IMG/VR virus record: IMGVR_UViG_3300050014_000178 | Coordinates: 1-36,366 of that record | DNA length: 36,366 bases | Reading direction: 5' to 3' (one strand) | From: a virus | Shown: positions 1 through 36,366 of the stretch, piece by piece | How the letters are laid out: each line of letters begins with the position of its first letter | How positions within the stretch are numbered: the stretch's first letter is position 1 | Position numbers and translations under genes: made by a program | The notes under the pieces: generated by a model | Seen by the model: the letters and a program-made list of their open reading frames with translations, nothing else | What the model was told of the DNA's origin: nothing | Databases searched by the model: none

Positions 1-95
1 CCAACCCGAACCGTTTTTCTCGGCACTCTTTTCTGCTATGATAACAATAGCTTCGTAGTCGGTATCTTTGCGATGGGAGTCAAGATTTACAGTAG
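1..95. repeat. Terminal direct repeat, left copy
   Basis: These 95 bases are identical to the last 95 of the window (36272-36366). The repeat lies inside a minus-strand reading frame that continues without interruption when the ends are joined. This is what a circular or circularly permuted genome looks like after linear assembly, with the overlap left untrimmed. A true short terminal repeat of a linear virion genome is possible but less likely, because the repeat sits in the middle of a coding frame. Confidence 0.95.
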
Positions 96-204
96 CAGAC
101 TCTTCCGTGAAATAATCACTATCCGGCTTTATGCCCATACGTTTATTGATCTCAGGTAATAATTTAGCAAAGTTTTCCATATCGTCTATCCAAAAAGTGC
201 TCAT
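1..204 (-). CDS. Hypothetical protein, N-terminal part (gene crosses the circle junction)
   Basis: The minus-strand frame starts at ATG 204-202 and runs off the window start after 68 codons. Joining base 1 to base 36271 continues it for 31 more codons to TAA at 36178-36176, giving a 99-aa protein. The start lies one base after the stop of the upstream 72-aa gene, with GGAGC just upstream. The protein is acidic and soluble with no recognisable domain; it begins MSTFWIDDMENF. It belongs to the coupled small-gene early operon and is the last small unknown gene before the SNF2-type helicase. Function unknown. Confidence 0.8.
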   Translation of the reverse strand, partial: MSTFWIDDMENFAKLLPEINKRMGIKPDSDYFTEESATVNLDSHRKDTDYEAIVIIAEKSAEKNGSGW

Positions 205-205
205 A

Positions 206-424
206 TTATTGCTCCGTGAACCCATCGAACCAGTGCTTTTGCTTGTCGTTCCATTTGGCTATTAGTTTATCATTATCGTGGCACGCGGTCGATGCTGTAC
301 GGCTCGACGTCTCAGGATCATTGCACCACTCCTGCGCCTTTTTAAGCGTTAAGTCCTTCGCCATGCGACGCGGTCGGCGGTCGTCTTGATAAAAACGGTA
401 GATGCTATATAGTTTTTCACCCAT
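206..424 (-). CDS. Conserved small phage protein of unknown function (72 aa)
   Basis: The frame is open upstream to 505, but the start is placed at ATG 424-422 because it overlaps the stop of the preceding gene in a TAATG junction, the coupling used throughout this operon. The product begins MGEKLYSIYRFYQDD and contains DLTLKKAQEWCNDPETSSRT and a C-terminal HWFDGF. From memory, this arrangement (TLxxAQxxCxDPETSS, then WFDG near the end) belongs to a small protein family widespread in phages and without known function. No catalytic motif or membrane segment is seen. The family call is by recall; a profile search is needed to confirm it. Confidence 0.8.
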   Translation of the reverse strand: MGEKLYSIYRFYQDDRRPRRMAKDLTLKKAQEWCNDPETSSRTASTACHDNDKLIAKWNDKQKHWFDGFTEQ

Positions 425-612
425 TATATTATTCCATTCTCGACAAACTCGTCGCGTAAATTGAACCGGTCCGCTAGTTTTGTGAAATACTGTTGCCATC
501 CCCATAACTCGTCATAAGACATGGCCTGTTCGGCGCTCCAGACTTGCCAGTCGATGGCCAGCTCCCGGGCCTGATCTGAGCTTGTAACTTTACTTATTGC
601 GATCATTTTCAT
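424..612 (-). CDS. Conserved small phage protein of unknown function (62 aa)
   Basis: It starts at ATG 612-610, overlapping the stop of the upstream gene by 4 nt (ATGA), and ends with TAA sharing a base with the next ATG. Its key features are an AREL-IDWQVW segment, then YDELWGWQQYFTKLADRF, ending ENGII. This looks like an all-helical single-domain protein of a type often found near the 72- and 79-aa families in phage early regions (recalled, not searched). The sequence suggests no enzymatic function. Translational coupling on both sides indicates it is expressed in step with its neighbours. Confidence 0.78.
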   Translation of the reverse strand: MKMIAISKVTSSDQARELAIDWQVWSAEQAMSYDELWGWQQYFTKLADRFNLRDEFVENGII

Positions 613-848
613 GATAATACCCTCTCTGCTATATGCTTTTGAGTTGCTTCGTCCAGGTCTTCAAACTTCACGCGCTTGCCCAGGTGTCGTCCCGGCTGCG
701 CTTCACCCCATTGTGAATAGCCGCGTCCTTCGTGGTCCATGCCCAGGGCCATGAATGAATGGCGTAATGATGTGAATAATTCGTCCGTCATAACCGTGTA
801 CCGGTCCAGCGTTTTGCCGCCGTTGTCATATATAGCTGTTATTTTCAT
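609..848 (-). CDS. Conserved small phage protein of unknown function (79 aa)
   Basis: It begins with MKITAIYDNGGKTLDRYTV, an N-terminal beta-rich stretch, and continues to GYSQWGEAQPGRHLGKRV followed by a short helical tail. The order IYDNGGKTxDRYTV, then PGRHLGKRVxFxDL, matches a small family remembered from many phages and annotated only as hypothetical. The start at 848-846 overlaps the upstream stop by four bases (ATGA), and the stop overlaps the downstream start in the same way. No signal peptide or transmembrane helix. Role unknown, probably early, given its place in the leftward operon. Confidence 0.8.
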   Translation of the reverse strand: MKITAIYDNGGKTLDRYTVMTDELFTSLRHSFMALGMDHEGRGYSQWGEAQPGRHLGKRVKFEDLDEATQKHIAERVLS

Positions 849-1423
849 GATATATATACCTCCTCCACGTTTTCAGGTAACGCGTCAGGTAATACGTCTT
901 TGATATATTGATCAACCGCGGCCCGGCCTATTAGTCCGCATATCTGATCTATTTCGATGCCGGTGTCAGTCCGAATAGCGGCGCAATAGACTTCACCATT
1001 GGCCCAATCCGTGTACTCGCCAAGATCGCTAATTGCATAATCCTTGCGCTTTTCGTAACTTATGCCCTTGACATAAGCGTCTTCAAAGATGATGAATCCG
1101 TTTATAACTCTAGAGTCGATCGTTTCACCGGTAAACTTCATAGCGCCGTCAAAGTGGTAGAAGCCGCCGCCCGTGTTACTATACCGGCGGTAGTCAATAG
1201 TAAACATCTTGCCGCTTTTCAGCATAGCTTGATATTTTGGCAATAGCTTGCCGGATTCTGTTAGATATTCGTCGATGTCTTCATAGCTAGACCAATCGCG
1301 ATCTCTAAACTGTACGAGTTTATAATTGCCCCACGAATCCGGGCCGTCTTCAAACCATTGATCTTGTGAAATATCGACAATATATTTTCGCGTGTCAATA
1401 TATTTAACATCAATTTTACGCAT
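845..1423 (-). CDS. Conserved phage protein of unknown function (192 aa)
   Basis: A soluble protein of 192 residues starting MRKIDVKYIDTRKY, at ATG 1423-1421 with GAGG about eight bases upstream. It has a DQWFEDGPDSWG segment, a GGGFYHFDGAM stretch, and a C-terminal part with YTDWANGEVYC and an IDQICGLIG motif. The W-x-NGEVY followed by a D/Q-x-C-G-x-G pattern recalls a family common in actinobacterial phages, with no established activity. It is the largest member of the small-gene early operon and is coupled to the 79-aa gene by a 4-nt overlap. No nucleotide-binding or nuclease motif could be recognised. Confidence 0.82.
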   Translation of the reverse strand: MRKIDVKYIDTRKYIVDISQDQWFEDGPDSWGNYKLVQFRDRDWSSYEDIDEYLTESGKLLPKYQAMLKSGKMFTIDYRRYSNTGGGFYHFDGAMKFTGETIDSRVINGFIIFEDAYVKGISYEKRKDYAISDLGEYTDWANGEVYCAAIRTDTGIEIDQICGLIGRAAVDQYIKDVLPDALPENVEEVYIS

Positions 1424-1439
1424 TATAATACCTCAATTC

Positions 1440-1468
1440 TACCCGGGTATTCGGCCGTCCGGGCCCGG
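1440..1468. repeat. Cluster of three short GC-rich palindromes
   Basis: Three perfect palindromes lie back to back in the short gap between two early genes: TACCCGGGTA (1440-1449), CGGCCG (1452-1457) and CCGGGCCCGG (1459-1468). The surrounding operon is much more AT-rich. The run could form a GC-rich structure in the mRNA and act as a pause, processing or weak termination site, but there is no following T-run in the leftward direction. It could equally be a protein-binding site. Confidence 0.6.
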
Positions 1469-1477
1469 CGCTAGTTA

Positions 1478-1714
1478 TTATTTACTTAATTTATAAACTA
1501 TTTTAGCTTGCTTTTTAAGTAGCTTGTGCTTGTGACAATCTTTAATAGCTTGCCAGATAATGCTGCGGATCGCCTTATTGTGTAGCTTTTTGGTTGCCTT
1601 GAATTGTTTTTTTGCTTGCATTTTGGTTGCCTCCACGCCGTCGATTACTTCGATCTTGCGCTTATTATGTTTGTGTTTTGGTTGCTTTAGTGGTGTTTCG
1701 ATATAATCGCCCAT
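1478..1714 (-). CDS. Lysine-rich small protein, unknown function (78 aa)
   Basis: A strongly basic 78-residue protein: after MGDYIETPLKQ, most of the sequence is Lys/His-rich and helical (KHKHNKRK, then KMQAKKQFKATKKLHNK). It ends KLSK. The charge suggests binding to nucleic acid or an acidic partner, but there is no known fold to recognise. It starts three bases after the stop of the upstream 137-aa gene. A 54-base gap containing three GC-rich palindromes separates it from the 192-aa gene, the only sizeable gap in this part of the operon. Confidence 0.65.
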   Translation of the reverse strand: MGDYIETPLKQPKHKHNKRKIEVIDGVEATKMQAKKQFKATKKLHNKAIRSIIWQAIKDCHKHKLLKKQAKIVYKLSK

Positions 1715-1717
1715 AAT

Positions 1718-2131
1718 CTAGCCCACCATCGATATAGACGCGTCAACGCGGTTTAGTTGCCTGAATAAGTCTTTATAAACCCAGGTATCCGTTCGCTTTT
1801 TACTCGCCATCTGTTTAGCAATCCCCAAGCGTTGCGCGTTGAGTCGTTCGCGGATGGTTGCCAGTGTTAGCGGTAGCCGATCCTTGTTATAGTCGAGCTT
1901 GACTGGTATGGCGTTGTCGACGGCTTGTCGAGCCCAACTGATGTGTTTACTAGTGGTGTTGCTATAACCGGCAACATTTACGAAGGTTAGCCCCTCGACT
2001 TCAAACAGTAGTGGATAATGTCGACCGTAGCTATATATATTGCCGTCCGTGTCGACCATTACACTAGAGCAGTACCGCTCATACTTTTGGTTAATACCAT
2101 AATTACGTTGTATAAATTCGCGTGTTGTCAT
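1718..2131 (-). CDS. Conserved phage protein of unknown function (137 aa), first sizeable gene of the leftward operon
   Basis: The frame is open back to a TTG at 2200, but the start chosen is ATG 2131-2129 because a clear ribosome site (AAGGAG, 2147-2142) lies about ten bases upstream. The protein starts MTTREFIQRNYGI and contains a DTDGNIYSYGRHYPLL segment, then NVAGYSNTTSKHISWA, then a basic C-terminal half. The order DxDGNxYSYGxHYPL, then GYSNTTxxHIxWA, matches a phage/plasmid small-protein family recalled as hypothetical only. A promoter candidate at 2292-2320 lies upstream. No catalytic residues identified. Confidence 0.82.
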   Translation of the reverse strand: MTTREFIQRNYGINQKYERYCSSVMVDTDGNIYSYGRHYPLLFEVEGLTFVNVAGYSNTTSKHISWARQAVDNAIPVKLDYNKDRLPLTLATIRERLNAQRLGIAKQMASKKRTDTWVYKDLFRQLNRVDASISMVG

Positions 2132-2213
2132 TTCGTTAAATCTCCTTAACTTGTTATGACGCTTATATTGTTTTGAACTCGACGCCCCAGACTTGATCAA
2201 CTCATTTCGTGGC

Positions 2214-2285
2214 TTATTTGCCGTTATCGATTATGGTGATGTTGTCTAGGTTGTCGATGCTCGTGGTAGCTTTGCTGCTTGCCAT
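2214..2285 (-). CDS. Possible leaderless leader peptide (23 aa)
   Basis: A 23-codon frame starts at ATG 2285-2283 and encodes MASSKATTSIDNLDNITIID plus three residues. No ribosome site precedes it. A promoter-like pair TTGCAT-17-TATTGT ends six bases before the ATG, so the transcript would start on or next to the A of the ATG, as in leaderless mRNAs. It lies directly upstream of the 137-aa gene and could be a short leader peptide. Its length and unremarkable composition mean it could also be chance. Confidence 0.35.
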   Translation of the reverse strand: MASSKATTSIDNLDNITIIDNGK

Positions 2286-2291
2286 GTAAAC

Positions 2292-2320
2292 ACAATAGCA
2301 TGAATGTAATAACCATGCAA
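2292..2320 (-). promoter_or_regulatory. Leftward early promoter candidate
   Basis: On the minus strand, TTGCAT (2320-2315) and TATTGT (2297-2292) are separated by exactly 17 bases, as in sigma70-type promoters. It precedes the whole leftward early operon, and a tandem TAAAAAGTAT repeat sits just upstream at the place of an UP element or operator. Inferred from sequence only. Confidence 0.55.
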
Positions 2321-2330
2321 TAGTTTTTGT

Positions 2331-2350
2331 TAAAAAGTATTAAAAAGTAT
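2331..2350. repeat. Tandem direct repeat of TAAAAAGTAT (two copies)
   Basis: TAAAAAGTAT occurs twice head to tail (2331-2340 and 2341-2350), about 10 bp upstream of the -35 box of the leftward promoter. Two copies spaced one helical turn apart would place a bound protein or the RNA polymerase alpha subunit on the same DNA face. Confidence 0.7.
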
Positions 2351-2394
2351 TGATATAACAGTAGTTAAAATATGTATGTAACAAATACAACAGC

Positions 2395-2619
2395 TTGTGT
2401 ACAGTTGCAAGTGTACACAAATGGAAATAGGCAAAATAGACGTTGATATAAATACAACGGGCAAATAACAGGGGTGATATGTGGTGGTGTGGTTGTACAC
2501 AAAACCATAAATAAACAGATTAGCGTTTGTGTACACTTACGTTATACCTATTCTAAAAAAAAATATAATATATATATATGTATTTATTATTCTAATACTA
2601 AACCCTAAGTGTACACAAA
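2395..2619. other. Candidate replication origin: five GTGTACAC-type sites around an AT-rich tract
   Basis: Five copies of a TGTACA-centred site occur within 225 bp: 2397-2403, 2411-2418, 2493-2500, 2529-2536 and 2609-2616. The first two form an inverted pair, TTGTGTACA (2395-2403) and TGTACACAA (2412-2420), with an 8-bp spacer. The last two form a perfect 14-bp inverted repeat around an A/T tract with a run of nine A and alternating TA. The surrounding 1 kb has no convincing gene and lies between divergent gene blocks, close to an SF3 helicase gene. Repeated sites plus an easily melted tract are typical of phage and plasmid origins; an operator array is the main alternative. Confidence 0.6.
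2526..2619. repeat. Perfect 14-bp inverted repeat flanking A/T tract
   Basis: TTTGTGTACACTTA (2526-2539) and its exact reverse complement TAAGTGTACACAAA (2606-2619) enclose 66 bp that are almost entirely A and T, including nine consecutive A and a (TA)n stretch. This geometry fits two initiator- or repressor-binding sites bracketing a DNA-unwinding element. Confidence 0.9.
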
Positions 2620-2929
2620 CAAGATCGCAAATAGCAGCATATATATAATGTATAGGCACTAACACCTAAGTAACAGAGGTGATGTTATACGTCGCACAAT
2701 ATACATTTTACGACGCAAAAGGCTGTATATATATATGTATTGTTTGATCATCATATATATAATGCCTGGAACAGCCAATAAACTAATCAGGCAATAAAAT
2801 GAATGAAATGTCAATAGTAGGGGGGGATAGGGTAGTTAATTGTGTTGATATGTACTTATACATCCCCCTCAAATTATTTACCGTATTTTACCTATTTGCA
2901 TATCCCACAGTTCATGTTCTAGTATATAG
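2620..2929. other. AT-rich non-coding segment with short repeats
   Basis: No credible gene is seen here. An open frame at 2799-3074 lacks a ribosome site and has no protein-like composition. The segment holds two copies of CATATATATAATG (starting near 2639 and 2752), an inverted CGTCG/CGACG pair (about 2691-2715) and an inverted TGCCTG/CAGGCA pair (2763-2793). These may extend the origin or regulatory region. Confidence 0.5.
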
Positions 2930-2935
2930 TATAAT
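2930..2935 (+). promoter_or_regulatory. -10 box of a rightward promoter for the minigene
   Basis: A perfect TATAAT at 2930-2935 lies 25 bases upstream of the minigene start, with AAGGAGA in between. No good -35 hexamer is found at 16-18 bp. Initiation would fall near 2942, giving an RNA of about 100 nt that ends at the terminator at 3040. Confidence 0.45.
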
Positions 2936-2959
2936 TAGTCATGAAAGGAGACCTATCCT

Positions 2960-2989
2960 ATGGGCAAAAAAGGCAAGAAAAAGTGTTAG
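2960..2989 (+). CDS. Nine-residue basic minigene (MGKKGKKKC)
   Basis: ATG 2960 to TAG 2989 encodes MGKKGKKKC. A good ribosome site (AAAGGAGA, ending nine bases before the ATG) precedes it, a TATAAT box lies upstream and a strong intrinsic terminator follows 14 bases after the stop. A complete promoter, ribosome site and terminator around nine codons is hard to explain by chance. It could be a real micro-peptide with five lysines, a leader peptide controlling read-through into the rightward operon, or part of a small regulatory RNA. A competing frame from ATG 2941 gives 18 residues but lacks a ribosome site. Confidence 0.5.
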   Translation: MGKKGKKKC

Positions 2990-3003
2990 TGTTATAATAA
3001 ATA

Positions 3004-3040
3004 AAGACCTAGTGATACCCACCCTTACTAGGTCTTTTTT
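3004..3040 (+). terminator. Intrinsic terminator after the minigene
   Basis: A perfect 10-bp stem, AAGACCTAGT (3004-3013) with ACTAGGTCTT (3027-3036), has a 13-nt loop, and its end merges into a run of six T. It would end the short minigene transcript before the rightward genes. Confidence 0.85.
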
Positions 3041-3069
3041 AGTTGAACGCGACATGATATATTATAAGC

Positions 3070-3095
3070 ACTAAGGTTTTCGCATTTTCCTTAGT
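3070..3095. other. Hairpin ACTAAGG/CCTTAGT
   Basis: ACTAAGG (3070-3076) and CCTTAGT (3089-3095) form a perfect 7-bp inverted repeat with a 12-nt T-rich loop, between the two terminators of the control region. It may be an operator or an alternative RNA fold. No function can be assigned. Confidence 0.4.
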
Positions 3096-3120
3096 AATGG
3101 TTCCTTCCTTCCTTTGGTTG

Positions 3121-3161
3121 CAAGACACCCCCACTCCACATCTAGGGGGTGCTCTTGTTTT
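3121..3161 (+). terminator. Second terminator-like hairpin before the rightward operon
   Basis: CAAGACACCCCC (3121-3132) pairs with GGGGGTGCTCTTG (3145-3157), with a single bulged base and a 12-nt loop, followed by TTTT. It sits between the minigene unit and the promoter candidate near 3227, so it would insulate the rightward operon from upstream transcription or act as an attenuator. Confidence 0.65.
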
Positions 3162-3223
3162 CCACAGCCATTACCTTATGCGGAATAGTTGTATTCTTGA
3201 CTATATGCAATGTAAAAATTACC

Positions 3224-3232
3224 TGATATAGT
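3224..3232 (+). promoter_or_regulatory. Extended -10 promoter candidate for the replication genes
   Basis: TG-A-TATAGT (3224-3232) is an extended -10 element. The nearest TTGACT (3197-3202) is 24 bp away, too far for a normal -35, so activity would rest on the TGn extension. The next element downstream is a perfect hairpin at 3253-3272 and then the first gene at 3305. Confidence 0.4.
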
Positions 3233-3252
3233 AGCACCACAAAGCAAGCAAA

Positions 3253-3272
3253 TATGTTAGAAACCTAACATA
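3253..3272. promoter_or_regulatory. Operator-like perfect hairpin TATGTTAG-AAAC-CTAACATA
   Basis: TATGTTAG (3253-3260) and CTAACATA (3265-3272) form a perfect 8-bp inverted repeat with a 4-nt spacer, about 14 bases past the expected transcription start and 33 bases before the first gene. There is no T-run, so it is not a terminator. It is well placed as a repressor-binding site or mRNA leader stem-loop. Confidence 0.55.
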
Positions 3273-3304
3273 AACAAAGCAAAGAATAGGGGGTCAAATA
3301 CAAA

Positions 3305-3469
3305 ATGCAATATCAATTTAATCGTCCGGTGCGTGAGATACTGGGCTGGTTTGATGGGCGGGTGATCGGCATTGAGGCGATTACGGAGGATAAAATTCCT
3401 GGCTTCGCCAAAGAGTTTTTCGAGTTCCTTTCGGACCTAAATAATGGTAGGCTAAATTATCATGGGTAG
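3305..3469 (+). CDS. Small hypothetical protein (54 aa) coupled to the SF3 helicase
   Basis: ATG 3305 to TAG 3469, with AGGGGG about 14 bases upstream. The protein starts MQYQFNRPVREILGW and ends LNYHG, with a short helical KEFFEFLSDL segment. Its last eight bases overlap the start of the helicase gene, so the two are probably translated together. It is the first gene of the rightward operon. No domain is recognised; by position it could be a helicase partner or loader, but that is inference from neighbourhood only. Confidence 0.6.
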   Translation: MQYQFNRPVREILGWFDGRVIGIEAITEDKIPGFAKEFFEFLSDLNNGRLNYHG

Positions 3470-4853
3470 AAAATCAACAGTAGACTTGGCGGTGATTGAG
3501 GCAGAGATTGGCGACATGGAGGCGAAGGTGCCAATTAAAAAGCAACTGGCGGAGAGGTTGCGGTTTGACACGCGGATTGCGCGGTTCAAGGGGGCGACTA
3601 TTATTGAGGCGGATGGGCGTTGGCTCGACATGACGAGTGAGCGGTTTGCGGAGGCGTGCTACCGGCTGTTTGGTGATGGGCTGACGAAGAGTCGCGTTGG
3701 CGACCTGGAGCACCTCTTCCGCAGCACGGCGCCCGACCTCTCCTCGCTTGCCCATTTAATCGCGTTCGGCGACCGTGTCTGGGACACCCGCTCACTTTCG
3801 TGGGTCACTACCACTCCCGCCGAAGATTGCGTCTATAAGGTAAAATTTAACCCCAAAGATGGCAAAGAAAAGATACCGTTTTTGTTGGAGTTGGCGTGTG
3901 GAGACGAGGGTGTGTATGACGATATCATGCAGACTTGTGCCCCGCTGGTGATGGATAAAAAACCGACTGGCGTTATCTGGTACTTAGGTGGCGGAGCGAA
4001 TGGCAAATCCACCTTGGTCCATTTATTATATTTAATATTCGGGGATTACCTGACAGAGCTCACTGTAAAGCAACTGGAGGACGAACGTGACACACCGCAA
4101 CTCAATGGTAAGCTTGGAAATGTTTGTAAGGAGTCAAGCGAAGGGTTCGTGGAAGATACCCGCACTTACAAATCTATTGGAACTCATGAGTCCTTCTCTG
4201 TCCACAAATTCCACAGTCAGGATATGGTCGCCATCGAGGGCAATGTTCACCATATTTTTTCTGCCAACAACATCCCCACTTTCGGGGACAAAAGTTACGG
4301 TGCGAGAAGACGCACCCTCGTCATACCGTTTAACAATCGGTTTAGGCCAAACGAACAGTTCGAGGATATTACGTTCACGCCAGCGTTTATTGAACGATTT
4401 GTAGGCGAATTGCTGAAATACGCACGGATGCTCAAAGATCAAAGTTACGAGTATGTTTTTTCAGAGACAACCCGCAACATGAAAGAGAAATATGATACCG
4501 ATGCCAATACCGCGTCGACTTATGCCGACGAGTTGGTGGCCCAAGACATCTGCGGATTCCTGAACTTCAGATTGTTGGCGATCGACTACGAAAATTGGTG
4601 CCGTGATCATGGCTATAAGGAGTCGTCGATTAACGTGCTCCGTCGCGCTATGGATGACAAGGGATTCTCGCGCAAAACTGCCAGGAATACTGACGGATCG
4701 ACGTTCAAGGTATATGTCTACAAAAATACTAGCTATTCTGACCTCGATAATGCTAATGGTCGTCCTGGTTTGAAACAGTTGGCGGGCAGTGAGCATAGTG
4801 TCGAGTATGTGATGGACGAAAAAGAACAACAAAATTTATTGGGGAATTGGTAA
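3462..4853 (+). CDS. SF3/D5-type replicative helicase (phage primase-helicase family, primase domain absent)
   Basis: 463 residues. The C-terminal half has the superfamily 3 AAA+ core: Walker A GGGANGKST at residues 176-184 (Lys182), and further on the D5/P4 signature HIFSANNIPTF followed by YGARRRTLVIPF, which includes the arginine-rich sensor region. The N-terminal 150 residues look like the D5_N region that precedes the ATPase in poxvirus D5 and phage P4 alpha relatives. No archaeo-eukaryotic or DnaG primase domain is present, and none is found elsewhere. In this family a hexamer unwinds DNA at the origin, here probably the repeat-rich region just upstream. Codons near its start are more GC-rich than those of its neighbours. 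Confidence 0.9.
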   Translation: MGRKSTVDLAVIEAEIGDMEAKVPIKKQLAERLRFDTRIARFKGATIIEADGRWLDMTSERFAEACYRLFGDGLTKSRVGDLEHLFRSTAPDLSSLAHLIAFGDRVWDTRSLSWVTTTPAEDCVYKVKFNPKDGKEKIPFLLELACGDEGVYDDIMQTCAPLVMDKKPTGVIWYLGGGANGKSTLVHLLYLIFGDYLTELTVKQLEDERDTPQLNGKLGNVCKESSEGFVEDTRTYKSIGTHESFSVHKFHSQDMVAIEGNVHHIFSANNIPTFGDKSYGARRRTLVIPFNNRFRPNEQFEDITFTPAFIERFVGELLKYARMLKDQSYEYVFSETTRNMKEKYDTDANTASTYADELVAQDICGFLNFRLLAIDYENWCRDHGYKESSINVLRRAMDDKGFSRKTARNTDGSTFKVYVYKNTSYSDLDNANGRPGLKQLAGSEHSVEYVMDEKEQQNLLGNW

Positions 4854-4854
4854 A

Positions 4855-6294
4855 ATGCGATATTTTTCAACATTTAGTGGGATCGGAGGATTCGAAATTG
4901 GAATACAAAATGCTTGTAATCAACTCGTAAATGAGGCCCGCGGACAGACCAAGCCTGACGAAGATCTGCGACAAATGCGACTCAGGGAAGTTGTACCAAC
5001 TGTGTTGCGGGACGACAGCGGGGTCGGGTCCGTTGATGAAATGGGAGGAAGCCTACTGTCTACCGACGAGCGGTGGCTCCGGCCAGTATGTGTAGGCTAT
5101 TCCGAAATCGATAAGTACGCAATTAAAGTTTATGAAAGGCAATTCAATGGGCACAAAAACTATGGAGACATCACCAAAATCAACGCAGACGAACTCCCAG
5201 ACTTCGACGTCTTGGTGGGTGGATTCCCTTGTCAGGCATTTAGCATCGCAGGGAAACGAGCTGGTTTCGAGGATACCAGAGGGACGCTTTTCTTTGACCT
5301 TGCGCGAATACTTAAAGCTAAAACCCCAAGACTATTTGTATTCGAAAATGTCAAAGGATTGCTTAGTCACAACCACGGACATACTTTCAAAACCATCATC
5401 GCTGCGATTGATGAGTTGGGGTACGATTGTCAGTGGCAAGTGCTTAACAGCAAGAATCACGGAGTCCCCCAAAACAGGGAACGAGTTATCTTTGTCGGAC
5501 ATCTTAGAGGAACATCCCGACCAGAAGTATTTCCTATCACAGAAACAGACCGAACAACTAACGAGGGACTTGAACCGCAAAATACCAAGGGCGAAGTTGC
5601 ATCAACAGTAAGAAGTAGATACGGCAATGGTACTGGCAGTCACATAAGGAGTATAAGTCAACCATCTAGGGGCACTGAAGTACGGGATGATGCGTTTGCA
5701 AATGCATTGCGAGCGAATGGTGGTGGTGCACAAACTCCAAAAATAATTCAGTTGAATCACCCAACTCACTCCAACGATAGGGTTTATGGCACAGACGGAA
5801 TCAGCCCAACTATAAACACAGCACAGGGTGGCAATCGACAACCGTTTGTTGCCCCAGTATTAACACCAGACAGACCAGTTAAACGACAGAACGGTAGACG
5901 TTTCAAAGAAGATGGTGAACCTAGTTTCACATTAACTGGTCAGGATAGACATGGTGTGATGGTAGCTTGTGATTTGACCCGCCGAGCCGAGAACAACCAC
6001 CGCATCCGCAAAGATGGTCGAGCTGGGACTCTTGATGCTAATTATTACAAGGGAGTTGCTAACCAAGAGCGACCAGGCGTCACGGACGGCGTTCGGATAC
6101 GACGACTCACGCCATTGGAATGTGAACGTCTCCAAGGGTTCCCTGACAACTGGACGAAATATGGCGAGGATGAGCACGGTGTTAGGGTTGACATTAGTGA
6201 CTCACAGCGCTATAAAATGTGTGGTAATGCAGTAACCACAAACGTAATCCAAGATGTATTCGAAAGGATCTTAGCCAGTGAGCGACCGCAGTAA
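4855..6294 (+). CDS. DNA (cytosine-5) methyltransferase with repeat-type recognition region and N-terminal insertion
   Basis: Transfers a methyl group from S-adenosylmethionine to C5 of cytosine in DNA. All key motifs are visible: motif I TFSGIGGFE near residue 6, motif IV GGFPCQ with catalytic Cys126, motif VI ENV at 164-166, motif VIII QNRERV at 206-211, and the C-terminal YKMCGNAV at 453-460. Two oddities stand out. About 50-60 extra residues sit between motif I and the acidic motif II (VGYSEIDKYAIK). The target-recognition region (about 225-420) contains four or five related short modules, such as SPTINTAQGG and GTLDANYYKG. No partner restriction enzyme is adjacent, so it probably protects phage DNA. 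It starts one base after the helicase stop. Confidence 0.95.
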   Translation: MRYFSTFSGIGGFEIGIQNACNQLVNEARGQTKPDEDLRQMRLREVVPTVLRDDSGVGSVDEMGGSLLSTDERWLRPVCVGYSEIDKYAIKVYERQFNGHKNYGDITKINADELPDFDVLVGGFPCQAFSIAGKRAGFEDTRGTLFFDLARILKAKTPRLFVFENVKGLLSHNHGHTFKTIIAAIDELGYDCQWQVLNSKNHGVPQNRERVIFVGHLRGTSRPEVFPITETDRTTNEGLEPQNTKGEVASTVRSRYGNGTGSHIRSISQPSRGTEVRDDAFANALRANGGGAQTPKIIQLNHPTHSNDRVYGTDGISPTINTAQGGNRQPFVAPVLTPDRPVKRQNGRRFKEDGEPSFTLTGQDRHGVMVACDLTRRAENNHRIRKDGRAGTLDANYYKGVANQERPGVTDGVRIRRLTPLECERLQGFPDNWTKYGEDEHGVRVDISDSQRYKMCGNAVTTNVIQDVFERILASERPQ

Positions 6295-7030
6295 ATTAGG
6301 CACATTCCTAAAAGAAGTCATTAACTGGCGCTGGGATGAGTTTTGTAAGGCTGAAATTGATTCATCCTACACTGGCATCCAATCAACTGTTTTCTCACTG
6401 ATACGGACCTGTAGCGATGGTAAACTGGGCGCGATTCGTTTATCAATCGATCGTGTCGACGGTAAAATCGAAACCCCAGTTAGCATCGTCTACCCAAAGG
6501 TGTATTTTGTTTACCCTAACGCCACCTCGATAGCCGAGTTACCTTTTGGCGAATCCACCGAAACCCACATGATTGAGGGGGGAAGTGATCCTGAGACCCA
6601 CGAAGTCCCACCAAAAGAAGAAAACGACGCCGCGCTCGCCACCCTATCGCTCCGCCAGACACTCAATAAAATGGCGGATCAGCCGAGAGTGCTTGTCAAA
6701 GCTATTCTCGACAAGAAACGCGAGACTGAGGAATCAATCCGTGACCATGCCAATATGGACCCGAATAATATCCCTATGGTGAAGTCGGTGATTGCAGCCA
6801 ATCTGTTACATCTGGCAGAGAAAAACAACTTTGAAGCTATAACAGAGGTGTTTGACCAAATTGATGGTAAATTGGTTGAGACTATACATATTTTAGGTGA
6901 TGATATATATTTAACGCAGTACGCGCTAGAGGCACCGGCGGGTTCAGTCAAAAACGATGATGGCGTCTATATGTTAGATGCCAAGGAGGTGGCAGACAGA
7001 TGGAAACAAAAGTTCAAAGCAAAATCATAA
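6278..7030 (+). CDS. Hypothetical protein (250 aa)
   Basis: Starts at GTG 6278-6280 inside the end of the methyltransferase gene (17-nt overlap) and ends 31 bases inside the nuclease gene. The first third is mixed alpha/beta (WRWDEFCKAEIDSSYTG, then IVYPKVYFVYPN), the middle is charged and probably disordered (ETHEVPPKEEND), and the C-terminal part is helical, ending KQKFKAKS. No motif of a polymerase, primase or nuclease could be found. Its place between DNA modification and nuclease genes suggests DNA metabolism, but that is inference only. Confidence 0.75.
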   Translation: MSDRSKLGTFLKEVINWRWDEFCKAEIDSSYTGIQSTVFSLIRTCSDGKLGAIRLSIDRVDGKIETPVSIVYPKVYFVYPNATSIAELPFGESTETHMIEGGSDPETHEVPPKEENDAALATLSLRQTLNKMADQPRVLVKAILDKKRETEESIRDHANMDPNNIPMVKSVIAANLLHLAEKNNFEAITEVFDQIDGKLVETIHILGDDIYLTQYALEAPAGSVKNDDGVYMLDAKEVADRWKQKFKAKS

Positions 7031-7281
7031 AATACCTTAAAAGTAAGGGGTGTTACGTCATCAAGACGCACCCTGGTCTAGGCACGCCGACTGGTTGCCC
7101 TGACGTAGTGTTTATGACTGAGGGTTTTTATGGCGCGCTAGAATGTAAAGCCAGTAAAAATGCTAGGTTCCAACCGCTCCAAAAAGAAACAATCGAAAAA
7201 CTAGACGATTGGTCTTGGGCAAAGGTGTTATATCCAGAAAATTATGACAATGTCATAGCAGAACTTGATATTATACTATAA
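7000..7281 (+). CDS. VRR-NUC family nuclease (93 aa)
   Basis: A single small VRR-NUC domain of the PD-(D/E)xK fold. GTPTGCPDVVF supplies Asp35, GALECKAS supplies Glu48 and Lys50, and Gln58/Gln61 follow in the conserved R-F-Q-x-x-Q helix. Phage members are stand-alone nucleases thought to act on branched DNA or in packaging and repair. The start ATG 7000 is fixed by a consensus ribosome site, AAGGAGGT (6983-6990), so the gene overlaps the preceding one by 31 bases. It is the last gene before the promoter of the virion block. Confidence 0.92.
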   Translation: METKVQSKIIKYLKSKGCYVIKTHPGLGTPTGCPDVVFMTEGFYGALECKASKNARFQPLQKETIEKLDDWSWAKVLYPENYDNVIAELDIIL

Positions 7282-7293
7282 CCGTAATGTTTA

Positions 7294-7302
7294 TGATATA
7301 AT
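7294..7302 (+). promoter_or_regulatory. Extended -10 promoter for the virion gene block
   Basis: TG-A-TATAAT (7294-7302) precedes the first virion gene by 27 bases, with AGGAGG (7314-7319) in between. The same ATGATATAAT string, also with CGTAAT a short distance upstream, occurs before the appendage gene at 22049. The two are likely a matched pair of late promoters. No good -35 box is seen. Confidence 0.6.
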
Positions 7303-7328
7303 TACCTCATAATTAGGAGGTTTTTTAC

Positions 7329-8330
7329 ATGAGTGTTTATTGGATAGGAAGTGATGGGAATGTCTGGTTCAAAGGTGCCACTGGAGCCGTTCAGAATGTT
7401 GGCGCACCAATTAAAGCAGGGGCTAACGGATTCGACTCGGCTATGCTATCAGCTGAAGCAACGCAAATCGCTGACCCTAACCCGCCAAAAACTGAATATA
7501 CCCCACCACCAACTAATACTACTAGTACTAGTGGTGGACTGACTGCCGCTCAAATTGCCGCTAACCTAGCAGGGCGTGAGAACACCCAAAAGGCTATCGA
7601 TAGCCTTGATACTGAACAAAACGTCGGTTATAAAAACATCGACGACACCGCTGCCGGTATTAAAACAACTTATGATAATGAAACCACAAAAAATACCCAA
7701 GATTATAATGACAGCACAGTCACTAATAACACCAACCTCCAAAAGAACAAACAGAACGCGTTACTCGCTGCCTCACAAGGTCGTCGAGGTCTTCGTGGCG
7801 TTCTAGCGTCAATGGGCGCTCTAGGCGGTGACGGTTCGGTTATCGCTGATAGAATGGTGCAAAAAGGTGCCAATGCTGATATCGGTCAAGCTGCCGACAC
7901 GTTCGGCGCTAACACTGTCACTTTGGACAAGGCTTTAAGGGATTATAATGACGCTAATGATAAGCGCCGTGCCGAATTAGAAGCATCGCGCGTTGGGCAA
8001 CGAAACGCTCTTGAAGGTAAAATTGCTGAAAAACGACAGTCATTCTTCCAAAAAATGGCCGACCTTTTTGGCGGTATCAACGATGCTGGAAATGCCACCG
8101 CTTTCGCTAATAAAGCTGGTGATCTTAACAATGAGATTGCTACTAAAACCGCTACTCCAGCCCCTGCCTATGAAACTAAAACGGCTGCTTTCACACCTGG
8201 AAAACTAGCTGATTATATATCTGGTGCTGGTGATATGACTGTAGCGACTCGAAATGGTGACAACACGCCAATCGGTCAATCGTCACTGGTTGCTACGACT
8301 GCTAAGAAAAAAGATCAAGTAACGGCTTAA
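7329..8330 (+). CDS. Probable virion-internal protein (333 aa)
   Basis: Starts MSVYWIGSDGNVWFKG, followed by a short proline/threonine linker (TEYTPPPTN), then a long Ala/Asn/Asp-rich alpha-helical region with heptad-like character, including ALRDYNDANDKRRAELEASR. There is no enzymatic motif. It is the first gene of the virion block, directly before the giant 1589-residue protein, where short-tailed phages often keep internal (ejection) proteins. A role inside the particle or in DNA delivery is inferred from position and composition. Strong AGGAGG ribosome site. Confidence 0.6.
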   Translation: MSVYWIGSDGNVWFKGATGAVQNVGAPIKAGANGFDSAMLSAEATQIADPNPPKTEYTPPPTNTTSTSGGLTAAQIAANLAGRENTQKAIDSLDTEQNVGYKNIDDTAAGIKTTYDNETTKNTQDYNDSTVTNNTNLQKNKQNALLAASQGRRGLRGVLASMGALGGDGSVIADRMVQKGANADIGQAADTFGANTVTLDKALRDYNDANDKRRAELEASRVGQRNALEGKIAEKRQSFFQKMADLFGGINDAGNATAFANKAGDLNNEIATKTATPAPAYETKTAAFTPGKLADYISGAGDMTVATRNGDNTPIGQSSLVATTAKKKDQVTA

Positions 8331-8345
8331 CAATAAGGGGGATAT

Positions 8346-11300
8346 ATGGCTTTTTTTGACGATGTATTTAAGAATATCGGTAACTTCTTCTCTGGCGGAA
8401 ACCAGTCGTCGAATAATACTCCATCAGCCCCAGCCAACACTTACCGACCATCTATTAGTAACCCATTTAGTACCCCTGGGCTTAAAAGTAGTGCCCAAGA
8501 CCAAGCCGATGAGGAAGAACGCAAACGTCAAGCAGCGATTGATAAGGCTAAAGCCGATGCTGATAAAAAGGCTCAAATTGATGCCGAGTTCGCTAAACGC
8601 CAAGCCGCGCTTAAAGTTAACCCTGCCCCAGTAAATAACAACATCCCTGACCCTACGACGCCCCTCCAAAAAGCCTTCACCCCATCATTAGCTGGTCCGA
8701 CCGCCCCTACGCAGTTCACGCCAACTGTCCCATTGCAAAAAGCTAAGTTAGATTACAAGCCCGACCCTAATGCTAAGTCAAATGACTTTTTTGGTGATAT
8801 TGGCAACTTCTTGGGAGGAGCTGTTAATAATACTAAGGATTTTGTCGCTAATGCCGCTGGAAATGCCGTAAAATCGGCAGCCACTGGTATATCAAACGCT
8901 GGATGGGACTTGATGACTGGGTTCGATAAGGCCAAAACAGCTGAGAAAACTCAGAATTTTTTGCGTAATACTGGGATTGACCAGTTAGGTAATGGCACCT
9001 CTGACGGTGCTAATGCTGGTAAAGCAGTTGGTGGAGTTGTCGGAAACTTGGCAACAATGATCCCAACCACAGCTGAGAAGGTTATGGCAGAAATCCCAAG
9101 GGCCGAAATGGCGGGTCAGTTATATAGTGATGCTAACGATGCTTATGACCGCGGAGACAAACAAACCGGTGATTATCTGATGGCTGAAGCCAAAAACCAC
9201 GAAATATCGCTTGGTGAGGTTGCATCCACTACTTTAGAGGGTATTTTAACCGCCGTAACAATGGGCGAAGGTGTGACCCCACAAGCTGGGGCTGAAAAAG
9301 AATTAGCTAAATTTGGTACCGAAGACGGTATAAAAACCTTACAGGCAATGGCCCCAGATGAGGCAAAAGCAGTTATTGACGGTCTGAAAGAGACCGCAGC
9401 TGGCAACGGCACGAATTTATTAGAAAAAGCTGTTCACAGTTTCGGTAATATCGGCAAGGGCGAAGGCGCCGCTAACTTTGTCAAAGATATGACACTAAAA
9501 GGTGGCCCAACTGGCGCTGCCTTCAATGTAGCTGGTACTTTGGCTAACCCGAACGCCACTCCTGAAGATTATAAAAACGCCTTAATTAGTGGTTACGGTG
9601 GTGGTATGTTGTTCAGTGGTCTGTCAAAAGCTGGGTCACTGGTTAAAAGCAAGTTTACCGGTAGCAATGCCGATAATGCAGAAACCCCAACTCTCGACAC
9701 CCCTACGACCGCTCCTATTATCGAAGATGCCCAAAGTGTACCATCAACTGGCGAAACTGGCACAACTCAAGATCCTAACGCAACTGAAGTCGCTCCTGGT
9801 GTTCACACTCTAACCCCACCAGAGTTATCCCCAGCCCCCGATGCCAGCACTATTGCTACTGAGCCAACCACCACATCTGATGCTCAACCAGTTCAGCAAG
9901 AATTACCTATGCAAATTCCTGATCCTACATCGGATATGACATTAGCCAAGTCTGATGCTGCTACAAATCAGCCACTGATGGCTGACTTTAAGGATGCCGT
10001 TCAAGCGCCAGATACTACTACGACCCCAGCCCCAGCCACCCCAGCAGTTGAGCCAACTGTGGCGCCAGCTGATATCCCTCCAGTCGAAACTACCCCAACT
10101 ACAGCTGATACGAATCCAGTCGATCCACAAACCCAGGCAATGATAGACGAGCGCACTAAATACCAAGATTATTTGGCTACTGATGGTGGCAAAGACCCAG
10201 CTATGGATGCCATTGTTCAGGGCAAAATTGATAAAATTAACTCACTTATCGGACCAGACCAAGCCGTTCAAAGCGTCGCCCCTGCGACCCCAACCCCCGA
10301 AACACCTCCAGTTACTCCATTAGAAGCTACTACAGCCCCTACTCCTGAAGAAATCGCTGCTCAGACCACCGATGCCCAAGTTGAGAATCCAGACGCATCT
10401 AGGGCCCGCAATGCGGTCGCAAACAACACTATCGAAGACCAAGTATTGCGCGAGGATGTCGTTAAGAACTTCAAAAACGGTGACAAGATGAATATCGAGC
10501 AAGTAACTAATGACGCCAAAGCTGCCATCAATAACTTAACTGATGAAGAGATAATTCAGTCATATCAGAATACTCCTCAAATTGATACCCCAGAGGAATT
10601 CATCCGAAGTGTTGAAGCTATCAAGCGTTTACAATCTATCGGCACAGCTGAGGCTAGGGCCGCTATTATCAATGCTCTTGATGGAATTGACCAATTTAAG
10701 GGTGAAGCTGGTCAAAATATGCGTATTATGCAGGTCCTATATGAAGATATGCCGGTATCAATGCAAAAGGATTTCTTGGTTAAAAAGATTGAAAAACTAT
10801 CTGGTCGACCAATGTTAGACTCCGAAATGACTCGATTGGATGAGTTAGTCACAAAAGCTGACAATGCCGCTACTGGCGTTAAAGACCTACGCGACCAAGC
10901 CAATGCCGCTATTGATAAGATCCACACTGGCTCAGTCACTCCTGAAGACTTACAAAGTTACCGAAAACTGTCTGGTGACATCTCTAAAGCTGAACGCGTT
11001 AAGGGTTTGGCAAACGGTGAAGTCGACCACTTCTTGAGCCAATACAAGCCAAAAGCTACTATCGGCGCTAGAGTTGGTGAATTTGCGCGTACTGCTATGC
11101 TTAGTTCTCCACTGGGGCGCGTATTCCATATTGCATCAACAAGTGCCACCGCGGCCGATGATATATTGACAAAGAATGTTGCCGCTTTACTTGGTAAGGC
11201 TGTCAACAAGTTCACTAGTGATGGTAATGTCCAAGACACGTTGGCTAGTCCGTATCACCTAGCAAAAGGTGTGGGTGAGGGCGCGCGAATGGCGGGCGAT

Positions 11301-13115
11301 AACTTTGCCGGCAATCACTCTGTCGATAGCCTAAATACGGCTGTAAATGACTTAACGGCTGGTAATATAACTCATGGCGATAACGTCATCAAGAACACTA
11401 TTCGATCGGCAGTTGAGCTACCAACGGCTTTAGCTCGCGGTATGCGCGAAGATTCACTGTATTCACAAGGTATGCAAGAAGCCGCTCAGCAAGGTCTATC
11501 TGGCGCTGACCAACAAGCCTACGCAGAACTTCGAGCAGCAGCGCCTTCATCTGAACAACTCAGCAATGCTATTGACGCCCAAGCGAAGACGACTATGCTA
11601 CACAAAAACGGCATATCTTCGACACTTAATAAGATGGCAAAGGGTCTGGATGATGCCGGTCAAGGTGTCGGTGCATCACTAATCCGTAACCAAATTATGC
11701 CATTTACGAGTTGGATGGGCGGTAATATCAACCGTGCTCTAACAGATAAAAACGTACTGTGGAATGCTGGGTCTATCATAAAATCAGCATTTAATGGCGA
11801 TACGCAAGGGATTGTTAACAATTTTGCTAAATTAGCCGTTAATACCGGCGAAGCATACGCAGTCGCCACTATATTGACTAAGACTGGAGTTTTGACTAAT
11901 CAAGATGCTAATGGCGACAACTATGACGGAGTTTACTTCCATGTCGGTGATAAATATATACCAGTAGCAATCGCTGGAACTTTAGCTATACCTATAATTA
12001 TCGGTAATGCTGTCCAAAATGGGCTGGATGCAGCCGAAAACGGTGGTGATTTCTGGAAGACTACAGCTGGTCACATCGTTGGTAATACCATCAACAGTCT
12101 AGGAGTTTCGAGCACATTCGGCGGTCAGAATAACCTCCAAACTACAGTCGACTCCCTTAAAACCGCAGCCACAAAACCAGACGAAGTCGTCCCCGCTCTC
12201 ACGAAGTATGCTGGCGGTGTCGGGCGCCAATTCATCCCATCTGTCACTAGCGACATCAATGCTGGGCTTAACTTCACTGGTCTCAACCCAACTGGAGAAG
12301 CTGCTAACACAACCGTTGTTGACCCATTAACCGGCAAAACTGATGCTATGGCTAGTGAACTGGCTAAGTGGCAAAATACCATCCCTGGAGCGTCTCAAGC
12401 CCTTCCACGCAAGGTTGGAACTCCAGCGCAGGACTTAATCGATCGTGCCCTGCGAGGGACTCATGATACGGCTGAAACTAAAGCGGTTCAAGCTACAAAA
12501 GATAGTTTATTGACAATTACGAATGATATGAAAAAACAGGGTATTCCGACCGATGATAAGGGTATTCAGGCGAGGTTTGAAAATGGTAAGTATGATGATG
12601 CGATTAAGGGCTATAATTATCAATTAGCTGTCGCTAAATCCAAAAAAGATACTCCGCCTAGCGATATCAAAAAGATTGAAGATCAAGTTGCGCTTACCCA
12701 AGTTATGAAGAATAATAAGTACACCATGGACGATTTGAACTCGTATAAGTCTACTAGTCTTGACGAATGGCGAGCAATGGGCGACCCAGAGAGCGACACT
12801 TACGATCCAGAAATGTACAAACATCTATACAATATTGATAAAAATATGGCCAGTGTCGGCCAAAGTGGCAAAAAGGGTGATGGCACTAAGGGCAAATTCT
12901 ATGCTGCTAAAAAGAAGGGTTCTGGCTCTGGTAGCAGTGCCAAATCGTTCAACGTCGACATGGCAACCAACTCATTCAGTAGTAGCCCAGACAAGTTGCT
13001 GGCTAAGTCCGCAGCATCAGAGGTACCAGCTCAGTCGATTCCTATATTGCAAAAGGCAGCCAACAATGATACATCTAGGTTGAGGAAAATAACAGTATCT
13101 AAGGGGGTACAGTAA
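8346..13115 (+). CDS. Giant internal virion / ejection-type protein (1589 aa)
   Basis: The longest gene in the window. Residues about 50-90 form a charged coiled coil (EEERKRQAAIDKAKADADKK). Hydrophobic glycine-rich stretches follow at about 160-430. A long Pro/Thr/Ala-rich disordered region fills about 440-690. A helical part leads to a region at about 1110-1400 (LIRNQIMPFTSWMGGNINRA and onwards) that resembles the C-terminal LPD38-like domains of podoviral polyvalent or internal proteins. The tail is Ser/Gly/Lys-rich. It could be an ejection protein; a tape-measure role is less likely because no tail-tube genes are present. Its stop shares a base with the next start (TAATG). Confidence 0.65.
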   Translation: MAFFDDVFKNIGNFFSGGNQSSNNTPSAPANTYRPSISNPFSTPGLKSSAQDQADEEERKRQAAIDKAKADADKKAQIDAEFAKRQAALKVNPAPVNNNIPDPTTPLQKAFTPSLAGPTAPTQFTPTVPLQKAKLDYKPDPNAKSNDFFGDIGNFLGGAVNNTKDFVANAAGNAVKSAATGISNAGWDLMTGFDKAKTAEKTQNFLRNTGIDQLGNGTSDGANAGKAVGGVVGNLATMIPTTAEKVMAEIPRAEMAGQLYSDANDAYDRGDKQTGDYLMAEAKNHEISLGEVASTTLEGILTAVTMGEGVTPQAGAEKELAKFGTEDGIKTLQAMAPDEAKAVIDGLKETAAGNGTNLLEKAVHSFGNIGKGEGAANFVKDMTLKGGPTGAAFNVAGTLANPNATPEDYKNALISGYGGGMLFSGLSKAGSLVKSKFTGSNADNAETPTLDTPTTAPIIEDAQSVPSTGETGTTQDPNATEVAPGVHTLTPPELSPAPDASTIATEPTTTSDAQPVQQELPMQIPDPTSDMTLAKSDAATNQPLMADFKDAVQAPDTTTTPAPATPAVEPTVAPADIPPVETTPTTADTNPVDPQTQAMIDERTKYQDYLATDGGKDPAMDAIVQGKIDKINSLIGPDQAVQSVAPATPTPETPPVTPLEATTAPTPEEIAAQTTDAQVENPDASRARNAVANNTIEDQVLREDVVKNFKNGDKMNIEQVTNDAKAAINNLTDEEIIQSYQNTPQIDTPEEFIRSVEAIKRLQSIGTAEARAAIINALDGIDQFKGEAGQNMRIMQVLYEDMPVSMQKDFLVKKIEKLSGRPMLDSEMTRLDELVTKADNAATGVKDLRDQANAAIDKIHTGSVTPEDLQSYRKLSGDISKAERVKGLANGEVDHFLSQYKPKATIGARVGEFARTAMLSSPLGRVFHIASTSATAADDILTKNVAALLGKAVNKFTSDGNVQDTLASPYHLAKGVGEGARMAGDNFAGNHSVDSLNTAVNDLTAGNITHGDNVIKNTIRSAVELPTALARGMREDSLYSQGMQEAAQQGLSGADQQAYAELRAAAPSSEQLSNAIDAQAKTTMLHKNGISSTLNKMAKGLDDAGQGVGASLIRNQIMPFTSWMGGNINRALTDKNVLWNAGSIIKSAFNGDTQGIVNNFAKLAVNTGEAYAVATILTKTGVLTNQDANGDNYDGVYFHVGDKYIPVAIAGTLAIPIIIGNAVQNGLDAAENGGDFWKTTAGHIVGNTINSLGVSSTFGGQNNLQTTVDSLKTAATKPDEVVPALTKYAGGVGRQFIPSVTSDINAGLNFTGLNPTGEAANTTVVDPLTGKTDAMASELAKWQNTIPGASQALPRKVGTPAQDLIDRALRGTHDTAETKAVQATKDSLLTITNDMKKQGIPTDDKGIQARFENGKYDDAIKGYNYQLAVAKSKKDTPPSDIKKIEDQVALTQVMKNNKYTMDDLNSYKSTSLDEWRAMGDPESDTYDPEMYKHLYNIDKNMASVGQSGKKGDGTKGKFYAAKKKGSGSGSSAKSFNVDMATNSFSSSPDKLLAKSAASEVPAQSIPILQKAANNDTSRLRKITVSKGVQ

Positions 13116-13819
13116 TGGCAACAAAAACAGAACAGGTCCAGGCGTTCGCTCAGAGCGTTTACCTGGCTAAAAATAACCGATATTTCGATGATATTACTAG
13201 TGACGATGGCGTAGAATTCGTCAATCAAACTATGGATTGGGCAAACCAATTCGCTGAAGAGTTAGAACTTGAGACAGATTGGAATTATTTGCGACAGACT
13301 GGCTATTCACTCGGAACGGTGTCTACTGCCACTCAGACTATCGAAATGCCATCAGATGTTCGCAAACTTGTTGTCGACGAGTACAGACCCCTTCAAATAC
13401 TCCAAGACGGCACTTCAGTCAGTGACTGGGACGTTGTACCACCTAGTTTAATCACTGATCCCAACAATCTAAGTACTCGCAACCGAGTCACTGTCGTTAA
13501 TAACACGATTGTCTTCTCTAGGTCACTCAACGAAAACGAACTCGGCGGTATCATTTCAGCCGATGTTATTGGGTTTATGCCTAAATTGTCGTTGACCGAC
13601 ATATCACTACTGACAACTATTAAACCTAAACAGTTGCTTATCCTCGGAGTTGCTAAAAACTCCACTTTGCCAGATATCGTTCAGGGCGGTCTATCGCCAT
13701 CACTTGTTCAAAAATATAACGATTTACTAGATAAAGCTATAGCCGAAAACGATGCGACTGCCGCAGCCGCGACAGCTCCTAGAGATGATTATGGCTACAT
13801 AGGAGGCATAGGGTTCTAA
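13115..13819 (+). CDS. Head-tail adaptor-like protein (234 aa)
   Basis: A 234-residue protein with a helical N-terminal third (FVNQTMDWANQFAEELE followed by TDWNYL), a central beta-rich part (TVSTATQTIEMPSDVRKLV) and a helical end rich in Ala before a Gly/Tyr tail. The 'WNxL' helix, then 'TIxxPxDVRKL', is what adaptor proteins between portal and nozzle look like in P22- and T7-like podoviruses. The assignment rests on that resemblance and on its position next to a nozzle-like and a portal gene. Coupled by TAATG to both neighbours. Confidence 0.55.
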   Translation: MATKTEQVQAFAQSVYLAKNNRYFDDITSDDGVEFVNQTMDWANQFAEELELETDWNYLRQTGYSLGTVSTATQTIEMPSDVRKLVVDEYRPLQILQDGTSVSDWDVVPPSLITDPNNLSTRNRVTVVNNTIVFSRSLNENELGGIISADVIGFMPKLSLTDISLLTTIKPKQLLILGVAKNSTLPDIVQGGLSPSLVQKYNDLLDKAIAENDATAAAATAPRDDYGYIGGIGF

Positions 13820-15879
13820 TGTCTGTAACTAAACCAGTAAGTGTTCCTAAAAAAGACATCACTAGCATTGATATTACTGGGTTTTCTGGGGGTCTTAACC
13901 TTCTCGAAGGTGCGACTGGAAACCAGATAGTTGGAGGCGTCAATGTTGAAGCTACTCCAGATGGATTCTTAGTACCTACTAAATCTCAGCAAAAATGGCT
14001 ACCTGATACAGTCGGGGTTAGCTACCAGAAATTCCCAGCATTTTTCGGAACTGATATTACCTACTACACCGCAGATAACGGCAAAATTAAGTGGTGCAAA
14101 GAAGCCGATAGTTCTTGGACCGATTGTGGTGGATCTAACTCAGTTACCACTGGTGTCGGCATTAAAACCACATTTTTGCGCGTTTTAGACGTTCTATTGG
14201 TTATGAACGGCACCGACAAATTATGTTACGTTGACCTAGCTACTAAGAATGTCGTCAAATGGACGGCCATTGCAGACCCTACAACGGCTCTCACAGCGGT
14301 TCTAACTGGCGCAGCACTAACTGGTACAACTTATAAGATTTACTATGGCTACACGTTCTCTAGTGCAACTGGGGAGACAAAACTTAATACTATATTGACG
14401 CAAAGCATTGGTAAAACTCGCGATCAGTGGGCACCAGCGACTGAGTATATTACTCTTACCCGCCCAGCCGGTATCCCAGTTGGAGCAAAATGTTGGAATT
14501 TATATATCGCTTTGGCATCAAACGGTGGCACTATTCAAACCACAGACATGATGGCTTTGGCTACTGGTATCGACATGAATACAGTCAGCGTTGTCGATGA
14601 TGGCACTTTGTCTATAGATATTGGCCGCGGCAACCCACCATCAGACAACAGCACTGATGGCCCAATCGTCACTCACGGCTTAGAGGCATCGGGACGCCCA
14701 GTATTGTTCGGTGACATCGTCAACCCAGAAAACGTCTGGATTGGTGGCGACGGCGAATACGCCCTCGATTTTTCACCTTCCCACGGTGGTTTCCGATCGA
14801 CTCCGAGCAAGGGCACTAACTTCTACCCTACGAGCGTTATCGGGTTCCGTAACGGTCAAGGCATCCCTTCGTTGACGATTCTATTTAGCAACACTGAAGG
14901 CATCTCTAAACAGGCAACTCTTGAACAACAGACAATCACTTACGGCAACCAATCCGCAGTCGTTTGGAGTGTCACAGAACAGAACTATGGTGCTGCGGGT
15001 GTTGCATCATCTTATGGAGTTATCAACTATAAGGGAGCGCTATCGTTCCCATCGACTGATGGTTTCATGTCAATGATTACCAAACCGACCCTACAGAACG
15101 TGCTTACTACTGTTGATATTGATAAAAATATTAAAGATTATGTCCAACGAATCAATGTTGGTGCCTTACCTGAGATTGTTGGTACGGCATGGGGCAATAA
15201 ATTGTTCTGGATTGTCCCAGCAAACGGTTTCACAACCCCTAACGAAATACTGATTTGTGACCAAAACCTAAATGGGGCTTGGTTCAATGTAGCTGTCCCA
15301 GCTCAATGGATCGGGACTGTATCGCCACTATCTAGCCCAGCCTTCGTCTATATATGCCAAGGCAATCAAACGCTTAAACTAGCCGAATCATTCGGTACGG
15401 TTAACTTTAAGGGCGCTGGAGCCACTACCTTCCCAACAGGCGCAACTGGAGCGTGGATCGGTATAAACGACGCCAGAAACGCTTTTAAGGCTGTTGTACA
15501 AACTATGTTTGACTTCCGCAACCTGATTGGTGATGTCACTATCGGCGTAAATTATCGTAATGAAAACGGCAAAGTTAAGACTAAGCAAAAGCTATTCCAC
15601 GGTCCACAATATGTCCAGTCAGCATCCGGCGGATGGTCTGACCCTCAATATGTCTACGACAGTAATCTAGCCACTCCAGCCACCTGGTCAGCCATAGCGC
15701 AAATCGATGCCACAGCAACAGCTGTAACTGGTATCAACAAGCGCATACCGCTCCGAATGGATGTTTTGGCGTCAGAATTACAGCTGTGGTATGAGACCCC
15801 AGACGGTTTTTGTAACTATTTATTCAGGGGTGTATCTTACGAGGGCGTAAACTTAGGAATTAAGCCGGATTTACGGTAG
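13819..15879 (+). CDS. Tail nozzle / stabilisation-like protein (686 aa)
   Basis: A 686-residue protein, mostly beta structure. Near the N-terminus, DITGFSGGLNLLEG is followed by GGVNVEATPDGFL, the pattern seen at the start of many podoviral nozzle or DNA-stabilisation proteins, which form a beta-propeller under the portal. Later segments (VLLVMNGTDKLCYV, ENVWIGGDGEYALDF) alternate strands and turns like propeller blades. It lies between the adaptor-like and portal genes. No catalytic domain. It could also be another tail-hub protein. Confidence 0.6.
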   Translation: MSVTKPVSVPKKDITSIDITGFSGGLNLLEGATGNQIVGGVNVEATPDGFLVPTKSQQKWLPDTVGVSYQKFPAFFGTDITYYTADNGKIKWCKEADSSWTDCGGSNSVTTGVGIKTTFLRVLDVLLVMNGTDKLCYVDLATKNVVKWTAIADPTTALTAVLTGAALTGTTYKIYYGYTFSSATGETKLNTILTQSIGKTRDQWAPATEYITLTRPAGIPVGAKCWNLYIALASNGGTIQTTDMMALATGIDMNTVSVVDDGTLSIDIGRGNPPSDNSTDGPIVTHGLEASGRPVLFGDIVNPENVWIGGDGEYALDFSPSHGGFRSTPSKGTNFYPTSVIGFRNGQGIPSLTILFSNTEGISKQATLEQQTITYGNQSAVVWSVTEQNYGAAGVASSYGVINYKGALSFPSTDGFMSMITKPTLQNVLTTVDIDKNIKDYVQRINVGALPEIVGTAWGNKLFWIVPANGFTTPNEILICDQNLNGAWFNVAVPAQWIGTVSPLSSPAFVYICQGNQTLKLAESFGTVNFKGAGATTFPTGATGAWIGINDARNAFKAVVQTMFDFRNLIGDVTIGVNYRNENGKVKTKQKLFHGPQYVQSASGGWSDPQYVYDSNLATPATWSAIAQIDATATAVTGINKRIPLRMDVLASELQLWYETPDGFCNYLFRGVSYEGVNLGIKPDLR

Positions 15880-15902
15880 AATAGAAAGCATAAGGAGAAA
15901 AT

Positions 15903-17723
15903 ATGTATCAAGATGTCGACATGGAAATTCTCGTCCAGGAATGGCGAAAAAGCAAGCAGTTTGTAGATAACTATACTATTGATTTCAAGGATCTTGATTC
16001 AATTACTGATGGTATTCCGCTAAGTCGAGACAAGAATTCACCATTTGTTGGTGATACGACTCTCCCAGGGTATGTCCGCTCTATCCCTCGCGCATCCATC
16101 CAGCAACTACCAGTATTCGCTGTACAAGTTAACGGTTCAAAGAATAACATCCCAGCTATTGTTAGCACCTTCCTGTTGCGACGCAGAGTATTTAACCAGG
16201 ACACCTTCGGCAAGGGGTTGCTCTCAACCCTACAAATCGGTGGTGAACAAGCTATTTCTCACGGTTATGCACCATTTATGTGCGCTACAGGGTCAATGTA
16301 TGATGAATTCGGCACTACGATGAAACTTCTTCACTATTCGAACGTAGCCCCAGAGCCAGGTATCCAAGACACTAACGAATCTGGTTATTTTTACGTTGAT
16401 GCTGATTTGACTAAATCTCGCGTCCAAAAGATTCTAGCAGCTGCTTTGAATAACCCTAATACTACTTGGGACGTTGACGCCTTAAAAGAGTTGTTAGAAA
16501 TGGACCCAATCGGCGCTGATTATACTAAGTACCAACCAGTTAGTCGACAGACCTATTCTGCCCTTAAAACAGGCACTAATACCTATAAATTCTCAACTCG
16601 ATATGAAGTCGGTAAGGGTGGAAAATTTGTTACATTTTGTCCTCAGTTAACCGAAAAAGCCCTCCGTGTTATTAAAAATAACAGTAAATTCGGCTATCCT
16701 AGAGTCCAACTATTGGTTATTGATCCAGCCCCATTGACACCATTTGGTACCAGCCGTGTTCGTCTAGCCAGCCCAAATTACAATATAATGAACGTATTTT
16801 ACCAAAATGTCGCCAGTATGTTGCTTCTAAATAGCAAACCACCACTGTTAAAACGTGGTCGGTTCACTGGCCCAGTCCAGCTTAAATCTGGCACCGTTTG
16901 GGAGACTGTCGACCAAAACGCATCTGTTGAACTAAAAGAACTTAGCAACTCAACACTTGAGCACTTCGTTCCATTTGCCGAATACTTTGTCGGTCAGATA
17001 CAAAACATTATGGGTGTCCCACAATCGACCACAACATCCAGTAAAACTGCTCCAGGCGTTAAAGCCCAACAAGCTACTGAAAGCCTATCCACTAATCAGC
17101 TGACTAATATTATGGAGAATTTCGTTCGCCAGTATGGTCTAGTTGCGCTTGATACTCTGATTTGTGACCAATCCGGCGAAGTCCAGTTGATACTAGATGA
17201 TGAAGCTGCTGAAGATATCAACCGCATTGCTCCAGGCACAGTCGGCGACGATAACAAGCTAACCATCGTATGGGAAGACTTCTATAACGGTATCAATGAC
17301 TGGTCAGTCGACATCGAAATGAGCATGGGCAAGGACGAAATGGATGAAAAGATGCGCGCTGATCTACAGGATATGTTGACCACTATGTTGCAAAACTCAG
17401 CTACGCTTACCCCAGAAATGGCCGCTAAGACTAACGAGCTTATGGATATGCTAATGCAGAAAAAAGTCCCACAACTTAGCCGTATCAATAAACTTGCCCC
17501 ACCAGTACCAACTGCGGATACGACCAAGGGCGCTCCAGCTCCTAAGTCACCATCTGAGTCGATTACCTTCAAAGACGCTGCCACACTAGGCTACACCGAC
17601 GCCGCTGGCGCAATGCTTGAACAGGCTGGTTTACCATCCACAAAAGCTGTCCCAGCCACCCCTCCAATCATGCCAGCAACTCAAAAACCAATCGCCCCAA
17701 TTCCTTCCCCACAGATACAATAA
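15903..17723 (+). CDS. Portal protein (606 aa)
   Basis: The portal dodecamer forms the DNA channel at one vertex of the capsid and docks the terminase. Size (606 aa), gene position just before the scaffold, and layout fit: an N-terminal alpha/beta part, a helical middle with HFVPFAEYFVGQIQNIMGVP followed by Ser/Thr and ATESLSTNQL (the crown or clip-to-stem region of portals), and an acidic, Pro/Ala-rich C-terminal tail. The helix ending IMGVPxSTT is a hallmark of podoviral portals. Ribosome site AAGGAG lies eight bases before the ATG. Confidence 0.8.
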   Translation: MYQDVDMEILVQEWRKSKQFVDNYTIDFKDLDSITDGIPLSRDKNSPFVGDTTLPGYVRSIPRASIQQLPVFAVQVNGSKNNIPAIVSTFLLRRRVFNQDTFGKGLLSTLQIGGEQAISHGYAPFMCATGSMYDEFGTTMKLLHYSNVAPEPGIQDTNESGYFYVDADLTKSRVQKILAAALNNPNTTWDVDALKELLEMDPIGADYTKYQPVSRQTYSALKTGTNTYKFSTRYEVGKGGKFVTFCPQLTEKALRVIKNNSKFGYPRVQLLVIDPAPLTPFGTSRVRLASPNYNIMNVFYQNVASMLLLNSKPPLLKRGRFTGPVQLKSGTVWETVDQNASVELKELSNSTLEHFVPFAEYFVGQIQNIMGVPQSTTTSSKTAPGVKAQQATESLSTNQLTNIMENFVRQYGLVALDTLICDQSGEVQLILDDEAAEDINRIAPGTVGDDNKLTIVWEDFYNGINDWSVDIEMSMGKDEMDEKMRADLQDMLTTMLQNSATLTPEMAAKTNELMDMLMQKKVPQLSRINKLAPPVPTADTTKGAPAPKSPSESITFKDAATLGYTDAAGAMLEQAGLPSTKAVPATPPIMPATQKPIAPIPSPQIQ

Positions 17724-17728
17724 AGTTG

Positions 17729-17757
17729 TTGACGGCATAACCATAATGGTATATACT
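17729..17757 (+). promoter_or_regulatory. Sigma70-type promoter before the scaffold cluster
   Basis: TTGACG (17729-17734) and TATACT (17752-17757) are exactly 17 bp apart, one of the best promoter matches in the window. The -10 box ends seven bases before the ATG at 17765, so the transcript would begin on or next to the start codon (leaderless). Confidence 0.7.
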
Positions 17758-17764
17758 CCGTATT

Positions 17765-18058
17765 ATGGAGAACGACGAAGAAGTCCCTATTTTCTCATTG
17801 CAAGCAAGCGTAGGAGAAGCACCAAAAGTAACGCCGCAGGATGAAGCGGATTACTCGACTATCGCTCGTATAAAAGAAATAGTTGTCGGTTCAATCGCGG
17901 ACTGTAGTGATATTCGTATTATTGACTTGAACCATCCGAAACTTTCAGCTGAGCAACAGGTATTGGCATACCAATTCGTACTCGAAAACACATTACTCCC
18001 CCTACAAGCGACAATCGAAACAACGATTGATAATATAAATTCACAGTATAAACAGTAG
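17765..18058 (+). CDS. Small hypothetical protein in head-assembly cluster (97 aa)
   Basis: An acidic 97-residue protein starting MENDEEVPIFSLQAS with a helical C-terminal half (LPLQATIETTIDNINS). No ribosome site precedes the ATG, and a strong promoter ends seven bases upstream, so a leaderless mRNA is likely. Ten bases separate it from the scaffold gene. It may assist capsid assembly, but nothing in the sequence proves this. A terminase small subunit is not visible in the window, so this gene is one possible candidate for a divergent version. Confidence 0.7.
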   Translation: MENDEEVPIFSLQASVGEAPKVTPQDEADYSTIARIKEIVVGSIADCSDIRIIDLNHPKLSAEQQVLAYQFVLENTLLPLQATIETTIDNINSQYKQ

Positions 18059-18069
18059 GAGGGTTAGTA

Positions 18070-19053
18070 GTGGACGAAGACAAAACAAACACAGCTACCA
18101 TCGACGAGGACAAAGAGTGGGCAGATGCTCTTGACGAATTCTCTGGTGGGGCTGTTAAAGACGATAAAGCCGTCGAGGACAAAAAAGATGGATCTAATAC
18201 CGACGATAAAGCTACCGGTGATGACAAAAAAGTCGAAGATAATTCTGCTGTCGACGCCGCGGGGGATAAATCCGTGGGCGACGATGTTTCGACAAAGGAT
18301 GCTGATGGAAAGTCGGACACCAAAGTTGAAGATGTCGCCAGCGCCGAAGACGCGTTAACCCCTAAAACGGTACGCGAGACGCGGGCTATCCAGCGGGAGT
18401 ATGCCGCTGAAGAGAAGGCCATGCGTGACGATATCCGCAAGGAACTGTTCGATGGTGTCACTAATACGATATATGATGCCGATGGTGATCCTGTCCGAAC
18501 AATCGAAGATGTTATGAAATTGACCAATCCAGTCACTAAAACGACTGAGTTACCAGAGGGTCGACCGTTTACCCAGGATGAAGCTGCGGCATGGCTATTG
18601 CAAGCCCAACAGTATAAAAATCAAACAGTCGCAACTGTCGAGAAACAGATTGAAGAAATCGCTGATACGAACTTATCTCTCAAAGACCAAGTCGAAAATA
18701 TCCGTGAAAAGTATGGGGAGTTTTTGAAAACCCACCCTGATATTCGCGATGAGATTTGGGCAGAGTATAAAGAGACTATGACCACAGATGCAAAGACTGG
18801 GTATATCACAAAAGCCCCTGTTAACATGGAGAGATTTTACGACGTATCGCTAAAAGGGCATATACAGACTGAAACTCAACTTGCCGACAAAACGGCTGCT
18901 GAGCAAGCTGCTGAGAAGGCGAAAGAAGAGACCAAAAAAGTTCAAACTCGCACCGACAGAGAAGATATATTTTCAGCCGGTAAAAGTGATACAGGCAGCA
19001 AAGAGGATAACGAGTGGTCCAAAGCCGCTGATGCCTACTATAATAATAAGTAA
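18070..19053 (+). CDS. Scaffolding protein (327 aa)
   Basis: Starts at GTG 18070 with AGGAGGG upstream. The first 110 residues are extremely acidic and disordered (repeated DDK, VEDK, GDD). The remainder is charged and helical (KQIEEIADTNLSLKDQVENI) and ends in a basic/polar tail. A highly charged helical protein with a disordered N-terminus, placed between portal and capsid genes, is the classic profile of a phage scaffold that directs procapsid assembly and leaves afterwards. No protease motif is seen, so release without cleavage is likely. Confidence 0.75.
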   Translation: MDEDKTNTATIDEDKEWADALDEFSGGAVKDDKAVEDKKDGSNTDDKATGDDKKVEDNSAVDAAGDKSVGDDVSTKDADGKSDTKVEDVASAEDALTPKTVRETRAIQREYAAEEKAMRDDIRKELFDGVTNTIYDADGDPVRTIEDVMKLTNPVTKTTELPEGRPFTQDEAAAWLLQAQQYKNQTVATVEKQIEEIADTNLSLKDQVENIREKYGEFLKTHPDIRDEIWAEYKETMTTDAKTGYITKAPVNMERFYDVSLKGHIQTETQLADKTAAEQAAEKAKEETKKVQTRTDREDIFSAGKSDTGSKEDNEWSKAADAYYNNK

Positions 19054-19065
19054 AAGGAGTAAATT

Positions 19066-19446
19066 ATGTCTATAAAATTCTACAATATCAATAGTGGTGA
19101 AGAGCGAGTCGCTGAGACTGAGCCAATGATTGCAGCACTATATAACTCAGGCGATATGTCGCCAAATGCCCATCAAGGGCAGGATTTCGGCTGGAGGTTA
19201 GCCCCTGAAGTCGTAGTCCAGCTTAAAAAGATGCGATCAAATGAACGCATTATGCGGACTATTTCCGAACGATACCACTTGGTCGATGGTGTATCGGACA
19301 CGGATATCCTACGTTATATTTCAGCTGAGGCGGCTTATAAAGCTAAGCAAGTTGAAGAAGAGCAGGATCATACCGACGAATATAATCAAAAAATAGCTGA
19401 ATTGTCTAAGACCAAAACAGCTAATAAAGTTGAGGAGACAAAGTAA
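19066..19446 (+). CDS. Hypothetical head-cluster protein (126 aa)
   Basis: Begins MSIKFYNINSGEERV, has a predicted alpha/beta centre (GWRLAPEVVVQLKKMRSNER) and a charged helical tail (EEEQDHTDEYNQKIAEL). AAGGAG precedes the ATG, and the stop shares a base with the following ATG. It lies between scaffold and large terminase. A terminase small subunit or head completion role is conceivable but no diagnostic motif is visible. Expressed with the scaffold. Confidence 0.7.
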   Translation: MSIKFYNINSGEERVAETEPMIAALYNSGDMSPNAHQGQDFGWRLAPEVVVQLKKMRSNERIMRTISERYHLVDGVSDTDILRYISAEAAYKAKQVEEEQDHTDEYNQKIAELSKTKTANKVEETK

Positions 19447-19661
19447 TGGCAACACCTGAAAACGAAGAAGTAACAACACCTGAAGTAACTGCCCCTGTTG
19501 AAGAGGTAACTGCTACAGTTGAAGCGCCTGTTGAGGCTAAAGTCACTGTTAAAAAGGGCAAGACTGAAAAAGAGTTTGACCCTGTAGAATATGGTCAGCA
19601 AGAAGCTGCCAAAAATCACGCAGCTGAAGTTGCTGCTAATAAGTTGGCGAATAAAAGTTAG
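19446..19661 (+). CDS. Low-complexity Val/Glu/Pro-rich protein (71 aa)
   Basis: The N-terminal half is a run of TPEVTAPVEEVTATVEAPVE-type repeats, an elongated disordered segment. The C-terminal half is basic to neutral and helical (EYGQQEAAKNHAAEVAANK). Coupled to the preceding gene by TAATG. Its last 26 bases overlap the 3' end of the oppositely oriented terminase gene. It could be a minor scaffold component or capsid decoration. No homology is recognised. Confidence 0.6.
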   Translation: MATPENEEVTTPEVTAPVEEVTATVEAPVEAKVTVKKGKTEKEFDPVEYGQQEAAKNHAAEVAANKLANKS

Positions 19662-20979
19662 TCGCTACTGATTCGGATTGATATCCGTCAGCGTAAGATT
19701 CCTGCCCGATGTACATCTGGCAGGTTTTTTCGTCGAACTCTTGTTCGATCGCAACGAACATATACCTTACACAGTCGGCGGCATGGCTCTCGGTTTTGTG
19801 GTCTGGCCCTTCGTAATCCCCAGTTAATGGGTTGAATTTGCGCCTATAAATACGCAACTTGCGGACTAGCTCACTGGTCGTCTCGACGTCAAACAGCGTC
19901 TTGTCCAGCCCCTTCACAACCCTCTCAATACCAGTTTCGCGCGACTCGCGGGTTAACAATGAGCTGTTAAGCAGACCATAATCTCGCAGTTTCTCGATGC
20001 GCTGAACAGCCTCAATATCTCGGACTGACCCATCGTGTGGCCAGAAGTGCCATTTATAGTTGTATGGTTTATTGATAACAAACTTAACTATTTTCTCTAG
20101 TCCGATATCGTGGGTTTCAAAATAATCGATTATTCTTGGTCGATTATCATAATATTGGAAGAACACAACAGCCGTGCTATCACTCATACCCAAATCCCAT
20201 GCCGTATAGACTGGGTATTTTTTGTTGTATGGGTAGTGCCCGATGTTGCCTTTTTCTTCGATAATACTAAGTATATTACCGTAGTATGAGGTCGATGACG
20301 CTTGACCCCAGTCGCACATAAATTCTTGTTGGTAGAAGAAGTCGTTGCCGTTCTTTTCAATGGATTTACGGCGTAGTCGTTCTAGCGCCTCTTGGCTTAG
20401 ATACTCATCAGCTGTGACGCGGGAAGCGTATTCTTGTGGGTCTTTAAGCGCGCTATCAAACATAATTTTGAATGTTCCACCGCTGATACCGTCAATTTTA
20501 GGGGTGCTTTGAATGATTATCTGACCACCGTTAACCTCAACGATAGGCACGACGACGTCGTATGCGGCGCTGTCGATATCAACGAATTCCGAGAATATAT
20601 AGATTTTACCGTTGGCTCCACGGAGGGCATCAGGGTCGCCAGCACCAAGGACTTGGAAAGTCGAGCCGTTAATGAGGGTCAGTTTCATGTCGGTATTGTT
20701 GCGGTTGGCGACAAGCTGGGAGGGGATGTGATCCATCGTTTTGAAACCATCGTTCTCGACGTTGTCCCAGAACGCGTCCTTGCCTTGTTGTTTAGTCGGG
20801 AATACCAGCACCACATTCATCGGTGATTCGACCATCTTTTTGACGGCATAGTTGAAACAAGTCAAATCCTTACCACCACGGCGCGACCAACATAAGACTG
20901 CTAGTTTTGCTCCGGCTTCCATTGCTTGCATGAACTCCTCTTGGTACCAACGCGGAGTGAAGTTTACTGGTATCTGCAT
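19636..20979 (-). CDS. terL: Terminase large subunit (447 aa), on the opposite strand to the virion genes
   Basis: The motor and nuclease that package DNA into the procapsid through the portal. ATPase part: an adenine-binding RWYQ motif at residues 10-13, Walker A SRRGGKD at 32-38, an LRGA coupling region at 119-122, and a Walker B ending IFSE (129-131), where Ser replaces the usual Asp, as in many terminases. Nuclease part: AWDLGMSDST at about 265 and a final acidic SHAADCVRYMF. The gene points against all neighbouring virion genes. It overlaps the 71-aa gene tail to tail and shares a divergent promoter region with the capsid gene. No ribosome site precedes the ATG. Confidence 0.95.
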   Translation of the reverse strand: MQIPVNFTPRWYQEEFMQAMEAGAKLAVLCWSRRGGKDLTCFNYAVKKMVESPMNVVLVFPTKQQGKDAFWDNVENDGFKTMDHIPSQLVANRNNTDMKLTLINGSTFQVLGAGDPDALRGANGKIYIFSEFVDIDSAAYDVVVPIVEVNGGQIIIQSTPKIDGISGGTFKIMFDSALKDPQEYASRVTADEYLSQEALERLRRKSIEKNGNDFFYQQEFMCDWGQASSTSYYGNILSIIEEKGNIGHYPYNKKYPVYTAWDLGMSDSTAVVFFQYYDNRPRIIDYFETHDIGLEKIVKFVINKPYNYKWHFWPHDGSVRDIEAVQRIEKLRDYGLLNSSLLTRESRETGIERVVKGLDKTLFDVETTSELVRKLRIYRRKFNPLTGDYEGPDHKTESHAADCVRYMFVAIEQEFDEKTCQMYIGQESYADGYQSESVATNFYSPTY

Positions 20980-20990
20980 ATCATAATATT

Positions 20991-21018
20991 AGCATAAAAG
21001 CTATTGCTTTAACCACAA
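20991..21018 (-). promoter_or_regulatory. Terminase promoter candidate
   Basis: On the minus strand, TTGTGG (21018-21013) and TATGCT (20996-20991) are 16 bp apart. The -10 box ends 11 bases before the terminase ATG, which has no ribosome site, so the mRNA leader would be only a few bases. It overlaps the divergent capsid promoter, so the two may compete. Confidence 0.45.
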
Positions 21019-21033
21019 CACTTGATTTATACT
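21004..21033 (+). promoter_or_regulatory. Major capsid promoter
   Basis: TTGCTT (21004-21009) and TATACT (21028-21033) are 18 bp apart; an alternative TATAAA lies at 21033-21038. The start would give a leader of about 35 nt carrying AGGAG (21061-21065) nine bases before the capsid ATG. With the terminator at 21960 it makes the capsid gene a single-gene unit. Confidence 0.55.
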
Positions 21034-21074
21034 ATAAACGGAAACTTAAATTTTGATAATAGGAGAACTTTATC

Positions 21075-21938
21075 ATGGCATATGGAACAAAAACTGTCAG
21101 TATAATGGATATACCACTAAGCGTTAGCTCAGTCGTTACCCCTTACCTTGGCGACAACGGTTATAAATTTGAAGGCTCGAACGTCATTCGTGTCCTGTCA
21201 GTATCAAACGGAACATTAGCAGACTATAACGAAGCTGATGCAGCAGCCCCATTCGGCGCAGCTACTTTGGTTGCCCCAGCTGAGCAACTGTTGACTCTTG
21301 CTTATAACAAGTCAATGTTAATGCGTATCCAGAACACTCAGATCCAAGATATCCCTGTCAGTCAATTTGCCAAGCAAGTTGCGTTACAGCAATGTGACCA
21401 GGTATTCGTACCAGCGCATGATGCTTACTCAATCGGTAAGATCTACGCAGCCCGCCCAGTTGGAAACCGACAGTACATCCAGTTAATCGGTACCGGCACA
21501 GTTCCTACGGAAGTTGCTAAATACTTCAGCCGTATGGTTAACAAAGCCCGAACTGGTGGCGCAACCCTTTCGAACATAGTAGCTTGGGTTGGTTACGAAT
21601 ATGCAACTCTTATCAAAGATAAAATCAACTTTACCGGTTCTGACGCAGGTTACACTGACGGCAAAAACGGCTACATCGGCAAATTGGCTGGTGTGAAAGT
21701 TGTCGAAGTTCCTGATGCCTACCTTGGCGGTGCTACGATTTATGCTATTGCGGCTGATAAAAACGCAGTTGTCAACGTCACCCCTAAGATGGACCCAAGT
21801 GCTGGTGGCATGGTTGTCATCGACAAAGTACCTGGATTCAGCGGTGTTGAGATTCAACTTCGTGACCGATCAGACACATTCGTATTGAACAAAAAGGTCG
21901 ACTCTATTGCGAGCCTTGAAGAGGATCCAGCTGCCTAG
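21075..21938 (+). CDS. Major capsid protein (287 aa)
   Basis: The shell subunit. Its 287 residues fit a compact HK97-fold protein. The second half, GKLAGVKVVEVPDAYLGG followed by TIYAIAADKNAV and VIDKVPGFSGVEIQLRDRSD, is the strand-rich A/P-domain pattern of phage coat proteins, in which a bound region is named 'GVKVVEVPD'. Expression signals are strong: its own promoter, AGGAG ribosome site and a GAAA-tetraloop terminator, fitting the most abundant virion protein. It lies beside the terminase and after the scaffold. The exact capsid family is not certain by eye. Confidence 0.8.
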   Translation: MAYGTKTVSIMDIPLSVSSVVTPYLGDNGYKFEGSNVIRVLSVSNGTLADYNEADAAAPFGAATLVAPAEQLLTLAYNKSMLMRIQNTQIQDIPVSQFAKQVALQQCDQVFVPAHDAYSIGKIYAARPVGNRQYIQLIGTGTVPTEVAKYFSRMVNKARTGGATLSNIVAWVGYEYATLIKDKINFTGSDAGYTDGKNGYIGKLAGVKVVEVPDAYLGGATIYAIAADKNAVVNVTPKMDPSAGGMVVIDKVPGFSGVEIQLRDRSDTFVLNKKVDSIASLEEDPAA

Positions 21939-21950
21939 TCTAACGACTAG
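21935..21950. other. Small hairpin over the capsid stop codon
   Basis: CTAGTC (21935-21940) and GACTAG (21945-21950) flank a 4-nt loop, and the capsid stop TAG lies in the first arm. With the terminator ten bases further on it may stabilise the 3' end of the capsid mRNA. Confidence 0.4.
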
Positions 21951-21959
21951 CTTACTGGT

Positions 21960-21990
21960 AGAGGAGTCAGAAATGGCTCCTCTTCTTTAT
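21960..21990 (+). terminator. Intrinsic terminator after the capsid gene
   Basis: AGAGGAGTCA (21960-21969) pairs with TGGCTCCTCT (21974-21983) through ten pairs, one of them a G-U wobble, closed by a GAAA tetraloop and followed by TCTTTATT. This ends the capsid transcript before the appendage promoter. Confidence 0.85.
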
Positions 21991-22012
21991 TATGGTTATC
22001 GTAATATATTCA

Positions 22013-22021
22013 TGATATAAT
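22013..22021 (+). promoter_or_regulatory. Extended -10 promoter for the appendage genes
   Basis: TG-A-TATAAT (22013-22021) lies 27 bases upstream of the GTG at 22049. The ATGATATAAT core, with CGTAAT shortly upstream, matches the virion-block promoter at 7294-7302, suggesting co-regulated late promoters. Confidence 0.6.
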
Positions 22022-22048
22022 ACAGACAAAATAGAGGGGGTTTTCACC

Positions 22049-22837
22049 GTGTCAGATCGTAAATATTTAAGAACAAGTGATGGTACCGGCAACGCCGTTC
22101 TAGCTCACGTCACTGTTAATCGTATTACAGGTAGCATGACGCTCGAAGTTGATAGCTTGAGCAAATGGCCACCTTTTTTCATTGCAACAACTGGTACACA
22201 ACTAAGCACTGGCTATATTAACACCGCCACAGTAACTGAATTCTTAGGCCACACTACGGCTGGTAAGATAACTATCGATAGCTTTGCACCTGGCTCAACT
22301 GATGTTGGCAACACCATCGATCAGATAGTCGTCCTTAAACAGACTACTGGCTGGGCGAACGAACTTATGAATAATCTCGATGTTCAACACGTCGGAGATG
22401 GCACCCACAAAACAGTCACGACTGACACTTTAGCTACAACTAGCGACCTTACCATCGGCGGCGCACTAAAAATGGGCGCTAATACCGTATCAACTGGCGG
22501 TAGCATTTTCACCCTCCCACAAGTCAACACCATCGTCACAGGCGCGGGTGGCTCGATTACCCCAACTATCGCATCAAGCGTCTATATAATTACCACTCTC
22601 GACTCAGCTGGCACAATCAACGCCCCTACTGGCGGAACGCCACGCGAAGGTCAGGGTCTGTTGCTACGCATCAAAGATAACGGCACCGCTAGGGCACTAT
22701 CCTGGAACGCTATTTACCGTGCTTTTGGATCAGCTCTACCGACTACAACTATACTTGGCAAAACAATGTATATACCGATGAGGTATAACTCCGTTGACAC
22801 CAAATGGGATGTATTCACGCCAACGACTGAGGTATAA
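22049..22837 (+). CDS. Tail appendage / fibre-type protein (262 aa)
   Basis: Starts at GTG 22049 with AGAGGGGG upstream. The N-terminal domain (GTGNAVLAHVTVNRITG, then LEVDSLSKWPPFFIAT) is beta-rich. A middle section introduces a KMGANTVSTGGS-like trimerisation or connector segment. The C-terminal domain (IITTLDSAGTINAPTGG through AIYRAFGSALPTTT) resembles small beta-sandwich tips often found at the ends of phage fibres. It is the first gene after the capsid terminator. A receptor-binding or capsid-surface role is inferred. Confidence 0.6.
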   Translation: MSDRKYLRTSDGTGNAVLAHVTVNRITGSMTLEVDSLSKWPPFFIATTGTQLSTGYINTATVTEFLGHTTAGKITIDSFAPGSTDVGNTIDQIVVLKQTTGWANELMNNLDVQHVGDGTHKTVTTDTLATTSDLTIGGALKMGANTVSTGGSIFTLPQVNTIVTGAGGSITPTIASSVYIITTLDSAGTINAPTGGTPREGQGLLLRIKDNGTARALSWNAIYRAFGSALPTTTILGKTMYIPMRYNSVDTKWDVFTPTTEV

Positions 22838-22840
22838 GCC

Positions 22841-23521
22841 ATGGCTAATGATGTAAACATCGTCTCTGCGACCCCGCAAGTTTATGTTCGGTATGTTTGT
22901 CGCACTAACTCACAGAGTTCGGCTGGTAACTACTCAAATATTACAGTTGAATGTTGGGCACTTATTCGCAACGGTTCGCGCACTGGTTCATGGGACTGGA
23001 ACGCCCAGCTTAACGGTACCACTAGCGGTTCTAATGCTTCTGGGCACTCAGGCGACCAGTATTTAGGAGGTAGAACGCTCGATATTGGGCACGACGCAGA
23101 TGGTAATCTGTCTGTTTACGCTGCCGCTTGGCTTGATGCTTACTATGGTAGCGGTACAGCGGGTGACTGGATCGGTATCGCTAAGATTTATCGATCGGCT
23201 GGGTGGTCATCGAGTTCATCAAGCAACGTCAAATCGACTACTGCCACTGTCACGAACACCGTCTCCGACTGGGGTATTGGTTCGTCACATGGGCATAAAA
23301 TATACTATCGAGTCCAAGGTTCTGGCTCTGGTTGGTCCGCCACATCAGATGTCACTAATGGCACTAACCCTGCCAGTTGGAATTTGACTGGCTTGCAGCC
23401 TGGTCAAACTTACGAATATTACAGTGCTCAGTGGAACAATAACACCGCTGCGGTTAACGGTACGACTTACACGTTCAAAACTCTAAATAGTGGCATGATG
23501 CTAATGACAGGGGAGTTTTAA
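22841..23521 (+). CDS. Virion surface protein with fibronectin III-like C-terminus (226 aa)
   Basis: Rich in Ser, Gly, Asn and Thr, and predicted all-beta. Residues about 1-140 form one beta-sandwich (SNITVECWALIRNGSRTG, LDIGHDADGNLSVYAAA), similar in texture to phage structural domains such as DUF859. Residues about 145-220 follow a fibronectin III scheme: KIYYRVQGSGSGW, NPASWNLTGLQPGQTYEY, then a final TYTFKT strand. Such domains decorate virions and can bind sugars weakly. It starts three bases after the preceding stop. Confidence 0.55.
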   Translation: MANDVNIVSATPQVYVRYVCRTNSQSSAGNYSNITVECWALIRNGSRTGSWDWNAQLNGTTSGSNASGHSGDQYLGGRTLDIGHDADGNLSVYAAAWLDAYYGSGTAGDWIGIAKIYRSAGWSSSSSSNVKSTTATVTNTVSDWGIGSSHGHKIYYRVQGSGSGWSATSDVTNGTNPASWNLTGLQPGQTYEYYSAQWNNNTAAVNGTTYTFKTLNSGMMLMTGEF

Positions 23522-23522
23522 T

Positions 23523-23684
23523 ATGACTCCTGACCTTAATGATCTAGCCAAACAGGGCATTACAGCGCTCGTAGCTGGCGTTCTACTGTACGAGATGATT
23601 AGGGACAAGCGAGGTTTTAATAAGGAAGTCTTAAAAGTGCTCAATGACGTTGTCAAAGCACTGAAGGCTAAGAGGCACAAATAA
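23523..23684 (+). CDS. Small membrane-associated protein, lysis cassette (53 aa)
   Basis: A 53-residue frame that starts two bases after the preceding stop. After an acidic N-terminus (MTPDLNDLAKQ) comes one hydrophobic helix (ITALVAGVLLYEMI) and then a basic amphipathic tail ending AKRHK. Its stop shares a base with the next ATG (TAATG). One transmembrane segment, a charged tail and proximity to the lysozyme gene suggest a holin accessory or small holin. No family is recognised. Confidence 0.65.
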   Translation: MTPDLNDLAKQGITALVAGVLLYEMIRDKRGFNKEVLKVLNDVVKALKAKRHK

Positions 23685-23836
23685 TGGATAATATAGTCAC
23701 ATATTTACTCTTAATTTGCATAGGCATAACTGTTATAATCATGCGTAGAGACACTAAGAAAATGAGACCGCACATTCACAGTCTCCACAAAGCATTAAAT
23801 CACTATATTGAGAAAGAGAAAAAACATAATGTCTAA
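23684..23836 (+). CDS. Small one-helix membrane protein, lysis cassette (50 aa)
   Basis: 50 residues, starting MDNIVTYLLLICIGITVIIM, a clean N-terminal transmembrane helix, followed by a very basic cytoplasmic-type tail rich in Arg, Lys and His. It is coupled to its neighbours on both sides (TAATG upstream, 8-nt overlap downstream). The topology resembles small lysis-timing or anti-holin-like peptides, but function is inferred from position only. Confidence 0.65.
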   Translation: MDNIVTYLLLICIGITVIIMRRDTKKMRPHIHSLHKALNHYIEKEKKHNV

Positions 23837-24176
23837 CATATGGATCATATTGATTGGAATTATAGCAATCATCATGCTATGTAATTCGTTTTACATCCAC
23901 TACATCGTAAAAGACGGTGTTGCCCGCAAGATATTACTGTGGTTCAACGCCATATTTATCGTGTTTTTTATCCTTCGCACTATCGGCTATATTTTACTTA
24001 CCATGGGCGTGCTAAATATTTATACATCAAAGACCTATAACCAAGACATTTTCACACTTCTATACATAATCCCACTTGGTCAACAATGGTTACAGCGTAA
24101 TCATCGCGAACGCAATGAATCTGATAGAATGGAATCAGATAAGTTGGAACTTAAAGCAAGAAGGAAAAGAGGGTAA
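23829..24176 (+). CDS. Holin-like integral membrane protein (115 aa)
   Basis: The start is placed at ATG 23829 (frame open from TTG 23808). Three hydrophobic segments are visible: IWIILIGIIAIIMLC at the N-terminus, ILLWFNAIFIVFFIL in the middle and IGYILLTMGVLNIY after it, followed by a charged, Arg/Glu-rich C-terminal tail ending RRKRG. It lies directly before the lysozyme gene (four bases apart). Three transmembrane helices and a charged tail fit a class I holin that releases the endolysin. No sequence family is identified. Confidence 0.65.
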   Translation: MSNIWIILIGIIAIIMLCNSFYIHYIVKDGVARKILLWFNAIFIVFFILRTIGYILLTMGVLNIYTSKTYNQDIFTLLYIIPLGQQWLQRNHRERNESDRMESDKLELKARRKRG

Positions 24177-24180
24177 AACC

Positions 24181-25035
24181 ATGTCATTAAAAGGTATCGA
24201 CACAAGTAAGTGGCAAGCTGGTTTACCGGATGCCACTATCGAAGCTGATTTTATAATTTTCAAAGCGACAGAGGGGGTCGGCTATACTGACCTTGATTGC
24301 ACTGCTAGTTATGCCGAGGCAAAAGCCGCTGGCAAATTGCTAGGTGTTTATCACTTTGCACGACCTGATGGGAACGGCCCTATTGAAGAGGCTGACTGGT
24401 TCCTATCGCAAATTCAGGGTTATATTGGCGAGGCTATTATGGTGCTAGACTGGGAGCAAGACCCAAAGAGCAACGTGGCTTGGGCAAAACAATGGCTAGA
24501 CCGTGTCTATAATAAGACTGGTATCCGCCCTATGATCTATATGAGCACATCAGTCGTCAACAGTTATAACTGGTCGAGTGTCGCTGATGCTGGATATGCC
24601 CTCTGGGTAGCCCAATATGCCGATATGCAACCAGATTATAATTATGATATGAGTCATGCTGGTGCAGCGCCTGACGTTAACTGGTGGCCAGCTGGCTATG
24701 CTATGTGGCAATGGACATCAAGTGGAATTTTGAATGGATATGGTGGTCGACTAGATTGTAACCTGTTTTATGGTGATGCCAAGGCTTGGAAAGCGTTTGC
24801 CCAGGGTCATCCTGAAGTAGTTGTTATCCCGCCATCCCAACCTCAACCGCCAGTCGTAGTACCACCTGTCGTTACGCCACCTGTTGTAACCCCGCCGGTC
24901 GTGACTCCTCCAGTGGTAATTCCCCCAGTCGTCACCCCGCCTATCGTCAATCCGCCAGTAGTCATACCGCCAATCGAGACACTTTGGCAGAAAATATGGG
25001 CTTGGATAATTAGCTTTATAAAAGGAGTCAAATAA
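24181..25035 (+). CDS. GH25 lysozyme endolysin with PPVVx repeat linker and C-terminal amphipathic helix (284 aa)
   Basis: Cleaves the glycan strands of peptidoglycan (N-acetylmuramidase). GH25 signatures are clear: GIDTSKWQ with Asp7, and VLDWEQ with Asp90 and Glu92, the catalytic pair. The start at ATG 24181 fits the family; the frame is open further upstream but inside the holin-like gene. The catalytic domain ends near residue 212. A 51-residue proline-valine linker (about 217-267) follows, built of PPVVT-like five-residue repeats, and then a 17-residue aromatic/basic helix, LWQKIWAWIISFIKGVK, which could insert into a membrane. No typical cell-wall-binding domain is present. No spanin genes are nearby, as expected outside Gram-negative hosts. 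Confidence 0.95.
   Translation: MSLKGIDTSKWQAGLPDATIEADFIIFKATEGVGYTDLDCTASYAEAKAAGKLLGVYHFARPDGNGPIEEADWFLSQIQGYIGEAIMVLDWEQDPKSNVAWAKQWLDRVYNKTGIRPMIYMSTSVVNSYNWSSVADAGYALWVAQYADMQPDYNYDMSHAGAAPDVNWWPAGYAMWQWTSSGILNGYGGRLDCNLFYGDAKAWKAFAQGHPEVVVIPPSQPQPPVVVPPVVTPPVVTPPVVTPPVVIPPVVTPPIVNPPVVIPPIETLWQKIWAWIISFIKGVK
24844..24978 (+). repeat. Nine tandem PPVVx-type coding repeats
   Basis: Each 15-bp unit encodes two prolines, two (mostly) valines and a variable fifth residue (V, T, I or N), in the linker of the lysozyme. Codon choice varies between units, so the peptide pattern, not the DNA sequence, is conserved. Confidence 0.85.
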
Positions 25036-25367
25036 TGGGACAGAAAATATCATTCTTCAAAGAGAACACAACTAATATCGACTTGGCGTTCAAGGATGTC
25101 GACTTAACTGGCGCAACCATCTATTTTACGATTAAACCGCAATTCGACGATGACCAGACCGACTCTAACGCCATCATTAAAAAGGACATCACCTCACACG
25201 TCAACCCATCAGCTGGGCTTTCACGAATTACCCTCACGCCGACCGACACTAGCGTCGAGGCTGGCACTTATGGATATGACATTAAACTGAAAAAGTCCGA
25301 TGGACAACAGAGCACAATAACTGTTGGAGACTGCGAAATTAAAGACGCTTACACATTAAGGGGTTAA
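25035..25367 (+). CDS. Small beta-sandwich appendage protein, BppU-N-like (110 aa)
   Basis: 110 residues, predicted all-beta. The segment DLTGATIYFTIKPQFDDD, then the LSRITLTPTDTSVEAGTYGY stretch, closely follows the N-terminal immunoglobulin-like domain of BppU-type baseplate proteins, where a polarity of 'DLTGxTIYFTVK ... TxxxxGxYxYDI' is usual. It lies directly before the collagen-like fibres, so it probably attaches or caps them. Coupled to the lysozyme gene by TAATG. Confidence 0.65.
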   Translation: MGQKISFFKENTTNIDLAFKDVDLTGATIYFTIKPQFDDDQTDSNAIIKKDITSHVNPSAGLSRITLTPTDTSVEAGTYGYDIKLKKSDGQQSTITVGDCEIKDAYTLRG

Positions 25368-25368
25368 C

Positions 25369-27771
25369 ATGGAATCAAACATCAGTATCACGGTAGAAGC
25401 TCCGCAACAATTAGTCATGGAAGTATCGACACCGACATCGGTGGTCATGCCTATTGAGGGCGTTGGCGGTCCGAAAGGTGATACTGGTCCAAAAGGCGAC
25501 ACTGGCTTAACTGGGGCAACTGGCCCTACAGGGCCTACTGGCGCAACAGGGTCTACAGGCCCTGCCGGAGTGGGCGTTATTGCTGGGGGCACTACTAACC
25601 AGGTTCTAGCTAAAAACTCCAACGCTGATACTGATATGAAGTGGATGACGATTGCTGTCGGTGGCGATATGCTTAAAGCCACTTATGACCCTAACTCTAA
25701 AAATGCCGACGCTTTCTCGATGGATAATATGGTTGAGGGGGCAACTACCAAGATACTAACCTCAGCAGAACGAACTAAACTCACTAATACATCAGGCACT
25801 AATACTGGCGACCAGACTTTATCTGGTTTAGGTGGTGTTGCATCAGCTGGGATAGCTGGTGGGCAGACGGTAAATGGTGGAACTGGTTCAGCAGAAGATT
25901 TGCAATTATATTCAACATCCCACGCCACCAAAGGTAAGATACGATTAGGTGCTAACGTAGCTATTGACGAAAGTACTGGTAATATATGGGCATCTGGTAT
26001 GATAAACAAAGCCGCCACTACTAACTCTCAGGTTTATACTGCCTCTACTGGAGTGCAGTTATCTAGAAATATAGGTGACGCTAACCCAGCAGTTATTTCA
26101 AAACAAACCCACGCTTCGTCTACTGGTGATATATCGCAATGGCAAAATAGTGTGGGTATAGTAGCTAGAATTACTCAGGCTGGTAACATATCAGCCACCA
26201 ACCTTTCTGGTACAAATACTGGTGATAGTGCCGTAAACTCGTCAAGTGAGCCAAGCGGAGCAGTATCAACCCACGCTGCACTAACCACAGGGGTGCATGG
26301 GGCTGGTGCTAACAACTTCGTGTATTCAAACGATTCACGTTTAACCGATAGCCGAACTCCAACCGCTCATAACCAGGCTGAAAGCACCGTCACTTTTACG
26401 GACATAACGACAGGCAACGTATCAACATCTAATCATGGTTACTTCCCTAAACTACCAGCCTCAACAGGTAAATACCTAAAGGATGACTTGACCTGGGGAA
26501 CACCATCAGGCGCATCTGGTGGTACTCCAGCACTAACCCTCGGTACAACTAACACTGCTGGTGTATCTAGCACTTTTGTGAGAGATGACGATACTATACT
26601 GGCTTTCGATGTTACTGCTCCAACAACTCTATCTTACGGTGGTGCAGCCGCAACTGGTTCAGCAACAGTAGCAGCCAGACGTGACCACTCTCACGGTATG
26701 CCAGCCACAACCAAAGATACGACGGCTGTTACAGGCATATTAAAGGGTAATGCCTCAACTATTGCGGCTGCTACAGCAGGTACAGATTATGTAGTTGGTG
26801 GCACTTCAACTGTCGGTAACTTAATTTTTGTAGATAACACCTATGATATAGGTGCATCGGCTGCTACTCGACCTAAGAACGGTTACTTTGCAGGTGGCAT
26901 AGCCCTCAGCTCGGCTACAGCTACGGCTGGTGTGGCTAATGTAGCGACTGGATTCAGAATCGGTAATATAGCAACTGCTGGTCGCTTACTCATCGGTGAC
27001 GGTACGAACTTCATACAGTCCACCCCAGGTTTCCCAACGGCTGCCCCAGGTGCCGGTAAGATACTCGTTGGCGATGGTACTAACTGGATATTATCCACCC
27101 CAGCATTCCCGAACGCCTCAGCTACCTCTAGGAAGAAAATCGTCTCTGATGGTACCAACTGGATAGCATCGACTGAGACTTGGGCTGTCCCTGGCACCGC
27201 TGGTAACGTGTTACAAAGTGATGGCACCAACTGGACCGCATCCCCGACCATATCTGTCGATAAAAACGGTACCGCGTCGATTGTTGCCGCTACCGCCGCT
27301 ATCAACACTACTGAAACCGTAATCGTCAAAAACCCAACGGTTTTTGCTGCCAACCGTATTGTAGCTGGAACGACTATTCGGGCCACATTTATTGGTACAA
27401 ACACTTCAACTGTTGCCAACGCATCAACTTTCGCTATTCGATTCGGTACAGCTGGGACAGTTGCTGATGGTCTGCTATGTTCAGCAGTTACCGCAGTTTC
27501 AGCCACAACCGGCACAGCCATCCCATTCCGCGCTATATTAGAAATCACGCTTTACACTGTCGGCGCATCGACAACTGGGTATGGCGTTCTAACGGTTGAA
27601 AACCAAGGCGCAACTGGTATATCGACAACAGGGATTCAAGTGATTGCCGGTTCGATGACCTCTATAAACACCACTACAGCATCTACTTACTTATCAGCTA
27701 CCTATAAATCAGCCGCTACGACGACAACTTCAACCTTCCAATTAGCAACCCTCGAAATAGACGTAAAATAA
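25369..27771 (+). CDS. Collagen-like tail fibre protein 1 (800 aa)
   Basis: The N-terminal 33 residues ([13 protein letters not shown], then [11 protein letters not shown]) form a short anchor shared with the next fibre. Collagen-type G-x-y triplets follow (about 34-66), then a long Ser/Thr/Gly/Ala-rich beta structure. At about 540-635 four successive modules carry DGTNF or DGTNW ([36 protein letters not shown]). The C-terminal 150 residues ([20 protein letters not shown] and on) look like a knob domain. This fits a trimeric fibre for host binding. Translation starts two bases after the preceding gene. Confidence 0.85.
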
Positions 27772-27781
27772 GGAGACCCCG

Positions 27782-29008
27782 ATGGCTACAGAAATTGACA
27801 TCACCCAACCCGCCCAGATAGTGATGCAAATCACTGGTATTGGTGGGCCCAAGGGTGATTTCGGTGGCCCTCCAGGTCCAACCGGTCCCGCGGGGGCTAA
27901 TGGATCGACTGGTCCCACAGGTCCAACCGGTCCGACTGGGGCGACAGGGGCGAAGGGTGACAAGGGCGACACTGGGGCAACAGGATCGGCTGGTGCCAAA
28001 GGCACCAACGCTACTACGACCACCATCGTTGCGAGCGCTATCCCAACTGGAGCTGTCAACGGCGTTAACACGGCTTTTACGACGGCTTCAGCTTTTGCGT
28101 CTGGCACGCTTATTGTCTACAAGAACGGTATTCGTCTCAAAGGTGGCGGTAATGACTACACAGAGGGCGCTAGCTCGTTCACGATGGTCACAGCACCACA
28201 GACTGGCACTGTTTTGCTATGCGACTATATAGTCGTTCAGACGGCATCCTCAGTAGGCGTAAACACCATTACTACTGACGCGACCCCGACAGGTGCCGTG
28301 GACAACTCAAATACAGCATTCACTACCGGTCAATATATTGGTGGCTCACTTGAAGTCTATATCAACGGTGTCAAACAACAGAGAACGACTCACTTTACAG
28401 AGGTGTCTCCTGCGTCTGGCACGTTCACAATGAGCGATGCGCCTCTAACTGGTAGCAATATCCAAGTGAATTATCAGACCAACCTAGCGTCTACTGGAGC
28501 GGCTGACACGCTAGATGCTTTTCATGCTAGTCAAACACCTACAGCTAACCAAATATTGCCGTTAGACGCTAATGTTCGATTCCCTGCCTCTGTGTTGGGT
28601 GGAGCGTGGGCTACATTCACGCCAGTTTTTCCACTCATTAGTGGTGGAGCCGCAGTATGGGGCAATGCTACATTCGCTGGGGCATACACCCAAGTCGGCA
28701 AAACAGTATTTTTCAGAGCGAGTGTCATACTAGGCACGACAACTAATTTCACAGGGCTAACAGCTATCAACTTCACGCTCCCAGTAGCGACGATAGCTGC
28801 ACAAGTCAACCACTTCATAGGGCAGGCATTCTTCATGACAGGCTACCAGTTCGGCAGAGTGATGTGCGGGTCAACAACTAATTGTTATATCTGGTGTGAA
28901 CAGACTGGCGGGGCATATAACTCGGCATCCGATATTACTCCAACGATACCTCACGCATGGGCGTCCACGCATTCAATAACAATTCACGGAAGTTACGAGG
29001 TAGCATAA
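27782..29008 (+). CDS. Collagen-like tail fibre protein 2 (408 aa)
   Basis: Shares with fibre 1 a short N-terminal anchor ([20 protein letters not shown]) and a longer run of G-x-y collagen triplets (about 22-74). Two tandem copies of a beta domain follow: the first starts [15 protein letters not shown] (about 87), the second [15 protein letters not shown] (about 168), each with a VYxNGxx(L/Q)xxxxxYTE-like core. The C-terminal domain ([20 protein letters not shown] to the end) is a fibre-tip type fold. The shared anchor suggests both fibres attach at the same site. Strong AAGGAG ribosome site. Confidence 0.85.
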
Positions 29009-29508
29009 TGGTACAACAGCAAATTCCAGCATCACAGTTAGCAGATCGAGTCCGCAGACACCAGTTATTGATAGGGTGCGATAACGTCGGCGGCGCTTTA
29101 AACTCGCAACAAATTGGCGTGCCAGAGGTATCGTTCAGTGGTACTCCTACGAACTACGGTCGTGCCAGTGGTATTATGCCAGCGGACTATGCAGGCGGCA
29201 CTATTGCCGTCAAGGTGTATCTGTGGTCGGGTAGCGCAGGCAACAACCAGGCGATGAATTATTATATAGCTGATTGGCGTGACGCATCTAGCCTAGCGGG
29301 CGGGACTTGGAACGTACAGAGCAACCAAACAACAGGCGCGACTATCGGGCTCGCTATCAACACGATGAAAGCGTTTACTTTATACACCATACCAGCTGGG
29401 ACGGTCCAGGCCGGCGATTATATCGCAATGGCTATGAGGCCAAACGCAGCCGTCACCGGTACTATAGTATACGCGGCCTGTTGGTTAGAATACACGGCGG
29501 AAAATTAG
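29008..29508 (+). CDS. Probable appendage tip protein (166 aa)
   Basis: The start is ATG 29008, which shares a base with the fibre 2 stop; the frame is open further upstream. A beta-rich protein with GRASGIMPADYAGGTIAVKV, later TFYTIPAGTVQAGDYIAMA-like strands and a closing WLEYTAE. It resembles small jelly-roll proteins that form receptor-binding tips after a fibre, and it is coupled to that gene. No enzymatic motif. Confidence 0.6.
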   Translation: MVQQQIPASQLADRVRRHQLLIGCDNVGGALNSQQIGVPEVSFSGTPTNYGRASGIMPADYAGGTIAVKVYLWSGSAGNNQAMNYYIADWRDASSLAGGTWNVQSNQTTGATIGLAINTMKAFTLYTIPAGTVQAGDYIAMAMRPNAAVTGTIVYAACWLEYTAEN

Positions 29509-29517
29509 GAGAAAATT

Positions 29518-29973
29518 ATGCCACAAACAAAAGTAAACTACACCGAATCAGACATCTTCCCACGAATATGGGTAGCGGGCAACACCAACACAACATCTTT
29601 TGCGGCGGGTAGCCCAGCGTGGGCGGCTGTTCAGATAACAGATATGATAATAAGTGGCGTCACAGTGAGCACTAATATGGTAGCCGAGATACATTCAACA
29701 GTCACAATAGACCGAGGGGTGGGCGGTTCTGAGCAGGACAATGCTATTCAATATCGTGTTAATGGGGGTACCTGGACTGCCATGATTCTGCCGATAGCAG
29801 ATTTAGTGGTAGCTGCTACCGAAACGTTCAATACAATTACCATATTCGAAACTCTACCATTAACACCAGGCAATACTTATGATTTTAGGGTTGTGTTCAC
29901 TTGCGGTGTTACTGGGGTATCACCGACAGTCAGGGGCAGGAAAATGACAGTTAAAACATTTTTAGCAGGCTAG
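29518..29973 (+). CDS. Probable virion appendage protein (151 aa)
   Basis: A 151-residue beta-rich protein starting MPQTKVNYTESDIFPRIW, with DRGVGGSEQDNAIQYRVNGG in the middle and a C-terminal LPLTPGNTYDFRVVFTCGVT segment like the last strands of an immunoglobulin or fibronectin fold. AGGAG precedes it. It is the last of the appendage series. Function is inferred from neighbours. Confidence 0.6.
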   Translation: MPQTKVNYTESDIFPRIWVAGNTNTTSFAAGSPAWAAVQITDMIISGVTVSTNMVAEIHSTVTIDRGVGGSEQDNAIQYRVNGGTWTAMILPIADLVVAATETFNTITIFETLPLTPGNTYDFRVVFTCGVTGVSPTVRGRKMTVKTFLAG

Positions 29974-29992
29974 CTTAATAACCCTCTAGGTG

Positions 29993-29998
29993 TATAAT
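29993..29998 (+). promoter_or_regulatory. Possible promoter (-10 box) before the second holin-like gene
   Basis: TATAAT at 29993-29998, preceded directly by TG, lies 25 bases upstream of the holin-like gene with AAGGAG in between. No -35 box is apparent. This would allow separate late expression of the last two genes. Confidence 0.35.
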
Positions 29999-30023
29999 AA
30001 AACCATAATTAAGGAGAAGCGTT

Positions 30024-30251
30024 ATGAAATTTCTACCAAACCTTGGGCTACCAACAGCCGCACAGTGGATCGACATATTGAAAGTATTTGGGTGGGCGTT
30101 TGTGTCTACCACGTTGGCTGTATTTACGGTCGGTGGGGGCATCTCTACTGAGTGGCAGGCCACAATGACATTAGGAGCCGCTTCGCTAGTTGCAGGCATC
30201 AACGCGGGACTCTACGCGCTTTATACAACCTTTTTCAAAAAGGCCGAATAG
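30024..30251 (+). CDS. Second holin-like protein (75 aa)
   Basis: 75 residues with two hydrophobic helices: FGWAFVSTTLAVFTVG (about 22-37) and AASLVAGINAGLYALYTTF (about 51-69). A short loop separates them and a basic end (FFKKAE) follows. Size, two-helix topology and late position fit class II holins. AAGGAG precedes the start. It is physically separate from the lysozyme and the other membrane genes at 23.5-24.2 kb, so the phage may carry a holin/anti-holin pair. Confidence 0.7.
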   Translation: MKFLPNLGLPTAAQWIDILKVFGWAFVSTTLAVFTVGGGISTEWQATMTLGAASLVAGINAGLYALYTTFFKKAE

Positions 30252-30514
30252 TGAGCTGCGAGATTGAACCAGCCGGCAGATTGCTGTTGAACGAGTTGAC
30301 TATGCTGCCGCGAGAAGATTTTGACCGGATAGGCGAGCGTAACGAGGATGGCAAGACCGGCTTTGATGGTATCGCCCAGATTATAGGCGAAGAGGTCGCT
30401 AAGCGGACCCTGTATATACCTGGTTATAGAGAGTGTTATGTTTGCCAAGATGGTGCCAAAAAGGTGCAACAGCATCTTGGCTATCTGGCCAGCAATAGTG
30501 ATCCGAGAGATTAA
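30251..30514 (+). CDS. Hypothetical protein (87 aa), last gene of the rightward block
   Basis: The start is GTG 30251, sharing its first base with the holin stop; the frame is open upstream inside the holin gene. A soluble, charged protein (VSCEIEPAGRLLLNEL) with two cysteines in YRECYVCQDGA and a polar end ASNSDPRD. There is no clear homology. It may be a lysis regulator or a small unrelated protein. Its stop lies inside the bidirectional terminator. Confidence 0.65.
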   Translation: MSCEIEPAGRLLLNELTMLPREDFDRIGERNEDGKTGFDGIAQIIGEEVAKRTLYIPGYRECYVCQDGAKKVQQHLGYLASNSDPRD

Positions 30515-30553
30515 CCGCAAGTAAATAGGGGGCGTTTCAGCCCCCTGCGGTTA
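30512..30553. terminator. Bidirectional terminator between convergent operons
   Basis: An inner stem GGGGGC (30528-30533) with GCCCCC (30540-30545) is enclosed by an outer stem TAACCGCA (30512-30519) with TGCGGTTA (30546-30553). The outer arms contain the stop codons of both convergent genes (TAA at 30512-30514 plus; TAA at 30553-30551 minus). T-runs are weak, so some read-through is possible. Confidence 0.8.
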
Positions 30554-30853
30554 GGTCTGTTCAAAGGAGGGTTCGACGAGTTCGACGATGATGCGGTACT
30601 TGGGGTCTATCCAGACCTCGGACAACACGCGTGCGACTTCGTGGGCCGTGGGGTTGCTCCCGAACAATGCGTTGTACGCATCGTGCAGATGGCGTGGGAC
30701 CGTTGACAGATTTTGTCCGTCATAAGTCCCGCCCCGCGACTTGGGAAGCCTGTGGTGGACGTTGGTTCCACCGCCGTGAATGTAACTCGGCTGGCACCAA
30801 GAACACCGCTTCCCCCCAGAACGCTTAGCGCTACGACGCTTCTTACGCCCCAT
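30551..30853 (-). CDS. HNH endonuclease (100 aa)
   Basis: A metal-dependent nicking or cutting nuclease. Features seen: a very basic N-terminus (GRKKRRSAKR), a CSWC pair at 17-20, NVHHRLPKSRGG with His33/His34, a central Asn48, and a final His57 in RHLHDAYNAL, the His-Asn-His metal site. The start ATG 30853 is preceded by GGAGG; the frame is open upstream. HNH proteins of this size often work with the terminase in DNA packaging. Here it lies far from terL and has its own promoter and terminator. A free-standing homing role cannot be excluded. Confidence 0.88.
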   Translation of the reverse strand: MGRKKRRSAKRSGGKRCSWCQPSYIHGGGTNVHHRLPKSRGGTYDGQNLSTVPRHLHDAYNALFGSNPTAHEVARVLSEVWIDPKYRIIVELVEPSFEQT

Positions 30854-30898
30854 TCTACTCGCCCCCTCCATGTCAAAGAACACCTGTACCTTACGTCC

Positions 30899-30927
30899 AT
30901 TTAATGCTTATGTTGCAATAAAAACAA
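30899..30927 (-). promoter_or_regulatory. Promoter for the HNH gene
   Basis: On the minus strand, TTGTTT (30927-30922) and TTAAAT (30904-30899) are exactly 17 bp apart, about 46 bases upstream of the HNH start. It is divergent from the plus-strand candidate at 30931-30959. Confidence 0.45.
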
Positions 30928-30930
30928 TTC

Positions 30931-30959
30931 TTGTTATTGCCTTGGATTTGGGTTATGAT
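30931..30959 (+). promoter_or_regulatory. Promoter-like pair directly before a terminator hairpin
   Basis: TTGTTA (30931-30936) and TATGAT (30954-30959) are 17 bp apart. An RNA from here would reach the hairpin and seven-T run at 30971-30994 after about 30 nt, running antisense to the end of the tiny minus-strand ORF. It could be a micro-RNA or chance. Confidence 0.35.
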
Positions 30960-30970
30960 TAAAAGATACT

Positions 30971-30994
30971 CCCCAGTTATGGGGCTATTTTTTT
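30971..30994. terminator. Hairpin CCCCA-GTTA-TGGGG with T-runs on both strands
   Basis: A 5-bp GC stem with a 4-nt loop is followed by CTA and seven T on the plus strand. On the minus strand the hairpin comes directly after the stop of the 35-aa ORF and is followed by AGTATCTTTT. It probably ends the tiny-ORF transcript and any short plus-strand RNA. Confidence 0.5.
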
Positions 30995-31092
30995 ATAATC
31001 TTTTTTAAGATCCACCTTTGGAACCAGTTAAGGCGTTGCATCTTGGCATTAAATAGCGTCTCAGCTATCTCTTTGAGTGTTTTGTCAGCCAT
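30985..31092 (-). CDS. Tiny basic protein (35 aa)
   Basis: ATG 31092-31090 to TAG 30987-30985 encodes a helical, basic peptide starting MADKTLKEIAETLFNAK and ending KKIIKK, with WFQRWILKKI as an amphipathic core. Its start overlaps the stop of the preceding tiny ORF (TGATG), the coupling style used in the real operons here, and a hairpin follows its stop. It may be a small DNA- or membrane-binding peptide. Confidence 0.45.
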   Translation of the reverse strand: MADKTLKEIAETLFNAKMQRLNWFQRWILKKIIKK

Positions 31093-31187
31093 CAGATTGT
31101 CCTAATTTTAAGAACTCGTTTAATCTCTGGTAAAGTTTTATCGTATTCGAAACCAATGGTGAATCGGTCTAGCTTGGATATATTCAT
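31092..31187 (-). CDS. Tiny protein (31 aa), possibly leaderless
   Basis: MNISKLDRFTIGFEYDKTL opens this 31-residue frame from ATG 31187; an ATG four codons earlier (31199) lies inside the -10 box. An extended -10 (TGTTATAAT) ends ten bases before the ATG, and there is no ribosome site, suggesting a nearly leaderless mRNA. It overlaps the next tiny ORF by one base. Function unknown. Confidence 0.4.
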   Translation of the reverse strand: MNISKLDRFTIGFEYDKTLPEIKRVLKIRTI

Positions 31188-31197
31188 TGTGCTTACC

Positions 31198-31206
31198 ATT
31201 ATAACA
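31198..31206 (-). promoter_or_regulatory. Extended -10 promoter for the tiny ORFs and HNH region
   Basis: The minus strand reads TG-T-TATAAT (31206-31198), a perfect extended -10, directly after the terminator of the upstream operon. It would restart transcription for the two tiny ORFs. Confidence 0.5.
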
Positions 31207-31210
31207 TATC

Positions 31211-31245
31211 AAAAAGGTCGATGGCTCTCGCAATACCATCGACCT
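31211..31245 (-). terminator. Terminator of the leftward recombination operon
   Basis: A perfect 10-bp stem, AGGTCGATGG (31245-31236 read on the minus strand) with CCATCGACCT (31224-31215), has an 11-nt loop and leads into TTTTT (31215-31211). It lies about 50 bases after the stop of the 75-aa gene. Confidence 0.9.
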
Positions 31246-31298
31246 CTGTGAGATGGGGACGTACCGAGTTGGCACACCCCCAGCAAGCAAAGCTTTGT

Positions 31299-31526
31299 CT
31301 ACTTCTCAGCAGACCCCTGTATTATATCATCTTTTTGCTTATCTTGCCACCCCTTAAATTCTACAAACAGCATATTGTCACTTCTCACATCTATGCCTTT
31401 GCGATATTTGCGCGCCGAATAGATGTGGGCTAGGCTCTGTAGGTACTTGAAGAAGTCTTCGTCCTCCGCCTCCTTCTTCCATGCCTCAGCCCGACGCTGA
31501 GACATGGTGATTGCTGGGTGTGGCAT
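31299..31526 (-). CDS. Hypothetical protein (75 aa), last gene of the recombination operon
   Basis: A charged, mostly helical protein beginning MPHPAITMSQRRAEAWKKEA, with an aromatic centre (FFKYLQSLAHIYSARKY) and a short beta segment (NMLFVEFKGW). Its start shares a base with the stop of the preceding gene (TAATG). No domain is recognised. It lies just before the operon terminator and is presumably co-expressed with the exonuclease. Confidence 0.65.
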   Translation of the reverse strand: MPHPAITMSQRRAEAWKKEAEDEDFFKYLQSLAHIYSARKYRKGIDVRSDNMLFVEFKGWQDKQKDDIIQGSAEK

Positions 31527-32047
31527 TACTTACGCCTAACTCGAATCTTTTTAGGTTTTTTGTCACCACCTTTTACCTTGATAGGCTTACGAAATTGCTT
31601 CTCGCCCCATTTGTGCTCAGCATTGCGCGCTAGGCTGTAAAATAGGTACTTCTCGCCAGCGTTCTTGACAGTGTAGGTTGATAGGATGCCTTCGTCGACA
31701 ACGTGCTTGAGAGCGACCAGAACATCGTGGGTTGGGTAGCCGCGCATCCAGGTTAATAGGAAATTCTCTTCTGGATCGGTTTCGTCGCGGGATAGGCGCT
31801 CAAACACATAGACCAAGTAGCCTTCAATGTTCGATATATCCTTACCAAATCGCCACATATCTGGCACCATGTCGACTGTGGCTTTTTTAGTTTTCTCGTC
31901 GACGATGATGTATCCCATGTCTTGTGCTGCCCATATCGCAGCGTTGACCTCTAAGGCTGGTAGTGAAAATAGTCCAGCTACCTCTGTTATAGTCTTGTCT
32001 GGGTATTCTCGCGCTAGGTAAACTAATTTGTGTACGTTTTCTTCCAT
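31526..32047 (-). CDS. Winged-helix-like protein in recombination operon (173 aa)
   Basis: The N-terminal 60 residues (DKTITEVAGLFSLPALEVNA, then MGYIIVDEKTKKATV) have the helix-turn-helix plus wing pattern of a winged HTH domain. The centre is helical, with a second possible winged unit (PTHDVLVALKHVVDEGILST). The C-terminal 30 residues are strongly basic (KPIKVKGGDKKPKK). It starts one base after the exonuclease stop. It may be a replication or regulatory DNA-binding protein; the DNA-binding call is by secondary-structure pattern only. Confidence 0.65.
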   Translation of the reverse strand: MEENVHKLVYLAREYPDKTITEVAGLFSLPALEVNAAIWAAQDMGYIIVDEKTKKATVDMVPDMWRFGKDISNIEGYLVYVFERLSRDETDPEENFLLTWMRGYPTHDVLVALKHVVDEGILSTYTVKNAGEKYLFYSLARNAEHKWGEKQFRKPIKVKGGDKKPKKIRVRRK

Positions 32048-32048
32048 C

Positions 32049-32765
32049 TTACCAATCTCCCAATTCGTGTTGATTATTTTGTTCTATTTCTGCCGGTGCA
32101 TCGCCCATGAAGTCAAATACGTTCTCCATGTCGAATACGCTTATGTCCTGATTTAGAGGCTCTGGGACGGCCAATTCTAGCCATTCGATGAACTCTGGGT
32201 CAGGGTAAACACGGATTACTTTCACTTTTTTAGTGTTTAGGTTGACAGCGATAAAGTCGCACCATGCCCGACCAGATGCCCAAAGTTGCCCTTGGATTTG
32301 TCTCCACCACTTCTGTGGGACGCCTTCTGATAGGATCGTGGTAAAACTGTTGTCTCTGACTATTTTGATTTCGACTAAACCGTCATCACCGACACCGCCA
32401 TCTGGCGATGCGACAAAGTGCTCGTTATACCAGCACCCGACTTCAAACACCTTAACGCCGCAAATTTTCTCGTATTGCTGACGCGCAAAGTCTTCGTAGT
32501 CGATGCCATCTTGCATAGCTGGGCTAATGAAGTTGTCGAAAGCTGTCCCGAAGGCGCGTTCGAATAGGATCTCTTTTTCATAGTCCAGACGTGCTTTAAG
32601 GGGCTTGCCTTTGGTTTTCTCGGCTCGACTAACTGATAGCCAGTCGTCTAGGCGTGATGCTGTGACCTTGCCTAAACGGATGTCAAACCACTCAGCGGTT
32701 CGCTGGGGCCCAGCAAAATAGCTAAACCCCTTTGGTGCCTTGATACTATTCAAAAGGGAAGACAT
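32049..32765 (-). CDS. YqaJ/lambda-type exonuclease (238 aa)
   Basis: A PD-(D/E)xK exonuclease of the YqaJ viral recombinase family, which digests one strand of duplex DNA to prepare recombination. Seen: the family opening RTAEWFDIRLGKVTASRL, then SPDGGVGDDGLVEIKIV, which supplies the catalytic Asp, Glu and Lys, then WWRQIQGQLWASG, the conserved Gln helix. The start is placed at ATG 32765, with GGAGA upstream and a 20-base overlap with the SSB-like gene. It partners the SSB-like and Sak4-like genes in a recombination module. Confidence 0.92.
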   Translation of the reverse strand: MSSLLNSIKAPKGFSYFAGPQRTAEWFDIRLGKVTASRLDDWLSVSRAEKTKGKPLKARLDYEKEILFERAFGTAFDNFISPAMQDGIDYEDFARQQYEKICGVKVFEVGCWYNEHFVASPDGGVGDDGLVEIKIVRDNSFTTILSEGVPQKWWRQIQGQLWASGRAWCDFIAVNLNTKKVKVIRVYPDPEFIEWLELAVPEPLNQDISVFDMENVFDFMGDAPAEIEQNNQHELGDW

Positions 32766-33285
32766 CTTCGACGTTCTCCGGCGTGATCTCTCCACCACCC
32801 ATTTCGTTAATAACAGCGGTCGCATCTGACACATTCTTCATTTTTGGCTCGTAACCGTAAATGTTTTTGTTCAGTTGGTCGTATTCTCGACCGTTAGATT
32901 TGCTGGTGTACTTTTCGCCAGTCTTTTCGACTAGCAGCCAACATTCTTTGCCGCGCAAGGCTTCACAAAGTTTCAATAACTCGTCAGTGTCTTTGACGGC
33001 ATCAATCGCTTTGCGGGTCTTCTCTTTGGCAGCGTCATTAACGGCGTTGTGAACGAATATAGCGCGGATAGTGTTAAAGCTGTATGGCTTTGCCTTCTCA
33101 GTAAAATAGACGCGGGCATTGCCCTCTTCGCCACCTTCGCCGACCAGCTCGAACTCAAAATACTCTGATCCCTTATCGGTCTCGCCAGCTTTCACGCTGA
33201 CTATCTGTACCTTGAATATGCCTTCGCCAAAATAGTTATTGTTAAACACTTTTTCTACCTTGTCCTCATCTGTGAATTTTGCCAT
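32746..33285 (-). CDS. SSB-like / DUF669-type ssDNA-binding protein (179 aa)
   Basis: The N-terminal region (GIFKVQIVSVKAGETDKG, then YFEFELVGEGG) looks like the OB-fold-like opening of DUF669 phage proteins, which are taken to bind single-stranded DNA. The centre is helical (AIFVHNAVNDAAKEKTRKA). The protein ends EDVFPFE, a short acidic, aromatic tail closely resembling the DDxxPF tip through which bacterial SSB recruits partner enzymes. It sits between the exonuclease and the Sak4-like ATPase, as expected in a recombination module. Confidence 0.7.
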   Translation of the reverse strand: MAKFTDEDKVEKVFNNNYFGEGIFKVQIVSVKAGETDKGSEYFEFELVGEGGEEGNARVYFTEKAKPYSFNTIRAIFVHNAVNDAAKEKTRKAIDAVKDTDELLKLCEALRGKECWLLVEKTGEKYTSKSNGREYDQLNKNIYGYEPKMKNVSDATAVINEMGGGEITPENVEDVFPFE

Positions 33286-33286
33286 T

Positions 33287-33727
33287 TTATACCTCGTGCT
33301 TTCCTTCTACTTTACGGTATGATCGTTCAAGCTGACGATCTTTTAATGCTTGAAGTGCTTGTTCAATATGAGTAATTGCCATGCTGTTTGCTCGGTCGCG
33401 GAACTTGCTTTCGTTGAAGAATTCAAGACGTTGTAGCGCAGCCCAAAGAACATCCTCGACAAATGCGCCATTAGGTGGCAGTAGTTCATCTGTGCCTTCT
33501 TGTCCGCGGGGTCCGTTTTGCCAAACTATTGAGACAGCCTCAATTTTTGGTAGTCCAACAATAACATCGTTTTCTAGTGGCGACTCTGTCTCTAATTTTA
33601 CAAAACCACCAGTAGGGTTGCCGTTAGGGTCTAATGTGTTACTAGCGGTAACATCAGGGTTTATATTGTAAGCTATTCGATATTCGGGTCCCGAAATTAC
33701 TTCTTGATAATAAGCGTTATTTTCCAT
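33287..33727 (-). CDS. Acb2/Tad1-hairpin-domain protein, possible cyclic-nucleotide sponge (146 aa)
   Basis: The start is ATG 33727, eight bases after GGAGG. Residues 1-60 are a beta-rich extension. Residues 70-73 are QNGP, and then comes PPNGAFVEDVLWAALQRLEF, an R-x-N-x-x-AITHIEQALQAL helix (112-128) and a final R-x-VEGKHE (138-145). This order (QNGP, NGxxxEDxLxAxxxRL, R-N-x-AI-x-x-(I/L)E-x-AL, VEGK-E) is the pattern recalled for phage proteins carrying the Acb2/Tad1 hairpin domain. Characterised relatives (Acb2, Tad1) bind cyclic nucleotides and block CBASS or Thoeris defence. The function here is inference; it has a longer N-terminus than Acb2. Confidence 0.72.
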   Translation of the reverse strand: MENNAYYQEVISGPEYRIAYNINPDVTASNTLDPNGNPTGGFVKLETESPLENDVIVGLPKIEAVSIVWQNGPRGQEGTDELLPPNGAFVEDVLWAALQRLEFFNESKFRDRANSMAITHIEQALQALKDRQLERSYRKVEGKHEV

Positions 33728-33819
33728 TATTTTGTCCTCCAATTTTTAATTGATTTACTAACTGCTTTAACGATTCTGCCCATCAACGTCCCTAACATTC
33801 CTCCGGCAGCCCAGTTCAT
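33727..33819 (-). CDS. 30-residue basic amphipathic protein next to the Acb2/Tad1-like gene
   Basis: ATG 33819 to TAA 33729-33727 encodes 30 residues opening MNWAAGGMLGTLMGRIVKAV and ending KNWRTK. The hydrophobic start and basic end could form one amphipathic helix. GGAAAGG lies upstream in the end of the Sak4-like gene, and the stop shares a base with the Acb2/Tad1-like start. The downstream ribosome site GGAGG lies inside this ORF, so translation of the two is linked. Function unknown. Confidence 0.5.
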   Translation of the reverse strand: MNWAAGGMLGTLMGRIVKAVSKSIKNWRTK

Positions 33820-33822
33820 AGC

Positions 33823-34518
33823 TTATTTTACCTTTCCTACTTTAACTGATTTCTTCGGCAACTCCCAACCGATAGCGGTTAAGAATGACTCGATATCACC
33901 AAAATCGACCTTACCAGCCATGATCTCCCGCTTACTGATTATGTTTGCTTTGTGCTTTTCACCATCAAATGATGTTAACACCTGAGCATCCATAAATCGA
34001 GTGAGTAGTCGGATGTTCTTGAACTCGCTATCAAGCATTATAGACCCACTAATGTCGTCTATACGGCGCTTGATGTAGCTAAGCACAATCACATTCATGT
34101 TGATGTTGGCAAGGGCATTAGCGAAGGCTGAGACGCGTGAGTTGAGCACGCCTGTGGCACGACCGTAAGGCACATCATTAAGTGATGCGATGTTCTTACC
34201 ATCGGTTGTCTTGAAACCTTGCTTATTGAACTCGTCTAACACGCCTTTGGTGAAGATATCGACAATGCCCTCAATCGTGTCGATAACAAGAGTTTTATAA
34301 TCTTTGCTCTTGACACCCAACTCCATTGCCTCACGGATATCGGTGACACTCTTCACGTTAACAGCATGTAGACCCGCTTTGGCTGCGTTGCCATCGGTGC
34401 TAATAAATAGCGGTGACGGTGACTTGGCGGCCAAGGTGGTTTTACCGGCGAATGGTTCGCCTATGACCAGGAACTTGCTCGGTGCTTGTGGTGTAGCTTT
34501 TACGATTTCTACGGTCAT
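33823..34518 (-). CDS. Sak4-like RecA-fold ATPase (231 aa)
   Basis: A phage recombination ATPase of the AAA_24/Sak4 type, which helps pair single-stranded DNA together with an SSB. Walker A GEPFAGKTT is at residues 20-28 (Lys26) and Walker B TLVIDTIEG has Asp80 and Glu83. Other features are YIKRRIDDISG, typical of the family's sensor region, and a basic C-terminus. No DnaB-type extras are present. Coupled by TAATG to the ribbon-helix-helix gene and followed by the 30-aa, Acb2/Tad1-like, SSB-like and exonuclease genes. Confidence 0.85.
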   Translation of the reverse strand: MTVEIVKATPQAPSKFLVIGEPFAGKTTLAAKSPSPLFISTDGNAAKAGLHAVNVKSVTDIREAMELGVKSKDYKTLVIDTIEGIVDIFTKGVLDEFNKQGFKTTDGKNIASLNDVPYGRATGVLNSRVSAFANALANINMNVIVLSYIKRRIDDISGSIMLDSEFKNIRLLTRFMDAQVLTSFDGEKHKANIISKREIMAGKVDFGDIESFLTAIGWELPKKSVKVGKVK

Positions 34519-34679
34519 TATGCTTCCTCCAGCTCTCGCTTATAAGATTCAATCGCGCATCTTACCACATAGCTGACACTGACCTGATCGGCGTCGGCAA
34601 GGTTGCGGACGTACTCAATCAAGCCAATCGGCAATGATATGCTGATTGTCTCTTTTACGTTGATTTGTTTTTTGACCAT
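34518..34679 (-). CDS. Ribbon-helix-helix regulator (53 aa)
   Basis: 53 residues in the Arc/CopG pattern: a short N-terminal beta strand (ETISISLP), then helix 1 (GLIEYVRNLADAD), a turn and helix 2 (SYVVRCAIESYKREL). Such proteins bind DNA as dimers through the strand pair and repress promoters. AGGAGG precedes the start. An operator-like TTAGTGCTAA overlaps the expected transcription start of this unit (34866-34875), so self-repression is a reasonable guess. It is the only clear transcription regulator in the window. Confidence 0.75.
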   Translation of the reverse strand: MVKKQINVKETISISLPIGLIEYVRNLADADQVSVSYVVRCAIESYKRELEEA

Positions 34680-34680
34680 G

Positions 34681-34845
34681 TTACCTGTCCTCCTCGTTAT
34701 TTAATTCGTGTTGCTCTCGCAAAAATTCTTCGTCGGCCGCATCATTCTCGCGGGCCTCATCACTTTCGTCGAAATCCGTACCAAAGGTGTCATCTTCTTC
34801 AGTGAGTTCGCCTGGTTCCGGATATCCGGCTGGGTTTTGTTTCAT
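34681..34845 (-). CDS. Highly acidic 54-residue protein
   Basis: Of 54 residues, 21 are Asp or Glu and only four are Lys or Arg; the core runs ELTEEDDTFGTDFDESDE. The start ATG 34845 is preceded by GAGG, and the gene ends one base before the regulator start. The charge would allow it to mimic DNA or to bind basic proteins, as small phage anti-restriction or host-inhibiting proteins do. No homologue is recognised, so this is only a possibility. It is the first gene after the TTGACA promoter. Confidence 0.65.
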   Translation of the reverse strand: MKQNPAGYPEPGELTEEDDTFGTDFDESDEARENDAADEEFLREQHELNNEEDR

Positions 34846-34865
34846 TTTACCTCGCTTTGCTCAAC

Positions 34866-34875
34866 TTAGTGCTAA
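34866..34875. promoter_or_regulatory. Operator-like inverted repeat TTAG-TG-CTAA
   Basis: TTAG (34866-34869) and CTAA (34872-34875) are inverted around two bases, close to the expected transcription start of the promoter at 34879-34905. Short TNAG-like inverted sites suit ribbon-helix-helix dimers. A tandem array is not seen, so this is weak evidence. Confidence 0.35.
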
Positions 34876-34878
34876 TAG

Positions 34879-34905
34879 TTTATATTATTTTTTGCTAGAT
34901 GTCAA
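34879..34905 (-). promoter_or_regulatory. Promoter of the regulator/recombination operon
   Basis: On the minus strand, a consensus TTGACA (34905-34900) is followed by TATAAA (34884-34879) at 15 bp, or TAAACT (34882-34877) at 17 bp. The stretch between is very A-rich. It lies just after the SNF2-type helicase stop and drives the acidic protein, regulator and recombination genes. Confidence 0.6.
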
Positions 34906-34938
34906 TAGGCCTACTGGTCTCCTTTGTTTGTGAGTTGG

Positions 34939-36183
34939 TCATAACTGCTCCTTCCATTGGCTTGCTTGAAAATCATTTTTACCGCGCAAACACTGATAGA
35001 TATCCTCCTCAATACTATTCGGTGTCCTAAAGTTATAAAACGTCGTCTTTTGTGTTTGGCCGTTGCGGTAGACACGACCAACACTCTGGATATATTCGGC
35101 GTAGCTATATGTCGGTGAAAAGTAGATCACTTGCGTGGCGTAGGTCATTTCCACGCCAGTGCTGCCGGACTTGTAATGAGATAGGGTGATGGTGCGCTTG
35201 GTGGTAGCCCATTCGCTCTTCGTCGGTAGTTCGTGGTGTTGTCCGTTCTGTCTGAAAACCAGGCGGTCACTGTGTTTCTTTGATATCATTTCTGATATAG
35301 CATCGTGCTCGGTGACGTAGTTGTAGAATATGACGATATTCTCGTCGGTGCCCTCAATCAAATCTGATAGATAGTCTAGTTTACCTTTGGTAAGTGTCTG
35401 GCGGAGCGCGTGTGCCAAGGCTGAAGGGTTGTCTAATATATCACCAGCCAGATTTTGGCGGGATATTATAGTTTTTAGATATTCCTTCGGTCGCGTAAAG
35501 TCGACGCCTATGAATTGACGATCCGGCAAGTCTAGCGCCTGTGCCTTGGTTAATCGGCGTGACATCCCTTGCCATTGCCCAGCCATTTCGCCTTCGTGCC
35601 AGTAGTTAATCAGTTCAGGAAAACCCTTATAAGTAACATAATTGCAATAGCGTTTTTTGAATTCTGTGATATTTCTAACAAAACTAAACATTTTGCTATA
35701 GTTCGCGAAGTCGATCCAGCCATTTGGTAATGGTGTAGCTGATAGCCCCACGAAGAATTTAGCATCCTTCGCAGCATAATACATAGCTTGCCCCGCCCCG
35801 CTCTGCGGATTCTTCGCCTTGTGCACCTCATCGGCTATAACCGCCCATTGTCGACCACCATACTGTGGCGCATACTGGTGCCAGATTGCCCGCTTGCCTT
35901 TTCTGAACTGTTCTAGCGACGGCTCGCGACTGAACTTTTCGTAGCTGTATATGTGATATTCAGGCTCGTTGCCTTCACCAAAATATTCAGTAATTTCGCG
36001 CTCCCAGTCTTTTGTTCGGACCTTGGATGCGGGTGCCACGATTAGTAGTGGCGTGCCAGATGCAAGGCGCTTGTAATGCTCTAGCGCCATGAAAGTCTTG
36101 CCAGTGCCAGTGTCGGCTGCCATGATGGCGCGTGGTGGTAGCTTGTCCAGGTATTTAAGTTGATATTCGTATAGTTTAATCAT
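34939..36183 (-). CDS. SNF2-type DNA helicase/translocase (414 aa)
   Basis: A superfamily 2 ATPase that moves on duplex DNA. Motifs: Gln8 in a YEYQ motif, Walker A DTGTGKT at residues 24-30, Walker B with ADEVHKAK near 117 (DEVH), motif III GLSATPLPNGW, and motif VI QSVGRVYRNGQTQKT, whose arginines complete the active site, as in SNF2/Rad54-like phage proteins. The full-length core has no extra nuclease domain. It starts within the stop of the 99-aa gene that crosses the circle junction and ends just before the promoter of the next unit. It probably supports recombination or replication restart. Confidence 0.93.
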   Translation of the reverse strand: MIKLYEYQLKYLDKLPPRAIMAADTGTGKTFMALEHYKRLASGTPLLIVAPASKVRTKDWEREITEYFGEGNEPEYHIYSYEKFSREPSLEQFRKGKRAIWHQYAPQYGGRQWAVIADEVHKAKNPQSGAGQAMYYAAKDAKFFVGLSATPLPNGWIDFANYSKMFSFVRNITEFKKRYCNYVTYKGFPELINYWHEGEMAGQWQGMSRRLTKAQALDLPDRQFIGVDFTRPKEYLKTIISRQNLAGDILDNPSALAHALRQTLTKGKLDYLSDLIEGTDENIVIFYNYVTEHDAISEMISKKHSDRLVFRQNGQHHELPTKSEWATTKRTITLSHYKSGSTGVEMTYATQVIYFSPTYSYAEYIQSVGRVYRNGQTQKTTFYNFRTPNSIEEDIYQCLRGKNDFQASQWKEQL

Positions 36184-36366
36184 TACTAATCCCCAACAAC
36201 TTTTTAAGGTCCCACGCTACTTCATCAACAGTTTGATAATCCATATTCCACTCAAGCGTTATACGTTGCCGCCAACCCGAACCGTTTTTCTCGGCACTCT
36301 TTTCTGCTATGATAACAATAGCTTCGTAGTCGGTATCTTTGCGATGGGAGTCAAGATTTACAGTAG
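36176..36366 (-). CDS. C-terminal part of the junction-crossing 99-aa hypothetical protein
   Basis: The frame enters from the window end (through the repeat copy 36272-36366) and stops at TAA 36178-36176, eight bases inside the SNF2-type helicase gene. The final residues read LKKLLGISND. Joined to the part at 1-204 it forms one 99-aa gene with no frameshift, which supports circularity. Function unknown. Confidence 0.8.
   Translation of the reverse strand, partial: TVNLDSHRKDTDYEAIVIIAEKSAEKNGSGWRQRITLEWNMDYQTVDEVAWDLKKLLGISND
36272..36366. repeat. Terminal direct repeat, right copy
   Basis: Identical over 95 bases to 1-95. See the left copy for interpretation. Treat one copy as redundant when joining the circle. 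Confidence 0.95.

Follow-up and report, generated by a model that had tools for sequence, protein, structure and literature searches.

Where does a full-size phage that has not been cultured begin to copy its DNA, and which protein recognizes the site? The question is raised by the region 2395-2620 of the window, the whole stretch of 36,366 bp analysed here, which a sequence-only reading had put forward as a candidate replication origin with repeated sites flanking an A/T tract. We find it very likely that this region, probably extending to about 2714, is the phage replication origin and that it is of the self-loading-helicase/iteron type. Direct support comes from the sites themselves and the conservation of their geometry, from their occurrence in relatives on the upstream side of the same helicase gene, and from the fold family of that helicase and a switch in skew.

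Repeat sites and genomic setting

The window is an entire IMG/VR virus record. It carries a 95-bp direct repeat at its ends (1-95 and 36272-36366), so the assembly is either circular or terminally redundant and measures about 36,271 bp when closed into a circle. It encodes its own terminase and capsid proteins, the terminase gene lying elsewhere than the repeat region; a glycosyl hydrolase 25 lysin (24076-25035) and a collagen-repeat protein (27782-29008) were also noted. The repeats sit between a leftward gene block and the rightward block that contains an SF3 helicase gene (Table 1), 843 bp from the helicase ORF, in agreement with the divergent setting and the distance of about 850 bp given earlier. 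As had also been proposed, the region is non-coding in effect: a mechanical 68-aa GTG ORF on the minus strand (2330-2536) has no blastp match in the compared records. Searches for Rfam families and tRNAs found none. Between the repeats and the helicase gene lies a nine-codon ORF, MGKKGKKKC (2960-2989), preceded by an AAAGGAG-like sequence. After the ORF comes a hairpin (3000-3040) that carries a run of T. No counterpart of this lysine-rich ORF was found in the relatives with a weak pattern that also missed the window's own copy.

The sequence GTGTACAC occurs exactly three times in the 36,366 bp, all within 206 bp (at 2411, 2529, and 2609). Dinucleotide shuffles contain it 0.46 times on average, and none of 100 shuffles reached three copies. 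Two one-mismatch copies are found in the same region, GTGTACAG at 2397 and TTGTACAC at 2493. Genome-wide, such one-mismatch copies are not enriched (8 found versus 13.9 expected); the signal is the clustering of the sites, not a general excess. The palindrome GTGTACAC, which the sequence-only reading had taken as the recognition unit, was rejected in this role because its middle dinucleotide varies among relatives, whereas AAGTGT and ACAA stay constant. Alignment with relatives instead indicates a directional 12-mer, AAGTGTnnACAA, in which nn is AC, CT or CC. The five sites reported previously are indeed clustered, and they resolve into three perfect copies of the 12-mer, one near copy, and one half-site within 2395-2618.

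Two of the perfect copies, iterons 4 and 5, face inward across an A/T-rich spacer. The inverted repeat that encloses this spacer is perfect, as described, and extends over 15 bp rather than 14. The spacer had been called 66 bp of nearly pure A/T; it measures 68 bp and is rich rather than pure, and the A+T-richest 60 bp of the genome start within it, at 2542.

Table 1. Features of the candidate origin and its surroundings in the window.
Feature	Position	Strand	Remarks
Iteron 1, TTGTGTACAGTT	2395..2406	+	One mismatch to TTGTnnACACTT; head-to-head with iteron 2; conserved column block
Iteron 2, AAGTGTACACAA on the + strand	2409..2420	-	Conserved in the alignment
Accessory motif, AACAGGGGT	2467..2475	+	Common to origins with different iterons
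Iteron 3, half-site, GGTTGTACACAA	2491..2502	-	Conservation limited to the TGTnnaCAAA half
Iteron 4, TTGTGTACACTT	2527..2538	+	Left arm of the perfect inverted repeat (2525-2539)
A/T-rich spacer	2539..2606	.	Presumed melting tract (DUE); 68 bp, 84% A+T
Iteron 5, AAGTGTACACAA	2607..2618	-	Right arm of the perfect inverted repeat (2606-2620)
Second accessory motif copy, AACAGAGGT	2672..2680	+	Common to origins with different iterons
Imperfect palindrome, GTCGCACAATATACATTTTACGAC	2691..2714	.	GTCGYACAA-N6-TTGTRCGAC with one mismatch; similar offset in several relatives
54-aa ORF	3305-3469		Start of the rightward block
SF3 (D5-type, DUF5906) helicase	3462..4853	+	Predicted C-terminal winged helix; presumed initiator
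Exonuclease	32049-32834		Leftward gene
AAA_24 protein	33823-34518		Leftward gene
DEAD/SNF2-like helicase	34939-36183		Leftward gene

Conservation of the repeat cluster among relatives

A helicase scan of IMG/VR returned three close relatives (65-70% identity), and an alignment scan brought the number to 14 records in all. A terminase scan added 71 loci, and 10 of 17 records then tested carry the helicase. The resulting set comprises 25 helicase-bearing records including the window, so that a homologous SF3 (D5/DUF5906) helicase is present in 24 other IMG/VR records, all of which were fetched whole. Terminase, capsid, and replication genes are common to the window and the helicase-bearing records tested, and the named phages that come nearest are only remotely related. 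A search with the first 20 kb of the window gave no close DNA match. Two genome-contig scans for a host, with the SF3 helicase and the terminase, yielded candidate stretches and no relative. Among the papers listed by literature searches, none was recognized as treating this phage family or site.

Counting the window, at least 20 of the 25 records carry repeats clustered upstream of the helicase gene. Thirteen were identified by a blind genome-wide statistic, which counts two-orientation 10-mer clusters per 300 bp; in these the helicase-upstream cluster outranks every other 300-bp interval of the record. Five (G003, G007, G010, G014, and G016) were recognized by eye and tie with or lose to other repeats by the statistic. 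The remaining two were reached through the AACAGRGGT motif described below: in G025 (about 33.4-33.75 kb) and G026 (about 19.9-20.3 kb), an A/T tract is surrounded by repeats of the TGTTACA type. Their distance upstream from the helicase is some 8-10 kb, the 8-kb figure for G025 holding only if that record, which has no end repeats, is circular. No clear cluster was seen in five records: G023 has none, G022 has the second module only, G015 has a weak one, and G009 and G020 are cut off upstream.

When the window is aligned with its three closest relatives, 41 of the 60 columns within sites are invariant, versus 58 of 361 columns outside (p 7e-16), a count in which the aligner can lean on the sites; in this alignment the sites appear as islands of conservation. 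By inspection, the four phages share the layout of an inverted pair, a half-site, and an inward pair around the A/T tract. The spacer of the inward pair measures 68, 67, 68, 68, 59, and 54 bp in G000-G005, respectively, and no outward-facing pair was found in these six. The iteron sequence itself differs, each phage having its own version (GTGTACAC, GTGTCTAC, GTGTTTAC, TGGTTTAC, or TGTTACA types). More remote relatives have GTGTTTACAA (G007), TGGTTTACA (G008 and G010), ATGTTTACA (G013), GTGTCTAG (G011), CTGTATACA (G028), TGTAACGAA (G019), and TGTTACAAA (G024). In most records the A+T-richest 60 bp lie at the cluster. The sites are present in relatives at the corresponding position, in lineage-specific versions.

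A second module beside the repeats

Two further elements accompany the iterons. The motif AACAGRGGY is concentrated at the clusters, 35 of its 79 occurrences lying within 400 bp of the iteron centre (19 records; binomial p about 3e-36, with these stretches amounting to 2.3% of the sequence), and its placement is independent of iteron type. The palindrome GTCGYACAA-N6-TTGTRCGAC, allowing up to four mismatches, has 15 matches in the 21 records with an assigned origin, and 9 of these matches are 161-233 bp away from the iteron centre. At this threshold, 2-13 matches in all arise in block-shuffled sequence, so weak palindrome matches mean little, yet all six matches with one mismatch or none are located at the origin. 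In G022, where iterons are not visible, the palindrome (one mismatch) lies beside AACAGGGGT. The exact palindrome is present in 68 IMG/VR stretches, and AACAGRGGY is nearby in 22 of them (about 0.01 expected per locus); 4 of the 22 were already in the record set and 1 falls just outside the stated 150 bp. The palindrome spacers are often TATATC/TGTATA-like.

The AACAGRGGT motifs and, in some phages, the GTCG palindrome form a second, more constant module, which may be an early promoter, a site for a host factor or one for recombination/resolution. In dif sites, too, two arms enclose a 6-bp spacer, and with AACAGRGGT copies beside such a palindrome the whole locus could be read as serving recombination, partition or packaging, the repeats and the palindrome together being an att-, res-, centromere- or pac-like site. 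We regard this as highly improbable: no tyrosine integrase (PF00589) or serine resolvase was found in 22 records, the palindrome is recognizable in only 9 of the 21 origin-assigned records while iteron clusters are nearly universal, and the terminase gene is located elsewhere. Within the preferred reading as a replication origin, we tentatively consider a two-part organization, itself rather unlikely, in which a fast-changing iteron/A-T cassette of constant geometry would be joined to this slowly changing module. The factor that recognizes the module would be common to phages that share hosts; it could, for instance, be a replication factor of the host or an Xer-like recombinase that resolves multimers.

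Skew

Cumulative GC skew had been proposed as a check on the origin. On the circle, the detrended GC-skew minimum of the window lies 681 bp from the iteron centre, and the undetrended minimum lies at 36325, about 2.4 kb away. The detrended minimum is 224-737 bp from the iteron centre in seven of nine circular records (window included), the outliers being G010 (1456 bp) and G011 (11.3 kb), and the purine-skew minimum is within about 1.2 kb in all nine. Because skew is confounded with gene direction, which also switches at the region, the skew is consistent with an origin and is not independent proof. Neither of the two computable checks, skew and occurrence in relatives, speaks against an origin at this position.

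The SF3 helicase as presumed initiator

The consensus DnaA box is TTATNCACA. The repeats seen here differ from it and also differ between phages. The suggestion that a phage protein rather than DnaA is the initiator fits, since the repeats vary from phage to phage and the helicase encoded nearby is similar to self-loading initiators. Two small proteins had been named beside the helicase as possible binders, the 54-aa protein (3305-3469) and a ribbon-helix-helix protein (34518-34679, PF01402). Neither has a match in the other 25 records of the local set, and they are therefore unsupported as initiators.

The 463-aa helicase matches DUF5906 and phage primase-helicase families, and 9 of 22 family members give weak Pox_D5 matches. 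A profile of 22 relatives has as its best PDB match 7ola, the SaPI5 primase-helicase (E 7e-20). For the AlphaFold model (pLDDT 84.5), the SaPI5 primase-helicase ranks first (Foldseek E 1e-16), and VIA superposes the two with a Z score of 26.7 over 394 residues (rmsd 5.6). The C-terminal 103 residues (345-447), modelled alone, form helices and a two-stranded wing (pLDDT 92). The structural matches of this domain are weak and mostly to winged-helix proteins (VIA Z at most 6.3), with no Foldseek match at E<=0.001; the P4 origin-binding domain is not among the matches listed for it, which excludes nothing. By homology and predicted fold, the protein is assigned as a D5-type SF3 helicase with a C-terminal winged helix. 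A C5-cytosine DNA methylase gene (PF00145, 4855-6294) directly follows the helicase gene; it adjoins the helicase in G003 too and has no match in the other close relatives.

By analogy with published initiators, this helicase would be the protein that binds the iterons. Coevolution of its winged helix with the iterons was not supported: a partial Mantel test of the winged helix against the site, given the ATPase core, returned -0.20 (p 0.94). Distances of the DEAD helicase or the capsid are at least as good predictors of the site as SF3 helicase distances. In these tests the iteron words were hand-chosen, and their register is uncertain for G008, G010, G013, and G024-G026. Site similarity tracks general phage relatedness, and hence the SF3 helicase is not singled out as the binder.

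The lack of a specific tie between helicase and site identity would also suit a divergent early control region, in which the repeats are operators of a phage transcription regulator acting on both blocks and replication starts elsewhere. The position of the repeats between divergent blocks agrees with this, as does the HTH_3 gene that separates the sites from the helicase in one relative, G004/L007, the record covered for HTH_3. However, promoter-like matches number 3, versus 6.7 in shuffles, no regulator gene common to the family was seen, the 54-aa and ribbon-helix-helix proteins are absent from relatives, and both the A/T spacer and the inward geometry are as in known origins. A control region of this kind alone is therefore unlikely. 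A combined function, in which origin iterons also autoregulate neighbouring transcription and some sites serve control only, is a possibility to be taken seriously, if somewhat doubtful; the extra head-to-head pair (2395-2420) is kept in the four closest phages, away from the A/T tract.

For the preferred reading as an origin, the following sequence of events can be proposed. Subunits of the SF3 helicase would bind the directional iterons AAGTGTnnACAA through the C-terminal winged helix. With the iterons at 2527 and 2607 facing inward, complexes would come to sit at both flanks of the 68-bp A/T tract; the tract would melt, and helicase hexamers would load and run outward in both directions. 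Melting of the tract and the start of replication in this region are proposed from published relatives.

Comparison with known origins

In the excerpts of the cited papers used here, SaPI Rep recognizes its iterons through the C-terminal domain (PMC7581432, PMC6092414), and PICI origins consist of an AT-rich region flanked by two iteron sets (PMC6092414). The window resembles these systems in having a presumed SF3/D5-type initiator, an A/T-rich tract with iteron clusters to its left and right, and a helicase whose nearest solved structure is the SaPI5 primase-helicase. It differs in several respects. Known origins of this type lie immediately 3' of rep, whereas the present one lies upstream of the helicase ORF between divergent blocks; the helicase lacks a fused primase; and an extra AACAGRGGT/GTCG module is present. 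Moreover, PICIs are integrase-bearing satellites that parasitize a helper, whereas the window is a full-size phage that encodes a capsid and a terminase of its own and has no PF00589 match. There is good support for an iteron origin like those of PICIs and SaPIs in this family of full-size phages, one whose position has changed and to which a constant module has been added.

Excerpts on SCCmec Cch2 describe a D5/Primase_Cterm helicase whose C-terminal domain binds AAGTG iterons (PMC7581432). The putative origin of Cch2 has three short direct repeats 3' of its gene, whereas the window has 12-bp directional, partly inverted sites around A/T; the AAGTG common to both may be due to chance, being five bases. 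The alpha protein of bacteriophage P4, with its ori/crr, is, as excerpted from PMC4234260, a helicase of the same broad group whose C-terminal winged helix binds iterons. In this comparison at the level of the proteins, it differs in having a fused primase.

Origins of Streptococcus thermophilus Sfi21-type and lactococcal phages are likewise noncoding and located in the replication module, according to the part of PMC6356513 consulted. They differ in their TGTTACCGT-type iterons and position, and helicase identity is about 26%. Among six named phages with remote helicase homologues, four have repeat clusters beside the helicase gene: just 3' of a D5-type helicase in Lactococcus Dub35A and Streptococcus PY7, just 3' in the Streptococcus satellite Javan175, and upstream in Paenibacillus LincolnB. 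No adjacent cluster was seen in Listeria P40 and Microbacterium Ashton. In Javan175, AAGTGTAGT iterons form a perfect inverted repeat of 18 bp just 3' of the VirE gene and are separated by 67 nt; these iterons face inward like those of the window, but the spacer is only 67% A+T. A further record, G006 (L009), was found only through the site pattern, with AAGTGTACACAA-matching sites around an A/T tract. It has eleven GTGTACAC-type sites at 2467-2769, right 3' of a VapE-like helicase gene, and no other genes in common with the window were detected. The same recognition sequence occurs in another helicase lineage.

Discussion

The constant second module marks origins by sequence alone and led to them in two records in which searching next to the helicase had been unsuccessful. 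If a two-part organization is correct, iteron turnover would make the origin of each phage private and limit its cross-use by rivals or satellites. The family is of interest as a comparative system, though it reveals no new initiation principle. In these full-size uncultured phages, homologous helicases are accompanied by many naturally occurring versions of the iteron, which makes them a natural experiment on the evolution of initiator specificity.

Follow-up and report, generated by a model that had tools for sequence, protein, structure and literature searches.

Tad1 soaks up the alarm molecules by which bacteria trigger anti-phage suicide, and is a hexamer of three dimers. Its mechanism has been described in a review, together with an architecture that consists of a beta-sheet plus two long helices (PMC12043709). 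The Tad1 of phage phiKZ is an injected anti-CBASS and anti-Thoeris protein (review PMC13282480), and phiKZ gp184 has been reported as injected (PMC10449902). Here we describe a tad1 homologue in a linear IMG/VR virus record, the whole of whose 36,366-nucleotide stretch is called the window below. The initial annotation had proposed an Acb2/Tad1-hairpin-type protein and a possible anti-CBASS or anti-Thoeris sponge; sequence, profile and predicted fold support the sponge and narrow it to Tad1. That the protein is related to Tad1 is almost certain, and we consider it likely that the gene encodes a Tad1-family signal sponge. The features on which the argument turns are as follows.

34939..36183, minus strand, SNF2-type DNA helicase (phrog_62, 6e-75)
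33823..34518, minus strand, Sak4-like ssDNA annealing protein, AAA_24 (PF13479, 3.1e-17; phrog_124, 7.1e-22)
33287..33727, minus strand, tad1 homologue (146 aa plus stop; ATG at 33727, TAA stop)
33521..33706, minus strand, N-terminal beta-rich part of the tad1 homologue, residues 8-69 (AlphaFold; aligned with CbTad1/CmTad1)
33317..33460, minus strand, two-helix hairpin of the tad1 homologue, residues 90-105 and 112-137, with invariant R100, N114, A117, R131 and R135 (AlphaFold and alignment)
32746..33285, minus strand, SSB-like ssDNA-binding protein (phrog_378, 5.9e-7; ATG one base after the tad1 stop)
32049..32834, minus strand, YqaJ/RecE-like exonuclease (PF09588, 4.9e-15; phrog_149), given here as the longest ORF; this runs into the SSB gene, so that the true start may lie further in

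Results

The tad1 homologue, read from 33727 to 33287, has a GGAGG ribosome site about 8 bases 5' of its ATG. Comparison with homologues of 58-69% identity gave substitution values of 0.52-0.64 at third codon positions and 0.19-0.36 at positions 1 and 2, and because the differences fall mainly at third positions we regard it as a real, conserved gene under purifying selection. The motifs noted initially lie where they had been placed, with QNGP at residues 70-73, NGAFVEDVLWAALQRL at residues 86-101 and R-x-N-x-x-AITHIEQALQAL beginning at R112; the final VEGKHE is also present, the C-terminus reading VEGKHEV.

Searches of the PDB with phmmer returned significant matches to Tad1 entries only (6.5e-7 to 3.1e-4), among them CmTad1 (8kbb) at 6.5e-7 and CbTad1 at 2.4e-4. 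A profile built from a 53-member alignment found CmTad1 at 3.6e-24, CbTad1 at 2.2e-20 and gp184 at 1.2e-11, and these PDB E-values together with the profile value of 3.6e-24 argue that the likeness to Tad1 is not due to chance. PHROG 2428 matches both the 146-residue protein (2.8e-16) and the proven Tad1 of Bacillus phage SBSphiJ7 (8e-47), and a profile-profile comparison with hhalign between the clade of the window and SBSphiJ7 Tad1 and its kin gave a probability of 99.7%. Homology to an experimentally proven Tad1 is thus present in the conserved C-terminal part, where identity to SBSphiJ7 Tad1 is 40% over 80 residues; over the whole chain, identity to the solved Tad1 proteins in the fold alignment is 20-25%. 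No sequence alignment to known Tad1 was obtained for the N-terminal part, the loops of which contribute to the pocket.

Scans of the 146-residue protein against Pfam, NCBIfam and PADLOC returned no matches. The PADLOC library says nothing on the Tad1 family, since it missed the proven SBSphiJ7 Tad1 as well. The Acb2/Tad1 hairpin family of Pfam (PF24729), which the initial annotation had named as the profile to search, likewise gives nothing on this protein; at a gathering cut-off of 27 bits, SBSphiJ7 Tad1 scores 34.2 bits and one close relative a sub-threshold 13.4 bits (L001), and 34 of the 53 alignment members are matched at E up to 1 (best 4.3e-8). The lack of a significant profile match, put forward at the outset as a ground for giving up the assignment, therefore holds for PF24729 only and is overruled by other, stronger evidence: the assignment is carried by the PDB sequence search, PHROG 2428 and the fold.

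An AlphaFold monomer model, built with the 53-member alignment, has a mean pLDDT of 89 and shows strands at residues 8-12, 26-32, 38-48 and 61-69, forming an N-terminal antiparallel beta-sheet that is followed by two long helices, as in Tad1. In a Foldseek search of the PDB the best 20 rows were all Tad1 (1.3e-6 to 1.7e-4), and the next row stood at 0.34. With VIA-align, the alignments to CmTad1 (Z 10.2) and CbTad1 (Z 10.1) took in 115-123 residues between positions 9 and 146, while the highest-scoring unrelated row reached 7.1 and covered the hairpin alone; because helical parts often yield middling Z values, we base the fold assignment on the full-length coverage and the sequence evidence. 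The beta-rich N-terminal region of about 60 residues had been described as an unusual extension. Since the published architecture of Tad1 combines a beta-sheet with two long helices, we see in it instead the normal Tad1 beta-sheet, absent from Acb2, and for the same reason its presence alone does not point to a different ligand range.

Eight columns never vary among the 53 members: Q70, G72, G87, R100, N114, A117, R131 and R135. In the printed phmmer alignment against the PDB, from which the CbTad1 equivalents were read, N114, R131 and R135 align with CbTad1 N92, R109 and R113, and F104, a position held by F or Y in nearly all 53 members, aligns with F82. We take these four CbTad1 residues to be ligand contacts, and their equivalents in the 146-residue protein are, by alignment, kept.

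The tree places the window in a clade of eight members (support 100/98) that is separate from the SBSphiJ7 group, although few columns and long branches leave the deeper forks of this tree without resolution. The branch around the clade, which carries a DxNGNPxGG motif, is found mainly in uncultured phages. This separation from the tested Tad1 proteins, together with N-terminal loops whose DxNGNPxGG motif differs from SBSphiJ7 Tad1, would suit a Tad1-fold sponge whose main ligand is another signal, neither gcADPR nor a CBASS nucleotide. We think this rather unlikely, given that the residues aligned to the presumed CbTad1 contacts are retained and that the tested Tad1 homologues share binding of gcADPR and of trinucleotides (PMC12043709). 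It is similarly doubtful that the eight-member clade and the large surrounding DxNGNPxGG branch as a whole are sponges for a signal that tested Tad1 do not bind, held within a Sak4-SSB recombination operon in this lineage.

Confirmed Tad1-relative stretches numbered 339 in viral contigs (80 kept) versus 7 in genome contigs, so that the relatives found are mostly viral, the viral contigs having been scanned with two patterns and the genome contigs with one. Two contigs of one Omnitrophota genome (L089:7992-8531 and L090:7989-8483) encode relatives in which VEGTHG is followed by a low-complexity tail some 55 residues long. Vibrio phage BX-1 contains a Tad1 homologue that lacks a CDS of its own in the record (L007:4710-5090), with a gene for an ADP-ribose-binding macro domain some 3 kb upstream.

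The recombination operon in which the gene had been placed is real, and runs from the helicase through a 54-aa ORF, a CopG-like gene, Sak4, tad1 and the SSB-like gene to the YqaJ exonuclease. The SSB-like ATG lies one base past the tad1 stop, which suggests that the two genes are co-translated. Between Sak4 and tad1 sits a short, basic ORF of 30 residues (MNWAAGGMLGTLMGRIVKAVSKSIKNWRTK, 33727-33819, minus strand). Its stop codon and the tad1 start share one base (TAATG), and it may encode a leader peptide or a membrane-active one, or be no more than spacer.

A Sak4-like gene lies directly upstream in six of the seven closest relatives (L001 and L010 to L014), that of L011 and L013 belonging to PHROG 2872. 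The order of Sak4, tad1 and a gene in the SSB position is common to the window and five of them (L001, L011-L014), in which the downstream genes are related to one another, with a weak SSB match in L013 only (E 0.089); the record of L010 ends soon after tad1. Such an arrangement might be expected of a Tad1-fold protein that is no sponge but serves replication or recombination, for instance by partnering Sak4 or SSB. However, L009, which stands nearest to the window in the tree, lacks an upstream Sak4 gene, and when loci outside the eight-member clade were searched in the same way, neither Sak4 nor SSB turned up next to tad1, the closest approach being a weak Sak4 match 2-3 kb upstream of tad1 in L041 and L043. 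The Sak4-SSB placement is therefore common in one phage lineage and not a property of the Tad1 family. This confinement, the persistence of the invariant residues in loci that lack an adjacent Sak4 or SSB gene, and the fact that proven Tad1 proteins sequester signals make a recombination role for the fold very unlikely. Clustering of neighbours over the wider Tad1 family revealed no partner gene in common; its largest cluster (15 loci) was rejected as an artefact, namely a minus-strand ORF overlapping tad1.

That the product travels in the virion and enters the cell together with the DNA, as phiKZ gp184 is reported to do (PMC10449902), is highly improbable even though a 230-residue gp184 carries a Tad1 domain and some Bacillus phage relatives are annotated as "putative structural protein", because the gene sits in a recombination operon away from the structural genes and its product lacks the long N-terminal extension of gp184.

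Elsewhere in the window, a DNA methyltransferase of 479 residues (4855-6294, plus strand; phrog_116, 1.2e-100) directly follows the primase and is possibly a second anti-defence gene, directed against restriction. For a 1589-residue protein (8346-13115, plus strand) Pfam gave nothing and PHROG a single weak match (0.00079) of unknown function; the same profile searches found nothing for the two proteins that follow it, of 686 and 606 residues. Two tail-fibre-like proteins with collagen-like repeats are encoded at 25369-29008 (plus strand). The capsid protein (one gut-phage record, 26%) and the helicase (matches scattered over many hosts) do not allow a host to be assigned.

Discussion

A Tad1-family signal sponge is the reading that we favour for this gene, and from Tad1 we infer binding, a ligand range and a hexamer for its product. 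Six copies would assemble as in Tad1; cyclic ADP-ribose isomers and cyclic dinucleotides may then occupy pockets between protomers, and cyclic trinucleotides the trimer interfaces. Ligands would be sequestered without cleavage, and the effectors of Thoeris (cyclic ADP-ribose isomers) or of CBASS (cyclic di- or trinucleotides) would stay off. Because the gene shares one operon with recombination genes, the protein is probably made early in infection.

The known systems differ in how closely they resemble this protein. The likeness of Acb2 (T4 Vs.4) to the model is confined to the two-helix hairpin (Z 6.4, 56 residues), and the sequence searches gave no match to any Acb2 entry. Acb2 starts with a short helix and lacks a beta-sheet (PMC12043709), whereas our model is beta-rich N-terminally and thus departs from the Acb2 plan of a short N-terminal helix and two further helices. 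The PDB chain named gp184 (8y6v), presumably phiKZ gp184, has a C-terminal Tad1 domain like the 146-residue protein (the profile match given above); gp184, however, is injected with the virion at 230 residues, whereas here a 146-residue protein is encoded in a recombination operon. The Tad1 proteins compared (CmTad1, 8kbb-8kbd; CbTad1, 7uav, 7uaw, 8smd, 8kbe and 8kbf; and SBSphiJ7 Tad1) come closest: like them, the protein is predicted to consist, along almost its full length, of an N-terminal beta-sheet and two long helices, keeps the Q-x-G, G, N and R residues and is the product of a phage gene, and with SBSphiJ7 Tad1 it shares a C-terminal VEGxHE. Unlike them, it belongs to a clade of its own, carries DxNGNPxGG in a loop and has an insertion that spans roughly residues 45-61. 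It is almost certainly a member of the already known Tad1 family, with a predicted function.
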